Below are positions 1 through 64,000 of a DNA stretch of 64,000 nucleotides, piece after piece. Under the pieces are notes generated by a model. It saw nothing but the letters and a program-made list of their open reading frames with translations. It did no database searches and was not told the DNA's origin. A program made the translations under genes and the position numbers. The DNA lies in assembly GCF_010548245.1 (NCBI RefSeq), contig NZ_JAAGLR010000910.1:1-64000 (forward strand), given 5' to 3'. Each line of letters begins with the position of its first letter. The stretch's first letter is position 1. The stretch comes from Streptomyces sp. SID11385. Lineage in GTDB: Bacteria; Actinomycetota; Actinomycetes; Streptomycetales; Streptomycetaceae.

Positions 1-81
1 CGAAACCGGCGCGCCCTCGGCGCGGCAGCGCCCGTACGTCGCGACGTGGCGCGAGCGGGGCCGGGGTACGGCACGCGCAAA

Positions 82-117
82 GGCGGGACGAAAGCCCCCC
101 AAGGCTCTCGTCCCGCC
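82..117 (-). terminator. Terminator after gluD
   Basis: A GC-rich inverted repeat has arms at 82-96 and 103-117 that pair along 15 positions with one mismatch around a 6-base loop. It lies 121 bases beyond the gluD stop, so it probably ends the gluBCD transcript. It may also work from the other side. The rest of 1-237 holds no gene I can support. Confidence 0.7.
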
Positions 118-237
118 CTCTTGTGCGCGTCCGCGTCGCGTGCCCCGCCGCCGACGGGGCACCCGGCGCGGGAGGCCCGGGGGCCTCCCGCTCGCGGGCC
201 GCGAGACCCGGGTGTACCGGGAGTCTGTGGCCGGCCG

Positions 238-1146
238 TCAGGCGTCGGTGCTCGCCAGAGGCTGCACGCCGCTCGTGCCGCTGCCGCCGGTGTCCACGGA
301 GGCGGCGCTCAGGACCGCGCCGGTGGACTTCTTGCCCGCGCGCAGTCGCTTCTCCAGCCAGGTCGCGAAGCTCGTCAGCGAGAAGTTGACGATGATGTAG
401 ATCACCGCGACGACGGTGAAGCACGCGATGGTGTTGGCGCCGTAGGCGGCGGAGAGCGGCCTCACCGAGTTGATCAGTTCGGAGAAGTTGACCAGCGAGC
501 CGCCGATCGCGGTGTCCTTCACGATGACGACGAGCTGGCTGACGATCGCGGGCAGCATCGCGGTGATCGACTGCGGCAGCAGGATCGACCGCATGGTCTG
601 TCCCTTGCGCAGCCCGATCGCGTGCGCGGCCTCGGTCTGTCCCTTGGGGAGCGAGAGGATGCCGGCGCGGACGATCTCGGCGAGCACCGAGGCGTTGTAG
701 AGCACGAGTCCGGTGACGACGGCGTAGAGCGGCCGGTCGTCGGTCGAGACCGAGGTGTACTGGGCGTACACCTCGAAGGCGATGAGCATCATGATCAGGA
801 CCGGGATCGAGCGGAAGAACTCGACGACGGTCGCCGCGGGCACCCGTACCCAGGCGTGGTCCGAGAGCCGCGCGATTCCGAACGCCGCGCCCAGCGGCAG
901 CGCGATGACCATGGATATCGCCGCCGCGAGGAGCGTCTGTCCGAGTCCGGGCAGCAGGTACGTGGTCCATGCCTGGCTGTCCGTGAAGAACGGCTTCCAC
1001 TTCGCCCAGTCGAGCTGGTGCTTGTCGTCCAGCTTCACGACGATCCACCACACGACGAAGGCGGCGACGAGGACGAAGAGGACGGAGTAGAGGATGTTGC
1101 GTCCCTTGGCCCGGGGGCCGGGGGCGTCGAAGAGCACCGAGGTCAT
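238..1146 (-). CDS. gluD: Glutamate ABC transporter permease GluD
   Basis: Inner-membrane permease of a polar amino-acid (His/Glu/Gln-type) ABC importer, 302 residues. A hydrophobic segment near residues 20-40 precedes the permease core. The loop EAAHAIGLRKGQ is the EAA motif that docks on the ATPase. The C-terminal about 30 residues are Ser/Gly-rich and look disordered. The ATG at 1146 overlaps the gluC stop as ATGA, implying translational coupling. An open frame continues upstream, but that part is the shadow of gluC. Gene order and family match the gluABCD glutamate uptake system of Streptomyces and Corynebacterium. Confidence 0.93.
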   Translation of the reverse strand: MTSVLFDAPGPRAKGRNILYSVLFVLVAAFVVWWIVVKLDDKHQLDWAKWKPFFTDSQAWTTYLLPGLGQTLLAAAISMVIALPLGAAFGIARLSDHAWVRVPAATVVEFFRSIPVLIMMLIAFEVYAQYTSVSTDDRPLYAVVTGLVLYNASVLAEIVRAGILSLPKGQTEAAHAIGLRKGQTMRSILLPQSITAMLPAIVSQLVVIVKDTAIGGSLVNFSELINSVRPLSAAYGANTIACFTVVAVIYIIVNFSLTSFATWLEKRLRAGKKSTGAVLSAASVDTGGSGTSGVQPLASTDA

Positions 1147-1808
1147 CGCTTGATCGCCACCTTCTTGCTGACCCAGCCGAGGATGAGCCCCGTGGGAAGT
1201 GTGAGCACGATGAAGCCGAAGGCGAAGACGAGCCCGATCAGGAAGAGTTCGGCTTCGTTCTCGATCATCTCCTTCATCAGCACCGCGGCCTCGCCCACGC
1301 CGATCGCCGCGGCGATCGTCGTGTTCTTGGTGAGGGCGATGAGGACGTTCGCCAGCGGGTTGACGACTGAACGGAACGCCTGCGGAAGGATGATCAGCGT
1401 GAGGACCTGACGGAAGTTCAGGCCGAGTGCCCGAGCGGCCTCCGCCTGCCCCATCGGAACCGTGTTGATGCCGGAACGGATCGCCTCGCACACGAACGAG
1501 GACGTGTAGAGGATGAGTCCGAGCACCGCCAGGCGGAAGTTGATCGCTTTGAAGTCGCTCGCGCCCAGGTCGACGCCGAGCGTCTGGAACAGGCCGAGCG
1601 AGGTGAAGACGATGATCACCGTGAGCGGGATGTTCCGCACGATGTTGATGTAACCGGTGGCGAAGCCACGCATCAGGGGGACAGGGCCGACCCGCATGGC
1701 GGCGAGCACGGTGCCCCAGATCAGGGAGCCCACGGCGGAGAGAGCGGTGAGTTTCACCGTCATCCAGAACGCCCCGAGCAGGTCGTAACCTTCAAGAAAG
1801 TCGAACAC
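1143..1808 (-). CDS. gluC: Glutamate ABC transporter permease GluC
   Basis: Second membrane permease of the glutamate importer, expected to pair with GluD, with GluA and GluB as ATPase and binding protein. It carries the EAA-type loop EAARALGLNFRQ and several hydrophobic spans. I start at the GTG at 1808 (MFDFLEGYD), which matches family N-termini and has GGGAG just upstream. A GTG at 1826 would add six residues but has no ribosome-binding site. The gene overlaps gluD by 4 bases and lies 160 bases downstream of gluB. Confidence 0.92.
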   Translation of the reverse strand: MFDFLEGYDLLGAFWMTVKLTALSAVGSLIWGTVLAAMRVGPVPLMRGFATGYINIVRNIPLTVIIVFTSLGLFQTLGVDLGASDFKAINFRLAVLGLILYTSSFVCEAIRSGINTVPMGQAEAARALGLNFRQVLTLIILPQAFRSVVNPLANVLIALTKNTTIAAAIGVGEAAVLMKEMIENEAELFLIGLVFAFGFIVLTLPTGLILGWVSKKVAIKR

Positions 1809-1968
1809 GATCTCCCGTGCTTCCACGCGGGGGATGGGCCCGGTGCGCGCACGTCACCGTCCGCGCACCGACCGCACCCCGACTACTGTCCCGCGCGGTC
1901 CCCGCCCGCCGCCGCGCGGAAGCGGGCGGGGAAGCGCACGCGAGCTGTCATCTGCTGAGCGCCGTCGC

Positions 1969-2811
1969 TTACTTCTTGACGTCGCCGATCGCCGGGGCGG
2001 GCTCGTTCTTGTAGTTCGCCGGACCGAAGTTGTCCTCGACGGCCTTGTCCCAGGACTTGTCGTCGACCATCTTCTTCAGGGCGTCGTTGATTTTGTCCTT
2101 GAGGTCGCTGCCCTTCTTGACGCCGATGCCGTAGTTCTCGTTCGTCATCTTGAAGCCGGCGAGCTTGAACTTGCCCTGGAACTCCTTCTGCGACGCGTAG
2201 CCCGCGAGGATGGAGTCGTCCGTGGTCAGCGCGTCGACGGCCTTGTTCTCCAGGCCGGTGAGGCACTCGGAGTAGCCGCCGTACTCCTGGAGATCCGCCT
2301 TGGGGGCCAGCTCCTTCTTGATGTTCTGGGCGGAGGTGGAGCCGGTGACCGAACAGAGCTTCTTGCTGTTCAGGTCCTTCGGGTCCTTGATCCCGTTCTC
2401 GTCGGCGCGGACCAGGATGTCCTGGTGGGCGAGGAGGTACGGGCCCGCGAAGTCGACCTTCGCCTCACGCTCGTCCGTGATCGAGTACGAGGCGGCGATG
2501 AAGTCCACGTCGCCGCGCTCCAGCATCGTCTCGCGGTCGGCGCTCTTCGCTTCCTTCCACACGATCTGGTTCGTCTTGTAGCCGAGGGCCTTCGCGACGT
2601 ACCGGGCGACATCGACGTCGAAGCCGGCGTACTCGCCGCTCGGCAGCTTCTGGCCGAGGCCCGGCTGGTCGACCTTGATCCCGATGGTGATCTTCTTGCC
2701 ACCGCCGGAGCCGCCCGACCCCTTGTCGTCGTCGTTCTTGCCACAGGCGCTCGCGGCGAGGCCGACGGTGAGGACCACGGCGACGGCGGCGGAAACCTTA
2801 CGGAACTTCAT
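1969..2811 (-). CDS. gluB: Glutamate-binding lipoprotein GluB
   Basis: Extracytoplasmic solute-binding protein of family 3 (SBP_bac_3), 280 residues, which delivers glutamate to GluC/GluD. A basic start and hydrophobic signal end in the lipobox LAASAC, so Cys23 is the likely lipid anchor. A Gly/Ser/Asp linker follows, then a two-lobe binding domain with the family-typical block EYAGFDVDVARYVAKALG. It heads a gluB-gluC-gluD group separated from gluA by 444 bases, so it may have its own promoter or be made by readthrough from gluA. Confidence 0.93.
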   Translation of the reverse strand: MKFRKVSAAVAVVLTVGLAASACGKNDDDKGSGGSGGGKKITIGIKVDQPGLGQKLPSGEYAGFDVDVARYVAKALGYKTNQIVWKEAKSADRETMLERGDVDFIAASYSITDEREAKVDFAGPYLLAHQDILVRADENGIKDPKDLNSKKLCSVTGSTSAQNIKKELAPKADLQEYGGYSECLTGLENKAVDALTTDDSILAGYASQKEFQGKFKLAGFKMTNENYGIGVKKGSDLKDKINDALKKMVDDKSWDKAVEDNFGPANYKNEPAPAIGDVKK

Positions 2812-3255
2812 GGTGAGTCCTTCGATAACGGTCGATCGTGATCGACGGCGGATCGGAATCGGTGGAACGGCGGTGGCGGGTACGGGCCTGGGGACGCCCG
2901 CCGATCTGCGCGGTGCTCGTCGGTGACCGGCGGGACCGTGCGGTGGTGTGCTGGTGCCTTTGGGGGAGGCGGGGTTGTCCGTGGTGGGTGTCCGGCGGCC
3001 GGTGGGGGCGACCTCTGGTGTGCGGCGACCTGGTGTGCGGCGACCTGGTGTGCGGCGACCTGGTGTGCGGCGCCCTGGTGTGCGGCGGCGCGGCCGGGGG
3101 CTGTGCGGCCGGGGCCCTCGACCTCCGGCTTGCGCGGTTGTCGTTTGCGGTCGTCGGGCTTGCGGTCAGGCGGTCCGGGGTGTGCTCGGCGTCGAAGGAC
3201 GCTCGGCGCGCCGCGGATCGCTCGGCGCCGGGGGTCGTTCAGCGCCGCGGCTCGC
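2812..3255. other. gluA-gluB intergenic stretch
   Basis: This 444-base stretch inside the gluABCD cluster shows no convincing gene; frames through it lack start signals and known motifs. It contains the 15-bp tandem repeat listed separately and runs of C/G. A long non-coding gap between an ABC ATPase and its binding protein is unusual and may hold a processing site, attenuator or extra promoter. Confidence 0.6.
3015..3089. repeat. 15-bp tandem repeat, five copies
   Basis: The unit CTGGTGTGCGGCGAC occurs three times exactly (3015-3059), then twice with changes in the last three bases (3060-3089). The array is uninterrupted, so it is a minisatellite and not a CRISPR. It sits between gluA and gluB on the transcribed strand of the operon. 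Confidence 0.9.
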
Positions 3256-4032
3256 TCAGTGCTGGAGGATCTTCGACAGGAAGTCCTTGGCGCGGTCACT
3301 GCGCGGGGCGCTGAAGAACTTGTCCGGGGTCGCCTCCTCCACGATGCGCCCGTCGGCCATGAAGACCACACGGTTCGCCGCGGAGCGGGCGAAGCCCATC
3401 TCGTGCGTGACGACCACCATGGTCATGCCCTCCTGGGCCAGTTGCTGCATGACCTCAAGGACCTCGTTGATCATCTCCGGGTCGAGCGCGGAGGTCGGCT
3501 CGTCGAAGAGCATGACCTTCGGGTCCATCGCCAGCGCCCGCGCGATCGCGACGCGCTGCTGCTGACCACCGGAGAGCTGCGCGGGGTACTTGTCGGCCTG
3601 CGAACCGACGCCCACCCGGTCGAGCAGTTGCCGCGCCTTCTCCTCGGCGGCCCCCTTCTCGGTCTTGCGCACCTTCACCTGGCCGAGCATCACGTTCTGG
3701 AGCACGGTCTTGTGGGCGAACAGGTTGAACGACTGGAAGACCATGCCGACATCGGCGCGCAGCCTGGCCAGTTCCTTGCCCTCCTGCGGCAGCGGCAGGC
3801 CATCGATGGTGATGGCCCCGTCGTCGATCGTCTCCAGGCGGTTGATGGTGCGGCACAGCGTGGACTTCCCGGACCCCGAGGGACCGATCACCACGACGAC
3901 CTCGCCGCGCCCGATCGTCAGATCGATGTCCTGAAGCACATGGAGTGCGCCGAAGTGCTTGTTCACCTTGCTCAGGACCACCAGGTCCTCGCTCGTGGGC
4001 GCGGCGTCCTTCGACACCGATACTGCGGTCAT
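3256..4032 (-). CDS. gluA: Glutamate ABC transporter ATPase GluA
   Basis: Cytoplasmic ATPase that powers the GluBCD importer, 258 residues. Walker [10 protein letters not shown] is at residues 50-58, the signature LSGGQ at 153-157, and Walker B VMLFDE at 173-178 with catalytic Glu178, followed by the D-loop SALD. Length and motifs are standard for polar amino-acid ABC ATPases. The ATG at 4032 is preceded by GGAG at a spacing of about 10. It is the first gene of the cluster, divergent from gluR. Confidence 0.95.
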
Positions 4033-4065
4033 CGGCTCACAACTCCGTCCTCCTCGGTTGGGTGG

Positions 4066-4095
4066 ACCCTAGTGAGCAGGCGCGAGCACCGTCAG
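4066..4095 (-). promoter_or_regulatory. Candidate gluA promoter
   Basis: Reading the minus strand, CTGACG is followed after 18 bases by TAGGGT, a good match to the vegetative HrdB-type promoter. The -10 element ends 33 bases before the gluA start codon. This is a consensus match only. Confidence 0.5.
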
Positions 4096-4386
4096 CACAT
4101 CTGAGCGGAAATTGAGCATCACGATCCGGGATCATCCGCGCACGTCGCGTGCCTGTCGCGTCGCTTCCTCGTACCGGCTGGATAACGGAACGCGCCCGGG
4201 CCCCGAACCCTCTTGACGCATGCCGGGCGGATCGGAGTACATGCCAAAGCGCCCCGCGCGCTCCCGCCCGTACCGCCCGCGTGCTTCCGTGCCCGCGGGA
4301 ACCGCCCGCGGCGCGGATCGCGTACGTACCAGCGCACCCGGACCCGGTGGGGCCCGGGTCGACCCAGCCGACGGAGGTGACGGACG
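4096..4386. other. gluA-gluR divergent intergenic region
   Basis: This is the divergent control region between the importer and its two-component system. The only clear signals are the candidate gluA promoter just outside it and GGAGGTGAC (4374-4382) immediately before gluR. From knowledge of the S. coelicolor GluR-GluK system, the GluR operator should lie here; I could not identify a clear repeat that marks it. Confidence 0.4.
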
Positions 4387-5073
4387 GTGAGACTGCTGCT
4401 CGTGGAGGACGACAACCATGTCGCCGCCGCGCTCTCCGCCGTACTGGCCCGCCACGGCCTGCGGGTGACGCACGCCCGCAACGGCGAGGACGCGCTGCGC
4501 GCCCTGCTCCCCGGCGAGGAGCAGGAGGAGCCGTACGCCGTCGTCCTCCTCGACCTGGGACTCCCGGACCAGGACGGCTACGAGGTCTGCGGGAAGATAC
4601 GTACGCGCTCCGCCGTACCCGTCATCATGGTCACCGCGCGCGCCGACGTCCGCTCCCGCATCCACGGACTCAACCTCGGCGCCGACGACTACGTCGTCAA
4701 GCCGTACGACACGAGGGAACTCCTCGCCCGCATCCACGCCGTCGCCAGGCGGACCCACTCCAGCGCTTCCGAGCCCGGGACGACCGCGCTCGGGCCGGTC
4801 CGCCTCACCCCGGAGACCCGCGAGGTGAGCGTCCACGGCGTGCCCGTCCAGCTCACCCGCAAGGAGTTCGACCTCCTCGCGCTCCTCGCGCTGCGCCCCG
4901 GCGTCGTCTACCGTCGCGAACAGATCATCAGCGAGGTCTGGCGCACGAGCTGGGAGGGAACGGGACGGACCCTGGAGGTCCACATCGCCTCGCTGCGCGC
5001 CAAGATCGGGGTACCCACCCTCATCGAGACCGTCCGCGGCGTCGGGTACAAGCTCGTCGTCCCCGGTGCCTAG
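4387..5073 (+). CDS. gluR: OmpR-family response regulator GluR
   Basis: DNA-binding response regulator, 228 residues, with an N-terminal receiver domain and a C-terminal winged helix. The receiver has the acidic pair ED near residues 7-9, phospho-acceptor Asp56 in LLDLGLPD, and the conserved Lys in DYVVKPYD. The C-terminal block ending in ETVRGVGYKLV is typical of OmpR/PhoB DNA-binding domains. GTG start with GGAGG just upstream. It is 9 bases upstream of gluK and divergent from gluABCD. That layout matches the S. coelicolor GluR-GluK pair that senses glutamate and controls gluABCD; the name rests on context. Confidence 0.85.
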   Translation: MRLLLVEDDNHVAAALSAVLARHGLRVTHARNGEDALRALLPGEEQEEPYAVVLLDLGLPDQDGYEVCGKIRTRSAVPVIMVTARADVRSRIHGLNLGADDYVVKPYDTRELLARIHAVARRTHSSASEPGTTALGPVRLTPETREVSVHGVPVQLTRKEFDLLALLALRPGVVYRREQIISEVWRTSWEGTGRTLEVHIASLRAKIGVPTLIETVRGVGYKLVVPGA

Positions 5074-5082
5074 CGGGTCCTG

Positions 5083-6630
5083 GTGCGCACTCGGCTTCTT
5101 CCCCTGCTCATCATCCTGCTCGCCGGAGTCCTGCTCGCCCTCGGTTTCCCGCTCGCCATCAGCATGGCCGCGGGCGAGCAGCAGAAGGTGATCGTCGACC
5201 GCATCGACGACTCGGCACGATTCGCCTCCCTCGCCCAGTTCGTCAACACGGACGGCGACGGCGCGGGCGCGACCGTCGAGGACACCGAACGCAGCGCCAC
5301 GCTCGACACCGAACTCGGGCGCTACTACCGCCTCTACGGCATCCATGTCGGTGTCTTCGACCGCCTCGGCGAGCCCTTCGCCACCGCCCCGCACAGCTGG
5401 CAACTGCCACCGCCGGAAGCGGACGCCTCCCTTCCCGGGACGACCACCACCCAGGGCCACGGCGCTTCGGCCCTTCCGGAGCCCACCGGCTCCGTCCACA
5501 GCCGCGCGCAGCCGTTCCAGGACGCGGGCGAGGAGGCTCGCTCCGCCTACGACGAGGCTCTCAACGGCCGGCGCAGCCCTGATCCCGAGCAGGTGTGGCC
5601 CTGGCAGACGAGCCGCCGTCTCATCGTGGCCTCGCCGGTGATAAGGGACGGGGACGTCATCGCGGTCGTCGTCACCGACTCCCCGACCGGCGCCCTGCGC
5701 TCCCGCACGCTCCAGAAATGGCTGCTCGTCGCCGTCGGCGAGGGCGCCGCCATGCTCCTCGCGCTGGGCGCGGCCCTGCGCCTGACAGGATGGGTGCTGC
5801 GTCCCGTACGCGTTCTGGACGCCACGACCCACGACATCGCCACCGGCAGGCTCAAGTCCCGTGTCGCCCCGACCGGCGGCCCGCCCGAACTCCGTCGCCT
5901 CGCCACCTCGTTCAACGAGATGGCCGACAACGTCGAGAGCGTCCTCGAACAGCAACGCGCCTTCGTAGCCGATGCCTCGCATCAACTCCGCAATCCCCTT
6001 TCCGCACTTCTGCTCCGGATCGAACTCCTGGCCCTTGAACTCCCCGAGGACAACGAGGAGGTCGCCTCCGTCCGTACCGAGGGCCAACGTCTCGCCCGCG
6101 TGCTCGACGACCTCCTCGGCCTCGCCCTCGCCGAGCACTCGGAGGCGGACCTCACGCTGACCGACATCGGCGCCCTCGCCGAGGAACGCCTCTCCTCCTG
6201 GCGGCCCCTCGCCGACGAGAAGGGCGTCCGGCTCACCGGCACCTGTCCCGCGGTCACCGGGTGGGCCGACCCCATCGCGCTCTCCAGCGCCCTCGACGCC
6301 GTACTCGACAACGCCCTCAAGTTCACCCCCGCAGGCGCGGCCGTCGAACTCACGGTGGAGGCCAGACCGGGCGAGGTCGTCATCACCGTCACCGACGAGG
6401 GACCCGGGCTCACCGAGGAGGAACTCGGCCGTATCGGCGACCGGTTCTGGCGCAGCAACCGCCACCAGAACGTCCACGGCTCCGGCCTGGGCCTCTCCAT
6501 CACCCGCGCCCTCCTCGAAGCCGGCGGCGGAGCCCTTGAATACCGCCACCACAGCCCCCACGGCCTCAGCGCCGATCTCGTCATTCCCCGCAACCGCCCG
6601 GCCGGCACAGCTCCGTTGACGGGGGAGTAG
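5083..6630 (+). CDS. gluK: Sensor histidine kinase GluK
   Basis: Membrane histidine kinase, 515 residues, partner of GluR. One transmembrane segment lies at about residues 5-29 and another at about 213-237, bounding an extracellular sensor domain of about 180 residues. A HAMP linker follows, then the phospho-acceptor His300 in DASHQLRNP. The ATPase domain shows the N box DNALKF, the G1 box DEGPGL and the G2 box GSGLGLSI. All catalytic motifs are intact. The sensor domain should bind external glutamate if the GluK assignment holds; that is inferred from gene context. Confidence 0.85.
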   Translation: MRTRLLPLLIILLAGVLLALGFPLAISMAAGEQQKVIVDRIDDSARFASLAQFVNTDGDGAGATVEDTERSATLDTELGRYYRLYGIHVGVFDRLGEPFATAPHSWQLPPPEADASLPGTTTTQGHGASALPEPTGSVHSRAQPFQDAGEEARSAYDEALNGRRSPDPEQVWPWQTSRRLIVASPVIRDGDVIAVVVTDSPTGALRSRTLQKWLLVAVGEGAAMLLALGAALRLTGWVLRPVRVLDATTHDIATGRLKSRVAPTGGPPELRRLATSFNEMADNVESVLEQQRAFVADASHQLRNPLSALLLRIELLALELPEDNEEVASVRTEGQRLARVLDDLLGLALAEHSEADLTLTDIGALAEERLSSWRPLADEKGVRLTGTCPAVTGWADPIALSSALDAVLDNALKFTPAGAAVELTVEARPGEVVITVTDEGPGLTEEELGRIGDRFWRSNRHQNVHGSGLGLSITRALLEAGGGALEYRHHSPHGLSADLVIPRNRPAGTAPLTGE

Positions 6631-6725
6631 GCCGAGTACGGCGACGGGGGAAGGGCGGGAGGGACGCGGAGGCGTAGCGGATCGCTGCGTCTTCAGCCCT
6701 GTCCGGGATCACGGCTTCGCAGCGT

Positions 6726-6766
6726 CACGGGCGTTGTCCCCCGCCGTTCGGGGGCACGCCGCCGTG
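6726..6766. terminator. Candidate terminator between convergent genes
   Basis: An imperfect hairpin has CACGG/CCGTG at its base and CCCCCG/CGGGGG near the loop, with internal mismatches. It lies in the 333-base convergent gap between gluK and the TAXI gene, where both transcripts should end. The remainder of 6631-6963 shows no gene. Confidence 0.4.
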
Positions 6767-6963
6767 AGGCCCTGCCCGCGGTAACCGCACCACGGCCTTA
6801 CGGCCGACGAGCACAGCCCGCCATGCGCCCCACGGTCACCCACCCTCACGGTCCCGCGCCCGGCCGCACGGGTCCGCCGTGTCGAGGATCGCGACGACCG
6901 GGAAGTTGAGCGTCCCGCGCCCGGCCCCTCGGTCCCGCCCCATGCTGCCCCGCCCTCACGAGA

Positions 6964-7959
6964 TCATGGCTTCACCGACCGGTAGTACTGCTGCGCACCT
7001 TCGTGCAGTTCGAGGGGGTCCGTGTAGATGGCGGTGCGCAGATCGACCTTCTGCGCAGCGTGCACCTGCTGGCCTATGCCGTCGCGGCTGGCGATGACAG
7101 TCCGCGTGACTCCCTCCGTCAGACCCGGGTCAAGGGAACCCCGGGTGACCAGCAGATTCGCGACCGCGAGTGTCATCACGGTGCCGTCGTTGTGCGCGGC
7201 GGGGTAGGCGTCGCGCGGCATGACGGCCGTCCGGTAGAAGCGCCCCTCCCCGCCCGCGTGCCGCAACGCGTCCACGAGGTCCCCGAGCGGCACGAACCGT
7301 ACGGGGAACGTCTCGGACAGCTCGCGCACCGAGACCGTCGGCAGACCGCCGGACCAGAAGAAGGCGTCGATCTTCCCGAGCCTCAGCTGCTCGTTCATCT
7401 TGTCGATCCCGATGCCCACCGGGGTGATGTCGTGCTCCGGGTCGAGGCCCGCCGTCGTGAGCAAGCGGTCCGCTATCAACCGCACCCCGGACCCCACCTG
7501 CCCCACCGCGACCCGCTTGCCCCGGAGATCGGTGACCTTGTGGATGCCGGAGGACTCGGCGACGACGAGTTGGAGGTAATCGTCGTAGAGCCGCGCGCAG
7601 CCACGCAGACTCCCCGCGCCCTTGCCGTTGTCCTCCCGGTACTTCTCCACGGCGTCGGCTGCCGCGATGGTGAAGTCCGCCTTCCCGGTCGCCACCCGCG
7701 CCACGTTCTCCTGAGAGCCCTCGCTCGCGCGCAACTCCATGCGCACACCCGGCAGATCCCGGTCCACCGCGTGCTTGAGGAGTTCGCCGTACTTCTCGTA
7801 GACGCCCGACCTCACGCCTGTGCTGAACACCACGGTTCCGCGCGGCTGGGCGTTCCCGAGGGGCAGCAGCCACCACAGCAGCAGCCCGATCACGACGGCG
7901 CACACCGCTGCGCCGCCGAGCATCGTGCCCCGGCCGAACCGGGAGAGGAACGTGGTCAT
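6964..7959 (-). CDS. TAXI-family solute-binding protein
   Basis: About 331 residues, with an N-terminal hydrophobic helix (MLGGAAVCAVVIGLLLWW region) that serves as signal or anchor. The body has the signature of TAXI-type TRAP substrate-binding proteins: GTVVFSTGVRSGVYEKYGELL near the start, then NVARVATGKADFTI. Such proteins usually deliver organic acids or amino acids to DctQM-type permeases, but no permease gene is nearby. I chose the ATG at 7959; a GTG at 7980 would add seven residues without a better ribosome-binding site. Confidence 0.8.
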   Translation of the reverse strand: MTTFLSRFGRGTMLGGAAVCAVVIGLLLWWLLPLGNAQPRGTVVFSTGVRSGVYEKYGELLKHAVDRDLPGVRMELRASEGSQENVARVATGKADFTIAAADAVEKYREDNGKGAGSLRGCARLYDDYLQLVVAESSGIHKVTDLRGKRVAVGQVGSGVRLIADRLLTTAGLDPEHDITPVGIGIDKMNEQLRLGKIDAFFWSGGLPTVSVRELSETFPVRFVPLGDLVDALRHAGGEGRFYRTAVMPRDAYPAAHNDGTVMTLAVANLLVTRGSLDPGLTEGVTRTVIASRDGIGQQVHAAQKVDLRTAIYTDPLELHEGAQQYYRSVKP

Positions 7960-8011
7960 GGCGACGATCCTGCCAGTCACACAGGGTGAAAACCAGCGGT
8001 TGCGGCAGAGA

Positions 8012-8120
8012 TCAGGGATGCCTCAGGGTTCACCCTGGGACACACCCAGGGATGCCCCTGAGAGACCGCTCAGGGGCATCCCTGAAACAACCCTGAGCGG
8101 GCGCGCCACCGCTCTCAGGG
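8012..8120. repeat. Cluster of CAGGG-core inverted repeats
   Basis: TCAGGG or its complement recurs at least eight times here. The centrepiece is a perfect 16-bp stem: arms 8047-8062 (CAGGGATGCCCCTGAG) and 8069-8084 around a 6-base loop. Smaller hairpins flank it, for example CAGGG-TTCA-CCCTG at 8024-8037. The cluster lies in the 338-base divergent gap between the TAXI gene and miaB. It could be a multi-site operator or a cruciform; a terminator is less likely because the genes diverge. Confidence 0.8.
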
Positions 8121-8297
8121 TTCGGCTCCGCGCGGACTCGGGGTGGTGACCGGTACGTGGCGCCGCTCCCCAGCGCTCCCAAGGCCTCCGTCGAACTCCC
8201 GCCCCCCGGGGCCGGCCTTGCCGGTCCTCAGGGTCACCCGCGCCGCCCGCCCCACCGGCGGTCGGCCGCTTCTCCCGGCTCGCCTACCCTTGTCCGC

Positions 8298-9842
8298 ATG
8301 AGCAGCAGCGACCGGAGCCCCGTGGTGGACGTTCAGCAGGCCGGGACACAGGCCCGGACATACGAGATCCGCACCTACGGATGTCAGATGAACGTGCACG
8401 ACTCGGAACGGCTCGCCGGCCTCCTGGAGGGTGCCGGATACGTGCGCGCCCCCGAGGGCGCCGAGGACGGCGGCGCGGACGTCGTCGTCTTCAACACCTG
8501 TGCGGTACGCGAGAACGCCGACAACCGCCTCTACGGCAACCTCGGCCGCCTCGCCCCGAAGAAGACCGAGCGCCCCGGCATGCAGATCGCCGTCGGCGGC
8601 TGCCTCGCGCAGAAGGACAGGCAGACCATCGTCGACCGTGCCCCCTGGGTCGACGTCGTCTTCGGCACCCACAACATCGGCAAGCTCCCAGTCCTCCTCG
8701 AACGCGCCCGCGTGCAGGAGGAAGCCCAGGTCGAGATCGCCGAGTCCCTGGAAGCATTCCCCTCCACGCTGCCGACCCGCCGCGAGTCCGCCTACGCCGC
8801 CTGGGTCTCCGTCTCCGTCGGCTGCAACAACACCTGCACCTTCTGCATCGTCCCCGCCCTGCGCGGCAAGGAGAAGGACCGCAGGCCGGGCGACATCCTG
8901 GCCGAGGTCGAGGCGCTCGTCGCCGAGGGCGTCAGCGAGATCACCCTCCTCGGCCAGAACGTCAATGCTTACGGCAGCGACATCGGCGACCGCGAGGCGT
9001 TCAGCAAGCTGCTGCGAGCCTGCGGCGGCATCGAGGGCCTGGAACGAGTCCGCTTCACGTCCCCGCACCCCCGCGATTTCACCGATGACGTCATCGCCGC
9101 CATGGCCGAGACGCCCAATGTGATGCCCCAGCTGCACATGCCGCTCCAGTCCGGTTCGGACACCGTGCTCCGCGCGATGCGCCGCTCCTACCGCCAGGAC
9201 CGCTACCTCGGCATCATCGAGAAGGTCCGCGCGGCGATCCCCGACGCCGCGATCAGCACGGACATCATCGTGGGCTTCCCGGGCGAGACCGAGGAGGACT
9301 TCGAGCAGACGCTGCACGTCGTGCGCGAGGCCCGCTTCTCCGCGGCGTTCACCTTCCAGTACTCGAAGCGTCCGGGCACCCCGGCCGCCGAGATGGAGAA
9401 CCAGATTCCCAAGGAGGTCGTCCAGAAGCGCTACGAGCGGCTTGTCGCGCTGCAGGAGGAGATCTCCTGGGAGGAGAACAAGAAGCAGGTCGGCCGCACG
9501 CTGGACGTCATGGTCGCCGAGGGGGAAGGACGCAAGGACGGCGCGACCCACCGTCTCTCGGGGCGTGCCCCCGACAATCGCCTCGTCCACTTCACCAAGC
9601 CGCAGGAGCCGGTGCGACCAGGGGACGTCGTGACCGTCGACATCACCTATGCGGCTCCCCACCACCTCCTCGCCGAGGGCACTCCCCGCGGCGTCCGGCG
9701 CACCCGCGCGGGCGACGCCTGGGAGAAGCGCACGACCGCCGAGACCGTCAAGCCGGCCGGCGTGATGCTGGGACTGCCAACCATCGGCGCCCCGGCCCCT
9801 CAGCCGACTGCCGCCGTCACGCAGGGCTGCGGCTGCGACTGA
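8298..9842 (+). CDS. miaB: tRNA methylthiotransferase MiaB
   Basis: Radical-SAM enzyme that adds the 2-methylthio group to N6-isopentenyladenosine at position 37 of tRNAs, following MiaA. It is 514 residues. The N-terminal methylthiotransferase domain supplies cluster ligands Cys29 (YGCQMN), Cys68 (NTCAVRENA) and Cys102 (GGCLAQ). The radical-SAM motif CxxxCxxC is Cys176, Cys180, Cys183. A TRAM RNA-binding domain follows, with a C-terminal tail ending GCGCD. I start at the ATG at 8298; the frame remains open upstream without family similarity. miaA lies 2.7 kb downstream. Confidence 0.96.
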
Positions 9843-10581
9843 CCTCCGACGGGGGCTTCGCGGAGCGCACGCGGGGTATGCCCTGGCGTGGGCGCGGGGC
9901 CGAGCCCGGACGGAGAGGCCGCACCCGTGCGGGCCGGCGCAGGCGCGGTAGCGCGCACGGGTGGGCGGTGGAGTCCGTGCGACGGGATCGAGCGGGCGCG
10001 GGGCGGGGACCGAGCCCGCACGCAGCGGGCAGTGCGGCCGGGCTGAAGTCAGGGCGGTGCCGGGAGGACGGTCCAGCGACCGTACGTCGGCCGAGGCGCA
10101 CGACCGTACGGCGGTAGGAGCACCTCCGACACCGGACGGACGCGCCCGCACGGTCCTGCCATGCGCGGATTCGCTCCGCGCAGCTTTGTCCTGCCCTGCG
10201 CGAGCGCGGGCCCGGACACCGGGTCTCGCCGCCCCCCGCTGGGCCAGCCGACAGGCTTTCGCGGCGCCGTACTCGCCGAAGCCTCCGGTGCCGACGTCAA
10301 CCGGTGTCTGCACTCCACCGCGCTTGCCGAGGCACTCTCGCCAGTGCCAGTGCCAGTGCCAGTGCCAGTGCCAGCCGATGACCTCGCGCCGCCGCGCTTG
10401 CCGAGGCAACCCCGCCCCGTCAGTGCCGCCGACGCCCTGCACCGCCGCACCCGCCGCCCCATCCACCTGCCCCAGCTCACCGCTTCTGCCGACCCATCCC
10501 ACCGAGCCCACCCCGCCCCACCGTGCCGGCCCGCACCGCTACCCCCCGCCCCACCGCTCCCCGCGGGTTACGCTGCCGATC
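9843..10581. other. Long non-coding gap after miaB
   Basis: This 739-base stretch has open frames on both strands, but all are arginine/proline-rich, typical of GC-rich shadow frames, and none has a convincing start or domain. It holds a hexamer repeat (10341-10374) and a near-duplicated block GCGCTTGCCGAGGCA at about 10320-10334 and 10393-10407. It may be a decayed gene or a repeat-rich spacer. Confidence 0.5.
10341..10374. repeat. CCAGTG hexamer tandem repeat
   Basis: The hexamer CCAGTG is repeated 5.7 times without interruption. It lies within the long gap between miaB and the next gene. Short tandem arrays like this change length by slippage, so copy number may differ among strains. Confidence 0.9.
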
Positions 10582-11313
10582 ATGCTTGTCGCCGCTGCCG
10601 TCTGCCCGTGTCCTCCGTTGCTGGTTCCCCGGATCGCGGCGGGGGCCGCCGTGGAACTCGACGCCTTGCGGGGCGCGTGTGCCGACGCGCTCTCCGTGCT
10701 TGCCGCATCGCGGCCCGACCGGCTGCTCGTCCTCGGACCCGTGGCGGGGACTGGGGCCGTGCGCCACGGCGAAGGCGCGCGAGGCGGCTTCCACGGGTTC
10801 GGGGTGCCCGTGACCGTACGGCTCACGCGGATGGGACTGGCAGAGTCGGCACGTACGACGGAGGCCGGTCCTGCCCTGCCCGCTTCCCTTGCCGTGGGCG
10901 CCTGGCTGCTGGAGCACGCCGCCTGGGCGGCGGCGCCGGTCTCCGGGCTCGCGGTCGGCGAGGAGAGCGGGACCAAGGAGTGCCTGGCCCTCGGCGAGTC
11001 GCTGCGTGTCCCTGACGAGCGACTGGCGGTGCTGGTCCTGGGCGACGGGAGCGCAACGCGTACGGTCAAGGCTCCCGGATACCTGGACGAGCGGGCCGCT
11101 CCGTGGGACGGCGCCGTCGCGAAGGCACTCGCCGACGCGGACATCGACACCCTCGCCGGACTCGACCCCGCTACCGCCCGGGTGCTCGGCTGTGCCGGGC
11201 GGGCCCCGTGGCAGGTGCTCGCCGGTGCCGCGCGCGGCACGGATCTCACGGGCAGCCTGTTGTACGACGAGGCACCCTACGGGGTCGGCTACTTCGTCGC
11301 CGCGTGGTCCTGA
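10582..11313 (+). CDS. Class III extradiol dioxygenase-like protein
   Basis: 243-residue protein starting MLVAAAVCPCPPLLVP. It resembles the class III extradiol ring-cleavage dioxygenase subunit-B-like proteins found next to miaB in Streptomyces. The Cys-Pro-Cys-Pro near the N-terminus and the LLVLGP segment are characteristic of this group. No iron-ligand set can be confirmed by eye, so true dioxygenase activity is doubtful. Conserved position between miaB and miaA suggests a housekeeping role that I cannot name. Confidence 0.75.
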   Translation: MLVAAAVCPCPPLLVPRIAAGAAVELDALRGACADALSVLAASRPDRLLVLGPVAGTGAVRHGEGARGGFHGFGVPVTVRLTRMGLAESARTTEAGPALPASLAVGAWLLEHAAWAAAPVSGLAVGEESGTKECLALGESLRVPDERLAVLVLGDGSATRTVKAPGYLDERAAPWDGAVAKALADADIDTLAGLDPATARVLGCAGRAPWQVLAGAARGTDLTGSLLYDEAPYGVGYFVAAWS

Positions 11314-11440
11314 GCCTTTTCCGCCCAGGCGGGCGGCTGACAGACGGCGTACCGCACGGATCGCCGGACGCCGCAGGGCTCCCGCCCGCAGGCCGCTGAC
11401 AGGCGGCTACGAGCGCGCGCAGCCACCCCGCGCGGGCTCC

Positions 11441-11716
11441 TCAGCTTCCCGAGGAGCCCGGCGGCTGCTGCGACCCACCGCTCCGGCCCTCGCCACCGGC
11501 CTCGCCGTCCTTCTTGCCCATCCGTTCGACGGCGTCCTTGGCCTTGTCCGTGCCCGACTGGATGCGGTCGGAGTACTTGCCCTTCGTGCGCTCGTCGACG
11601 GTTTTGGCCGCCTTGTCGAGGCCGTCGCCGATCTTGTCGCCGTGTTGCTGCGCGAGATCGGCCACCTTGTCCTTCGCCGGGGACAGTCGTGCCCGCATGT
11701 TGTCGATGAAACCCAT
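11441..11716 (-). CDS. MT0933-like antitoxin family protein
   Basis: 91-residue hydrophilic protein, MGFIDNMRARLSPAKDKVADLAQQHGDKI, with a helical lysine/aspartate-rich core and a Gly/Ser/Pro tail. It fits the MT0933-like (Rv0909-type) antitoxin family common in actinobacteria. No toxin gene adjoins it: the neighbours are a dioxygenase-like gene and an acidic low-complexity gene. Toxin-antitoxin function is therefore unproven. Confidence 0.7.
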   Translation of the reverse strand: MGFIDNMRARLSPAKDKVADLAQQHGDKIGDGLDKAAKTVDERTKGKYSDRIQSGTDKAKDAVERMGKKDGEAGGEGRSGGSQQPPGSSGS

Positions 11717-11869
11717 GGGGTCCCTCCTCGCCGGAAACCGGGAAGACGACGCCCCGCGCGGAGCGCCTACTGCTGGCTTACTACGGATCGGCCGCGCGCG
11801 CCTGTCGGGCCCCCGGGCAGGTGGCCCGTCCCGGAGGGCTCGGCAGGCGCGCGCGAGTGCCGCTCGCGC

Positions 11870-12391
11870 TCAGCGACGAACGTGGTCGGCGGCCTCGCGC
11901 TCGGCGGCCTCGTCGACCGACTGCTGCTTGGGGATGCCCCCCTCGGCGGTCTCGCCGTCGCTCGCGCCATCGGCGGCGCCGACCGTCTCCGTCGCCCCGG
12001 CGGCCACCTTGTCGGCACCCTCCTCGCCGGACGCGACACCGGGCGCGGAAGACGCGGGCTCTGTCGCGTCCGCACCGGCCGTGTCGGCACCGGTCGCCTT
12101 CGCACCGGCGCCTTCGCCCTCAGCGACGGCCTCCGCCGGGGCCGCGCCCTCCGTCTCCGGCTCGGCCGCCCCCGCCCCGGTTCCGACCGCGTCACCCTTC
12201 ACACCGGCGGCACCCGCAGTGTCCGCATCGGCGGCGTCCGTACCGGCAGCCTGCGCATCGGCAGTCTTCGCGCCAGGGCCCTCCGTGCCGTCCTCGCCGG
12301 TTTCTTCGGCCGCCGGAGCGGCCTCCCCCTGCGGGGTTGACGCGGGATCGGTCGCCTGCGGCTTGCGGCGGAGGAAGGAGAAGAGGCCCAT
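11870..12391 (-). CDS. Acidic low-complexity protein, function unknown
   Basis: 173 residues beginning MGLFSFLRRKPQA, a short basic-hydrophobic head, followed by an Ala/Glu/Thr/Gly-rich disordered body made of loose AGAD/AGTD repeats and ending DEAAEREAADHVRR. It is divergent from miaA. I recognise no enzyme domain. The MGLFSFLRRK start is seen in other Streptomyces proteins and might be a membrane or partner tag; that is speculation. Confidence 0.6.
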   Translation of the reverse strand: MGLFSFLRRKPQATDPASTPQGEAAPAAEETGEDGTEGPGAKTADAQAAGTDAADADTAGAAGVKGDAVGTGAGAAEPETEGAAPAEAVAEGEGAGAKATGADTAGADATEPASSAPGVASGEEGADKVAAGATETVGAADGASDGETAEGGIPKQQSVDEAAEREAADHVRR

Positions 12392-12575
12392 TGCGTGCTC
12401 CAAGGGACAGGTGGTGACAGGTGGACACGGGCGGGGGCGGCGCAGAGACTGCGCGCGGCCACGGCCCCGGCGGCCCGCGACCGACGGTCGGGACCTCGCA
12501 ACGGCAAACGAGGCGGCCCGCGTCGCGTCACGTAACTCGTTCGAGGCGCTCCTGCTGGTTTGGGACACTGGGACA

Positions 12576-13514
12576 GTGAGTACCGCACCCCCCACCCCAC
12601 GGGTCATCGCCGTCGTCGGGCCTACCGCCGCGGGCAAGTCCGATCTCGGCGTCTTCCTCGCCCGGCGACTCGGCGGCGAAGTCGTCAACGCCGATTCCAT
12701 GCAGCTCTACCGTGGGATGGATATCGGGACCGCGAAATTGACGCTCGCCGAACGCGAGGGCGTCCCTCACCACCTCCTCGACATCTGGGACGTCACCCGC
12801 ACAGCGAGCGTCGCCGAGTACCAGGCGCTGGCGCGCGCCGAGATCGATCGGCTGCTCTCCGAAGGCCGTGTCCCCGTGCTCGTGGGCGGTTCGGGGCTCT
12901 ACGTGCGAGGCGTCGTCGACCGGATGGAGTTCCCCGGCACCGACCCGGCCGTCCGCGCGCGTCTGGAAGCCGAACTGGAGGAGGCGGGCCCCGCCGTGCT
13001 GCACGCGCGGCTCGCGCGCGCCGACCCCGAGGCGGCTGCCGCGATCCTCGCCGGCAACGGGCGTCGCATCGTGCGCGCCCTGGAGGTCATCGAGATCACC
13101 GGCAAGCCCTTCACCGCGAACCTGCCGGGGCGCGAGGCGTACTACGAGACGCTCCAGATCGGGGTCGACGTCGCTCGGCCCGAACTCGACGCACGCATCG
13201 CCCGGCGCGTCGACGTGATGTGGGAACGCGGCCTCGTCGCGGAGGTCCGCGCGCTGGAGAGGCAGGGACTACGGGAGGGCCGCACCGCGTCGCGCGCGCT
13301 CGGCTACCAGCAGGTCCTCGCCGCGCTCGCCGGGGAGTGCGATGAGGAGGAGGCGCGCGCGGAGACCGTGCGCGCTACGAAGCGCTTCGCGCGCCGCCAG
13401 GACACGTGGTTCCGGCGCGATCCCCGTATCCACTGGCTCGATGGGGGACTCTCCGGACGAGAGGAACTTTCCGGACGTGCTCTGGCGTTGGTCGAACGGG
13501 CGGTTACAGCCTGA
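12576..13514 (+). CDS. miaA: tRNA dimethylallyltransferase MiaA
   Basis: Transfers the dimethylallyl group to N6 of adenosine-37 in tRNAs reading UNN codons, the substrate for MiaB. It is 312 residues, normal length. The P-loop GPTAAGKS is at residues 15-22, followed by the DSMQ-containing substrate loop NADSMQLYRGMDIGTAK. The later motifs GGSGLYVRGV and TRQ-like RRQDTWFRRDPRI are present. The GTG at 12576 gives the canonical N-terminus (MSTAPPTPRVIAVVGP). Confidence 0.96.
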   Translation: MSTAPPTPRVIAVVGPTAAGKSDLGVFLARRLGGEVVNADSMQLYRGMDIGTAKLTLAEREGVPHHLLDIWDVTRTASVAEYQALARAEIDRLLSEGRVPVLVGGSGLYVRGVVDRMEFPGTDPAVRARLEAELEEAGPAVLHARLARADPEAAAAILAGNGRRIVRALEVIEITGKPFTANLPGREAYYETLQIGVDVARPELDARIARRVDVMWERGLVAEVRALERQGLREGRTASRALGYQQVLAALAGECDEEEARAETVRATKRFARRQDTWFRRDPRIHWLDGGLSGREELSGRALALVERAVTA

Positions 13515-13616
13515 TCACGTGATGGCATCGGGACGCTCCGGGCGTCCTACGGGCCCCCGACGCCGTGCCATCATCAAGCTGCGATCGACCTGGCGGAGTC
13601 CGAGTGGGAGGGCACA

Positions 13617-14135
13617 GTGGCGATGGAGGCCGGCCCTCGTGACACCGGACGCGAAGAGCGGGAGCAGCTCGTCCAGGACGGCCCAGCCGACGACCCCCCG
13701 CCGATCGCCGACCGGGTAGTGGCGGACGGTGAGGCAGTGGCCCTGGGTGTGCTTCCCTCGGGCCGCGACGACGTCGCGGCGGACGAAGCGGTCGTCGAGG
13801 ACGGCGCCGTGGAGGTCGAGCTGAGGCCGCAGCGCAGACTGCGCCTGTGGCAGCTCGCGCCCATCGTCGTGCTGGCCGCGATCGGCTCGCTGATGTTCGC
13901 CTTCCCGCTCGCTTTCGAGGCCGGTGACGGCGGCGCCGTCGTCGCGATGCTCGGCCTCCTGCTCAGCTCGTCCGCGGCAGGCGGCGCCGTGATGGCGGCC
14001 CGCCGCGTCGGCTACAACTGGCCGGGGCTCGCCCAGGGCGGCGGAAAGCGCCAGTGGCGAGCCATCGGCCTCTACATGACCGTCGTTCTCGTCGTCGCGG
14101 GCCTCGCTGTCTGGCGCGTCGCGCGGCTGCGCTGA
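13617..14135 (+). CDS. Small membrane protein, function unknown
   Basis: 172 residues with an acidic N-terminal half (about 75 residues) and three hydrophobic segments after it: LAPIVVLAAIGSLMFAFPLAF, a Gly/Ser/Ala-rich span, and YMTVVLVVAGLAVWRV at the C-terminus. GTG start with GGGAGG upstream. It lies between miaA and dapF, a position conserved in Streptomyces. No functional motif is visible. Confidence 0.75.
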   Translation: MAMEAGPRDTGREEREQLVQDGPADDPPPIADRVVADGEAVALGVLPSGRDDVAADEAVVEDGAVEVELRPQRRLRLWQLAPIVVLAAIGSLMFAFPLAFEAGDGGAVVAMLGLLLSSSAAGGAVMAARRVGYNWPGLAQGGGKRQWRAIGLYMTVVLVVAGLAVWRVARLR

Positions 14136-14229
14136 GCGCCTGCGCCGAGCCCCGGCCCCGGGGGGCCCTTGGCCCCGTACGCCTGCGGACCCACCCCCTC
14201 CACCCCGCGCGCGGACATCGGCGCCGTCG

Positions 14230-14300
14230 CCCCGTACGGCCGCGCGGACCCCGCGCTCCGCCCCGTACGGCCGCGCGGACCCCGCGCTCCGCCCCGTACG
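14230..14300. repeat. 31-bp tandem duplication upstream of dapF
   Basis: A 31-base unit at 14230-14260 is exactly repeated at 14261-14291, and the first 9 bases appear a third time at 14292-14300. The array ends 8 bases before the dapF start codon. It therefore occupies the expected promoter and leader of dapF. Confidence 0.9.
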
Positions 14301-14308
14301 ATCGAAGG

Positions 14309-15196
14309 ATGAGCACCGCGATCGGCTTCCTCAAGGGCCACGGCACGCAGAACGACTTCGTGATCATTCCCGACCCGGAGAACGCCCTCGACCTGGCTCC
14401 CGCCGCGGTCGCCGCCCTCTGCGACCGGCGCGCGGGGATCGGCGGCGACGGGCTGCTGCACGTCGTGCGCTCCGCCGCGCACCCGGAGGCCCGCGCGTAC
14501 GCCGACGAGGCCGAGTGGTTCATGGACTACCGCAACGCGGACGGCTCCGTCGCCGAGATGTGCGGGAACGGCGTCCGGGTCTTCGCCCGGTACCTCCAGC
14601 GCGCAGGACACGTGGGCGCCGGGGAACTGGCGGTCGCGACGCGGGCCGGGATCAAGCGCGCCCACCTGGCCAAGGAGGAGACGCCCGGCATCCCCGGCGA
14701 GATCACCGTGGAGATGGGCGTCGCACGGCTGCCCGAGGGCGAGGTCGAGGTCCGGGTCGGCTCCGGGCTGCGCCCCGCCACGCACGTCGACATGGGCAAT
14801 CCGCACGCCGTCACCTTCGTCACCGACCTCGCCGAGGCCGGTGAGCTGCGCACCGCCCCCGAGGTGCTCCCGGCGAGCGCCTACCCGCACGGCGTGAACG
14901 TCGAGTTCGTCGTGGACCGTGCCCCCGGAGCGCTCGCGATGCGCGTGCACGAACGCGGCTCCGGCGAGACGCGCTCCTGCGGTACGGGCGCCTGCGCCGT
15001 CGCCGTGGCCGCCGCGCGCAGGGACGGCCTCGACCCCGCGCGTACGGGCCGCTCCGCCACGTACACCGTCGACCTGCCCGGCGGCCGGCTCACCATCACC
15101 GAACGCGCCGACGGAGTCGTGGAGATGACCGGGCCCGCGGTCCTCGTCGCCGAGGGCACGATCGACCGGGAGTGGCTGGCGGCGCTGACCGCCTGA
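14309..15196 (+). CDS. dapF: Diaminopimelate epimerase DapF
   Basis: Converts LL- to meso-diaminopimelate in lysine and peptidoglycan synthesis. Streptomyces cell walls use the LL form, so the enzyme mainly feeds lysine. It is 295 residues. The two catalytic cysteines are Cys85 in MCGNGVR and Cys224 in SCGTGA, both in their standard contexts. The start TAIGFLKGHGTQNDF is typical. The start ATG follows GAAGG. Confidence 0.96.
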   Translation: MSTAIGFLKGHGTQNDFVIIPDPENALDLAPAAVAALCDRRAGIGGDGLLHVVRSAAHPEARAYADEAEWFMDYRNADGSVAEMCGNGVRVFARYLQRAGHVGAGELAVATRAGIKRAHLAKEETPGIPGEITVEMGVARLPEGEVEVRVGSGLRPATHVDMGNPHAVTFVTDLAEAGELRTAPEVLPASAYPHGVNVEFVVDRAPGALAMRVHERGSGETRSCGTGACAVAVAAARRDGLDPARTGRSATYTVDLPGGRLTITERADGVVEMTGPAVLVAEGTIDREWLAALTA

Positions 15197-15490
15197 GTAC
15201 CCGGGCGGGGTTCCGGGAGAGGTTAGCCGCGCGGGCGCCGCACCCCCCGGCGGGCGCCCGACGCGTAACCGGGGCAACGCGCGAGCGCCGCAAAGGTCAC
15301 TCCCCACGCCCGTGTCGCCCGCCGACTTCGCTCGAATGGGTGATCCCTTTCACGCTCGGCGAGAGGCGGTCGGCGGCGCGTGGTGGGCTCGATAGCATCA
15401 AGCACCGGCCCGGACGGGGACACCGCCCGCTGTCCCGGGGCCCCGTGCTCCGGGCATCCCGTCGACCGGTCGACGCAGCCGGAGGTGCCC

Positions 15491-17779
15491 ATGAGTGCGG
15501 AGGCAATGAATCCAGCGACGCCCGGGGGGCCTCCCGATGCCCTCCAGGCAGCCGGCGCCGCGCAGCCTCGCAAGCGCGCCCGGCACCGCATCGACCTGCG
15601 CCGCCTCGGCCGGGCGGCACTCCTCGGCCACACCGGCCGCGACCGCGCCCCCGACGCGATCGCGCACGTCGTCGACGCCCACCGCGCCCACCACCCCGAC
15701 GCCGATGTCGACACGCTGCGCCGCGCCTACGTCCTCGCCGAGTCCTCGCACCGCGGCCAGATGCGCAAGAGCGGCGAGCCCTACATCACGCACCCGCTCG
15801 CCGTGACGCTGATCCTCGCGGAACTCGGCGCGGAGACCACGACCCTGACGGCGGCGCTCCTGCACGACACGGTCGAGGACACCGACGTCACCCTCGACCA
15901 GGTCCGCGCCGAGTTCGGCAGCGAGGTCGGTTACCTCGTCGACGGGGTCACGAAGCTGGAGAAGGTCGACTACGGTGCGGCCGCCGAACCCGAGACCTTC
16001 CGCAAGATGCTCCTCGCGACCGGCAACGACGTACGCGTCATGTCGATCAAGCTCGCCGACCGCCTCCACAACGTCCGCACCCTCGGCGTCATGCGGCGCG
16101 AGAAACAGGTCAGGATCGCGAAGGTCACACGCGACGTCCTCATCCCGCTCGCCGAACGGCTCGGCGTGCAGACGCTCAAGACCGAACTGGAGGACCGGGT
16201 CTTCGCCATCCTCCATCCCGAGGAGTACGAGGAGACGCGCCGCCTCATCGTCGACCACTTCGCTTCGCCCGATCCCCTCGCCGCCGTCGCCGAACGAGTG
16301 CGCGAGGTGCTGCGCGAGGCAGATCTCAGCGCGGATGTACAGCTCCGGCCCCGTCACTTCGTCTCCGTCCACCGTGTCCACCGCAAGCGCGGCCGGCTCG
16401 GCGACACCGACTTCGGGCGCCTGCTCGTCCTGGTCGGCGAGACCGCCGACTGCTACGCGGTACTCGGGGAACTGCATACCTGCCTGACCCCGGTGGTCGC
16501 CGAGTTCAAGGACTTCATCGCGGTCCCGAAGTTCAATCTGTACCAGTCCCTGCACACCGCTCTCGCGACGCCGGAGGGCGGCATCGCGGAAGTCCTCATC
16601 CGTACGCGGCAGATGCACCGCGTCGCCGAGGCGGGTGTCGTCGCGCTCGGCAATCCGTACGCGGTGGGCGCCGACCAAGGACCAGGGGGTACGGGACGGG
16701 GCGCCGCGCACGGCGGGCCGGGCGGCCGGGACCCGCAGGGCACGCCGGACATGGCGCCTCTCGACGGGAAGGCCGCCGAACCGGCCCTCGGCACGGAACC
16801 CGTGGAGACCGCGGAGGCGGCGGAGGCCGCCGATGCCGAGCGGGCCGACCCGACCCGCCCCGGCTGGCTCTCCCGGCTCCTGCAATGGCAGAGCGCGGTG
16901 CCCGATTCGGAGCTGTTCTGGTCCGTGCTGCGCGAGGATCTGGCCCACAACCGCGAGATCACCGTCTTCCGCCAGGGGGGCGGGGCGCTCGGGCTGCCTG
17001 CGGGCGCGAGCTGCGTCGACGCCGCGTACGCGCAGTACGGCGAAGACGCGCACGCGTGTATGGGCGCGGTCGTCAACGGCCGCCTCGCGCCACTGAGCAC
17101 CGTCCTTGAGGACGGCGACACGGTCCAGCTCCTCATGGGCCAGGACGCCGCCGGTGGCGGCCCCTCGCCCGAGTGGCTCGACCACGTACGTACCCCCGCC
17201 GCCGGGCTGGCCATCCGCCGCTGGCTCACGGCGCACCCCGCCGACACCCCCGCCGAGGACGCGCGGCGGGAAGAGCCCCTTTCCCGTCCCACACTCCCCG
17301 CCCCCGCCGCGCGGACGCTCGCCGCGAGCGTCACGGTCGACCAGCCCGGCGCGACGGTGCGCCTCGCGGGCTGCTGCACTCCGGTGCCGCCCGACGCCGT
17401 CACGGCGTTCGCGGTACGGGGCAACGCGGTCACCGTGCACCGCGCCGAGTGCCCCCGGGCGGTACGCATGGCCGCGGCCGGCCGGCGCACGGTCGGCGCG
17501 GACTGGGGCGACACCGGCGACTGCCGCGTCACCCTGCGGGCCGCCTCCTTCGGACGGCCCCACCTGCTCGCCGACCTCACGGAAGCGATCGCGGGGGAGG
17601 GCGTCGCGGTCATCTCGGCCACGGTCGAGCCTCCGAGCGAGCACGGCGTACGCCACACGTACACGCTCCACCTGCCCGACGCCACCCGCCTGCCGGGGCT
17701 CATGCGCGCCATGCGGGACGTGCCGGGCGTGTACGACGTGAGCAGGGCGCGCAGTGCGGCGCCCGCGTCCGGGGTCTGA
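15491..17779 (+). CDS. rshA: RelA/SpoT homologue RshA
   Basis: Long RelA/SpoT homologue, 762 residues, making or degrading (p)ppGpp. The HD hydrolase domain is intact (His125-Asp126 in HDTVEDT). The synthetase-like domain has EFKDFIAVPKFNLYQSLHT; the usual DLLAxRVIV strand reads DFGRLLVLV, so its Arg is displaced. A Gly/Glu/Ala-rich linker precedes a TGS domain (about 489-550), and an ACT domain closes the protein (about 678-750). Start ATG has GGAGG 5 bases upstream. Position after dapF matches S. coelicolor rshA, distinct from relA. Net synthesis versus hydrolysis cannot be settled by eye. Confidence 0.88.
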   Translation: MSAEAMNPATPGGPPDALQAAGAAQPRKRARHRIDLRRLGRAALLGHTGRDRAPDAIAHVVDAHRAHHPDADVDTLRRAYVLAESSHRGQMRKSGEPYITHPLAVTLILAELGAETTTLTAALLHDTVEDTDVTLDQVRAEFGSEVGYLVDGVTKLEKVDYGAAAEPETFRKMLLATGNDVRVMSIKLADRLHNVRTLGVMRREKQVRIAKVTRDVLIPLAERLGVQTLKTELEDRVFAILHPEEYEETRRLIVDHFASPDPLAAVAERVREVLREADLSADVQLRPRHFVSVHRVHRKRGRLGDTDFGRLLVLVGETADCYAVLGELHTCLTPVVAEFKDFIAVPKFNLYQSLHTALATPEGGIAEVLIRTRQMHRVAEAGVVALGNPYAVGADQGPGGTGRGAAHGGPGGRDPQGTPDMAPLDGKAAEPALGTEPVETAEAAEAADAERADPTRPGWLSRLLQWQSAVPDSELFWSVLREDLAHNREITVFRQGGGALGLPAGASCVDAAYAQYGEDAHACMGAVVNGRLAPLSTVLEDGDTVQLLMGQDAAGGGPSPEWLDHVRTPAAGLAIRRWLTAHPADTPAEDARREEPLSRPTLPAPAARTLAASVTVDQPGATVRLAGCCTPVPPDAVTAFAVRGNAVTVHRAECPRAVRMAAAGRRTVGADWGDTGDCRVTLRAASFGRPHLLADLTEAIAGEGVAVISATVEPPSEHGVRHTYTLHLPDATRLPGLMRAMRDVPGVYDVSRARSAAPASGV

Positions 17780-17975
17780 GGCAGGACCGGTACCAGCCTC
17801 CAGCAGAGAGGTTTCTGCTCCGGCATCACGCGGGGGACGGAGCATGTAGGTGGCGCCGATGCGCCGTGAGCCGTTTGCGCCCAAGACGTCAGCAAGGCGA
17901 GAAGGAACTGACTCCTTCGGGTTGTTCTGCGCGCTGAATGGTTGCTGTGCGTATCCGTTGCGGTAACTCCGAGTC

Positions 17976-19583
17976 ATGAACCTGGAGTGCATTTCTGCGA
18001 ACACCTCGGCGAGGCCGGGGCCCGGCGGCGGAGCGGAGCGCACGGGCGGCGCGGTCCCGTCCCGTCCGCGCCGCCGTGCCCGCCGCACGGCCCGCGTGCT
18101 CGTGCCGGTGCTCGCCGTCTGCCTCGCGCTCATCGCCGCCGCCGCACCCTCCCCGGCACCCCAGGGGATCGGCGACCGGCTCTTCCCTGCCCTCGGCAAC
18201 CCCGGCTACGACGTGCTGGCCTACGACCTCTCGCTGACGTACGAGGGCGACAACCGCGCACCGCTGGAGGCCGTCACCCGTATCACCGCCAGGGCGGAGG
18301 CGTCCCTCGACCGGCTCAACCTCGACTTCTCCCACGGCAAGGTGCGCGCCGTCACCGTCAACGGCCGCACCGCCCGTCACGAGAGCGCCGGACAGGACCT
18401 CGTCATCACGCCCGGGAAACGCGTGCGCCCCGGAGAGCGGCTGCGCATCGTCGTACGGCACACGAGCGATCCACGGCCGCCGGCGGCCGGGCAGGGCGAG
18501 GGCGGCTGGGTCCGGACGAAGGACGGCCTGGCCATGGCCAACCAGGCGGACGCGGCCCACCGGGTCTTCCCCGGCAACGATCACCCCTCCGACAAGGCGG
18601 ACTTCACCTTCCGCGTCACCGCGCCACGCGGCGTGACCGTGGTCGCCAACGGCCTCCTCGCGGGCCGGGCCGACGCGGCGGGCGGCGCGACGACCTGGAC
18701 GTACCGCACTCTGCACCCGATGGCCACCGAACTGGCCCAGCTCTCCCTCGGCCGCTCCGTCGTGCCACGCAGGCCGGGGCCGCACGGCCTCCCGGTCCGC
18801 GACGTCGTCCCCGCGGCCGATCGTGAGCGCCTGGAGCCATGGCTGCGCAGGACACCGGGACAGCTGCGGTGGATGGAGAAGCGGGTGGGGAACTTCCCCT
18901 TCGAGGCGTACGGAGTGCTCGTCGCCGACACGAACACGGGCTTCGAACTGGAGACACAGACGCTCTCGCTCTTCGAGCGGCGCCTGTTCACCGACCGCCG
19001 TTACCCCGAGTGGTACGTCGACTCCGTCCTCGTGCACGAGCTGGCGCACCAGTGGTTCGGCGACAGCGTGAGCCCGCGCACCTGGTCGGACCTGTGGCTC
19101 AACGAGGGCCACGCCACGTGGTACGAGGGGCTCTACGCCGAGGAACGGGGCGGCCCCACGCTGGAGAGCCGTATGCGCGAGGCGTACGGGGCGAGCGACG
19201 GGTGGCGGGCGGAGGGCGGACCGCCGGCCCGCCCCAAGGCACCCGGCAACGGCAAGATCAGCATCTTCCGTCCCGTCGTCTACGACGGCAGTGCCCTGGT
19301 GCTCTACGCCCTGCGCCAGGAGATCGGGGCGGACGCCTTCGCCCGTGTCGAGCGCCGCTGGGTCGCCGAGCACCGCGACGGCACGGCGGACACCGCGGCC
19401 TTCGTCCGGCTCGCCTCCGACGTCGCGGGGCGCGATCTCGGCGCGTTCCTCCGCCCATGGCTGTACGGGGCGAAGACGCCAGCGATGCCCGGCCACCCGG
19501 ACTGGACCGCCGACGCGCCCGACGCGGAACAGCCGCGAAGCACGACTCCGCACCGCCTCGCCGCACCACCACGGACGCGATGA
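17976..19583 (+). CDS. Secreted M1-family aminopeptidase
   Basis: Zinc metallopeptidase of family M1, 535 residues, probably exported. An Arg-rich stretch and a hydrophobic segment ([18 protein letters not shown]) form a signal peptide. The zinc site HExxH-x18-E is complete: His354, Glu355, His358 and Glu377 ([10 protein letters not shown]). The exopeptidase loop reads GFELETQ instead of GAMEN, a variant seen in actinobacterial members. The ATG at 17976 has no ribosome-binding site; TTGCTG and TAACTC lie just upstream, so a leaderless message is possible. A small hairpin is at 17901-17918. Confidence 0.85.
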
Positions 19584-19942
19584 CCTCGGAGGTGCGCGTA
19601 CGTGCCAGGCGGCGCCGTGGTGGCGATCCGTGGGGGCCGGCGGCCCGCGAGCGGCCGGGCCGGCGCTCGCGAGGCGGCCAGATCCGGCGTGGGGGAGGGC
19701 AGGTCCGGCGCTCGCGGGGCACTGGGGTCCCCGGCCCTCGCGGAGCGGGCCGGTCCGGCCGTCCGCACGCCTGCCGGTCCCGGCGCCCCGCCGGATAACT
19801 CGCGTGACGCCGCGAGGAGCGCCGTGGGACCATTTCCGGGCGAGCGACGCCCACGGGCCCGGGAATTCCCGGGGCTCTCCGGGCGTTGCTCACAGCAGCG
19901 GACCGGGTCCGCTCGCCGACCGCACTCGTCATTAAGGAACCA
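19584..19942. other. Intergenic region upstream of hflX
   Basis: 359 bases without a convincing gene. The notable element is a perfect 16-bp palindrome, CCCGGGAATTCCCGGG, at 19858-19873, 70 bases before hflX. The sequence just before the hflX start is comparatively AT-rich and includes AAGGA as ribosome-binding site. The palindrome may be an operator. Confidence 0.5.
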
Positions 19943-21505
19943 ATGACCCACACCCCTCCCTTTTCCCAGGACACTTCCGGAGACCAGGACGCGCCCCTCG
20001 GCGCGGAGGACACCGTGAACGAGACGCACCCGCGGGGACAGCAGCCGTCCCACAGCCACGGCCTGCGGGCCGATGCCCTGATGGAAGAGGACGCCGCCTG
20101 GAGCCAAGAGGTCGACGGCGCGCGGGACGGCGAGCAGTACGACCGCGAGGAGCGCGCGGCGCTGCGCAGGGTCGCCGGGCTCTCCACGGAGCTGGAGGAC
20201 GTCACCGAGGTCGAGTACCGCCAGCTCCGTCTGGAGCGGGTCATCCTCGTGGGCGTCTGGACCTCGGGCAGCGTCCATGACGCGGAGAACTCCCTGGCGG
20301 AGCTGGCCGCGCTCGCCGAGACCGCGGGCGCCCTCGTCCTCGACGGGGTCATCCAGCGCAGGGACAAGCCCGATCCGGCCACCTACATCGGCTCCGGCAA
20401 GGCCGTCGAACTGCGGGACCTGGTCCTGGAGAGCGGCGCCGACACCGTCGTCTGCGACGGTGAGCTGAGTCCGGGACAGCTCATCCACCTCGAAGACGTC
20501 GTCAAGGTCAAGGTCGTCGACCGCACGGCGCTGATCCTCGACATCTTCGCCCAGCACGCCAAGTCCCGAGAGGGCAAGGCGCAGGTGTCGCTCGCGCAGA
20601 TGCAGTACATGCTGCCGCGCCTGCGAGGCTGGGGGCAGTCGCTCTCCCGGCAGATGGGTGGCGGTGGCTCCGGCTCCTCCGGCGGGGGCATGGCCACGCG
20701 TGGTCCCGGTGAGACCAAGATCGAGACCGACCGGCGGCGCATTCGCGAGAAGATGGCGAAGATGCGCCGGGAGATCGCCGAGATGAAGACCGGGCGTGAC
20801 CTCAAGCGCCAGGAACGCCGGCGCAACAAGGTCCCCTCGGTGGCCATCGCCGGCTACACCAACGCCGGCAAGTCCTCGCTGCTCAACCGCCTCACGGGTG
20901 CCGGGGTACTGGTCGAGAACGCCCTCTTCGCGACCCTCGACCCGACGGTGCGCCGGGCCGAGACGCCGAGCGGGCGGCTCTACACGCTCGCGGACACGGT
21001 GGGCTTCGTACGGCACCTGCCGCACCACCTCGTCGAGGCGTTCCGCTCCACGATGGAGGAGGTCGGCGACTCCGACCTGATCCTTCATGTGGTCGACGGC
21101 TCGCACCCGGCTCCCGAGGAGCAGCTCGCCGCCGTGCGCGAAGTGGTCAGGGAGGTCGGGGCCACCGATGTGCCCGAGATCGTCGTGATCAACAAGGCGG
21201 ACGCGGCCGACCCCGTCGTGCTCCAGCGGCTGCTGCGCGTCGAGAAGCACTCGATCGCGGTCTCCGCCCGCAGCGGGCAGGGGATCGAGGAACTGCTCGC
21301 GCTCATCGACGAGGAACTGCCGCGCCCCGCCGTCGAGGTCGACGTGCTCGTCCCCTACACCGAGGGCAAGTACATCGCCCGGGCGCACGTCGAGGGCGAG
21401 GTCCTCTCCGAGGAGCACACCCCCGAGGGCACCCGGCTCAAGGCGCTGGTGCACGAGGAACTGGCCGCGGAACTGCACAGGTTCAGCCCGGTCGGCTCGC
21501 ACTGA
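19943..21505 (+). CDS. hflX: GTPase HflX
   Basis: Ribosome-associated GTPase that in E. coli splits stalled 70S ribosomes; actinobacterial homologues are linked to antibiotic stress. It is 520 residues. The N-terminal domain has DATYIGSGK-type sequence (PDPATYIGSGKA) and a glycine loop GGGGSGSSGGGMATRGPGE. The GTPase domain has G1 GYTNAGKSS (304-312), G3 DTVGF and G4 NKAD. A charged N-terminal extension of about 90 residues precedes the HflX core. ATG start with AAGGA at good spacing. Confidence 0.95.
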   Translation: MTHTPPFSQDTSGDQDAPLGAEDTVNETHPRGQQPSHSHGLRADALMEEDAAWSQEVDGARDGEQYDREERAALRRVAGLSTELEDVTEVEYRQLRLERVILVGVWTSGSVHDAENSLAELAALAETAGALVLDGVIQRRDKPDPATYIGSGKAVELRDLVLESGADTVVCDGELSPGQLIHLEDVVKVKVVDRTALILDIFAQHAKSREGKAQVSLAQMQYMLPRLRGWGQSLSRQMGGGGSGSSGGGMATRGPGETKIETDRRRIREKMAKMRREIAEMKTGRDLKRQERRRNKVPSVAIAGYTNAGKSSLLNRLTGAGVLVENALFATLDPTVRRAETPSGRLYTLADTVGFVRHLPHHLVEAFRSTMEEVGDSDLILHVVDGSHPAPEEQLAAVREVVREVGATDVPEIVVINKADAADPVVLQRLLRVEKHSIAVSARSGQGIEELLALIDEELPRPAVEVDVLVPYTEGKYIARAHVEGEVLSEEHTPEGTRLKALVHEELAAELHRFSPVGSH

Positions 21506-21549
21506 GCCCGCGGGCGGCGGCCTGCCGCCCGTACCGCCGCGGGCGCGCA

Positions 21550-21600
21550 GACGGCCGAAGGGCCCGTACCCCCGAGAGGGGCGCGGGCCCTTCGGCCGTC
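21550..21600 (+). terminator. Strong terminator after hflX
   Basis: A perfect 17-bp stem has arms at 21550-21566 and 21584-21600 with a 17-base loop. It lies 44 bases after the hflX stop and between convergent genes, so it probably serves both. There is no U-tract, as is usual in Streptomyces. Confidence 0.85.
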
Positions 21601-21762
21601 TCGTCACCGAATGCGGCTCGTGTCGCGGAGGTGGCCGGAGTGGAGGCGGTAGTCGCGGTCAACTCCCGCACGGCCGCGGCTCTTCCGTACCGTCGCAGTT
21701 CCTCCGTACCGCCCCCGTGACTCCTCGCGGAAAACGTCCTCGGCCCGGAGAACCCGCTCGCC

Positions 21763-22989
21763 TCAGGAGAGGCTGTCCGCCTTGTCGCTCACCGCGCGGT
21801 AGATGTCCTCCGCCTCCTTGCCCAGACGTGGGCCCGCGAGCCAGCCGCCCGTCACCGGGCCGATCGAGGTGTTCGAGACGAGGGCCGGCTTTCCGCCCGC
21901 GTTCTTGCCGATCCAGCCGCCGCCCGAGGCCCCGCCGGTCATGGTGCAGCCGATGCGATACATCGTCGGCTGCTCGGGAGCGAGCGAGAGACGGCCGGGC
22001 TTCGCGGGGCACTGGTAGAGGCCCTGGCCGTCGTAGGGCGGTGCCGCCGGGTAGCCGGAGGCGGTGAGGGATGGTGTCTTCGCCGCCGAAGGCGCGGCGA
22101 AGTCCACGGGCAGCGCGCCGCCCACGGTCTCCTCCAGCGACTTCCCGCCGCTGTGCTCCGGCGTCACGTGCAGGACGGCGAAGTCGTAGGGTGCCCCCGC
22201 GCCCCCCGTCGGACCGCCGCTCGCGATCCACTCCTTCGAAGTCTGCGCCCAGTCGCTCCACCACACCCCGTACGGAGCGATCTCCTCGCGCGTCGCCTTC
22301 TCCAACTCGGCGGTCGACTTCCCCGCGTTGTTGTAGGCGGGCACGAAGGCGATGTTGCGGTACCAGCCGCCCTTCTGCCCGGCGTGCACGCAGTGGCCCG
22401 CCGTCCACACGAGGTTGGACTTCCCCAGGTGGGCCGGGTCCTCGACGACTGTCGCCGAGCAGACCATCGAGCCCTCGGGGGAGTCGAAGAGGACCTTCCC
22501 GGCCTCGGGCAGCGCGTCATGGTACGGCGGGGTCACGGCGGCGGCCTTCACCGGTGCCGGCGTCGGGTCGGTCACGCCCTGGTCGTCCCCGAGGTCGCTG
22601 TCGTCCACTTTCTTCTGCGGGTCCTCGGCCCGCCGCATCCGGTCGGGGTCCCACAGGCCGTCGATGATCGGGTTGACGTAGTCCTCGGCCTTGCGCAGCC
22701 AGGTGTCCTTGTCCCACTTGCGCCAGGCGCCGTTCTCCCACTTCCCGAGATCGATGCCGTGCTCCTTGAGCCGGTCCCGCACGCCGTCGGGTATACGGAT
22801 CTTGTGATCGCCCGCCGAGGCCGAGGACTCCGAGACGATGGGCTTCGCGCCGTCGTCGCCGCTCGCCGAGTCGTCCTCGGGACCGCAGGCGGCCAGTGTC
22901 AGCGTGAGGCTCAGGGCGGCCCCGATCGCCATCGGCCAGGAGCCGCGACGCGTTCCCCGCCCCGTTGTCCGTGCCCGTGTGGTGCGCAT
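21763..22989 (-). CDS. Trypsin-fold serine peptidase lipoprotein
   Basis: 408-residue exported protein. A twin-arginine-like basic head and hydrophobic core end at the lipobox LAAC, so Cys35 is the likely lipid anchor. The chymotrypsin-fold triad is His199 (TAGHC), Asp269 (YDF) and Ser355 (GGASGGGW); the serine context matches the glutamyl-endopeptidase-like S1B group more than classic GDSGG. An acidic pro-region of about 130 residues precedes the catalytic domain. It faces away from the siderophore genes. Confidence 0.85.
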   Translation of the reverse strand: MRTTRARTTGRGTRRGSWPMAIGAALSLTLTLAACGPEDDSASGDDGAKPIVSESSASAGDHKIRIPDGVRDRLKEHGIDLGKWENGAWRKWDKDTWLRKAEDYVNPIIDGLWDPDRMRRAEDPQKKVDDSDLGDDQGVTDPTPAPVKAAAVTPPYHDALPEAGKVLFDSPEGSMVCSATVVEDPAHLGKSNLVWTAGHCVHAGQKGGWYRNIAFVPAYNNAGKSTAELEKATREEIAPYGVWWSDWAQTSKEWIASGGPTGGAGAPYDFAVLHVTPEHSGGKSLEETVGGALPVDFAAPSAAKTPSLTASGYPAAPPYDGQGLYQCPAKPGRLSLAPEQPTMYRIGCTMTGGASGGGWIGKNAGGKPALVSNTSIGPVTGGWLAGPRLGKEAEDIYRAVSDKADSLS

Positions 22990-23195
22990 TCTCGATCCCC
23001 CTGGACGTGCTGGATGTTGGCGACCCCACAGTATGGCGGGGCTTCAACGGCCTCGCTGCGCGGCGGCAACAGTTGGGTCACGGTGAAAGGGCCCCGGTCC
23101 GGCAGTCGAACCTCACGTGCAACACCCCGCCCCAGAGGTCGCGTTCAGGACGCACCGATGGTTTCCGGCCGACTTCGCCGCGCACAGCAAGGATC

Positions 23196-23217
23196 TTCGG
23201 ATGAGCCGTTATCCGGA
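23196..23217 (+). promoter_or_regulatory. Inverted repeat at leader ORF start
   Basis: TTCGGAT and ATCCGGA face each other across 8 bases, with 6 of 7 pairs matching. The left arm contains the first two bases of the leader ORF start codon, so the RNA hairpin could hide that start, or the DNA repeat could be an operator. No canonical DmdR/IdeR iron box is visible between 22990 and 23313. Confidence 0.45.
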
Positions 23218-23317
23218 GCGGTCCGCGTCGTTGGTACGAACGGGGGTCGTCGGCATGCCCGCCCTCGGCCCCGACACGCCGTTCGCACCGCGGGAGGACC
23301 TACCGCCTTGGCCGTGA
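23201..23317 (+). CDS. Possible 38-codon leader peptide
   Basis: ATG at 23201 has AAGGA seven bases upstream and opens a 38-residue frame beginning MSRYPERSASLVRTGVV. Its TGA overlaps the downstream aminotransferase GTG as GTGA, the classic layout of translational coupling. It has no recognisable domain. It may be a regulatory leader of the siderophore operon or a chance frame; conservation in relatives would decide. Confidence 0.4.
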   Translation: MSRYPERSASLVRTGVVGMPALGPDTPFAPREDLPPWP

Positions 23318-24690
23318 CCGAGTCCGTGCCCATCGCACCGACGACCACGCAGGAAGGGGTGCTGCGCAGGCAGTCCCTGCGGGAGTCGGCCGCGAGGACC
23401 TATGCCCGTGCCCTGCCCATCGTCCCCGTCCGGGCCCGGGGCCTGACCATCGAGGGCGCGGACGGCCGCAGGTATCTGGACTGTCTCTCCGGGGCGGGCA
23501 CCCTCGCCCTCGGTCACAACCACCCCGTAGTGCTCCAGGCGATCAGGGACGTCCTCGACTCCGAGGCCCCGTTGCACGTCCTGGACCTCGCGACGCCGGT
23601 CAAGGACGCCTTCGTCACCGAGCTGTTCCGCACCCTGCCGGGCGAACTGGCGGCCCACGGACGCATCCAGTTCTGCGGCCCCGCGGGCACCGACGCCGTC
23701 GAGGCCGCGCTCAAGCTCGTACGGCGCGCCACGGGCCGGCAGGCCGTGCTCGGCTTCACCGGCGCCTACCACGGCATGACCGCCGGGGCGCTCGACGTGT
23801 CCTCGGCCGCCACCTCGGTACGGGACACGCTGCGCCTCCCGTACCCGCAGGACTACCGCTGCCCCTTCGGGGTGGGCGGTGAGGCCGGTGCCGCGCTCGG
23901 CGCCAGGCTCGCCGAGAGCTACCTCGACGATCCCAAGTCCGGCGTGCCGCGACCCGCGGGAATGATCGTCGAGCCCGTCCAGGGCGAGGGCGGCGTGCAC
24001 CCGGCGCCGGACACCTGGCTGCGCCGGATGCGCGCCCTCACCCGCGCCCACGGACTGCCCCTCATCGCCGACGAGGTGCAGACCGGCGTCGGCCGCACCG
24101 GGGCCTTCTGGGCCGTCGACCACGCGGGCGTCGTGCCGGACGTCATGGTCCTTTCCAAGGCGATCGGCGGCAGCCTGCCGCTCGCCGTCGTCGTCTACCA
24201 CGAGGACCTCGACGTCTGGGAACCCGGTGCCCACGCCGGGACCTTCCGGGGCAACCAGCTCGCGATGGCCGCGGGCGCCGCGACCCTCGCCTACGTCCGC
24301 GAGAACGGACTCGCCGAGCGGGCCAGGGTCCTGGGCGCCCGCATGCTCGCCGCGCTGCGCTCCCTCGCGAGCCGCCACGCCTGGATCGGGGACGTGCGCG
24401 GCCGCGGGCTCATGCTCGGCGTCGAACTCGTCGACCCGGAGGGCGCCAGGCCGGGCGCCGCGGGACCGCCACCCGCCGATTCCGCGCGCGCCGTCGCCGT
24501 GCGCCGGGAGTGCCTGCGCCGCGGTCTCATCGTGGAGCTGGGCGGTCGCCACTCCGCCGTGGTCCGGCTGCTGCCCCCGCTCACGCTCACCGACGACCAG
24601 GCCACCGCCGTCCTGGACCGTTTCGCCGACGCGCTCGACGCCGTGGACCGCGATCCACGCGTACGGGCGCCGCGCACCCCACCCGTCTGA
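23314..24690 (+). CDS. Diaminobutyrate-type class III aminotransferase
   Basis: PLP enzyme of the 2-oxoglutarate-4-aminotransferase group (RhbA, EctB, DabA type), 458 residues. It is expected to make L-2,4-diaminobutyrate from aspartate semialdehyde with glutamate. Visible motifs include CGPAGTDAVEAALKL, the cofactor Asp in IADEVQTGVGRTG and Lys282 in LSKAIGG. I prefer the GTG at 23314 because it overlaps the leader TGA; a TTG at 23308 is better spaced from GGGAGG (23292-23297). It begins the siderophore operon. Confidence 0.87.
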   Translation: MTESVPIAPTTTQEGVLRRQSLRESAARTYARALPIVPVRARGLTIEGADGRRYLDCLSGAGTLALGHNHPVVLQAIRDVLDSEAPLHVLDLATPVKDAFVTELFRTLPGELAAHGRIQFCGPAGTDAVEAALKLVRRATGRQAVLGFTGAYHGMTAGALDVSSAATSVRDTLRLPYPQDYRCPFGVGGEAGAALGARLAESYLDDPKSGVPRPAGMIVEPVQGEGGVHPAPDTWLRRMRALTRAHGLPLIADEVQTGVGRTGAFWAVDHAGVVPDVMVLSKAIGGSLPLAVVVYHEDLDVWEPGAHAGTFRGNQLAMAAGAATLAYVRENGLAERARVLGARMLAALRSLASRHAWIGDVRGRGLMLGVELVDPEGARPGAAGPPPADSARAVAVRRECLRRGLIVELGGRHSAVVRLLPPLTLTDDQATAVLDRFADALDAVDRDPRVRAPRTPPV

Positions 24691-24776
24691 GCGCGCCCTT
24701 CCGCGTGCCAGTCCCCCCACCGGCCCCCTCCCCTCAGCCGCGGGGCCACACGATCACGTCCCTCAAGGAAGCGCCC

Positions 24777-26897
24777 GTGAACCCGAACACCGCACCCGAC
24801 GGCCGGTACCCCCTCGCACCCGAGGCCGGAAGTACGAGTTCGGCACGCCCCGAAGACGGTGTCGTCCCCCGGCAGCACACGGCCGCGCCCACGGAACACC
24901 TCGACGGTGCCGCGGTCGATCTCCTCGAACACCCCGATGTGCCGACCGCGGCGGAGGCCGCCGCGCTGGAGTCGCTGCTGCGCTGCTGGGTGCGCGAGAC
25001 CGGTGTCGAGGCGGCGGAGCACGGGCCGCTGCGCATCTCGCTGCCGGCCCAGGAGGCGACGCTCGTCGTCCCGGTACGGTACTGGTCCGCCGCCGGGCTG
25101 CACCGCTTCGGCCTGCCCCGCCTCGAACACCACGGCCCCGCCCCGGTGCACAGCGGCAGCGCCTTCCCGCGCCGCGCCGTCGTCCGCCAGGGCAGGGCAC
25201 CGCGCCTCACCGCGCCACTGGACGCGGCAACGGTCGCCGAGGTGCTGAGCAAGGAGGTCCACGCGGGGACGGTGACGGACGGTCCGGGCCAGGGCGGGAC
25301 GCCGGCGGACAGTACGGGCCGGCGCGCTACCGACGGTGCCGCGGAGAACCCCGTACCGTCCGGCGGCCCCGCCCCCACCGTCCCCCGGCAGGCCGCGTCC
25401 GCCGCCGACGACGACCTCGTGGCACGGGTCAGGGACTCGGTACGCCGGACCGCCGTCTTCCTCTCCTTCCGCCGCCGCCACGCCGAGGACTCGTCCACTC
25501 CCTTCCTCGCCGCCGAGCAGGCGCTCCTCCTCGGCCACCCGCTCCACCCCACCCCCAAGAGCAGGCAGGGGCTCAGCGAGGCGGAAGCCCGGCTCTACTC
25601 GCCCGAGCTGCGCGGTGCCTTCCCGCTCCACTGGCTGGCCGTGCACAAGGACGTCCTCGCCACCGACTCGGCCTGGACCGAGCGCGGCAGGACCGTCTCG
25701 GCGGGCGCGCTCACCGAGCGCCTCGCAGGGCCGGGACTCGCCCTCCCACCCGGCACCGTCGCGCTGCCCCTGCACCCCTGGCAGGCCCGCGACCTGGCGC
25801 AGCGCCCGGAGGTCCACGCGCTGGCCGACGCCGGACTGCTCACCCCCCTCGGCCCGTACGGGGAACCGTGGTCGCCCACCTCCTCGGTGCGCACCGTGTA
25901 CCGGGCCGAGGCCCCGGCCATGCTCAAGCTCTCGCTCGGCCTGCGCATCACCAACTCGCGCCGCGAGAACCTCCGCAAGGAACTCCGCCGCGGTGTCGAG
26001 GTGCACCGCCTGCTCCGTACCGGACTCGGCGCCGAGTGGCACGCCGCCCACCCCTGCTTCGACATCGTGCGCGACCCCGCCTGGATCGCCGTCGACGGCC
26101 CGGACGGCGAACCGCTGCGCGGGGTGGACGTCATGATCCGCCACAATCCCTTCACCCCGGCGACCGACGCCGCCTGCCTCGCCGGCCTCGTCTCGCCGCG
26201 CCCCCTGCCCCCGATCGGCGGGCACCCCGCCGAGCCGAGCGGACTCCTCGCACACGGCTCACAGGCCCAGCAGCCCATGCGCTCCCGGCTCAGCGAGCTG
26301 ATCACCCGGCTCGCCCAGCGCACCGGCAGGCCACGCGGCACCGTCGCCACCGAGTGGTTCCTGCGCTACCTGGAATGCGTCGTCCGCCCGATCCTGTGGC
26401 TCGACGGGCACGCGGGCGTCGCGCTGGAGGCGCACCAGCAGAACACCGTCGTCCTGCTCGACGCCGAGGGCTGGCCGAGCGGCGGCAGGTACCGCGACAA
26501 CCAGGGCTACTACTTCCGCGACTCGCACCGCGAGGCGCTGGAACGCCGACTGCCCGGCATCGGTGCGGAGAGCGACACGTTCGTCCCCGACGACGTGACG
26601 GACGAGCGCTTCACGTACTACCTCGCCATCAACAACGTCCTCGGCCTCGTCGGTGCCCTCGGCTCGCAGGGCCTCGCGGACGAACAGCTGCTGCTCGCCG
26701 CCCTGCGCGGCTTCCTCGCCGGAGCCGCTCAAGGCCCCGAAGCCCTCGGCTCCGGGCTGCCCGCCCTGCTGCTCGACAGCCCCGTCCTGCGCTGCAAGGC
26801 CAATCTGCTGACGCGGCTGCACGGACTCGACGAACTCGTCGGCCCCGTCGACACCCAGTCCGTGTACGTACGTTTCCGCAACCCGCTGCACCACTGA
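24777..26897 (+). CDS. NIS siderophore synthetase 1 (IucA/IucC family)
   Basis: ATP-dependent synthetase that joins a carboxylic acid such as citrate to an amine without an NRPS, 706 residues. ATP-site motifs are visible: HPTPKSRQG (His257, Lys261, Arg263), HPWQ, KLSLGLRITN (Lys384), EAHQQN (Glu551, His553) and RDNQGYYFRDS. It resembles RhbC. It is longer than the usual 580-620 residues, partly from a Gly/Thr/Pro-rich insert near 165-215. GTG start with AAGGAA six bases upstream; 86 bases after the aminotransferase. Confidence 0.87.
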   Translation: MNPNTAPDGRYPLAPEAGSTSSARPEDGVVPRQHTAAPTEHLDGAAVDLLEHPDVPTAAEAAALESLLRCWVRETGVEAAEHGPLRISLPAQEATLVVPVRYWSAAGLHRFGLPRLEHHGPAPVHSGSAFPRRAVVRQGRAPRLTAPLDAATVAEVLSKEVHAGTVTDGPGQGGTPADSTGRRATDGAAENPVPSGGPAPTVPRQAASAADDDLVARVRDSVRRTAVFLSFRRRHAEDSSTPFLAAEQALLLGHPLHPTPKSRQGLSEAEARLYSPELRGAFPLHWLAVHKDVLATDSAWTERGRTVSAGALTERLAGPGLALPPGTVALPLHPWQARDLAQRPEVHALADAGLLTPLGPYGEPWSPTSSVRTVYRAEAPAMLKLSLGLRITNSRRENLRKELRRGVEVHRLLRTGLGAEWHAAHPCFDIVRDPAWIAVDGPDGEPLRGVDVMIRHNPFTPATDAACLAGLVSPRPLPPIGGHPAEPSGLLAHGSQAQQPMRSRLSELITRLAQRTGRPRGTVATEWFLRYLECVVRPILWLDGHAGVALEAHQQNTVVLLDAEGWPSGGRYRDNQGYYFRDSHREALERRLPGIGAESDTFVPDDVTDERFTYYLAINNVLGLVGALGSQGLADEQLLLAALRGFLAGAAQGPEALGSGLPALLLDSPVLRCKANLLTRLHGLDELVGPVDTQSVYVRFRNPLHH

Positions 26898-26986
26898 GGA
26901 CCACGCGCGGGGCCGGGCCTCACCCACCCGGCCCCGCACCCGTACCGCCCTACCGCCGCGCCCGTCCCCGAACCGAGGAGTGCACC

Positions 26987-27685
26987 ATGCCCACAGCGGA
27001 CACCCCCCTCGCGGGGGCCGCGCCGCCCGCGTCCGCCGTCGCCGAGGACGAGGCACCGGGCCCAGGCATAGCCAGGGCCGGACACCCCGGCCCTGACCCC
27101 GAAGACGCGTCGCCCGTCGCCGACGCCCCGCCCGGCGACTGGGCGCCCGTCCCCACGCCGCACGGCCTCTTCCGGCTGCGGCCCGTCGTGCTGCCGCGTG
27201 ACCTCGCCCTGCTCACGGCGTGGATGAACGACCCGGAAGTGGCCGCCTTCTGGGAACTCGCCGGCCCGCCCGCCGTGACCGCGGCCCACGTGCGCCCCCA
27301 GACCGAGGGCGACGGACGCAGCGTGCCCTGCCTCGGCCTGCTCGACGGACGACCGATGAGCTACTGGGAGATCTACCGCGCCGACCACGACGTCCTCACC
27401 CCGTACTACCCCGCGCGACCGCACGACATCGGCGTCCACCTGCTCCTCGGCGGCGGAACCGACCGGGGTCGCGGCGTCGGTACGGGGTTGCTGCGCGCCG
27501 TCACGTCGCTGATCCTCGCGCACCGCCCGTACGCCACCCGTGTCCTCGCCGAACCGGACGTGCGCAACGTCCGCTCCGTCGCCGCGTTCCTGCGCGCCGG
27601 ATACCGCAAGGACCGCGAGCTGGACCTGCCCGGCAAACGCGCCGCCCTGATGATCAGGGACCGCGCCCCGACGTCTCCCGCCTGA
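26987..27685 (+). CDS. GNAT acetyltransferase, siderophore type
   Basis: 232 residues. The first 60 are Ala/Pro-rich and poorly ordered; the rest is a GNAT domain of the IucB/RhbD type. The acetyl-CoA loop is seen in GGTDRGRGVGTGLLRA, followed by the family-typical EPDVRNVRSVAAFLRAGY. In known NIS pathways this enzyme acylates a hydroxylated diamine, but no hydroxylase is encoded here, so the acceptor may be free diaminobutyrate. GAGGAG precedes the ATG. Confidence 0.85.
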   Translation: MPTADTPLAGAAPPASAVAEDEAPGPGIARAGHPGPDPEDASPVADAPPGDWAPVPTPHGLFRLRPVVLPRDLALLTAWMNDPEVAAFWELAGPPAVTAAHVRPQTEGDGRSVPCLGLLDGRPMSYWEIYRADHDVLTPYYPARPHDIGVHLLLGGGTDRGRGVGTGLLRAVTSLILAHRPYATRVLAEPDVRNVRSVAAFLRAGYRKDRELDLPGKRAALMIRDRAPTSPA

Positions 27686-27865
27686 CGCGTACGCGCCGTT
27701 CTCCTCCACGCCGTCCGCCCGTGGTCCTTTTCGCGCGCCGCGGGTACGTACCCGGGTACCCACCGCGGCGCCCCGCTCGCGCACGCCCTGCCGCCTTCCC
27801 CGCACACGTACGCCTTCCGTCGTATCCGCACGTCCGCACACCGGTCGCCACCGAAGGAGCCCTTC

Positions 27866-30073
27866 GTGCAGAACCTCCCCGCACCGCGTCCCTGGACATC
27901 CGCCGACGAGGCCACGGGGCCCGCGCTCCCGCCTCTCACCGCCCCCGAAGGCCCCCCGCCGCACGGGCTCTTCGCCCCCGCCGAGCTGACTCCCGAGCTG
28001 TGGCGCGAGGCAGGGAAACGGCTCCTCGCCAAGATGGTCGCGGAATTCTCGTACGAGGGTCTCTTCGCCCCGCGCCCCGAGGACCCCGAGTCGCCCGACG
28101 TGCCCTTCCACGAGCGCGCGTACCGGCTGCCGCTGGGGCGGCCCGAGGGCGCGCCGCACGGGGAGGGGGGCGCAGAGGAGGAAACGCTGGAGGACCGTCG
28201 CGGCGGGACGGCGGGGGAGGACCCCGAGGCCGTGGCAGCGACCGCGGGGCAGCCCGCGCTCCTCTTCCGGGCCGCCCGCAGCGCCTACGGGCACTGGGAG
28301 GTCGCACCCGAGAGCCTGCGCCTGGACACGAGAGAGGCCGCGGACACGGTGGGCGCTGACGGCCGCGCCCTCACCACTGCGTCCGCCGACACTGCCCCGT
28401 CCCCCGCCACCGACCCGCTCGACTTCCTCGTCCGCGCCCGTCACGTCCTCGGCCTCGACGGCGCGACGCTCGGCCACCTGCTGCGCGAGCTGAACGCGAC
28501 GCTCGCCGCCGACGCGCGCCTCCTCCACACCGCCCTGACCAGTGCGGACCTCGCCGAACTCGGGTACGCGCAACTGGAGGGCCATCAGACCGGGCACCCC
28601 TGGATCGTCCTCAACAAGGGCCGCATGGGCTTCGGCGCCTCCGACGCCGCGCGCTGGGCCCCCGAAGGCCGGGCCGAGGCGCGCCTGCCGTGGCTCGCGG
28701 TCCGCCACCACCTCGCCACCTACCGCGGCGTCCCCGGACTCGACACGCCCGAGCAGCTCTACGCCGCCGAACTGGCGCCCGCCGTACGAGAGTCCTTCGA
28801 CGCGGTCTTAACCGAGCGCGGCCTCGACCCGGCCGACTACCTCTACCTGCCGGTACACCCCTGGCAGTGGGACAGCACCGTGCTCCCCCTGCACGCCGCG
28901 GGCGTCGCCGCCGGCGACCTCGTACCGCTGCCCTCGGACGGCGCCCGCCGCCTGCCTCAGCAGTCCATCCGCACCTTCCTCAACCTGGACGACCCCACGC
29001 GGCACACGGTCAAACTGCCGCTCTCCGTCCTCAACACCCTTGTCTGGCGCGGACTGCCGACCCGCCGGACGATCGCCGCGCCCGCCGTCACGGCCTGGGT
29101 GCAGTCCGTACGCGACCACGACCCCTACCTGCGCGAGGAGTGCCGCGTCGTGCTGCTCGGCGAGGTCGCCTCCGTCGCCGTGCGGCACCCGTTCTACGAC
29201 GTGCTGCCCGAGGTGCCGTACCAGTACAAGGAACTCCTCGGGGCGATCTGGCGCGAACCGCTCGCGCCGCTTCTCGACCCGGACGAACGCGCGCGGACCC
29301 TCGCCTCGCTCCTGCACGTGGACCGCGAAGGCCGCGCCTTCGTCGCCGAACTCGTCGCGCGCTCGGGCCTCGCGCCGCACGACTGGTTGCGCCGCCTCTT
29401 CGGCGCCCTGCTGCCGCCGCTCCTGCACTTCCTCTACCGCCACGGCACGGTCTTCTCGCCGCACGGCGAGAACGCGATCGTCGTCTTCGACGCGCGCGAC
29501 GTCCCCACGCGGCTCGCGGTCAAGGACTTCGTCGACGACGTCAACCTCAGTGCGCGAGCACTCCCCGAGCACGAGGACATGCCCCGGGAGGTGCGCGACA
29601 TCCTGCTGACGGAAGAGCCCTCCTTCCTCCCGCAGTTCATCCATTCCGGTCTCTTCGTCGGCGTCTTCCGCTATCTCGCCCCGCTGTGCCGCACCCAGCT
29701 CGGCGTCCCCGACGAGGACTTCTGGGGCCTCGTACGGGCCGAGATCCTCGCCTACCAGGCACGCTTTCCCGAGCTGAAGGAGCGCTACGAGCTCTTCGAA
29801 CTGCTCGGCCCGGAGATCGAGCGGCTCTGCCTCAACCGCAACCGCCTCCACCTCGACGGCTACCGGGACCGTGCCGAGCGGCCCCACGCGGCGGTGGACG
29901 GCGTCGTGGCGAACCCGCTGCACGGGAGCGCTTTCCGGCCACGTGCGAGGTGGGGGCGCGAGGCGGAAACAGAAGCGGGCGCCACGGGAGCGGACGTCCT
30001 CGGACAGGAGCGGCCACATGATCGGACCGGGCCTGTGGATGGAGCGGCGGGAGCTGTCGGTGCCGCGTCGTAG
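27866..30073 (+). CDS. NIS siderophore synthetase 2 (RhbF/DesD-like)
   Basis: Second IucA/IucC-family synthetase, 735 residues, closer to the RhbF/DesD branch, which usually finishes or cyclises the siderophore. Motifs: HPWQW (His331), QQSIRTF, VKLPLSVLNT (Lys383), SPHGENAIVV (His533) and KDFVDDVN. An acidic Gly/Glu-rich insert near residues 95-190 and a 40-residue disordered tail make it longer than the usual about 600. GTG start with GAAGGAG upstream. Only 12 bases separate it from the dinG gene, with no terminator. Confidence 0.87.
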   Translation: MQNLPAPRPWTSADEATGPALPPLTAPEGPPPHGLFAPAELTPELWREAGKRLLAKMVAEFSYEGLFAPRPEDPESPDVPFHERAYRLPLGRPEGAPHGEGGAEEETLEDRRGGTAGEDPEAVAATAGQPALLFRAARSAYGHWEVAPESLRLDTREAADTVGADGRALTTASADTAPSPATDPLDFLVRARHVLGLDGATLGHLLRELNATLAADARLLHTALTSADLAELGYAQLEGHQTGHPWIVLNKGRMGFGASDAARWAPEGRAEARLPWLAVRHHLATYRGVPGLDTPEQLYAAELAPAVRESFDAVLTERGLDPADYLYLPVHPWQWDSTVLPLHAAGVAAGDLVPLPSDGARRLPQQSIRTFLNLDDPTRHTVKLPLSVLNTLVWRGLPTRRTIAAPAVTAWVQSVRDHDPYLREECRVVLLGEVASVAVRHPFYDVLPEVPYQYKELLGAIWREPLAPLLDPDERARTLASLLHVDREGRAFVAELVARSGLAPHDWLRRLFGALLPPLLHFLYRHGTVFSPHGENAIVVFDARDVPTRLAVKDFVDDVNLSARALPEHEDMPREVRDILLTEEPSFLPQFIHSGLFVGVFRYLAPLCRTQLGVPDEDFWGLVRAEILAYQARFPELKERYELFELLGPEIERLCLNRNRLHLDGYRDRAERPHAAVDGVVANPLHGSAFRPRARWGREAETEAGATGADVLGQERPHDRTGPVDGAAGAVGAAS

Positions 30074-30085
30074 GGTGGTCTGGCT

Positions 30086-32152
30086 ATGACGAAGCCCTCA
30101 CTCCCCGAGCTCCTGCACGCCGCCGTCGCCGCCGTGGGCGGCACCGAACGGCCGGGCCAGGTGGCCATGGCCGAGGCGGTCGAAACGGCCATCAACGACG
30201 GTTCCCACCTCCTTGTCCAGGCCGGCACCGGCACCGGGAAGTCGCTCGGCTACCTGGTGCCGGCGCTGGCGCACGGGGAGCGGGTGGTGGTCGCGACGGC
30301 CACCCTGGCGCTTCAGCGCCAGTTGGTGGAGCGCGACCTGCCCCGTACGGTCGAGGCCCTGCACCCCGTACTGCGCCGCCGCCCCGAGTACGCGATGCTC
30401 AAGGGCCGCTCGAACTACCTGTGCCTGCACCGCCTCCACGAGGGCATGCCGAAGGACGAGGAAGAGGCGCTCTTCGACCAGTTCGAGGCGGCGGCGCCGT
30501 CCAGCAAACTCGGACAGGACCTCCTGCGCCTGCGGGACTGGGCGGACGAGACCGAGACGGGCGACCGCGACGGCCTGAGCCCCGGCGTCTCCGACCGGGC
30601 CTGGGCGCAGGTCTCCGTCTCCTCGCGCGAGTGCCTCGGGGCGAGCCGCTGCGCCTACGGTGCCGAGTGCTTCGCGGAGACGGCGCGCGAGCGCGCGAAG
30701 CTCGCCGACGTCGTCGTCACCAACCACGCGCTCCTCGCGATCGACGCCATCGAGGGCGCCCCCGTGCTCCCCTCGCACGAGGTCCTCATCGTCGACGAAG
30801 CCCACGAGCTCGTCGGGCGGGTCACGAACGTGGCCACCGGCGAACTGAATCCGAACCAGGTCAACAGGGCCGCGCGCCGCGCCGCGAAGCTCGTGGACGA
30901 GAAGGTCGCCGACGCTTTCCAGGCCGGGGCCGAGGGCTTCGAACGGGTCATGGAGCTGGCGTTGCCGGGGCGGCTCGAAACGCTGCCCGACGATCTCGGC
31001 TACGCCCTCGCCGCCCTCCGCGACGCGGCCCGGCAGGTGATCACCGCCATCGGCAACACCCGCGATCGCTCGGTGCAGGACGAGGACGCAGTACGCAAGC
31101 AGGCTCTCGCCTCGGTCGAGTCCGTGCACGGCGTGGCCGAGCGGATGACGGGGCTTTCCGAGTACGACGTGCTGTGGTGCGAGCGGCACGACCGCTTCGG
31201 CGCCTCACTGCGCGTCGCGCCGCTCTCGGTCTCGGGACTGCTCCGCGAGAAGCTGTTCGCCGACCGTTCGGTGACGCTCACCTCGGCGACGCTCAAGCTG
31301 GGCGGGGACTTCAACGGAGTCGGGGCCTCGCTCGGCCTCGCCCCGGAGGGGGTGGCGGGCTCGGGGGCCCCGGAGACGGACGAACTGCCGGTCTGGAAGG
31401 GCATCGACGTCGGCTCGCCCTTCGAGTACCGCAAGCAGGGCATCCTCTACGTGGCACGCCATCTGTCCCCACCAGGACGCGAGGGCACCCGTACGGACAT
31501 GTTCGACGAGCTGACCGAACTGGTCGAGGCGGCGGGCGGGCGCACGCTGGGGCTCTTCTCCTCGATGCGCGGCGCCCAGGCGGCGGCCGAGGAACTGCGC
31601 TCGCGGCTCGATGTCCCGGTACTCCTTCAGGGCGAGGAGACCCTCGGCGAGCTGATCAGGGCCTTTGCCGAGGACCCACGCACCTGCCTGTTCGGCACGC
31701 TGTCCCTGTGGCAGGGCGTGGACGTGCCGGGGCCGAGCTGCCAGCTCGTCGTGATGGACCGGATTCCCTTTCCGCGTCCCGACGATCCCCTGATGAGCGC
31801 GCGGCAGAAGGCGGTGGAGCAGAACGGCGGCAACGGCTTCATGGCGGTCGCCGCGACCCATGCCGCCCTGCTGATGGCCCAGGGCGCCGGCCGTCTCGTA
31901 CGGGCCACGGGGGACAAGGGAGTGGTCGCGGTCCTCGACCCCCGTCTCGCGACGGCCCGGTACGGGAGCTACCTGCGGGCCTCGCTCCCCGACTTCTGGT
32001 ACACGAACGACCGCAACCAGGTCCGCCGCTCCCTCGCGGCGATCGACGCGGCCGCGAAGGCGGTGGAGGCCGGTACGTCGACGCCGGTCGCGAGGGCTGA
32101 GGAGCCGGAGCCGGATTCGGGGCAGCAGGTGGGTGCCGTCGCGGAGGGCTGA
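30086..32152 (+). CDS. dinG: DinG/XPD-family ATP-dependent DNA helicase
   Basis: Superfamily 2 helicase, 688 residues. Walker A AGTGTGKS is at 46-53 and the DEAH box is in VIVDEAHEL. A cysteine-rich stretch (NYLCLHR, then ECLGASRCAYGAECF) supplies four ligands for the Fe-S cluster expected of DinG/XPD. Motif VI region ATHAALLMAQGAGRLVR is present. In E. coli DinG is LexA-regulated; no SOS box is seen here, though lexA is the next gene, convergent. It follows the siderophore genes by 12 bases and may be cotranscribed. Confidence 0.9.
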   Translation: MTKPSLPELLHAAVAAVGGTERPGQVAMAEAVETAINDGSHLLVQAGTGTGKSLGYLVPALAHGERVVVATATLALQRQLVERDLPRTVEALHPVLRRRPEYAMLKGRSNYLCLHRLHEGMPKDEEEALFDQFEAAAPSSKLGQDLLRLRDWADETETGDRDGLSPGVSDRAWAQVSVSSRECLGASRCAYGAECFAETARERAKLADVVVTNHALLAIDAIEGAPVLPSHEVLIVDEAHELVGRVTNVATGELNPNQVNRAARRAAKLVDEKVADAFQAGAEGFERVMELALPGRLETLPDDLGYALAALRDAARQVITAIGNTRDRSVQDEDAVRKQALASVESVHGVAERMTGLSEYDVLWCERHDRFGASLRVAPLSVSGLLREKLFADRSVTLTSATLKLGGDFNGVGASLGLAPEGVAGSGAPETDELPVWKGIDVGSPFEYRKQGILYVARHLSPPGREGTRTDMFDELTELVEAAGGRTLGLFSSMRGAQAAAEELRSRLDVPVLLQGEETLGELIRAFAEDPRTCLFGTLSLWQGVDVPGPSCQLVVMDRIPFPRPDDPLMSARQKAVEQNGGNGFMAVAATHAALLMAQGAGRLVRATGDKGVVAVLDPRLATARYGSYLRASLPDFWYTNDRNQVRRSLAAIDAAAKAVEAGTSTPVARAEEPEPDSGQQVGAVAEG

Positions 32153-32220
32153 GAGCGGGCCTGTAGCGGGGCTCGTACGGGCTCTGCCCCGGTCGCGCGA
32201 GGCGGGCGAGCGCGCGCGAC

Positions 32221-32255
32221 GGGCCCCGAGACCGGCGCAGTGAGTCTCAGGGCCC
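32221..32255. terminator. Bidirectional terminator between dinG and lexA
   Basis: Arms 32221-32232 and 32244-32255 pair over 12 positions with one mismatch around an 11-base loop. It sits between the convergent dinG and lexA stops. Confidence 0.7.
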
Positions 32256-32294
32256 TGCTGAAGGAGGCGGGGCGGGATGCCCGCCGGGCGGTGG

Positions 32295-33083
32295 TCAGAT
32301 ACGCCGGAGGACGGCCACGACCTTGCCGAGAATGGTTGCCTCGTCGCCGGGGATGGGCTGGTACGCGGCGTTGTGCGGGAGCAGCCACACATGACCGTCC
32401 TCGCGCTTGAACCGCTTCACCGTGGCCTCGCCGTCCAGCATCGCGGCCACGATGTCACCGTTCTCGGCCACGGGCTGGCGTCGCACGGTGACCCAGTCGC
32501 CGTCGCAGATGGCCGCCTCGATCATGGAGTCGCCGACCACCTTGAGGACGAACAGCTCCCCGTCGCCCACGAGTTGCCGTGGGAGCGGGAAGACGTCCTC
32601 GACGGACTCCTCGGCGAGGATCGGGCCGCCGGCCGCGATCCGGCCGACCAGGGGGACGTAGGAGGCGGCGGGCTTGCCGGTGGTGTCGGCCGGCTGCGGG
32701 CTCGGCTGGTCCGAGCCGCGGACCTCGTAGGCGCGGGGGCGGTGCGGATCGCGTCGCAGGAAGCCCTTGCGTTCGAGGGCCATGAGCTGGTGCGCCACGG
32801 AAGAGGTGCTGGAGAGCCCGACCGCCTGGCCGATCTCACGCATCGACGGCGGGTAGCCCCGTCGCTGTACCGAATCCCTGATCACCTCGATGACCCGTCG
32901 TTGCCGGTCGGTCAGTCCGGTGCTGTCCGCCCGGATACCAGGAGGTCGTCCAGGGAGTGAGCGCACGGGCTTACCGCCCTCCTGATGCGTGGCGCTCTCA
33001 TTGCCGAGCGCCCGGGCCGGCTGGAATCGTCCCTGGGAGCGGTCCTGGGCAGTGATGGTGGCACTGTCGGCTGTGGTGGTCAC
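32295..33083 (-). CDS. lexA: SOS repressor LexA
   Basis: Represses DNA-damage genes until RecA-stimulated self-cleavage, 262 residues. The winged-helix domain (about 57-120) includes [15 protein letters not shown]. The cleavage site is Ala151-Gly152 in RIAAGGP; the catalytic dyad is Ser186 (GDSM) and Lys223 (ATVKRF). An N-terminal extension of about 55 residues is typical of Streptomyces. I start at the GTG at 33083, preceded by GAGAGGGG; the frame stays open upstream through the promoter. Confidence 0.96.
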
Positions 33084-33119
33084 ATTGGGCCCCTCTCGAA
33101 TGGTCTCCCTGGCTGCACA

Positions 33120-33149
33120 ACGGTAGTGGCTTTCGAAAGGTTGCGCCAA
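33120..33149 (-). promoter_or_regulatory. lexA promoter
   Basis: On the minus strand TTGGCG is followed after 18 bases by TACCGT. The -35 element overlaps the LexA box, so bound LexA should block its own transcription. Consensus match only. Confidence 0.55.
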
Positions 33150-33161
33150 ACACACGTTCGA
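33146..33161. promoter_or_regulatory. LexA (SOS) box
   Basis: Read on the minus strand this is TCGAACGTGTGTTTGG, close to the actinobacterial SOS consensus TCGAAC-N4-GTTCGA (one full half-site, the other 3-4 of 6). Its overlap with the lexA -35 supports autorepression. Confidence 0.75.
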
Positions 33162-33774
33162 GTGAAAAACCCGCACTTACCTATCGAGAACAGGGCCACA
33201 GGTGTATAGAGGCAGGACTATTTCGTGCGGATAAAAGGGAATTGCGCGGACTCGGCACCGCGGTGCGGGCCTCTCGCCGAGGCCCGCACTCGAACACCTG
33301 AGGCGGCGCTGAGCGCGTGAAGCGTGACGGGGAGCGGGGATCGGGGCGTGGAGTGTTGACGTGGGCGGTGGGGGTCCCTCTCCTCGTGTGCTCCCCGCGT
33401 GCGAAGACCTCGTACGTGAAGTCTTGGCGCACGAAGTCTCGCGCGCGAAAAGAGGTGCCCCCAGTTTGTCACCCGCACCGGCCCCCGGCCGGGCCACCCC
33501 CGGTCTCCCCACCCGACACGCGCGACGTACGCTCACACCGTGCACCGCTCGCCCGAGCATCACGTTCCGTGAGCACCTTCGTGGTACGAGTGGCCAATCC
33601 ACGGGCCTGGTAACTCTGGAGCGCCGCTCGCGCGGTTCCGTACGGGCGAAGAGCGAGGCCGCGGGTCTTCCGCTCGGTTCCACATTTCAGGGGCGCCAGA
33701 CATGCCGCCCCGTGCCCTCCGGGCGTTCTCCCCGCGACACGCGGACGCTCTTTTCAGCTGCGGGGTCGCCCGAG
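33162..33774. other. lexA-nrdR divergent spacer
   Basis: Over 600 bases without a supportable gene. It holds a stable 11-bp hairpin (33263-33273 with 33279-33289) and three direct repeats with core CGAAGNC/TGAAGTC spaced by 15 bases (33398-33440). Neither has a known function here. A small RNA or a regulator binding array is possible. Confidence 0.5.
33263..33289. terminator. Hairpin in lexA-nrdR spacer
   Basis: Perfect 11-bp stem GTGCGGGCCTC/GAGGCCCGCAC with a 5-base loop. It is far from any gene end, so it may terminate an unannotated small RNA from either side. Confidence 0.4.
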
Positions 33775-33821
33775 GCCCAAGATCTAGTGGTCAGCCGGGT
33801 GGTGCAGCCTAGAACTTGTGG
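33775..33821 (+). promoter_or_regulatory. Paired NrdR boxes
   Basis: Box 1 at 33775-33790 (CCCAAGATCTAGTGG core) matches the NrdR consensus ACACAATATATAGTGT at 11 positions. Box 2 at 33806-33821 (GCCTAGAACTTGTGG core) is weaker, 8 of 16. They are separated by 15 bases, the spacing reported for NrdR operators. They lie 112 bases upstream of nrdR, implying autoregulation of nrdRJ. Confidence 0.7.
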
Positions 33822-33932
33822 TCCGGGTGATGAGCCGGTTCCGGCATCACCTATGCTGGGGGCTGCTTCCAGGGGCGCGAGTTCCTGGTGAGCACAGAGT
33901 GTGTCGTGTCATCTAGGAGGGTGGGGAGTCCC

Positions 33933-34409
33933 GTGCACTGTCCCTTCTGCAGGCATCCGGACAGCCGTGTCGTGGACAGTCGGACCACTGACGACGGGGC
34001 GGCCATTCGCCGTCGCCGACAGTGCCCGGACTGCTCCCGCCGATTCACCACCGTCGAGTCCTGCTCACTGATGGTGATCAAGCGGAGTGGCGTCACGGAG
34101 CCCTTCAGCCGTACGAAGGTGATCAACGGAGTGCGCAAGGCGTGCCAGGGTCGCCCCGTCACGGAGGACGCCCTGGCTCTGCTCGGCCAGCAGGTCGAAG
34201 AAGCGCTGCGGGCGACGGGCAACGCCGAGCTGAGCACGCACGATGTCGGTCTCGCCATACTGGGACCGCTTCAGAAACTGGACCTCGTTGCTTACCTGCG
34301 GTTCGCGTCCGTGTACCGGGCGTTCGACTCGCTGGAGGACTTCGAGGCGGCCATCGCCGAGCTGCGCGTGCATCCCGAGGTTCCGGCCCCGGCGGGCGTG
34401 CACGAGTGA
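33933..34409 (+). CDS. nrdR: Ribonucleotide reductase repressor NrdR
   Basis: ATP/dATP-sensing repressor of ribonucleotide reductase genes, 158 residues. The N-terminal zinc ribbon uses Cys3, Cys6, Cys31 and Cys34 (MHCPFC and CPDC), followed by an ATP-cone domain (about 46-136). I start at the GTG at 33933 ([22 protein letters not shown]), which matches the family exactly and has GGGGAG upstream; a GTG at 33888 would add 15 non-conserved residues. It precedes nrdJ, as in S. coelicolor. Confidence 0.95.
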
Positions 34410-34855
34410 GGGCGCGCGTGAACGGCAGCCCGCCCGCGACATAGCCGGAAGGCCCCGAGAGGATGGGTCCGAATGCGGCCGCATCCTGTGAGGCGTTTCT
34501 CCACACCCGATTGGTCACTCAAAGTGATTGATCTTGTTTTGTAAGTAACCATCTCTGATGGACTCACGCCTTTGGTGACGGGGCGTGGTCAGGCGTGCGC
34601 TGCCCGCCCGCGAGGGGGCGCGCTACGCACGGAGAGACACGAAAGCGGGGGCCCGGGCGAGCGAAGAGCCCGGGAGCGGTACGGAGTGTTCCACCGGCGC
34701 TCCGTACCAGGTCGGGCCTGTGCGCCGCGTCCCGGCGGCGGACGACGCATGGGGCCCATGGTCCCCGGGAGGCCCCGGGGAAATGCGGAGAAAACCGCGC
34801 CAGGACGGAAGTCTGAGGCGCTACGAGGCGTTGAAGCCTGGTACGAGGAGGCGGC
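34410..34855 (+). other. Structured nrdR-nrdJ intergenic leader
   Basis: 446 bases with no gene. An AT-rich segment (about 34508-34565) holds the palindrome TCACT-CAA-AGTGA at 34515-34527. Downstream lie hairpins 34652-34658/34668-34674 (CCCGGGC) and 34678-34686/34700-34708 (GGTACGGAG), and a GGGGCC/GGCCCC pair at 34751-34776. I find no B12 riboswitch core. It may carry a separate nrdJ promoter and a structured leader. Confidence 0.5.
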
Positions 34856-37735
34856 ATGACAGAGACGGCGAGCGGTCCGGCACGCGGGACCCGCAAGAAC
34901 GCGAAGGCGGGCAAGGGGCTCAAGGTCGAGCGCATCCACACCACCCCGGGGGTCCACCCCTACGACGAGGTGAGCTGGGAGCTGCGCGACGTTGTCATGA
35001 CCAACTGGCGTGACGGTTCGATCAACTTCGAACAGCGTGGCGTCGAGTTCCCCGACTTCTGGTCGGTCAACGCGGTCAACATCGTCACCAGCAAGTACTT
35101 CCGCGGTGCCCTCGGCACCCCGCAGCGCGAGACCGGGCTCAAGCAGCTCATCGACCGCATCGTGAAGACCTACCGGAAGTCCGGCGAGGAGAATCAGTAC
35201 TTCGCCTCCCCGGCGGACGCCGAGATCTTCGAGCACGAGCTCGCCTACGCGCTCCTCCACCAGATCTTCAGCTTCAACTCCCCGGTCTGGTTCAACGTCG
35301 GCACCCCGCAGCCGCAACAGGTCTCCGCCTGCTTCATCCTCTCCGTGGACGACTCCATGGAGTCGATCCTGAACTGGTACAAGGAAGAGGGGATGATCTT
35401 CAAGGGCGGTTCGGGCGCCGGCCTCAACCTCTCCCGCATCCGCTCCTCCAAGGAACTCCTCACCTCCGGCGGCAACGCCTCGGGCCCCGTCTCCTTCATG
35501 CGCGGCGCCGACGCCTCGGCCGGCACCATCAAGTCCGGCGGCGCCACCCGCCGCGCGGCCAAGATGGTCATTCTCGATGTCGACCACCCGGACGTGGAGA
35601 ACTTCATCGAGACCAAGGTCAAGGAGGAGGAGAAGATCCGCGCTCTGCGCGACGCGGGCTTCGACATGGACCTGGGCGGCGATGACATCACCTCCGTCCA
35701 GTACCAGAACGCCAACAACTCCGTCCGCGTCAACGACGAGTTCATGACGGCCGTCGAGACCGCCGGGAAGTTCGGCCTGCGCTCCCGCCTCACCGGCGAG
35801 GTCATCGAAGAGGTCGAGGCGAAGAGTCTCTTCCGGAAGATGGCCGAAGCCGCGTGGGCCTGCGCGGACCCCGGCATCCAGTACGACGACACCATCAACA
35901 ACTGGCACACCTGCCCCGAGTCCGGCCGTATCAACGGCTCGAACCCGTGCAGCGAGTACATGCACCTGGACAACACCTCGTGCAACCTGGCCTCGCTCAA
36001 CCTCATGAAGTTCCTCAAGGACGACGGCAAGGGCAACCAGTCCTTCGAGGTGGAGCGCTTCGCCAAGCTCGTCGAGCTGGTCATCACCGCGATGGACATC
36101 TCCATCTGCTTCGCCGACTTCCCCACGGAGAAGATCGGCGAGAACACGCGCGCCTTCCGCCAGCTCGGCATTGGCTACGCCAACCTCGGCGCCCTCCTCA
36201 TGGCGACAGGCCACGCCTACGACTCCGAGGGCGGTCGCGCGCTCGCCGGAGCCATCACCTCACTCATGACCGGCACGGCCTACCGCCGCTCCGCCGAACT
36301 CGCCGCGGTCGTCGGCCCCTACGAGGGCTACGCCCGCAACGCCACGGCCCACAAGCGCGTCATGAAGCAGCACGCCGACGCCAACGGTGTCGCCGTCCGC
36401 ATGGACGACCTCGACACCCCGGTCTGGGCCGCGGCCACCGAAGCCTGGCAGGACGTCCTCCGCATCGGTGAGAAGAACGGTTTCCGCAACGCGCAGGCGA
36501 GTGTGCTCGCCCCGACCGGCACCATCGGACTGGCCATGTCGTGCGACACGACCGGTGTCGAGCCGGACCTCGCCCTGGTCAAGTTCAAGAAGCTCGTCGG
36601 CGGCGGCTCGATGCAGATCGTCAACGGCACCGTCCCGCAGGCCCTGCGCCGTCTGGGCTACCAGGAGGAGCAGATCGAGGCGATCGTCGCCCACATCGCC
36701 GAGAACGGTAACGTCGTCGACGCGCCCGCGCTCAAGGCCGAGCACTACGAGGTCTTCGACTGCGCGATGGGCGACCGCGCCATCTCGCCGATGGGCCACG
36801 TGCGCATGATGGCGGCAATCCAGCCGTGGATCTCCGGCGCCATCTCCAAGACGGTCAACATGCCCGAATCGGCCACCGTCGAAGAGGTCGAGGAGATCTA
36901 CTTCGAGGCGTGGAAGCTCGGGATCAAGGCCCTCGCGATCTACCGCGACAACTGCAAGGTCGGCCAGCCCCTCTCCGCCAAGAAGAAGGAGGAGAAGAAG
37001 GCCGAGATCGCCGAGAAGTCCGAGGAGACCATCCGCGCGGCGGTCGAGAAGGTCGTTGAGTACCGCCCGGTGCGCAAGCGCCTGCCCAAGGGCCGGCCCG
37101 GCATCACCACCTCCTTCACGGTGGGCGGCGCCGAGGGCTACATGACCGCCAACTCCTACCCCGACGACGGCCTCGGCGAGGTCTTCCTCAAGATGTCCAA
37201 GCAGGGTTCGACCCTCGCGGGCATGATGGACGCCTTCTCCATCGCCGTCTCGGTGGGCCTCCAGTACGGTGTGCCGCTGGAGACGTACGTCTCGAAGTTC
37301 ACCAACATGCGCTTCGAGCCGGCGGGTATGACCGACGATCCGGACGTGCGCCTGGCGCAGTCCATCGTCGACTACATCTTCCGGCGCCTGGCCCTGGACT
37401 TCCTGCCCTTCGAGACCCGCTCCGCCCTCGGCATCCACTCCGCCGAGGAGCGCCAGCGTCACCTCGACACCGGCTCCTACGAACCGGCGGAGGAGGAGTC
37501 CGCCACCGAGCCGCCGGCCCAGTCCGCGCCGGTCCAGAAGACGACGGTCGTGACCGGCACCGACGAGGCCGCCACCCCGGCCCCGCGCGAAGCCCACACC
37601 TCTGCCGAACTCGTCGAGATGCAGCTCGGCATCAGCGCGGACGCTCCGCTCTGCCTCTCCTGCGGTACGAAGATGCAGCGCGCCGGCTCCTGCTACATCT
37701 GCGAGGGCTGCGGCTCCACGAGCGGGTGCAGCTGA
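34856..37735 (+). CDS. nrdJ: Vitamin B12-dependent ribonucleotide reductase NrdJ
   Basis: Class II, adenosylcobalamin-dependent ribonucleotide reductase, 959 residues, making dNTP precursors with or without oxygen. The NPCSE active-site motif is present with Cys365, and the ten-stranded barrel sequence is complete. A charged linker follows, then a C-terminal zinc-ribbon-like tail, CLSCGTKMQRAGSCYICEGC, carrying redox and metal cysteines. The ATG has GAGGAGG upstream. Streptomyces usually also carry class Ia nrdABS elsewhere. Confidence 0.97.
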   Translation: MTETASGPARGTRKNAKAGKGLKVERIHTTPGVHPYDEVSWELRDVVMTNWRDGSINFEQRGVEFPDFWSVNAVNIVTSKYFRGALGTPQRETGLKQLIDRIVKTYRKSGEENQYFASPADAEIFEHELAYALLHQIFSFNSPVWFNVGTPQPQQVSACFILSVDDSMESILNWYKEEGMIFKGGSGAGLNLSRIRSSKELLTSGGNASGPVSFMRGADASAGTIKSGGATRRAAKMVILDVDHPDVENFIETKVKEEEKIRALRDAGFDMDLGGDDITSVQYQNANNSVRVNDEFMTAVETAGKFGLRSRLTGEVIEEVEAKSLFRKMAEAAWACADPGIQYDDTINNWHTCPESGRINGSNPCSEYMHLDNTSCNLASLNLMKFLKDDGKGNQSFEVERFAKLVELVITAMDISICFADFPTEKIGENTRAFRQLGIGYANLGALLMATGHAYDSEGGRALAGAITSLMTGTAYRRSAELAAVVGPYEGYARNATAHKRVMKQHADANGVAVRMDDLDTPVWAAATEAWQDVLRIGEKNGFRNAQASVLAPTGTIGLAMSCDTTGVEPDLALVKFKKLVGGGSMQIVNGTVPQALRRLGYQEEQIEAIVAHIAENGNVVDAPALKAEHYEVFDCAMGDRAISPMGHVRMMAAIQPWISGAISKTVNMPESATVEEVEEIYFEAWKLGIKALAIYRDNCKVGQPLSAKKKEEKKAEIAEKSEETIRAAVEKVVEYRPVRKRLPKGRPGITTSFTVGGAEGYMTANSYPDDGLGEVFLKMSKQGSTLAGMMDAFSIAVSVGLQYGVPLETYVSKFTNMRFEPAGMTDDPDVRLAQSIVDYIFRRLALDFLPFETRSALGIHSAEERQRHLDTGSYEPAEEESATEPPAQSAPVQKTTVVTGTDEAATPAPREAHTSAELVEMQLGISADAPLCLSCGTKMQRAGSCYICEGCGSTSGCS

Positions 37736-37834
37736 CCCCGCGGAGAACCAGCTGCCGCAGAGGCTGGCCGGTGGTGAGCATCCGCCGCGGAGGTGCCCGC
37801 AAGCGACGCGCCGTGCGTGACACGGCGCGCGGGT

Positions 37835-37871
37835 GAGTGAGGGGCCGTCCCCAGGGGACGGCCCCTCACTC
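37835..37871 (+). terminator. Strong terminator after nrdJ
   Basis: Arms 37835-37852 and 37854-37871 are perfectly complementary over 18 bases with a one-base centre, so the real loop is formed by the innermost bases. It begins 100 bases after the nrdJ stop. Confidence 0.85.
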
Positions 37872-38349
37872 CTGCTGTGGCCCCGCCGTGCTGTGGGCGG
37901 CCGGGTTTCCCTTCCGCCGCCCGGGGGCCCGCTTACGGTCGACGCTGAACCGTACGAGGCCACCCAGGAGCGGATCGGGATGCGCCCTCAGGGGGACGCT
38001 TGCCCCTGAGGACGAGGTGCTGGGGCCCGCTCGCGGGCTGAGTCGAGCCCCCTGGGTGCGGTCCCGGCCGAGGGCCGTCCGGCCACGCGGCGGCGTTCGG
38101 CGGGTGGGGGCGCCGCACCGGGGAAGGTCCGGTGCCGTGCCTCGTTCATGCCCGCCTCGCCCACCCCGAGGACGGCCGTCCCCGCGACCCGCAGCCTTCG
38201 CGGGGGAGCGGCCTTGCCCCGGGATGCCCACTTTCTGCCCGCCTCTTTGTAGTACCAGCAGGTCAGCCCGCCGCCCGCTGGTGTCTTCTTTCGCGTGTCC
38301 CTCCTCTTCCCGGGCGTAACCACGCCCGCTCTCGCGCGTTGTGCGCGTC
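37872..38349. other. Gap between nrdJ and integrase remnant
   Basis: No supportable gene. A 7-bp hairpin, CGGGCGT-AACC-ACGCCCG, lies at 38311-38328 just before the integrase remnant. Frames on both strands are Arg/Pro-rich shadows. Confidence 0.5.
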
Positions 38350-38724
38350 GTGACAACTGCAGCCCACAGCCCGCATGCCCAGCCGGTTTTCGAAGCGATG
38401 CTGGACGGCTGGACACGCCAGCAACGGGCGGGCTCCCTGCCGTCGTACACCGTCCAGTCGCGACTCGACCTCGTTTATCGCTTCGCGGTCTACACCGACC
38501 GCTACCCCTGGGAGTGGGAACCGGGGCAGGCGGACGCCTTCCTCGACCACCTGCTCTCCGCCCACCTCCGCTCCGCCCAGCGTCCCATCGGGCTCTCCAC
38601 CATCAGCACGTACCGGCTCGCGCTGCGGCTTTTCCTGGAGTACGTAACCGATCCCCGGCACGCATGGCTGCGGGAGTGCCAGGAGAAGTTCGGCCGTGTG
38701 CCCGTACCGATTCCGCCGGAGTGA
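38350..38724 (+). pseudogene. Integrase N-terminal domain remnant
   Basis: 124 residues (VFEAMLDGWTRQQRAG ... YPWEWEPGQADAFLDHL ... LRLFLEYVTDPRHAWLRECQEKFG) match the SAM-like core-binding domain at the start of Streptomyces tyrosine recombinases. The protein stops before any catalytic domain: no Arg-His-x-x-Arg or Tyr motif follows here in any frame I checked. It is probably a decayed integrase, or a stand-alone DNA-binding domain kept for another use. GTG at 38350 gives the family-like MTT start. Confidence 0.6.
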
Positions 38725-39087
38725 GAGCGTCGGCTCACTGGCGGGAAAAGGGACGACCTCGGAGTGGGACCAAGGACCCCGGGAGGAGAAGAGTCGGCAG
38801 GCCGGCTCCTCCCGGGGTGTACGAGGCCATGTCCACGGCGAAGGTTTCAACGTCCGCGGTGGCGCAGCGGGCCTCGTGAAAGCAATCCTGCCAGTGGGAA
38901 ATCCGCCGAAACGGTCCTGCGCTCGAATCCTCCTTCGAAAGGGTGATAGAGCGGAAAGTGAAGCAACGCGGGGATCGGTGTGGCGCGTCCTTGATCACCT
39001 ACTCCGTCTGGGAGCGCTCCCAAGTCGAGGAGCTTGTGACCTGTCAGATCGCACCCAGCGCCGACCAAGCCCTGGCGAGCCCGGCAG
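38725..39087. other. Gap after integrase remnant
   Basis: 363 bases with no gene. Part of it (about 38880-39010) is less GC-rich than the surroundings and contains TCGAATCCTCCTTCGA, a short inverted repeat. It might be residue of the element that carried the integrase, but no attachment site or direct repeat pair is evident. Confidence 0.4.
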
Positions 39088-39624
39088 TCAGCCGGCCTCG
39101 GGCTTGCCGCGCAGCAGCCTCAGGAAGTCGGGCAGCTCGGTGTCGTACCCCCGCACCCCCGGCCGGTACCCCCACGCCCCCTCTTCGCCACGCTGGAACT
39201 CGGCCACCACCGCCCCCGTCGCACCAGCCACGTTCGTGAAGTCCACCGGACCCAGCTCGTCGTACCCCTCGCGCAGCCGGATGCCGGGCTGGTGCACGTC
39301 CGCGAAGGTGCGGTGTCCGCCGTTCTGCTGGATCACCACGCCGACCGCGACCCTCCCGTACGCTTCGGAGAGCCTGTTCAGCTCCAGGACCATGACCTCG
39401 TCGAAGCCTAGACCCTGGCCCGTCCGGCTGTCGCGGTTGAGGGTGATCGTGCCGTCCGGCGCACGGTGGTCGAAGTGCACGACGTAAGCCGGTGCGCCGT
39501 GCGGGTCGCTGAGAGTAAACACCGCTGCGACGAGATCCAGGTCCATCGCGGGGGCGCCGTGCGGGCTCGGGTCCCATTTGAGGGCGACCTCGACCTTCGT
39601 GAGTCCCTTGCTCAAGCTCTCCAT
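39088..39624 (-). CDS. TerD-family protein
   Basis: 178 residues starting MESLSKGLTKVEVALKWDPSP, the TerD/calcium-binding stress protein fold. Conserved acidic segments (MDLDLVAAVF, FDEVMVLELNRL) fit the calcium sites of the family. Such proteins are linked to tellurite resistance and stress, and many Streptomyces carry scattered copies without a ter operon. It is divergent from the next gene. Confidence 0.8.
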   Translation of the reverse strand: MESLSKGLTKVEVALKWDPSPHGAPAMDLDLVAAVFTLSDPHGAPAYVVHFDHRAPDGTITLNRDSRTGQGLGFDEVMVLELNRLSEAYGRVAVGVVIQQNGGHRTFADVHQPGIRLREGYDELGPVDFTNVAGATGAVVAEFQRGEEGAWGYRPGVRGYDTELPDFLRLLRGKPEAG

Positions 39625-39662
39625 CGGGCCTTCCCTTCGCTCGGGACGACTACGCGACCGTA

Positions 39663-39683
39663 TGTCTGACTGTTTGTCAGGCA
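39663..39683. promoter_or_regulatory. Inverted repeat in divergent promoter region
   Basis: TGTCTGAC and GTCAGGCA face each other across TGTTT; the central CTGAC/GTCAG pairs are perfect. It lies between the divergent TerD-like and YdbC-like genes and could be an operator for either. Confidence 0.35.
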
Positions 39684-39788
39684 AGCGGCTCGCCATATTC
39701 GTTGTCCATGGTGGCACGGGAGCCGAACGAATGTCGGAGCCCCAGCGCAGGATGACCGGTACCCGTCCCGCCGCCGTACGATGGCGCG

Positions 39789-40394
39789 GTGCTGTTCAAG
39801 TGGATTCGCTGCGAGGTCGCCGACCGGAACCGGTTCGACCGAGGCCAGCGGCGGTGGGTGGAACTCGCCGACGTACGGGGGTTCAGGGGGCAGGCCGGAG
39901 GGTGGAGCCGCGAACAACCCGGGCAGGCCCACATCTTCGGCTTCTGGGAGAGCAGGGCCTTCTACGACTCCTTCATGGCGCGGACCCATGACCGGCTCGC
40001 CGCTGCCCAGGCAGGCAGTTGTACAGAGGTGCGCACCACGCTCTTCGATCACCGCTTCGACGTGAAGACCGGCTTCGAGCCGCTCTTCCACGACGTGGAC
40101 CTCGTCCGGATCGCGCACACCCGGGTGCGTCCCGAGCGCGTCGAGCACTTCACCCTCGCCCAGCGCCGCATCTGGAATCCGGCCATGGCCGGCTCGCCCG
40201 GGATGGTCCGCGGCTTCTTCGCCGAGGCTCCCGGCAGCGAATTCCTCGTCCTCTCCATGTGGCAGTCCACCGCCGAACGAGGCAAGTACCGGCCCGAGGG
40301 CCTGCACCGGCTCTCGACGCGCGCCGAGGCGGAGGAAGACCTCCTCGGGCTGGACGGGGCCATGGTCGACCTGGAACCTTCCTGGACCGTCTGA
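39789..40394 (+). CDS. YdbC/DUF4937-like two-domain protein
   Basis: 201 residues starting MLFKWIRCEV. Two antibiotic-biosynthesis-monooxygenase-like ferredoxin folds appear in tandem, about 1-90 and 100-200: each has the family-like tail, FGFWESRAFYDSF in the first and LVLSMWQSTAERGKY in the second. It resembles YdbC/DUF4937 proteins. No catalytic residue can be named. GTG start. Confidence 0.65.
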   Translation: MLFKWIRCEVADRNRFDRGQRRWVELADVRGFRGQAGGWSREQPGQAHIFGFWESRAFYDSFMARTHDRLAAAQAGSCTEVRTTLFDHRFDVKTGFEPLFHDVDLVRIAHTRVRPERVEHFTLAQRRIWNPAMAGSPGMVRGFFAEAPGSEFLVLSMWQSTAERGKYRPEGLHRLSTRAEAEEDLLGLDGAMVDLEPSWTV

Positions 40395-40490
40395 CCCGGT
40401 CCCGCCCTCCAGCTCGCCGCGGCCGTGGCTGCTCCGGATGGAGTCCGCCCCGCCGCACCTCCGCGCGGAGGGCGTCCTAGGCTGGACGGC

Positions 40491-41150
40491 ATGGCACGAC
40501 CACGACGCATCGTTCTGGTCCGGCACGGTGAGTCCGACGGCAACGCTGACGACAGTGTGTACGAGCGCGAGCCCGACCACGCCCTGCCCCTGACCGCCGC
40601 CGGGCGCGCCCAGGCCCTCGCCGCGGGAGACCGGCTGCGCACACTCTTCGGCGACGAACGCGTCAGCGTCTACGTCTCCCCGTACCGCAGGACCCACGAG
40701 ACCTTGGGGCTCTTCCACCTCGACCCCGCGAACGTCCGGATCCGCGAGGAGCCCAGGCTGCGGGAGCAGGACTGGGGCAACTGGCAGGACCGCGACGACG
40801 TGCGTTTGCAGAAGGCGTACCGGGACGCCTACGGGCACTTCTTCTACCGCTTCGCGCAGGGCGAATCCGGCGCCGACGTGTACGACCGGGTCGGTGCTTT
40901 CCTGGAGAGCCTTTTCCGCAGTTTCGAGGCCCCGGACCACCCGCCGAACGTGCTCCTGGTCACCCACGGGCTGACCATGCGGCTTTTCTGCATGCGCTGG
41001 TTCCACTGGACAGTGGCCGAATTCGAGTCGCTCTCCAACCCGGACAACGGTGAGACCCGCTGTCTCGAACTCGGCCTCGACGGTCGCTATCACCTCGACC
41101 GCCCCTTCGTGAAATGGCGTGAACCTGAGCCGTACGGCGTGACCAGCTAA
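40491..41150 (+). CDS. Histidine phosphatase family protein
   Basis: 219 residues with the phosphoglycerate-mutase fold. The phosphohistidine motif is LVRHGES (His12), and the second catalytic histidine is in LLVTHGLTMRLF. The YVSPYRRTHET segment supplies the usual Arg. It probably hydrolyses a small phosphorylated metabolite; the substrate is not evident. ATG start. Confidence 0.85.
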   Translation: MARPRRIVLVRHGESDGNADDSVYEREPDHALPLTAAGRAQALAAGDRLRTLFGDERVSVYVSPYRRTHETLGLFHLDPANVRIREEPRLREQDWGNWQDRDDVRLQKAYRDAYGHFFYRFAQGESGADVYDRVGAFLESLFRSFEAPDHPPNVLLVTHGLTMRLFCMRWFHWTVAEFESLSNPDNGETRCLELGLDGRYHLDRPFVKWREPEPYGVTS

Positions 41151-41235
41151 ACCGTGAGGGAGGTGTCATTCCTGGGAGGGGAATCGTTTCTTCCACCTGG
41201 GCCTACGCGTCGTCGCTGGATAGAGTGATGCGGCC

Positions 41236-42210
41236 ATGACCGCAGAAGAAGGCACTTCGCCCGACACCTCCTCTCTCCCCGCGCGTCTCGCCCGCGCCCG
41301 AGCCAGCCTTGGCGGCCTCCGGATCGGCGACGCGCTCGGCTCGCAGTTCTTCGTTCCGGGGAACCGTCCCCTCCTCACAGCCGGAGAGCTGCCTCCGGGG
41401 CCTTGGCAATGGACCGACGACACCGAGATGGCCAGCTCGGTCGTGACCGTCCTGGCCACTGAAGGCCGGATCGAGGAGGACGCTCTCGCGCGTTCCTTCG
41501 CCCGCCACCACGACTTCGATCGCGGCTACGGCCCGGGAGCCAATCGGCTCCTGCGCCTCGTACGCGAAGGCGGCGACTGGAGGGAACTCTCCACGGGGCT
41601 CTTCCGCGGCCAGGGGTCGTGGGGCAACGGTGCCGCCATGCGCGTCGCCCCGCTCGGAGCCTGGTACGCCGACGATCCGAGGGAAGCCGCACGCCAGGCA
41701 GTCCTCTCGGCGCGCCCCACCCATCAGCACCCCGAGGGCATCGCGGGGGCCGTGGCAGTGTCCGTGACGGCAGCACTCGTCGCGGCCGCGGGGGCCACTG
41801 TGCCGGAGCCCGCCGCGCTGCTCGACGCGGTCCTGGCACTCGTACCCCGCAGCGCCGTCGAAATCGGACTGCGCCGGGCCGCCTCGATGCTCGACTACGA
41901 AGACGTCACCACCGTCGCCGCTGTCCTGGGCTGCGGACGCCGCACGACGGCCCAGGACACGGTGCCCTTCACCATCTGGTCAGCCGCCCGTTCGCTCGGC
42001 GACTTCGAGCGCGCGTTCTGGACGACCGCCCGTGCGGGAGGGGACATCGACACGACTTGTGCCATCGTCGGCGGGATCGTCGCGTCGAGCCCTGCCGGCG
42101 CCCCGCCGCACGCCTGGCGCCGGCAGACCGAGCCCCTCCCCGCCTGGGCCCAACTCGCCCACGAGACACCCACGGACTGGCCCCTCCCACCGGGTGAAGA
42201 TCTCCAGTAG
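41236..42210 (+). CDS. ADP-ribosylglycohydrolase family protein
   Basis: 324 residues. Dinuclear metal-site motifs of the ADP-ribosylglycohydrolase (DraG/ARH) family are present: GDALGSQF, WTDDTEM and GGDIDTT. It should remove ADP-ribose from proteins or small molecules. No ADP-ribosyltransferase adjoins it, so the partner lies elsewhere or the substrate is a free metabolite. Its start is 85 bases after the histidine phosphatase. Confidence 0.87.
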   Translation: MTAEEGTSPDTSSLPARLARARASLGGLRIGDALGSQFFVPGNRPLLTAGELPPGPWQWTDDTEMASSVVTVLATEGRIEEDALARSFARHHDFDRGYGPGANRLLRLVREGGDWRELSTGLFRGQGSWGNGAAMRVAPLGAWYADDPREAARQAVLSARPTHQHPEGIAGAVAVSVTAALVAAAGATVPEPAALLDAVLALVPRSAVEIGLRRAASMLDYEDVTTVAAVLGCGRRTTAQDTVPFTIWSAARSLGDFERAFWTTARAGGDIDTTCAIVGGIVASSPAGAPPHAWRRQTEPLPAWAQLAHETPTDWPLPPGEDLQ

Positions 42211-42280
42211 GTCTCATTACGGCAGCGGAGGGGAGCCGGGGTGTCGCGCCGGATGAAGGGCGCGTACGCTGTCACCCGCT

Positions 42281-42982
42281 ATGCCGTACGAAGCACCCAC
42301 CCACAGCGTTGAGCGCTCGCTCCGCGCCACGACCGGAGCCAAGGTCGTGGCAGGCATCGACGAAGTGGGACGTGGGGCCTGGGCCGGGCCCGTCTCGGTC
42401 TGCGCCGCCGTCACCGGGCTGCGGCGACCCCCCGAGGGGCTGACCGACTCCAAACTCCTCACTCCCAAACGACGCGTTGCTCTCGTCATGGAGCTGGAGC
42501 GGTGGGTCACCGCCCACTCACTCGGTCACGCCTCGCCGGAGGAGATCGACGAACTCGGTATGACGGCCGCCCTGCGGCTCGCCGCCATCCGGGCGCTCGA
42601 CGGACTCCCGGTACGTCCCGACTGGGTGATCCTCGACGGCAACCACGACTACCTCGGAGCACCGTGGAACGTCCGCACGGTGATCAAGGGGGACCAGTCC
42701 TGCGTGTCGGTCGCCGCCGCGTCCGTACTCGCCAAGGTCGCCCGTGACCGCCTGATGGCCGAACTCGGCGCTCAACACGAAGACTTCGCCTTCGCCGCCA
42801 ACGCCGGATACCCTTCGCCGGCGCACAAGACGGCCCTGGCGGAACGGGGTCCCACCCCGTACCACCGGCTTTCCTGGTCGTACCTCGACGCGATGCCCCG
42901 ATGGCGGCATCTGAAGAAGGTGCGCGCCGGGACGGACGGGAGCCCTGCGGCGATCGAAGGACAGCTCGGTTTCGACTTCTGA
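42281..42982 (+). CDS. rnhB: Ribonuclease HII
   Basis: Cleaves RNA-DNA hybrids and removes single ribonucleotides from DNA, 233 residues. The catalytic block [13 protein letters not shown] carries Asp-Glu and the GRG motif, and the later Asp sits in [10 protein letters not shown]. The C-terminal QLGFDF resembles a beta-clamp-binding peptide. ATG start. 70 bases after the preceding gene. Confidence 0.95.
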
Positions 42983-43049
42983 TCGTTCGATCGCCCGTAC
43001 GGGCAAGGCCGCCGGGACGGACCCCGGCGACCAACCCACCAGTCATGTC

Positions 43050-43640
43050 ATGCCTCTCAGTCCCGAGGAGCCTCAGATTCCCGAGAGTGCCCAGGGTCCC
43101 CGCGCGACTCCGGCCGCAGGCCGCAGCGCCCAGACCCCCCGCCCCGTACCCGGCCCGCGTCCCGCGGCGCCGCCTCGCCCCGGTCGTCCGGGGCCCACGC
43201 GCCAGGCTCCGGCCCAGCGCGAGCAGCAGCCGAAGCCCCCGGCTCCGGCCGCCACGCAGATCCAGCTGATCCCGGCTCCCGCCGACGGCGCGCTCGATGC
43301 CGCCGAAGAGGCCGTCGACCTGCTTCTCGACTCGGGCCGCGCGCCCGGCGAGGTGCTCGTGGTGACCACAGGCGAGGCGCACCCCTGGACCGCCCACGAG
43401 CTGTCCTTCGGCGAGGCCGCCTACTGGGCCCAGCACGACGCCGGTGACGACGTCTTCTACGCCGACTTCGCGCACGTCGCTCGTCTCGCCTCCCGCCCGG
43501 TCGTCGTGGTGGCCCTCAACGGCGGTACGGACAGCGCCGTCACCACGGTCCTCTCCCTCGCTCGCGAGCGTGCGAACACCCTGCTGATCGTCTGCGGCGA
43601 TCCGCAGCGCGTCAACGCGGTGCTGGGCGCGGGCGTCTGA
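43050..43640 (+). CDS. Conserved protein with proline-rich head
   Basis: 196 residues. The first 70 are Pro/Arg/Gln-rich and disordered; the rest, beginning TQIQLIPAPADGALDAAEEAV, is a compact alpha/beta domain with hydrophobic strands VLVVTTG, PVVVVALNGG and TLLIVCGD. I do not recognise the family. It follows rnhB and is convergent with the next gene. Confidence 0.65.
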   Translation: MPLSPEEPQIPESAQGPRATPAAGRSAQTPRPVPGPRPAAPPRPGRPGPTRQAPAQREQQPKPPAPAATQIQLIPAPADGALDAAEEAVDLLLDSGRAPGEVLVVTTGEAHPWTAHELSFGEAAYWAQHDAGDDVFYADFAHVARLASRPVVVVALNGGTDSAVTTVLSLARERANTLLIVCGDPQRVNAVLGAGV

Positions 43641-43652
43641 CCGACACCGCCC

Positions 43653-43678
43653 CCGCCCGGCCGCCACCGGCCGGGCGG
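43653..43678. terminator. Terminator between convergent genes
   Basis: A perfect 10-bp stem, CCGCCCGGCC/GGCCGGGCGG, has a 6-base loop and lies 12 bases after the stop at 43640. It can serve both convergent transcripts. Confidence 0.75.
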
Positions 43679-43756
43679 AGCGGAGCCGGCCACCACTACC
43701 GGTGGGCCGGCCGCGAGGCGTTCCCGCACGGTCTGCGAACAGGAGGCGCGTCGCGG

Positions 43757-44560
43757 TCAGCGCACGGCGGTACGCGGCCACTGCTCCCGCGTCGTGTCGA
43801 TCGGCCGGGACAGCAGCCCGGCTGCCCGCTCCGTGAGGGACTCCGCACGTCCCGGCCGCTGCTCCGGCACCTCTCTGCCCGGCCCGAAGCGCTCCGCGCG
43901 GTGGGCACGTTGCTCCGGCAGCGGTCCCAACTGCCCCGGGAGCGGCGAGACCTTGTCCGCGTGGGGCACGAACAGGCTCGCACGAGAGCCGAGCTGAGGG
44001 TGGCGTCCACCACGCCCTTCGCCGAGGACCTGCCAGCCCGCCCCGGTGAGCGTCACGTACGCGCCGCAGCGCAAACCGTGCAACGTGCAGGCGTCGCGCA
44101 GCCCCCACATCCAGGCACCGTCCTCGACCGTCCAGCGGGACTCGCCCTCGCGGCAGTGCAGCAACACCGCCGTGCGCACCGGCGTTCTGCGGCGCAGGTC
44201 GTGGGGGATGACCCGACGCAGCTGCGCCAGCAGGGTATTGCGGAAGACCCAGCCGTCGGACTCGCCGGGGCGACGAGTGAAGGACGCGCTCGCCCTGAGG
44301 CGCTCGTCCGGGTCGAGAACCCCCACCACGACCGTTCCGGCCGCCGGGTTGTGGCGTTCGTAGAGCCCCGTCACGACCTCCCGCGGATTGCCGAGCAGCG
44401 GGACGTTCGCGGCGGACCACTCCTGCGCACCGACCACACGAGGTGGTGAGCCGGTCGGCTCGGCAGGCAGGGACGGCACCGGCACCAGGGGCGAGGGGGC
44501 TGTGGACGGGGGCGGTGGCGTCTTCCTCGACGCGGCGGACGGAGCGAATCCGAAGGTCAC
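43757..44560 (-). CDS. Conserved protein, function unknown
   Basis: 267 residues from the GTG at 44560 (MTFGFAPSAA). A Pro/Ser-rich head is followed by a domain of about 150 residues with WSAANVPLLGNPREVV, TVVVGVLDPDERLRAS and WMWGLRDACTLHGLRCGAYV, then an Arg/Pro/Glu tail. I cannot assign the family. It lies downstream of recQ on the same strand with a 319-base gap. Confidence 0.65.
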   Translation of the reverse strand: MTFGFAPSAASRKTPPPPSTAPSPLVPVPSLPAEPTGSPPRVVGAQEWSAANVPLLGNPREVVTGLYERHNPAAGTVVVGVLDPDERLRASASFTRRPGESDGWVFRNTLLAQLRRVIPHDLRRRTPVRTAVLLHCREGESRWTVEDGAWMWGLRDACTLHGLRCGAYVTLTGAGWQVLGEGRGGRHPQLGSRASLFVPHADKVSPLPGQLGPLPEQRAHRAERFGPGREVPEQRPGRAESLTERAAGLLSRPIDTTREQWPRTAVR

Positions 44561-44879
44561 GGTCCTCCCTTCGGCTGCGCGCCCGCACTGCGGGCGGGAT
44601 CGGGACGTGGGAGAGCGCACCACCAAACGACAGCACCGGAGCCGGAATCGCCGTGCGGGGAGCGACTTCAATTCTCGTACGACGAGGGAGCTGCGGCAAC
44701 GAGCTTCCGCCAAGCCGGACCCATATCTGACGATGCATTCCCTATTTCCCTCCCCGCTGTCCATCCCGTCAACGCTCCGCTGTCCGCAATGCGGTACACC
44801 CCAGCGCCAAGTAGCTGCTCCGACCATCCAGTCCTCGACGGCACCCGGCAGGTGCTTTTCAGCAACTTGCCCCCGCTCC
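44561..44879. other. Gap between recQ and downstream gene
   Basis: 319 bases with no supportable gene. The part near 44690-44760 is less GC-rich and could hold the promoter of the downstream minus-strand gene; a weak -35-like TTGCCG is the only candidate. No terminator for recQ is obvious. Confidence 0.4.
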
Positions 44880-47045
44880 TCAGCCCTGGACCCCGAGCAC
44901 CAGCGGCAGTACCTCCTCCGCTCCGGCGTCCTTGAGCAGGCCCGCCGCCACGGCGATCGTCCAGCCCGTGTCCGTGAAGTCGTCCACGAGGAGGACCGGC
45001 CCGGGATGCTCGGCCAGCGCCTCGGCGAGCGGGGCGGGCACGGCGAGGGCTCCCCGCAGTGAGAGGAGTCGCTGCGCGCTGTTCCCCCGGTGCGCACGCC
45101 TCGGCTCGTCGTCCTCCCGCAGGACCAGCCCACCGAGGAAGGGCAGTTGACCGATCCGGGCGACACGGTCGCCAAGCGAGTGCACCAATTCGGGGTGAGT
45201 TCGAGAAGGAAGCGTGACCACCCCGGCCGGGCGTGTGAGCGCGTCCTTCTCGCCCGAGGCCCACCCGCCCGGCCCCTTGGCCCAGTCGGCGAGTACCGCG
45301 ACCACCGCTTGGAGCACGTCGTCGGGTACCGGCCCGTCGGAGGCGTCGGGGCCGAGCAGGGGACGGAGCCTGTTGCCCCAGCCGATGTCCGAGAGCCGGC
45401 CCAGCGCTCGTCCCGTCTCGGCCCGCTGCGAGGCCGGAATGCGCCCCTTGAGCGGCACGCCGACGGCGCTCAGGCCGGTCGGCCACATACGCCGCGGCTC
45501 CACGTCGACCCCGGGGCGCTCCAGTTCGCCGTGCGCGGAGGTGAGCGCGACCGGCGACACCTCCGTGCCGAAACGTGTGCCGGCGCAGTTGTCGCACCGG
45601 CCGCAGGGAACGGCTGCCTCGTCGTCGAGCGCACGACGCAGGAACTCCATCCGGCACCCGGTGCCCGTCACGTAGTCCCGCATCGCCTGCTGTTCGATCG
45701 CCCGCTGCCCGGCCACCCAGGCGTAACGCTCCGCGTCGTACGCCCAAGGTTGTCCGGTAGCGGTCCAGCCGCCCTTCTCCTTGCGGACCGCCCCGTCGAC
45801 GTCGAGCACCTTCAGCATGGCCTCCAGCCTGGTGCGCCGCAGATCGACGAGCGGTTCGAGAGCCTGGGTCGACATCGGCCGGGAGGAGTTGGCGAGAATG
45901 TCGAGAGTCCGCCGTACCTGTTCCTCCGGCGGGAAGGCCAGAGAGGAGAAGTACTTCCAGATCGCCTCGTCCTCCTTGCCCGGCAGCAGCAGTACCTCGG
46001 CGTGCTCCACCCCGCGCCCCGCGCGGCCCACTTGCTGGTAGTAGGCGATGGGGGAGGAGGGGGCGCCGAGATGGACCACGAAGCCGAGGTCCGGCTTGTC
46101 GAAGCCCATGCCGAGGGCGGATGTCGCCACGAGCGCCTTCACCCGGTTGGCGAGGAGGGCCTGCTCGGCCTCCAGCCGGTCCGCGTTCTCCGTGCGTCCG
46201 GTGTAAGAGGTCACTTCGTGGCCGCGTTGGCGCAGGTAGGCGACCACTTCGTCGGCCGTGGCGACGGTCAGGGTGTAGATGATGCCCGAGCCCGGCAGTT
46301 CGTCGAGGTGATCCGCGAGCCATGCGAGCCTGTGAGCGGCGTCGGGCAGACGCAGCACTCCGAGGCTGAGGCTCTCGCGGTCGAGCGGTCCGCGCAGTAC
46401 GAGAGCACCGTCCCCGCCCCCGCCGGTCCCGAGCTGCTCAGCCACGTCCGCGGTCACCCGCGCGTTCGCCGTCGCCGTGGTGGCCAGCACGGGAACCCCC
46501 GTCGGCAACTCGGCGAGCATCGTGCGCAGCCGCCGGTAGTCCGGGCGGAAATCATGCCCCCAGTCGGAGATGCAGTGTGCCTCGTCGACCACGAGCAGGC
46601 CCGTCGCCGCCGTGAGACTCGGGAGGACCTCGTCGCGGAACACCGGATGGTTGAGGCGCTCTGGGCTCACGAGGAGCACGTCGACCTCTCCGGCACGGAT
46701 CTCCTCCTGGACCGCGTCCCACTCCTCGCGATTCGCCGAATTGATCGTGCGTGCCTTGATCCCCGCCGCGGCGGCTGCCTCCACCTGGTTGCGCATGAGG
46801 GCGAGCAGCGGAGAGACGATGACGGTCGGGCCGCCGCCCCGCTGCCTGATGAGCGCCGTGGCCACGAAGTACACGGCGGACTTCCCCCAGCCCGTACGCT
46901 GCACAACCAGGGCCCTGCGGTGGTGTACGACCAGCGCTTCGATGGCCTGCCACTGGTCCTCGCGCAGCCGTGCTCGCCCGGTGGGGTCCCCCACAAGCTG
47001 GGCGAGAACCGCGTCGGCAGTAGTGCGAAGGTCTTCGTCGTTCAT
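44880..47045 (-). CDS. recQ: RecQ helicase with C-terminal PRTase-like domain
   Basis: DNA helicase, 721 residues. N-terminal RecQ core: Walker A TGWGKSA, DEAH box VVDEAHCISDW, YYQQVGRAGRG motif VI and the zinc module CGRCDNC. The C-terminal about 100 residues do not look like HRDC; they contain VLLVDDFTDTGWT (about 681-693), the PRPP-binding loop of phosphoribosyltransferases such as ComF. Start ATG at 47045; GGGGG precedes it. Divergent from the DUF4192 gene with DnaA boxes between. Confidence 0.9.
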   Translation of the reverse strand: MNDEDLRTTADAVLAQLVGDPTGRARLREDQWQAIEALVVHHRRALVVQRTGWGKSAVYFVATALIRQRGGGPTVIVSPLLALMRNQVEAAAAAGIKARTINSANREEWDAVQEEIRAGEVDVLLVSPERLNHPVFRDEVLPSLTAATGLLVVDEAHCISDWGHDFRPDYRRLRTMLAELPTGVPVLATTATANARVTADVAEQLGTGGGGDGALVLRGPLDRESLSLGVLRLPDAAHRLAWLADHLDELPGSGIIYTLTVATADEVVAYLRQRGHEVTSYTGRTENADRLEAEQALLANRVKALVATSALGMGFDKPDLGFVVHLGAPSSPIAYYQQVGRAGRGVEHAEVLLLPGKEDEAIWKYFSSLAFPPEEQVRRTLDILANSSRPMSTQALEPLVDLRRTRLEAMLKVLDVDGAVRKEKGGWTATGQPWAYDAERYAWVAGQRAIEQQAMRDYVTGTGCRMEFLRRALDDEAAVPCGRCDNCAGTRFGTEVSPVALTSAHGELERPGVDVEPRRMWPTGLSAVGVPLKGRIPASQRAETGRALGRLSDIGWGNRLRPLLGPDASDGPVPDDVLQAVVAVLADWAKGPGGWASGEKDALTRPAGVVTLPSRTHPELVHSLGDRVARIGQLPFLGGLVLREDDEPRRAHRGNSAQRLLSLRGALAVPAPLAEALAEHPGPVLLVDDFTDTGWTIAVAAGLLKDAGAEEVLPLVLGVQG

Positions 47046-47098
47046 GCCCCCATGCAACCTGATGGAACCGACAACCGGCGAACGAGGGCGTCGCGAGC

Positions 47099-47107
47099 TG
47101 TGGATAA
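47099..47107 (-). promoter_or_regulatory. DnaA box (minus orientation)
   Basis: TGTGGATAA, the complement of the perfect box TTATCCACA. It lies 54 bases upstream of the recQ start and is inverted relative to the box at 47199-47207. Confidence 0.6.
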
Positions 47108-47198
47108 CTTCCCCACCCGGAGATCATCGGATGAACGAGCGCGAGATGATTTGGAAAATCAGATAAATCATGTGTGCGACAAAACTCAATACGAGTGG

Positions 47199-47207
47199 TT
47201 ATCCACA
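47199..47207 (+). promoter_or_regulatory. DnaA box (plus orientation)
   Basis: A perfect TTATCCACA, 100 bp from its inverted partner at 47099 and 45 bases upstream of the DUF4192 gene start. Between the boxes is an AT-rich stretch with the inverted repeat TGATTT-GGA-AAATCA at 47147-47161. Confidence 0.6.
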
Positions 47208-47251
47208 GGCGGGCGAGGACGAATTTTGCTTTTCCGTGCACAGTGCTCTCC

Positions 47252-49867
47252 ATGACGCATCGCAACGACGCATCCGACTCGTCCGCCACTCCTTCCGCCG
47301 AGCAGTCCGCTGTCCCTTTCGGCGAGCAGTCTGTCGCCCCTTCCACGGAACTCCCCGCCGTCCCTACCACCGAGCGGTCCGCCCTTCCGCCCGAAGAGCA
47401 GCCCTCCATCCAGGCCGCTGAGCCGACGACCGGCCTCGAAGCGAGGGACGCTTCTCCGCCGGAGCCCCATGACGCCACTCGCCACGACGCCGCTGAGGAC
47501 CGGTCCTCAGGTTCACTCCAGGTCCAGTTGCCGGACACGACCGAGGACTGCCCCTCCAGTCAGGAGCAGCCTTCCACCACGAAAGAGCCCCGGTCGCCCG
47601 CCTCTGCCGCCGAATCGGCTCCCTCCGGGCCGCCGCCTGGTCACTCCGCGGCGGCGCAGGAGCCGGACGTCGTCGTTCCCGCGCAGCGCAGGGGTGAGCA
47701 CTCTCCGGCCTCGCCGCCCGAGAATCCCAGGGTCCCCGCGCAGCGGCGGTCGCCCGAGCACGACCCCTCGGTCCCGTGGGACGAGCCCCTCCCCTTCACG
47801 GCCTCCCACGCCGGTCCCTCCGCTTTCGTGCCCGAAGCGGAGTCCTGCAAGAAGGCGCTCCCGGAACGGAATGCGATTTCGCTGAAATCCCTCGCGGATC
47901 TCACCGATTCCCTCCCCTACCTCCTGGGCTACGTACCCGGCAACAGCGTCGTCCTGCTCGCGCTGCACGGCGAACGGGGCCGACTCGGGCGACGTACGGC
48001 CGTGCGTATCCCGGATGATCCGGCGCAGTGGCCGCAGATCGCCGAGCGGGCGGCCACGATGCTCCTCGACTCCCCCGGAGATGGCCCCGGCAGGGGAGTG
48101 ACCACCTTCTTGCGGAAGCGGCGCGGAGGCTCCCTGCCCGACGGCGTCATCGCCTTTCTCTTCCAGGAGCCGGAGGAAGCCAGGCCCGGCGCCGTGCCGC
48201 CGCCCGGTGCCACGGAGGTGCGCGAGCGGCTGCGCCCCCTCGCCCAGCACATCCGCGTCGCCTGCGGCCGCTTCGACGTCCCGGTCGTCGAAGCGCTGTG
48301 TGTCTCGACCGGACGTTCCTGGTCCTACGTGACCCCGCTCGAAGAGCAGGAGCCGGCGGGCGCCGCCCTGCTGCCGGCCGGAAGCTCGGTCCTCGCCGCG
48401 ACCTCTGTCTACGAGGGAGTGCCGATTCCGCTCCCTGCCGCGGTGCTGGAGAGCCGACTGCTGCCCTGGCGCACTGCTGCCGCGCAAGCACAGGAACGCG
48501 TCCTCGACCTGGTCGCCCTCGACCTCCTTCCGCAGATCCTGAGCAGCCGGGAGAACGTGCTCAAGATCCGGCGCGGGACGATCGGGCTGCTCGACAACGT
48601 CCTCACACGTTTCGCGACGGTGCCCGTCCTCCCGGACCCGCTCGAAGCAGACCTCGCTGACGACGAGGCGCTCACCCACGAGGAAGCCGCGCGGCTCGTC
48701 ATCGGCCTCCAGGACCGGGAGGCCCGGGACGAGGCGGCGAGTTTCCTCGCTTTCCCCGACGCCGCGCGTCGCCTGTGGCGCGCTCTCGCACGCCGGTGCG
48801 TGCTCTCGTACAAGGAGCACGCGGCGGCGCCGCTCTCGCTCGTCGGCTGGACGGCCTGGGCGCTCGGCGACGAAGGCGAGGCGCGGCTGGCCCTGCACCT
48901 GTCGCTCGCGGTCGATCCGCACTACGTGTTCGCGGCGCTCCTGGACCAGGCGTTCGACAAGGGAGTCGAACCGGACGAGATTCGGCAGCAGTTGCGCGGG
49001 CGCACGGTACCCCCGGTCCCGCGTCGTTCCCCCGCCAAGCCTTCGTCGTCACGCACCACCTTCGGTGCCGAAGGCACGGGACCGGTCCCTGCGGGCGACC
49101 GGGGGCCGGGAGCGCCTTTGAACGCCGAGGGGGCGCCGGAGAGTGGCGCCGGACGGGAGACGGCCGAGGGAAAGTCTGGCGGCGGACGCCGTGGCGCCGG
49201 CTCTGCCGCAAGGACGGGCCCTGCCGCTCGTACGGGCTCCGCTGGCCGCCCGGCGACGCGACGACGCAGTGGGAGCCGGCCCGGCGGAGCCGCGCCGGGG
49301 CGTCCCGGGGCCAAGGTGGTGAAGCGGAGGGAAGGCGGTGGAAGGGAGGCGTACACGCGGACCCGGCGACGTCTCGCCGCATCGCCTCCCGGTTGCGAAG
49401 GGGCGCGCTCGCAGGAGCAGGAACAGCGGGAACGCGAAATCGGGAAGTCCGGAGCCAGCGATCGTCGCGCCGCGGTCGACCGCTCGCCGCGGAACGGGCG
49501 AGGGAACACCGATCCGCAGCCTTCGGACGCCTTCGTGTGGCCCTGGGAAGTGGAGGGGGAAGCGGACCGCGCGCAGCCCAAGGACCGGATCGAGTCCCCC
49601 CTGACGAGCGGCGGACCGCGCCCGGGGTTCCCCGGACGGGAGGCGGCGGCGCAGGACTTGGCGGCAGACGAGCGCGAGACCGTGGCTCCCGATGCGGAGC
49701 AGGGAGGCCACGAGACGTATGCACCCGATGCGGAGCGCGGGAGCCAGGAGACTCGCAGGTCCGCTTCGGGCAGGGAAAACCAGCAGGACCTTACGTCCGG
49801 TCCGGAGCAGGAAGGCCAGAAGAATCCGAGGACGGGGCCGGGCAGTGGCCACCTGGACGCACTTTAG
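47252..49867 (+). CDS. Large DUF4192-domain protein
   Basis: 871 residues. A disordered Ser/Pro/Glu/Thr head of about 200 residues is followed by the DUF4192 domain, beginning ISLKSLADLTDSLPYLLGYVPGNSVVLLAL and extending to about residue 590. A disordered Gly/Arg/Glu tail of about 280 residues ends the protein. DUF4192 is widespread in actinobacteria and has no established function. ATG start at 47252. Most family members are shorter; the long flanks are unusual. Confidence 0.75.
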   Translation: MTHRNDASDSSATPSAEQSAVPFGEQSVAPSTELPAVPTTERSALPPEEQPSIQAAEPTTGLEARDASPPEPHDATRHDAAEDRSSGSLQVQLPDTTEDCPSSQEQPSTTKEPRSPASAAESAPSGPPPGHSAAAQEPDVVVPAQRRGEHSPASPPENPRVPAQRRSPEHDPSVPWDEPLPFTASHAGPSAFVPEAESCKKALPERNAISLKSLADLTDSLPYLLGYVPGNSVVLLALHGERGRLGRRTAVRIPDDPAQWPQIAERAATMLLDSPGDGPGRGVTTFLRKRRGGSLPDGVIAFLFQEPEEARPGAVPPPGATEVRERLRPLAQHIRVACGRFDVPVVEALCVSTGRSWSYVTPLEEQEPAGAALLPAGSSVLAATSVYEGVPIPLPAAVLESRLLPWRTAAAQAQERVLDLVALDLLPQILSSRENVLKIRRGTIGLLDNVLTRFATVPVLPDPLEADLADDEALTHEEAARLVIGLQDREARDEAASFLAFPDAARRLWRALARRCVLSYKEHAAAPLSLVGWTAWALGDEGEARLALHLSLAVDPHYVFAALLDQAFDKGVEPDEIRQQLRGRTVPPVPRRSPAKPSSSRTTFGAEGTGPVPAGDRGPGAPLNAEGAPESGAGRETAEGKSGGGRRGAGSAARTGPAARTGSAGRPATRRRSGSRPGGAAPGRPGAKVVKRREGGGREAYTRTRRRLAASPPGCEGARSQEQEQREREIGKSGASDRRAAVDRSPRNGRGNTDPQPSDAFVWPWEVEGEADRAQPKDRIESPLTSGGPRPGFPGREAAAQDLAADERETVAPDAEQGGHETYAPDAERGSQETRRSASGRENQQDLTSGPEQEGQKNPRTGPGSGHLDAL

Positions 49868-50228
49868 GCGAGCCGGAGTCGAGCCGCGGTGTGATGGCTA
49901 GCCGGCGAGAGTCCGGCCAGGAGGTGATGCTGTCCAGGGGAGCGCCCCCGGCGGTGACCAGGGCTTTTCGATCGGCGCGGAACAGCGGCGGATTCCCGGG
50001 GCGCGAGGGGAGGGGGATGTGCGGTGGAGGAAGGGCTTCCGGGCACCGGACGGTGGCCCGGCGGATCGGGACGGGAGCTATGACGGACGGCCGGAGGAAT
50101 GTCGGGGCAACTGGTCCGGCGCCCGTGACCCATACCCCCCTTCGGGCGTTCATTCCGTGGCGGAGTCGTGGGGACCCTGCGCCCCCGCTCCCGCCCCTCT
50201 CTCGATCGGCACGCGGAAGAAGCCTCTG
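49868..50228. other. Gap before debranching-like gene
   Basis: 361 bases with no supportable gene. GGAAGAAG at 50213-50220 is the ribosome-binding site of the next gene. The reading frame of the next gene continues upstream without conserved sequence or start signal. Confidence 0.45.
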
Positions 50229-52274
50229 ATGTCCTTGACCGCACCACGGCCAGGTGGTCGCGAGTACCGATCCGCACCGGGGAGGCCGGGGCCCGCGCTC
50301 GGCCCGCACGGCAAAGGGGTCCGCTCTCCGGCGGAACCTCCCGCGACACACCGGACGTTGACCGCCGTCGCCCTGCCGGGCCTGGCGATCTCCGCCGAGC
50401 ACGGGCAGCTGACCGGGCAAGGGCTCGAAGGCTTCTACCACTCGGGGAAGCGGCTGCTCTCGCTGTGCCGGCTCCAGGTCGCGGGGCGGGAGCCCCTGCC
50501 CGTGGAGGCGCGCGCTGTGGGCGCGGACCGGACACGGTTCGCGGGTGTGCTGCGGGGTCTCGGTGGACCCGGGCCCGATCCCGATCTGCTGGTGGAGCGC
50601 GAGCGGCACGCGGAGGGCAGTGAGCGCATCACCTTGCGGAGCACGTCGGTGCGCCCGCTGCGACTCGTGGTCGAACTCACCCTGGGGTGCGACCTCGCGG
50701 ACCTCGGGGCCCTGGCCGCCGGCCGCCGGGTCCCCGCTCTGCGGGCCTCCGTGTACGGCGCCGGGTTGCAGTGGTCGTCCCCGGCGGGCAAGGTGGCGCT
50801 CCTCGCCGAGCCGCCCGCGGCCGATGTCGTGGCGGCCTCGGGCCTGTTGCGCTGGGAGTTGGAGATCCCAGCGGGAGGCAGGCAGTCCATCGAGGTGCGG
50901 CTGAGGCCGGAACTCCGCGGTGGCGGGCGGCCGGTGGCACGCGGCGGGACACCGGTCCTCACCGAGGCCGATGCCTCCGGGGACGATCCGCGGGCTGCCG
51001 CCCTGCTGCGCGCCTCGCTCGGAGACCTCAACGCGTTGCTTGTGCGAGAGCCGGGCGAGGCGGGGGAGGTGCACCTTGCGGCGGGGGCGCCCTGGCGGTG
51101 CGGCCTCGCTCCCGCCGAGGCGCTGGCCGCCGCCCGCATGGCCCTGCCGCTCGGCACCCGGCTGGCGGCGGGCACGTTGCGGGTCCTGGCGCGTACGCAG
51201 GTGGCGGAGGGGCCCGAACAAGGCCGTATTCCAGGGCCGTTGCGCGATGCAGGCCCGCACCTGCCGCCAGGGAGCACGAGCGTGGAGGCGACTCTGCTCT
51301 TCCCCGCGCTGCTGGCAGAGGCGTGGAGATGGGGGCTCGACGCCTCCGTGGTCGATGAACTCGCCCCGGTCGCCGAGTCCTGCCTCGGGTGGCTGCGGCG
51401 CGAGACCGAGCGGCACGCCTACGTGCGGGACCGGGAGACCGGCGGCATGGCGCGCGTCGAGACGCAGGCGCACGCTTACCGCGCCGCCCTCCTCGGAGCG
51501 GGCCTCCTGGACGGGATCAACCGGCCCGGATGCGGTGAACTCCGCGAATGGGCAGCTGAGTTCGCTGAACGCTTCCGGGGTGAGTTCTGGTGCGATGACC
51601 GAGGTGGTGGCCGCCCGCCCGCCGCGCTCGACACCGCGGGGCGTCCGGTGCCGCATCTGGGCAGTGCGGCGGCCCACCTGCTCGACAGCGGCCTGGGCCC
51701 GGCGGGACAGGCCGCCCCGTCGTTGCTCGACTCGGCGCGGACAGGACAGCTCGCGCGCCTCCTGGGTGCCCCGGTGATGGACAGCGGCTGGGGATTGCGG
51801 AGCCTCGGGGCGAAGGAGTACGGCTACAGCCCCTTCGGGCACCGGGGCGGCGCTGTACGGGTCCACGAGACGGCGATCGCCGTGACGGGGCTCGCGGCAG
51901 CGGGTTACGAGGTGCAGTCCCATGCCTTGCTGCGGGGGCTGCTCGCGGCGGCGGAGCACTTCGAGTACCGGCTGCCGGAGATGTTCGCCGGTGAGCAGCG
52001 GGGGGAGGGGAGCAGACCCTGGCCGCACCCCTCCGCCTGTCGGCCGGCTGCCGTGGCCGCCGCTGCCGGGGTGCACGTGATCGCGGGACTCGTGGGCATC
52101 CGGCCCGATGTGCCCGAAGGGTCCGTCGCGTTGCGGCCGGTGCGGGGCGCGCCGCTCGGCGAAGTGGGTCTGACCGGCCTCAGTGTCGCGGGGGAGAGCT
52201 TCTCCGCGCGGGTCACCCGGCTCGGGCTCGTGATGGTGGAGGAGGCGCCTGGGCGTCTGCAATTGCGGGCGTGA
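50229..52274 (+). CDS. Glycogen debranching enzyme-like protein
   Basis: 681 residues. The N-terminal part (about 40-250) matches the GDE_N_bis domain of amylo-alpha-1,6-glucosidase-like proteins (SAEHGQLTGQGLEGFYHSGKRLLS). The C-terminal half is a six-hairpin alpha/alpha-barrel type with MDSGWGLRSLG and GYSPFGHRGGAVRVHE. It probably acts on alpha-glucans, but catalytic acids cannot be fixed by eye. ATG start with GGAAG nine bases upstream. Confidence 0.75.
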   Translation: MSLTAPRPGGREYRSAPGRPGPALGPHGKGVRSPAEPPATHRTLTAVALPGLAISAEHGQLTGQGLEGFYHSGKRLLSLCRLQVAGREPLPVEARAVGADRTRFAGVLRGLGGPGPDPDLLVERERHAEGSERITLRSTSVRPLRLVVELTLGCDLADLGALAAGRRVPALRASVYGAGLQWSSPAGKVALLAEPPAADVVAASGLLRWELEIPAGGRQSIEVRLRPELRGGGRPVARGGTPVLTEADASGDDPRAAALLRASLGDLNALLVREPGEAGEVHLAAGAPWRCGLAPAEALAAARMALPLGTRLAAGTLRVLARTQVAEGPEQGRIPGPLRDAGPHLPPGSTSVEATLLFPALLAEAWRWGLDASVVDELAPVAESCLGWLRRETERHAYVRDRETGGMARVETQAHAYRAALLGAGLLDGINRPGCGELREWAAEFAERFRGEFWCDDRGGGRPPAALDTAGRPVPHLGSAAAHLLDSGLGPAGQAAPSLLDSARTGQLARLLGAPVMDSGWGLRSLGAKEYGYSPFGHRGGAVRVHETAIAVTGLAAAGYEVQSHALLRGLLAAAEHFEYRLPEMFAGEQRGEGSRPWPHPSACRPAAVAAAAGVHVIAGLVGIRPDVPEGSVALRPVRGAPLGEVGLTGLSVAGESFSARVTRLGLVMVEEAPGRLQLRA

Positions 52275-52576
52275 AAGTGCGGCCGACGGACTGACGCGCC
52301 CGATGCCGACTCGGGAGCGACGGTTCGCGGCGTGCGAGGTCTGTCGGGCCGAACAAAGGGTCCCAGAGTGTGGGTAGTTGAAGGTGGCGCCGCTCGGCGC
52401 TCGTGCGGGGTGGCCCTGGCCGAGAGGCGGATGCACGGGGCGAAAGAGGCCTGAGACGCGGGGCACGCGACGGCGCTACCGTGGTCGGTGGCCCTGGTCC
52501 GGGGGTCTGAGGGCTGGTGAAAGCGGCGGCCTTGTCAGGGGGCGAGGGCGTCCACGGGCTTTGACGAACGACGTGT

Positions 52577-52598
52577 TTATCGTCAGGTGGACGACTAT
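52577..52598. promoter_or_regulatory. Candidate NrtR operator
   Basis: TTATCGTC and GACGACTAT face each other across AGGTG (arms 52577-52584 and 52590-52598); TCGTC/GACGA is perfect. It lies directly before the Nudix regulator start and overlaps the alternative ATG at 52597, so it favours the start at 52609 and suggests autoregulation. Confidence 0.5.
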
Positions 52599-52608
52599 GA
52601 TCGGTCAC

Positions 52609-53382
52609 ATGGCTCCCTACGACCCCTCCGACTTCCCGCCCTTCGCTGTCACCGTGGATTTGGTGGTGCTCACGGTGCGGCACAACGGGTTGCGGGCGCT
52701 CCTCGTCCGCCGCGGGGAGGCCCCGTACCAGGGGCAATGGGCCCTGCCCGGGGGGTTTGTCCGTCCTGGGGAGGACCTGGCGGCAGCGGCGGGCCGTGAG
52801 CTGGAGGAGGAGACCGGTCTGTGCGCTCACGACGGTGAGTGCACGCAAGGCTCCGACGAGGAGCGCCACGGCGCGCACCTGGAACAGCTCGCCACCTACG
52901 GCGACCCGGGCCGGGATCCCAGGATGCGCGTGGTCAGCGTGGCCCATCTCGCGCTCGCCCCCGATCTTCCCTCGCCCACGGCAGGCGGTGACGCCAGCGG
53001 TGCCACGTGGGCGCCGGCCGAGCGGCTTCTGGGAGAAGAGGGCGCGGGGCGCGAGGACGAGCAACTACTGCCTCTCGCCTTCGATCACGCGCGCATTCTC
53101 TCCGACGGGATCGAGCGTGCCCGATCGAAGATCGAGTATTCCTCGCTTGCCACGGCTTTCTGCCCTGCGGAATTCACGGTCGGCGAACTCCGCCGGGTCT
53201 ACGAGGCTGTCTGGGGAGTGGTGCTCGATCCCCGCAATTTTCACCGCAAGGTGACAGGTACGCCGGGATTTCTTGTGCCCACCGGCGGCACCACGACCCG
53301 GCAGGGCGGCAGGCCGGCACAGCTTTTCCGGGCGGGCGGCGCCACCCTGTTGAATCCGCCCATGCTGCGCCCCGAGATCTGA
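52609..53382 (+). CDS. Nudix-domain transcription regulator, NrtR type
   Basis: 257 residues. The Nudix domain has a complete Nudix box (Gly49-x5-Glu55-x7-Arg63-Glu-Leu-x-Glu-Glu-x-Gly-Leu). A C-terminal winged helix follows (SSLATAFCPAEFTVGELRRVYEAVWG), the layout of NrtR regulators that sense ADP-ribose and control NAD metabolism. An intact box means it may also hydrolyse. Start at 52609 (MAPYDPSDFPPF) rather than 52597 because of the operator. No NAD genes adjoin it. Confidence 0.8.
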   Translation: MAPYDPSDFPPFAVTVDLVVLTVRHNGLRALLVRRGEAPYQGQWALPGGFVRPGEDLAAAAGRELEEETGLCAHDGECTQGSDEERHGAHLEQLATYGDPGRDPRMRVVSVAHLALAPDLPSPTAGGDASGATWAPAERLLGEEGAGREDEQLLPLAFDHARILSDGIERARSKIEYSSLATAFCPAEFTVGELRRVYEAVWGVVLDPRNFHRKVTGTPGFLVPTGGTTTRQGGRPAQLFRAGGATLLNPPMLRPEI

Positions 53383-53776
53383 CACGTACCCCTTTCCGCC
53401 CGGTCGCTCACGGGGTTGCCTGGTCGGCTCCCTTGGTGCGCACAAGAGTGCGTTTCTCACGGAGGGTAGCGATCTGTGCGACCCGAACAGGGTTTTCTCT
53501 CGGGATCGTTCCGTTGCGTGATCTTGCGGCGGCCGGAAACCGGGGCAGCGACGGGCCTGTTGGGAGTCGCTGGGCCGCTGTGGCGGGCGTCGGGCGCGGA
53601 CTGTACCGCAAGATGCCTTGTATGCAGGGAAGCTGAGGGAAAACGCGCGCAACTACCCGACCGCTGCTCGGTAATTTCCGATAAAGCGTCAATTGGCCAA
53701 CGGTAAGCGATCACCCTTTCGTGTGCTTTTCACCAAAGAACTCAAGGCCGTTGGGGAGAGCGCCGACAAACCTTTT
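53383..53776 (+). other. whiH upstream region
   Basis: 394 bases with no gene, comparatively AT-rich toward its end. TCCGATAA at 53677-53684 matches the WhiG-type -10 GCCGATAA at 7 of 8 positions, about 93 bases before the whiH start; the -35 TAAA is not clearly matched at the usual distance. whiH is WhiG-dependent in S. coelicolor, so this is a reasonable candidate promoter. Confidence 0.45.
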
Positions 53777-54664
53777 GTGAGTACCGTTGCGCACACCATG
53801 ATGACCGCCGCCCGCTCCGCCGACTCCGGCCTCGCCGGCCCGGGCGACATCGACCGCTACCCCTATGCCGAGGCCGCCCAGGACAGGATCGGAGTTCCTT
53901 CCTGGGGTGCCGCGGAGCCGGAACTTGGCCGGGTGCCGCGACGCGGCGGTGCCAGCCGAGGCCGCGGCCTGCACGGCCAACTCGTCCAGCAGCTCGGCCA
54001 GATGATCGTCTCCGGTGACCTGGGTGCGGACCGCCCCCTCGTTCCCGAGGAGATCGGCCAGCGTTTCGAGGTGTCCCGTACCGTCGTGCGGGAATCCCTG
54101 CGCGTACTGGAGGCCAAGGGCCTGGTGAGTGCCCGTCCCAATGTGGGAACCCGGGTGCGTCCCGTCAGTGACTGGAATCTGCTCGATCCCGACATCATCG
54201 AATGGCGTGCTTACGGACCTCAGCGCGATGACCAGCGCCGCGAACTCAATGAGCTGCGGTGGAGCATCGAGCCACTCGCCGCGCGGCTCGCCGCCGGACA
54301 CGGCCGCGAGGACGTGCAGCAGCGACTTGTCGACATGGTCGAGATCATGGGGCACGCGCTCGGGCAGGGAGACGGCATCACGTTCTCGCGGGCCGACGCC
54401 GAGTTCCACTCCCTGCTGATCCAGATCGGCGGCAACCGCATGCTGGAGCACCTTTCCGGGATCGTGAGTGCCGCCCTGCACGTCTCGGGCGGCCCAGCGA
54501 TGGGCTGCGAGCGCCCCAACGAGGCGTCCGTCGCCCACCATGCCCGCATCGTCGACGCCCTCGCCTCGGGAGACGGGGTCGGCGCCGAGGCGGCGATGCG
54601 CCAGCTTCTCACCGTGCACCCCGAGGGCGAGCGCGTCGTGCCCGGGCCCCGTGAGCAGCACTAG
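53777..54664 (+). CDS. whiH: GntR-family sporulation regulator WhiH
   Basis: GntR/FadR-type regulator, 295 residues. The winged helix (about 60-135) includes LHGQLVQQLGQMIVSGDL, LVPEEIGQRFEVSRTVVRESLRVLEAKGLV; the C-terminal FCD-like domain holds acidic ligand-binding residues. Position directly upstream of hrdB and the N-terminus MSTVAHTMMTAARSADSG match Streptomyces WhiH, needed for sporulation septation. GTG start at 53777; an ATG at 53801 is an alternative. Confidence 0.9.
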   Translation: MSTVAHTMMTAARSADSGLAGPGDIDRYPYAEAAQDRIGVPSWGAAEPELGRVPRRGGASRGRGLHGQLVQQLGQMIVSGDLGADRPLVPEEIGQRFEVSRTVVRESLRVLEAKGLVSARPNVGTRVRPVSDWNLLDPDIIEWRAYGPQRDDQRRELNELRWSIEPLAARLAAGHGREDVQQRLVDMVEIMGHALGQGDGITFSRADAEFHSLLIQIGGNRMLEHLSGIVSAALHVSGGPAMGCERPNEASVAHHARIVDALASGDGVGAEAAMRQLLTVHPEGERVVPGPREQH

Positions 54665-54679
54665 TCGCGCGCGACCTTG

Positions 54680-54719
54680 GCCCGGGGCCCCTCTCCGTAT
54701 CGGAGGAGGGGCCCCGGGC
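54680..54719 (+). terminator. Terminator after whiH
   Basis: Perfect 14-bp arms 54680-54693 and 54706-54719, with an extra TCCG/CGGA stem in the loop. It begins 16 bases after the whiH stop and insulates hrdB. Confidence 0.85.
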
Positions 54720-54858
54720 GTTGCGGGGGAGGCCGGACCAGGTCGGCCGGGCAGGCCCGCACCGCCGACTCCGTCTCGGAGCCGGACCCTTGCCCGCCTC
54801 CGGGGCTCGTCGTCTGTCTATGACTCTTCCTCGTCCGCCACCGACCACTCCAGAACGT

Positions 54859-54886
54859 TTGACGACCGCATATGCTCGTCTATGTG
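54859..54886 (+). promoter_or_regulatory. Candidate hrdB promoter
   Basis: TTGACG and TATGTG are separated by 16 bases, 237 bases before the hrdB start. A GGGAAT at 54984-54989 resembles the sigma-R -35, known for one S. coelicolor hrdB promoter, but no good -10 follows. The rest of 54720-55122 shows no gene. Confidence 0.35.
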
Positions 54887-55122
54887 CCTCCTTGTGTCCT
54901 TTCGGTGTGTGACTCGGGCCACGCAGATTGTGCGTAACGCTCCCGGGTACAGCGCGATGACCTAAGAGGTGAGAGTCGCTCAGGGGAATACGGCCACTGG
55001 TTCCGGTGCTGTGGTCCCCGCGGCGCCCGCCCGCGTCGTCGGTCATCCCCACCGGCGGTCGTCGGCCCCCGCCCTTCGGGCGAGAGCCGGAAGCCGTTTT
55101 CCAACGTTCCGAGAGGTTGTTC

Positions 55123-56658
55123 GTGTCGGCCAGCACATCCCGTACGCTCCCGCCGGAGATCGCCGAGTCTGTGTCTGTCATGGCGCTCATCGAGCGGGGA
55201 AAGGCTAATGGGCAGATCGCCGGTGACGATGTGCGTCGGGCCTTCGAAGCTGACCAGATTCCGGCCACTCAGTGGAAGAACGTACTGCGCAGCCTCAACC
55301 AAATCCTTGAGGAAGAGGGTGTGACGCTGATGGTCAGTGCCGCGGAGCCCAAGCGCACCCGCAAGAGCGTCGCAGCGAAGAGTCCGGCGAAGCGCACCGC
55401 TACGAAGACGGTGGCCACGAAGACGGCGGTCAAGAAGACCGCGGCAGCGACCGTGACCGCTCCCTCCGCCTCCGCCGCGGTGGCCGTCGAGGACGAGACC
55501 GCCGAGAAGAAGCCCGCAGCCAAGAAGACGACGGCGCGCAAGACCGCCGCCAAGAAGACGACGGCCAAGAAGGCCACTGCGAAGAAGACCGGCAAGAAGG
55601 ACGAGCTCCTCGACGAGGAGAACACCGAGGAGACGCCGGGCAAGGGCGAGGAGGCCGCCGAGCCGGCCGCCGGTGGTGAGAGCCAGGGCTTCGTCCTGTC
55701 CGACGACGACGAGGACGACGCCCCGGCGCAGCAGGTCGCCGCGGCCGGTGCCACCGCCGACCCGGTCAAGGACTACCTCAAGCAGATCGGCAAGGTGCCG
55801 CTCCTCAACGCGGAGCAGGAGGTCGAGCTGGCCAAGCGCATCGAGGCCGGTCTCTTCGCCGAGGACAAGCTCGCCAACAGCGACAAGCTGGCGCCGAAGC
55901 TCCAGCGCGAGCTGGAGATCATCGCCGAGGACGGCCGCCGCGCGAAGAACCACCTCCTGGAGGCGAACCTCCGCCTCGTGGTGTCCCTCGCGAAGCGCTA
56001 CACCGGTCGCGGCATGCTCTTCCTGGACCTGATCCAGGAGGGCAACCTCGGTCTGATCCGCGCGGTCGAGAAGTTCGACTACACCAAGGGCTACAAATTC
56101 TCCACGTACGCGACCTGGTGGATCCGCCAGGCGATCACGCGCGCGATGGCGGACCAGGCCCGCACCATCCGTATTCCGGTACACATGGTCGAGGTCATCA
56201 ACAAGCTCGCCCGGGTGCAGCGGCAGATGCTCCAGGACCTGGGCCGTGAGCCCACTCCGGAGGAGCTGGCCAAGGAACTCGACATGACCCCTGAGAAGGT
56301 CATCGAGGTCCAGAAGTACGGCCGCGAACCCATCTCGCTCCACACCCCGCTCGGCGAGGACGGCGACAGCGAGTTCGGTGACCTCATCGAGGACTCCGAG
56401 GCCGTCGTCCCGGCGGACGCGGTCAGCTTCACGCTCCTCCAGGAGCAGCTCCACTCCGTCCTGGACACGCTCTCCGAGCGCGAGGCGGGCGTCGTCTCGA
56501 TGCGTTTCGGCCTCACCGACGGTCAGCCGAAGACCCTCGACGAGATCGGCAAGGTCTACGGCGTGACGCGCGAGCGCATCCGCCAGATCGAGTCGAAGAC
56601 GATGTCCAAGCTGCGGCACCCCTCGCGCTCCCAGGTGCTGCGCGACTACCTGGACTGA
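55123..56658 (+). CDS. hrdB: Principal sigma factor HrdB
   Basis: Essential vegetative sigma-70, 511 residues, the same length as S. coelicolor HrdB. An N-terminal Lys/Ala-rich, then acidic region (about 60-210) precedes region 1.2 ([16 protein letters not shown]), region 2 ([31 protein letters not shown]) and region 4 ([21 protein letters not shown]). GTG start at 55123 gives the known N-terminus [17 protein letters not shown]. Confidence 0.97.
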
Positions 56659-56690
56659 TCCGCGGGGCCACAGGCCCGGGAGCAGGTCCG

Positions 56691-56726
56691 CGAAGGCCCC
56701 GCCGGTTTCGACCGGCGGGGCCTTCG
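56691..56726 (+). terminator. hrdB terminator with UUCG loop
   Basis: Perfect 16-bp arms 56691-56706 and 56711-56726 with the very stable tetraloop TTCG. It starts 32 bases after the hrdB stop. Confidence 0.92.
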
Positions 56727-56855
56727 GCGTGCGCGTGCGCCCGTCCGGTGCGCGGATTGGGCCGGTTGCCCGAAGCGCCGGGGCTGGGCGTGCGCTCTTC
56801 GGGTGGCTGAATCACGCTGAGTGCGAGTTCGGTACCCAGAGTGAAGGAGTACGGT

Positions 56856-57689
56856 ATGCCGCTTCGCGGACTTCGCACCCGGCTGAGCGCGGGAGTGCTC
56901 GCCACCGCCGCTGCGCTCAGCCCCGTCCTCGTCCCAGGACCGGCGGCCGCCGACGGAGTGATCGTCGGCGGCAAGCAGGTGGCGGTGGCGGATCACCCCT
57001 GGGTGGTGGCCCTCTCCAGCCGCAGCCGCTTCGGGGCAGAACGCTCGGGCCAGTACTGCGGCGGCGTGCTCGTCGGGCCTCGTACGGTCGCCACGGCGGC
57101 GCACTGCCTCAGCGGGAAGGTCCTCGGCGTCCCGCTGAGCCGTCTCAAGGACCTGCGGGTGCTCGTCGGCCGCGACGACCTCTCGGGGCGGGCGGGTACG
57201 GAGGCGCGCGTGACGAAGACGTGGATCAACCCGGACTACGACCCGGACAGCAATGCGGGCGACGTGGCCACGCTGACGCTGGAGGACGCCCAGCCGGAGA
57301 GCCACGTCCTGCCGCTCGCCCTCTCCGGGGACCCCGGCTACCGGGCGGGCGCCCGCGCCCAGGTCTACGGCTGGGGGGACACGACGGGACGCGGCTCGTA
57401 CGCCAGCACCCTGCACGCCGCCGACATCGCGGTGCTCCCGGACAGCGACTGTGCCAGCGCCTACCCGGGCAGCGGGGGCGGTGCCTACGACGCCGACACG
57501 ATGCTGTGCGCGGGCGAGCGCGAGGGCGGCAAGGACGCCTGCCAGGGCGACAGCGGCGGGCCGCTCGTCGCCGGGGGCAAGCTCATCGGCCTTGTGTCCT
57601 GGGGCAGCGGCTGCGCCGAGGCGGGCAGCCCGGGCGTGTACACGCGTATCTCCGCGGTGGCGGACAGCGAGGGCCTGCGCGAGCGCTGA
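56856..57689 (+). CDS. Secreted trypsin-like serine protease
   Basis: 277-residue S1-family protease. A signal peptide ends near AAADG, followed by a mature-like VIVGG (35-39). The triad is His83 (TAAHC), Asp136 (AGDVATL) and Ser233 (GDSGGPL). Cysteine pairs around the active site are present. ATG at 56856 has AAGGAG six bases upstream. Its place after hrdB is conserved in Streptomyces. Confidence 0.9.
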   Translation: MPLRGLRTRLSAGVLATAAALSPVLVPGPAAADGVIVGGKQVAVADHPWVVALSSRSRFGAERSGQYCGGVLVGPRTVATAAHCLSGKVLGVPLSRLKDLRVLVGRDDLSGRAGTEARVTKTWINPDYDPDSNAGDVATLTLEDAQPESHVLPLALSGDPGYRAGARAQVYGWGDTTGRGSYASTLHAADIAVLPDSDCASAYPGSGGGAYDADTMLCAGEREGGKDACQGDSGGPLVAGGKLIGLVSWGSGCAEAGSPGVYTRISAVADSEGLRER

Positions 57690-57830
57690 GCGGCTCGTGG
57701 GCGAGCCCCTGGGCCCCAGCGCCGGTCCCGGGGCCGCCGGGCCGTCCGAGGGAGCCTGTGGGGCGTAGGGCGACCGGCTGGCGGCATCACACGTACGGCG
57801 CGCGTGGTGCCTTCTCCCCGGCCGTACGAA

Positions 57831-57863
57831 AGCGGGCGGGCTCCCTGCGGAGACCCGCCCGCT
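57831..57863. terminator. Terminator between protease and DUF7455 gene
   Basis: Perfect 10-bp arms AGCGGGCGGG (57831-57840) and CCCGCCCGCT (57854-57863). It lies between convergent genes. Confidence 0.75.
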
Positions 57864-57915
57864 CCACCGGCTCACACCGGTGCCGGCTCGTCGTGGGTGG
57901 ATGCGACCTGGAGCC

Positions 57916-58143
57916 TCAGTGCTCCTCGTCGCTCGCCGTGCTGGGAGCGTTCAGGCGATCCGTCTCGTCCTGTATCTCAGCGGCGATCTTCTTGAGTTCC
58001 GGCTCGAACTTGCGCCCGTGGTGAGCGCAGAAGAGCAGTTCACCGCCGCTGGTCAGGACAACGCGCAGGTAGGCCTGGGCGCCGCACCGGTCGCAGCGGT
58101 CAGCGGCCGTCAGCGGGCTCGCGGGTGTCAGAACAGTAGTCAC
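57916..58143 (-). CDS. DUF7455-like small zinc-binding protein
   Basis: 75 residues. Cys17, Cys20, Cys39 and His41/42 form a likely single zinc ribbon (CDRC ... FCAHHG), followed by a charged helix. It matches the DUF7455 family near hrdB/parE in Streptomyces. GTG start with AGAAGAGG upstream. Function unknown; divergent from parE. Confidence 0.75.
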   Translation of the reverse strand: MTTVLTPASPLTAADRCDRCGAQAYLRVVLTSGGELLFCAHHGRKFEPELKKIAAEIQDETDRLNAPSTASDEEH

Positions 58144-58583
58144 GTCGCCTCTTCTCTAGCTCGACGAGCTGTCGTACCAGGGTCAACATCCAACCAGGCC
58201 GAAAACGTTCCCGCTCGCGGCCTTTCTCGCGAAAAAACTTCGAGGGCGGCTGTCCGTTGCCGGTTGGCGGCGAATGTGCCGTATTACAGCGTGCGTGCTT
58301 TACGGTTTCGCGTGGTGTGCAGGGTCACATCCTCCCGGCTGGATTGCCGGTCTGTGCATGAGGACGTGCCCGGAGCCTAGATGGTTCATGCCTGGAAGGG
58401 AACGTGACATGAGAGTCACCACCTTCGTTGTTCGAACGGGTGTGTGATTCTGCACTAGGGTGGGTTTGAAGCGAGGGTGGCGTCACAGCGGCTCTACCTG
58501 GCCTCGGTACCCTCTGAGCGGCGTCCCGGACGGGACGTTGAGCCAATAGGCCCCAGAAGAAAATTCAGCGAGGAGCGAACCGC
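58144..58583. other. parE upstream divergent region
   Basis: 440 bases without a gene. The middle (58250-58450) is less GC-rich and should hold promoters for parE and the DUF7455 gene. GTTCGAAC at 58430-58437 is a short palindrome but lacks the 4-base gap of a LexA box. Confidence 0.45.
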
Positions 58584-60707
58584 GTGACCGCCGATACATC
58601 CGTGTCGTCGACAGCTCTGCTGGCAGGAGCAGATCGCGACGACTCCAACTACACCGCGCGGCACCTGCTCGTCCTGGAGGGCCTGGAAGCGGTGCGCAAG
58701 CGGCCCGGCATGTACATCGGGTCGACCGACAGCCGTGGCCTCATGCACTGCCTGTGGGAAATCATCGACAACTCCGTCGACGAAGCCCTCGGCGGCTACT
58801 GCGACCACATCGACGTGACCCTCCACGAGGACGGCTCCGTGGAGGTGCGGGACAACGGGCGCGGCATTCCCGTCGACGTCGAGCCCAAGACCGGCCTCTC
58901 CGGGGTCGAGGTCGTCATGACCAAGCTGCACGCGGGAGGGAAGTTCGGCGGCGGCTCGTACGCCGCCTCGGGCGGCCTGCACGGGGTCGGCGCCTCGGTC
59001 GTCAACGCGCTCTCCGCGCGTCTCGACATCGAGGTGGACCGGGGCGGCTCCGTGCACACCACGAGCTTCCGGCGCGGAGTCCCCGGCCAGTTCAAGGGCG
59101 CGGGTCCGGAGGGTGCCTTCGAGCCCACGACGGGGCTGCGCAAGACCAAGCGCATCCCGAAGACCCGCACGGGCACCCGGGTGCGCTACTGGGCGGACCG
59201 GCAGATCTTTCTCAAGGACGCCAAGCTCTCGCTGGAGACCCTGCATCAGCGGGCCCGCCAGACCGCCTTCCTCGTGCCGGGACTCACCCTCGTGGTCCGC
59301 GACGAATACGGCCTCGGCGAGGGCGGGAGCAAGGGCGAGGAGTCCTTCCGCTACGACGGCGGGATCAGTGAGTTCTGCGAATACCTCGCCCGCGACAAGG
59401 CCGTGTGCGACGTGCTGCGGCTGAGCGGGCAGGGCACCTTCAAGGAGACCGTCCCGGTCCTCGACGAGTACGGGCAGATGACGCCCACGGAGGTCGTCCG
59501 CGACCTCGGCGTGGACGTGGCCCTGCGCTGGGGCACGGGGTACGAGACCTCCGTGCGCTCCTTCGTGAACATCATCGCGACGCCCAAGGGCGGCACCCAC
59601 GTCACCGGCTTCGAGCGTGCCGTCACGCGCACCGTCAACGATGTCCTGCGCAGCGCCAAGCTGCTGCGGGTCGCCGAGGACGATGTCGTGAAGGACGACG
59701 CGCTGGAGGGCCTCACGGCCGTCGTCACGGTGCGTCTGGCCGAGCCGCAGTTCGAGGGGCAGACCAAGGAGGTGCTGGGCACCTCGGCGGCGAACCGGAT
59801 CGTCGCGAACGTCGTGGCCAAGGAGCTGAAGGCGTTCCTGACCTCGACCAAGCGCGACGCGAAGGCGCAGGCCCGCGCGGTGCTCGACAAGGTCGTCGCA
59901 GCGGCCCGTACCCGTATCGCCGCACGTCAGCACAAGGAGGCCCAGCGCAGGAAGACCGCGCTGGAGTCCTCCTCGCTGCCCGCCAAGCTCGCCGACTGCC
60001 GCAGTGACGACGTGGACCGCAGCGAGTTGTTCATCGTGGAGGGGGACTCCGCGCTCGGCACGGCGAAGCTCGCCCGCAACTCCGAGTTCCAGGCGCTGCT
60101 GCCGATCCGGGGCAAGATCCTCAACGTGCAGAAGTCCTCCGTCTCGGACATGCTCAAGAACGCCGAGTGCGGGGCGATCATCCAGGTCATAGGAGCCGGC
60201 TCGGGGCGTACCTTCGATCTCGACGCGGCGCGCTACGGCAAGATCATCCTGCTCGTGGACGCCGACGTGGACGGGGCGCACATCCGCTGCCTCCTGCTCA
60301 CGCTCTTCCAGCGCTACATGCGCCCGATGGTCGAGGCGGGCCGGGTCTTCGCGGCCGTCCCGCCGCTCCACCGGATCGAGCTGAGCCAGCCGAAGAAGGG
60401 CCAGGACAAGTACGTCTACACGTACTCGGACCGCGAGCTGCGCGAGACGCTGCTCGACTTCGAGCGCAAGAACGTCCGGTACAAGGACTCCATCCAGCGC
60501 TACAAGGGTCTCGGCGAGATGGACGCCGACCAGCTCGCGGAGACCACGATGGACCCGAGGCACCGCACGCTGCGGCGCATCAGCATGAACGACCTCGACA
60601 GCGCCGAGCAGGTCTTCGACCTTCTCATGGGCAACGAGGTCGCGCCGCGCAAGGAGTTCATCACCAATTCGGCGGCGACGCTCGACCGCTCGCGCATCGA
60701 CGCGTAG
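58584..60707 (+). CDS. parE: Topoisomerase IV subunit B (ParE)
   Basis: ATPase subunit of a type IIA topoisomerase, 707 residues. GHKL ATPase motifs: EIIDNSVDEA, DNGRGIPV and GGLHGVGASVVNAL; the TOPRIM domain has EGDSALGTAKLARN and DADVDGAHIR. Presence next to hrdB, away from dnaA/gyrB, points to ParE. GTG start; GGAGCGAACCGC precedes it. Confidence 0.9.
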   Translation: MTADTSVSSTALLAGADRDDSNYTARHLLVLEGLEAVRKRPGMYIGSTDSRGLMHCLWEIIDNSVDEALGGYCDHIDVTLHEDGSVEVRDNGRGIPVDVEPKTGLSGVEVVMTKLHAGGKFGGGSYAASGGLHGVGASVVNALSARLDIEVDRGGSVHTTSFRRGVPGQFKGAGPEGAFEPTTGLRKTKRIPKTRTGTRVRYWADRQIFLKDAKLSLETLHQRARQTAFLVPGLTLVVRDEYGLGEGGSKGEESFRYDGGISEFCEYLARDKAVCDVLRLSGQGTFKETVPVLDEYGQMTPTEVVRDLGVDVALRWGTGYETSVRSFVNIIATPKGGTHVTGFERAVTRTVNDVLRSAKLLRVAEDDVVKDDALEGLTAVVTVRLAEPQFEGQTKEVLGTSAANRIVANVVAKELKAFLTSTKRDAKAQARAVLDKVVAAARTRIAARQHKEAQRRKTALESSSLPAKLADCRSDDVDRSELFIVEGDSALGTAKLARNSEFQALLPIRGKILNVQKSSVSDMLKNAECGAIIQVIGAGSGRTFDLDAARYGKIILLVDADVDGAHIRCLLLTLFQRYMRPMVEAGRVFAAVPPLHRIELSQPKKGQDKYVYTYSDRELRETLLDFERKNVRYKDSIQRYKGLGEMDADQLAETTMDPRHRTLRRISMNDLDSAEQVFDLLMGNEVAPRKEFITNSAATLDRSRIDA

Positions 60708-60739
60708 TCGGCCGCCCGCCGAACGCGCTGGCCACCGCC

Positions 60740-60780
60740 CGTCGGCCGCCGTCGGCCGCCCGTCGGCCGCCGTCGGCCGC
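60740..60780. repeat. GTCGGCCGCC tandem repeat
   Basis: The unit GTCGGCCGCC is repeated about four times in two 21-base blocks just after parE. It is non-coding. Confidence 0.8.
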
Positions 60781-60820
60781 TCGCCGCCGGCTACGGCGTG
60801 GGCGTCGGTGCCGCCGGACT

Positions 60821-60881
60821 CTGTTTCTCCACCCTCGGGGCCCCGATCCTCGCGGATCTCCACCCTGGGGTGGAGAAACAG
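60821..60881 (+). promoter_or_regulatory. Nested alternative hairpins after parE
   Basis: CTGTTTCTCCACCC (60821-60834) can pair perfectly with GGGTGGAGAAACAG (60868-60881). The right arm can instead pair with CTCCACCC at 60858-60865, forming a compact hairpin to 60875. TCTCCACCCT-like sequence occurs three times. The layout looks like switchable terminator/antiterminator arms or a multi-site operator before the next operon. Confidence 0.55.
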
Positions 60882-60976
60882 AATCCACCCGTTTTCCACC
60901 CTGGCTCCGATGCCCTGACCAGGTCCCTTCCGTAGTTTCGGTGGTGTTCGAGACACCCCGACCTACGGAGGCGCAC

Positions 60977-61513
60977 ATGTCCGGGGCCCTGGAGATCCTG
61001 CTCGTCGCGGCGGCGGTCCTTCTCATCGCGTTCAGGCTGTTCCGGGCGCAGCGCATCAACGGCGGCGGGCGCTGGTGGCTCATGCCCGTCGTCCTCGCCG
61101 TCGTAGCGCTGCGTGAACCCGGGCTCGTCGATCACGCGCACCCCTACGCGGCAGGCACTCTCATGGTGCTCAACGTGCTCACGGGCCTGCTCACGGGTGC
61201 CGCCTGGGCGTGGACCTCGCGGGTCTGGCGGGAAGCGGACGGGAGCCTGTGGGCCGCGGGCTCGAAGGCGGCCGGTGCCGTGTGGTGCGGCGGCATCCTG
61301 GTGCGGGTCGCGCTCTACGGGGTCGGTGCCTCGCTGGGGATAACGCAGCACACGCCCGTCCTTCTCCTGGGGCTGGCCGCCACCTTCCTCGCCCGAGGGC
61401 TCCTGCTCAACCACCGGGCCGCGCTTCTCGGGCCGACGTACGGTGACGGTTCCGGGGCGCCGCAGTCGGCTCGCCGGAACAACCGCGCACCCCGCCCGAA
61501 GGACCGTGTATGA
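60977..61513 (+). CDS. DUF1453-like integral membrane protein
   Basis: 178 residues with four to five hydrophobic segments, beginning MSGALEILLVAAAVLLIAFRLF. It resembles DUF1453/CcdC-like proteins. GGAGG precedes the ATG. Its stop overlaps the kinase start as ATGA, so it is coupled to the two-component pair and may modulate the sensor. Confidence 0.75.
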   Translation: MSGALEILLVAAAVLLIAFRLFRAQRINGGGRWWLMPVVLAVVALREPGLVDHAHPYAAGTLMVLNVLTGLLTGAAWAWTSRVWREADGSLWAAGSKAAGAVWCGGILVRVALYGVGASLGITQHTPVLLLGLAATFLARGLLLNHRAALLGPTYGDGSGAPQSARRNNRAPRPKDRV

Positions 61514-63552
61514 GGAAGGACGTCTGGTCGGCCTGGCCCTCGCGCGAGGCACTCTCGCGGGAGAGCCGCCGCCGGGTGGTGAGCGAGGCCCGAACGGCCG
61601 CGACCCGGGGGATTCGGGTCACGCTGCTGGGCTTCCTCGTATGGATCAGCTACCGGCTGAATCCGGACGCGGGGCCGGCCCGGATGATCGCTGGGCTCGT
61701 CCTGGTCGTAGTCGCCATCGCCGCGCTGCGGCGCTTCTTCCGGGTCACGGCGGAACAACGGCTCCGGGCCGCCGTTCCCTGCATCGCGACACTCCTTCTC
61801 TCGGGGGCGGGGGCCTACGGTCTCGGCTGGCAGGTGGCCGCGTCCGTGGCCTGGTGTCTTGCCGCGGTTGTCGCGCTGGAACGGTTGCCCCTCGGCTGGG
61901 GCGCTCCCGCGGCGTTCCTCGGGCTCGGGGGGTATTTCCTGACGGACCGCGACGACTGGATCGCGACGCTGGTCACCTGCGGGGGGCTGGCCCTGGCGGG
62001 GTTGGTGACGCGGCTCGACGCGGAGGCGAGAGGCGCCGCGCACCGCCTGCTGATCGAGGAACGGGCGAGCCAGGCCGCCCGTGCGGAGTCCGCGGCGCTC
62101 GCGGAGCGGGCCAGGATCGCCAGAGAGATACACGACGTGCTGGCCCACAGCCTCTCGGCACAGCTCGTCCACCTGGAGGCGGCCAGAATCCAGATCGAAC
62201 AGGGCGCCGACCGCCGGCAGGTCCTGGAACGGGTCGTCGCGGCCCGGGGGATGGCTCGTGAGGGGCTGGAGGAGACCAGGCAGGCGCTGTCGGCGCTGCG
62301 CGGCGACATGGCGCCCGTGGCCCAGGCGCTCGCCGAGCTGGCCGCACGGGAGGGCACGGTGCTCCGGGTCGAGGGCGAGGCGCGACCGGTCGCCGCGGAG
62401 GCGGGGCAGACGCTTCGCAGGGTCGCCCAGGAGGCGCTCACCAATGTGCGCAAGCACGCGCCGGGCGCGCGACCACAGCTGCGCCTCGTCTACGGCCCCG
62501 AGACCATCGAGCTGGAGGTCCGCAACGGGCCCGGACGGCAGCCGTGGGGGGAGCGGGTGGCGTGGGGCGAGCGCTCCCCCGAACACGAGGGGTTCGACGG
62601 GGCGGGGTGTGGTGAGCCGACCCGGCGCACCATGGGGGTTGAACCGGCTGAACCGGCTGAACCGGCCGAGCGGGCTGGGCGGGCCACGGGGGCTGAGCGG
62701 GCCGAGCAGACCGCTCGGGCTGAACGGGCGGAGGCAGCTGACCGGGCCGACCTGGCTGAGGCGGCTGAGCGGGCCGTACGGGCAGACACGAGTGAGCCGC
62801 CCGAACCGCTTGAACCAGCCGAACCGGCCACGGCCGAGCAGGCTGTGCGCGCCGAGCGGCCGGACAGGGCTGCGCGGATTGAACGGGCCGAGACAGATGA
62901 GCGGGCGGAGCGGGCTGAGCAGGCCACGGGGGCTGAGCGGACTGAACCAGCCGAGCGGGCTTCGCAGACCACTCGGACTGAACGGGCCAAGGCGGACGAG
63001 CGAGCCGAACCGGCCGAAGCGCCTGAACCGGCCGAGGCGGCTGAGCGAGCCGAACCGGCCGAGGCGACTGAACGGGCCCAGCCGGGCGAGGCGGCTGAGG
63101 CGACTGAACGGGCCGAGCGGGCCGGGCAGGCCGCGCGCCCCGAGCGCCCCGAGCGACCCGAGCGGCCCGCGCGGGCTGAACGGGGCAAGCAGGCTGAGGG
63201 CACTTCGGCGCGTGTGCGGCCTGCGCCGCCTGAGGGCTCTGCGCGGGGCAAGCGCCTCGGAGGCGCTGAGCGGCGCGAGGCGAGGGCGGCGCTTGCGGCG
63301 GAGGCGGTGGCCGGGGCGGGCTCGGCGGAGCCGGAAAGGGCGGTGGGTCGGGGAGGAGCCGGAGGTAGGGCGGCGGGGGGAGACGCCGTGGGCGTGAGGG
63401 ACGTCGGCGGAGCGGATCTGGCGGGGAGTGGCAGCGGCTACGGTGTGAGAGGCATGCGGGAGCGGGCCGAGTTGCTGGGCGGGACACTGTCGGCAGGGCC
63501 TCCGGAGGACGGTGAGGAAGGGTTCGTGGTGCGACTGAGGGTTCCGGCGTGA
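61510..63552 (+). CDS. NarL-type histidine kinase with large insertion
   Basis: 680 residues. Five to six membrane segments (about 20-180) precede the HisKA_3 motif AREIHDVLAHSLS (His208) and the N-box region EALTNVRKHAPG. Between the strand ending EVRNGPG (about 345) and the G-box GSGYGVRGMRERAELLGG (about 640) lies an insertion of nearly 300 residues, largely (Glu-Arg/Pro-Ala)n tripeptides. That spot corresponds to the ATP-lid loop. Ends overlap both neighbours. Kinase function is likely but the insert is highly unusual. Confidence 0.85.
   Translation: MRKDVWSAWPSREALSRESRRRVVSEARTAATRGIRVTLLGFLVWISYRLNPDAGPARMIAGLVLVVVAIAALRRFFRVTAEQRLRAAVPCIATLLLSGAGAYGLGWQVAASVAWCLAAVVALERLPLGWGAPAAFLGLGGYFLTDRDDWIATLVTCGGLALAGLVTRLDAEARGAAHRLLIEERASQAARAESAALAERARIAREIHDVLAHSLSAQLVHLEAARIQIEQGADRRQVLERVVAARGMAREGLEETRQALSALRGDMAPVAQALAELAAREGTVLRVEGEARPVAAEAGQTLRRVAQEALTNVRKHAPGARPQLRLVYGPETIELEVRNGPGRQPWGERVAWGERSPEHEGFDGAGCGEPTRRTMGVEPAEPAEPAERAGRATGAERAEQTARAERAEAADRADLAEAAERAVRADTSEPPEPLEPAEPATAEQAVRAERPDRAARIERAETDERAERAEQATGAERTEPAERASQTTRTERAKADERAEPAEAPEPAEAAERAEPAEATERAQPGEAAEATERAERAGQAARPERPERPERPARAERGKQAEGTSARVRPAPPEGSARGKRLGGAERREARAALAAEAVAGAGSAEPERAVGRGGAGGRAAGGDAVGVRDVGGADLAGSGSGYGVRGMRERAELLGGTLSAGPPEDGEEGFVVRLRVPA
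62641..63180 (+). repeat. 9-bp coding minisatellite in histidine kinase
   Basis: Units like GAACCGGCT, GAGCGGGCC recur every 9 bases, about 60 copies with substitutions, encoding E-P-A/E-R-A triplets (residues about 378-560). The first three units are nearly identical, suggesting recent expansion. Confidence 0.85.
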
Positions 63553-64000
63553 GCGCGCGGGTGGTGGTGGCCGACGACCAGTCGGTGGTCCGCGAGGGGA
63601 TCGTGATGCTGCTCGGTCTGCTGCCGGGGATCGAGGTGGTGGGCTCGGCGCGGGACGGTGACGAGGCGGTGCGGCTCGTCGGAGAGCTGGCCCCGGACGT
63701 CGTCCTGATGGACCTGCGGATGCCACGCTGCGACGGGGTGGAGGCGACCCGCAGAATCAGGGCGGAGCACCCGGGGACGCAGGTCGTCGTGCTGACCACG
63801 TACGCGGACGACCAGGACCTCTTCCCGGCCCTGCGCGCGGGGGCCAGGGGCTATCTCACGAAGGACGCCGGGGGCGAGGAGATCGTGCGCGCCATTGAGG
63901 ACGTGCTGTCCGGTGAGGCGGGGCTCGCTCCGGGGATTCAGCGCCGCCTCCTCGACAGGATCGCGGGCGAGGACGCGGTCGACCGGGAGGCACCGCCCGG
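63549..64000 (+). CDS. NarL/FixJ response regulator (truncated by window)
   Basis: The GTG overlaps the kinase TGA as GTGA. The visible 150 residues form a receiver domain: acidic DD (VVVADDQSVVREG), phospho-acceptor Asp in VLMDLRMPRCDG and the conserved Lys in GYLTKDAGG. The LuxR-type DNA-binding domain should follow beyond 64000. Partner of the upstream kinase. Confidence 0.9.
   Translation, partial: MSARVVVADDQSVVREGIVMLLGLLPGIEVVGSARDGDEAVRLVGELAPDVVLMDLRMPRCDGVEATRRIRAEHPGTQVVVLTTYADDQDLFPALRAGARGYLTKDAGGEEIVRAIEDVLSGEAGLAPGIQRRLLDRIAGEDAVDREAPP

Follow-up and report, generated by a model that had tools for sequence, protein, structure and literature searches.

The window analysed here is a stretch of 64 000 nucleotides from Streptomyces sp. 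SID11385. Three overlapping genes lie on its plus strand downstream of a ParE/GyrB-like gene recognized by eye (58584-60707). The first of the three (60977-61513) codes for a small hydrophobic protein of 178 aa, with only a weak Pfam match below the cut-off, which is probably a membrane protein. It overlaps by four bases (ATGA) the start of the second gene (61510-63552), an ATG-initiated open reading frame of 680 aa with orthologues in other genomes, which codes for a histidine kinase with an enlarged ATP lid. The kinase stop in turn overlaps by four bases (GTGA) the start of a response regulator gene (63549-64000, running past the window end), and ribosomes at the kinase stop would be well placed for the regulator gene. 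The receiver domain of the regulator is clearly identified (Response_reg, 98.7 bits in Pfam), and a LuxR-type HTH motif was spotted by eye and pattern. Orthologues of the kinase with an ordinary, short lid have parE upstream and the regulator downstream wherever both were found. In the regulator (L096), receiver and HTH are joined by a long linker of low complexity. Among the 68 of 88 loci in which this span could be read, the median is 106 residues, and the longest spans are those of the window (149) and genome G010 (141); one short-lid species reaches 139, so the span is not evidence of co-variation with the lid.

The kinase begins with a hydrophobic, helical sensor region (residues 1-180 approximately, 61510-62049; helices predicted by AlphaFold2), presumably located in the membrane. 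There follows a HisKA_3 dimerization and phospho-acceptor domain (residues 199-264, 62104-62301), scoring 51.6 bits in Pfam against a curated cut-off of 24 and containing the H-box histidine His208. The catalytic domain, HATPase_c, is matched in two stretches at 27.6 bits (cut-off 26.4), compared with 43.6 bits in an uninterrupted orthologue (L031). The N box, ALTNVRKH (residues 309-316, 62434-62457), was located from the aligned rows; the G1 box, VRNGPG (residues 337-342, 62518-62535), and the G2 box region, GSGSGYGVRGMRER (residues 639-652, 63424-63465), were located from sequence and alignment. The H-box histidine and the N-box asparagine are invariant in all 69 aligned rows, and the two G2 glycines that were checked, both present in the window kinase, are found in 68 and 69 of them. 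The canonical G1 aspartate is absent and replaced by asparagine, a residue found at this position in six of the 69 rows, the window included. The statement of a first-pass annotation that the catalytic motifs are intact is thus correct for the H, N and G2 boxes and incorrect for G1. Scores against the NCBIfam equivalogs MadS and MctS remain below their cut-offs (57.8 against 500 and 40.1 against 700, respectively). By its domains, motifs, predicted fold and adjoining regulator, the gene is a DesK-class (HisKA_3) histidine kinase.

During catalysis, the ATP lid is believed to shut onto the bound nucleotide. In the window kinase it carries an in-frame insertion of 296 residues (343-638, 62536-63423), delimited by orthologue comparison and flanked on both sides by catalytic motifs. 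The first-pass annotation had recognized an in-frame lid insertion of about 300 residues, which is confirmed; its position, given there as between the N box and the G box, is indeed in the lid and more exactly between G1 and G2. The possibility raised there that the insert is a known domain finds no counterpart in Pfam, where no family matches. The annotation had further described the insert as a tripeptide repeat of about 60 E-R/P-A copies. A degenerate array of the 9-nt unit GAR CSG GCY (62641-63198), identified by repeat and composition analysis, does cover 186 of the 296 inserted residues, but the remainder is other low-complexity sequence. The figure of 60 copies is also too high: the array spans 62 tripeptide lengths resembling Glu-Arg/Pro-Ala, and exact ERA or EPA occupies only 23 of them, against 3.2 +/- 1.7 (maximum 11) in 2000 shuffles.

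At the nucleotide level, the identity of the array at lag 9 is 0.60, compared with 0.38 +/- 0.02 in codon shuffles. It is flat, at approximately 0.60, across lags 9, 18 and 27, which indicates that the units are old or fast-diverged rather than freshly copied. Codons for the same residue one unit apart are identical in 40 of 80 cases, with 37 expected from the codon usage of the array. This usage differs from that of the surroundings: GCT represents 18 of the 54 alanine codons in the array against 5 of 153 nearby, and GAA 17 of the 43 glutamate codons against 11 of 87 nearby.

Dispersed copies of the array were considered and rejected. Besides itself, the array DNA has six short matches in its own genome (G000) and seven in genome G010, all with E values of 1e-7 to 5e-4. 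A 27-base pattern from the array is found without mismatches in two places, both inside the window array. Allowing up to three mismatches gives 30 places on the forward and 73 on the reverse strand, and 6 and 76 in the read-backwards control, so these looser matches say little. Most of them belong to a single perfect array on another contig, C62, of the same genome (G000:C62:3-677, L110), where 75 perfect copies of GAGCCCGCC, encoding Glu-Pro-Ala on the minus strand, stand at the contig end; this may be a real repeat or a product of assembly.

Lid length was measured as the distance from the N box to the G2 box and compared using one genome per species, so that the differences are between species. 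The window kinase has a lid of 328 residues. Of the 90 loci measured, 86 have lids of 38-48 residues, in a sample that includes 38 loci picked for long open frames and so leans towards finding long lids. The other three long lids are in G592 (168 residues), G589 (169) and G010 (148). Relative to the window kinase, identity over the query is 89% for G592 and 85% for G589, both of which came from another draw of same-genus genomes. Close relatives at E <= 1e-108 are rare in the overlapping draws, being found in two of 395 genomes (own and G010), one of 392 (G010), three of 372 (own, G592 and G589) and one of 328 (own). Kinase matches are present in 167 of the 392 genomes of one draw; among the matches listed whose lid was not read, the open frames are approximately 386-401 aa, which leaves no room for a large insert. 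A named-contig search with the kinase gave only two relatives, both Streptomyces sp. and both with short lids; the other genomes with the gene are assigned to the same genus. The short-lid Streptomyces orthologues, without the insert in 86 of 90 loci, have the same domain order and 49-60% identity over the alignment. From gene order, we presume that they correspond to SCO5824/SCO5825 of S. coelicolor. That pair is listed as a kinase and NarL-type regulator in a table of PMC9739842. In solved catalytic domains (VanSA, VanSC and 12 others), approximately the same segment has 39-61 residues, and the lid is the most variable part of the domain (PMC10017428).

The phylogenetic tree of 69 kinases was established with the lid left out and rooted at the midpoint. 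The four long-lid kinases constitute one group with support 100/100, and the branch leading to it is long, at 0.77 changes per site. Within this clade the window kinase branches first and the other three are grouped together (99/90); its nearest relative by distance is G592. All four share the insertion point, the G1 Asp-to-Asn change and the insert edges (VRNGPGRQxWGER ... DLAxSGSGYGVRG), with little shared sequence between them. The inserts between G1 and G2 measure 296 aa in the window, 136 in G592, 137 in G589 and 116 in G010, and their repeat units differ; the first-pass annotation had proposed variation among strains, and variation among relatives is real, as judged from four species. 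The E-R/P-A array is present in the window only and, since the window branches first, either the window lineage acquired it or the other three lost it. The window insert is composed mainly of Ala, Glu and Arg, whereas the other three are Gly-rich. The repeat unit is 9 nt in the window and 27 nt in G589, units of 27 and 66 nt are among those found in G592, and no repeat was found in the G010 insert. A three-residue period as strong as that observed is reached by none of 2000 shuffles for the window, one for G592 and four for G589; it is undetectable in G010 (350 of 2000). A weak 9-nt period may thus predate the ERA array.

The clade is somewhat diverged in its kinase core. The median identity of the kinase core is 0.724 between the clade and other species and 0.783 among the others. 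The corresponding values are 0.874 and 0.898 for the ParE end, which is slightly diverged, and 0.783 and 0.779 for the regulator, which is not. The lid insertion is restricted to one clade, and the kinase core is conserved around it.

Selection was estimated as dN/dS (NG86) in the six pairs among the four clade members. From DHp to G1, ahead of the insert, all six pairs have a ratio of 0.04-0.11. In the last 42 codons, which follow the insert, five of the six pairs have 0-0.09, and the sixth has 0.39 at a dS of 0.03, too low to judge. The N-terminal sensor region has 0.26-0.36. In the alignable insert the ratio is 0.38-0.59 at a dS of 0.80-1.38, values that are only indicative because codon alignments of the insert are unreliable. 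Purifying selection on the kinase is thus strong on both sides of the insert, which itself is loosely constrained. A pseudogene was rejected because of the constraint on both sides.

The array also bears marks of its reading frame. In the kinase frame, synonymous changes account for 40 of 80 single-base codon differences between its units at a distance of 3 codons, for 34 of 79 at 6 codons and for 35 of 79 at 9 codons. This is a share of 43-50%, against 28-31% expected, and the other two frames give 18-23%. As the enrichment occurs in the kinase frame only, the array is read in that frame and is mildly constrained at the amino-acid level, which argues against complete neutrality. Translation in another frame was considered because the GC content by codon position (0.90, 0.66 and 0.71) taken alone favours a shift; it was rejected on the same synonymous enrichment.

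AlphaFold2 models were compared for the window kinase (67-row alignment) and the G592 kinase. Outside the insert, the ten-residue mean pLDDT is 73-97 in both; in the window model, residues 1-340 have values of 82-97 and residues 641-680 values of 73-91. Within the window insert two longer helices are predicted, one at 394-426 and one at 442-496, with means of about 55-93 and proline-rich breaks, as well as two short weak ones (527-540 and 585-601); segments 345-391, 430-440, 498-527, 539-584 and 599-639 are below 50. The G592 model has the same core and no such helix, its insert residues 343-479 being all below 50. The helices therefore belong to the ERA array and are not conserved in the clade. 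The split halves of the window catalytic domain align with known structures: residues 254-680 with the VraS catalytic domain 4gt8 (Z 15.1, 121 aligned, 2.5 A) and residues 267-680 with DesK 3ehg (Z 14.4, 114 aligned, 2.6 A). In the model, the halves are accordingly predicted to close into one catalytic domain. DesK is the top match in the sequence and Foldseek searches, and the VIA-align list is headed by the catalytic domains of VraS, DosS and DesK.

The explanation that we consider on balance probable is that of a working DesK/NarL-class kinase, the lid of which became, once, a permissive low-complexity loop turning over by repeat slippage. The lid of the clade ancestor would have accepted a first insertion a single time, in the form of a low-complexity, hydrophilic and mostly disordered loop. 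The exposure and flexibility of the lid, the G1-side and G2-side ends of which lie near each other, would explain why such an insert is tolerated. In-frame slippage of tandem repeats would then have rebuilt the loop repeatedly and fast, the E-R/P-A array being the filling of the window kinase. The catalytic domain would assemble around ATP, and the kinase would phosphorylate His208 and the adjoining response regulator. It should still bind ATP, since the model closes the two halves with the N and G2 boxes placed. According to an argument in PMC10017428, the G1 asparagine could keep the adenine hydrogen bond and would lose the salt bridge. Weak selection would maintain the charge of the loop and its open frame rather than a particular sequence or length. 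We infer that slippage is the cause, that kinase activity is retained and that the effect of the insert on activity is only modest. Some observations do not fit easily. All four species have a large insert, so that free loss is not demonstrated, and the amino-acid constraint on the array units speaks against full neutrality. The G010 insert has neither repeat nor three-residue period, and slippage of a local seed alone gives no explanation for the odd GCT and GAA usage of the array. The G1 asparagine and the long branch of the clade would fit an altered catalytic mode.

A different and rather doubtful possibility is that the lid has turned into a disordered module that evolves fast, with selection acting on its being there and on its charge rather than on its sequence. 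A long lid would slow or gate ATP/ADP exchange or the switch from kinase to phosphatase, with repeat number as a selected set-point for ATP affinity or kinase/phosphatase balance and the G1 asparagine as part of the same re-tuning. The insert is present in all four clade members at lengths from 116 to 296 aa, its composition is constrained and it accompanies the G1 Asp-to-Asn change; in VanS, G1 asparagine goes with weak ATP binding, a correlation for which causation is not shown there (PMC10017428). Such tuning is less easily reconciled with the lack of any conserved structure inside the inserts, which share little beyond their edges, and with the enlarged lid of a second kinase in these genomes, as a general tendency predicts. 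More drastically, the insertion and the G1 asparagine might cripple ATP use altogether, leaving a phosphatase, a scaffold or a heterodimer partner. The missing G1 aspartate and the long branch would fit such a loss, and there is a precedent in a ChrS variant that is catalytically dead and yet has a role in signalling (PMC9491836). We regard this as improbable, given the invariant H-box histidine and N-box asparagine, the retained G2 glycines and the dN/dS of 0.04-0.11 from DHp to G1. Moreover, G1 asparagine also occurs in two of the 65 rows outside the long-lid group, the short-lid orthologues L017 and L068, and the ThkA structure reported in PMC10017428 has an Asn-adenine hydrogen bond.

The helices predicted at 394-426 and 442-496 could suggest that the ERA segments form stiff, charged single helices that contact the membrane, the partner protomer or some other protein, and the array does contain 19 E-to-R pairs at i+4, against 8.2 +/- 2.3 in shuffles. 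These pairs follow from the three-residue period, prolines break the array, and the Gly-rich G592 insert is wholly disordered, so that there is no conserved helix; we consider such an arm quite improbable. As for an assembly or sequencing artefact, a concern raised in the first-pass annotation, the draft genome does consist of 1202 contigs, and a perfect 9-mer array ends one of them (C62). The units of the window array are too diverged (about 60% identity) for a mis-assembled repeat, inserts stand at the same point in three other genomes, of which two are assembled into just 2 contigs, and frame and constraint continue on either side. An artefact is therefore very unlikely; the exact insert length is that given by the draft assembly.

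The second kinase bears on the preferred reading, that of a permissive loop. It is another HisKA_3 kinase, G000:C230 (L142), with a lid of 69 residues in the window's own genome, 70 in G592, 84 in G589 and 72 in G010, compared with 36-52 in all 18 other relatives. Of 27 HisKA_3 matches in the own genome, 16 have lids readable by motif: 14 are 32-43 aa long, the others being G000:C230 (69) and the window kinase (326 by the motif pattern). The enlargement of lids in at least two kinases of the same four genomes favours lineage-wide permissiveness or a mutational tendency over a kinase-specific device, that is, a tendency of flexible loops to grow in this lineage rather than a dial peculiar to the window kinase. 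The G000:C230 kinase also has a longer charged C-terminal tail.

The DesK-class kinases DesK, VraS and DosS resemble the window kinase in having HisKA_3 and HATPase_c domains and an adjoining response regulator; they differ from it by its lid of 328 aa (38-48 in orthologues) and its G1 asparagine. VanS kinases belong to a different histidine-domain class. The G1 aspartate is usual and not obligatory, VanS and ThkA both having asparagine; VanS lids are 57-58 aa long, unlike that of the window (PMC10017428). Single alpha-helix domains resemble the window array in their E/R-rich sequence and i+4 charge pairs, and the array is predicted to be helical in part; it differs from them in having many prolines and is not conserved in relatives. 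Among the literature matches listed, mostly from outside subscription papers, no title or abstract start mentions a repeat insertion in the ATP lid of a histidine kinase. The window kinase is a known type of enzyme in a variant that is real, unusually large and specific to one clade. Four related and evidently constrained kinases, whose lids measure 148-328 residues and are filled differently, constitute a natural experiment on lid length in histidine kinase catalysis, and a test of how tandem repeats grow in an active-site loop without destroying the enzyme. The tuning of kinase activity by array length that the first-pass annotation proposed is possible but goes further than the evidence.

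The spacer upstream of the three-gene unit contains two further repeats. A perfect 21-nt direct repeat of 2.2 copies, CCGCCCGTCGGCCGCCGTCGG, follows the ParE-like gene (60735-60780) and was not seen in the G592 and G589 spacers. Just upstream of the unit there is an inverted repeat (60816-60839/60863-60886) with 24-nt arms, 88% complementary, and the core TCTGTTTCTCCACCC/GGGTGGAGAAACAGA; further copies of TCCACCCT are found nearby. The inverted repeat is present in G592 and partly in G589, with similar words in one other spacer (L020) of 37, and is a possible candidate operator.
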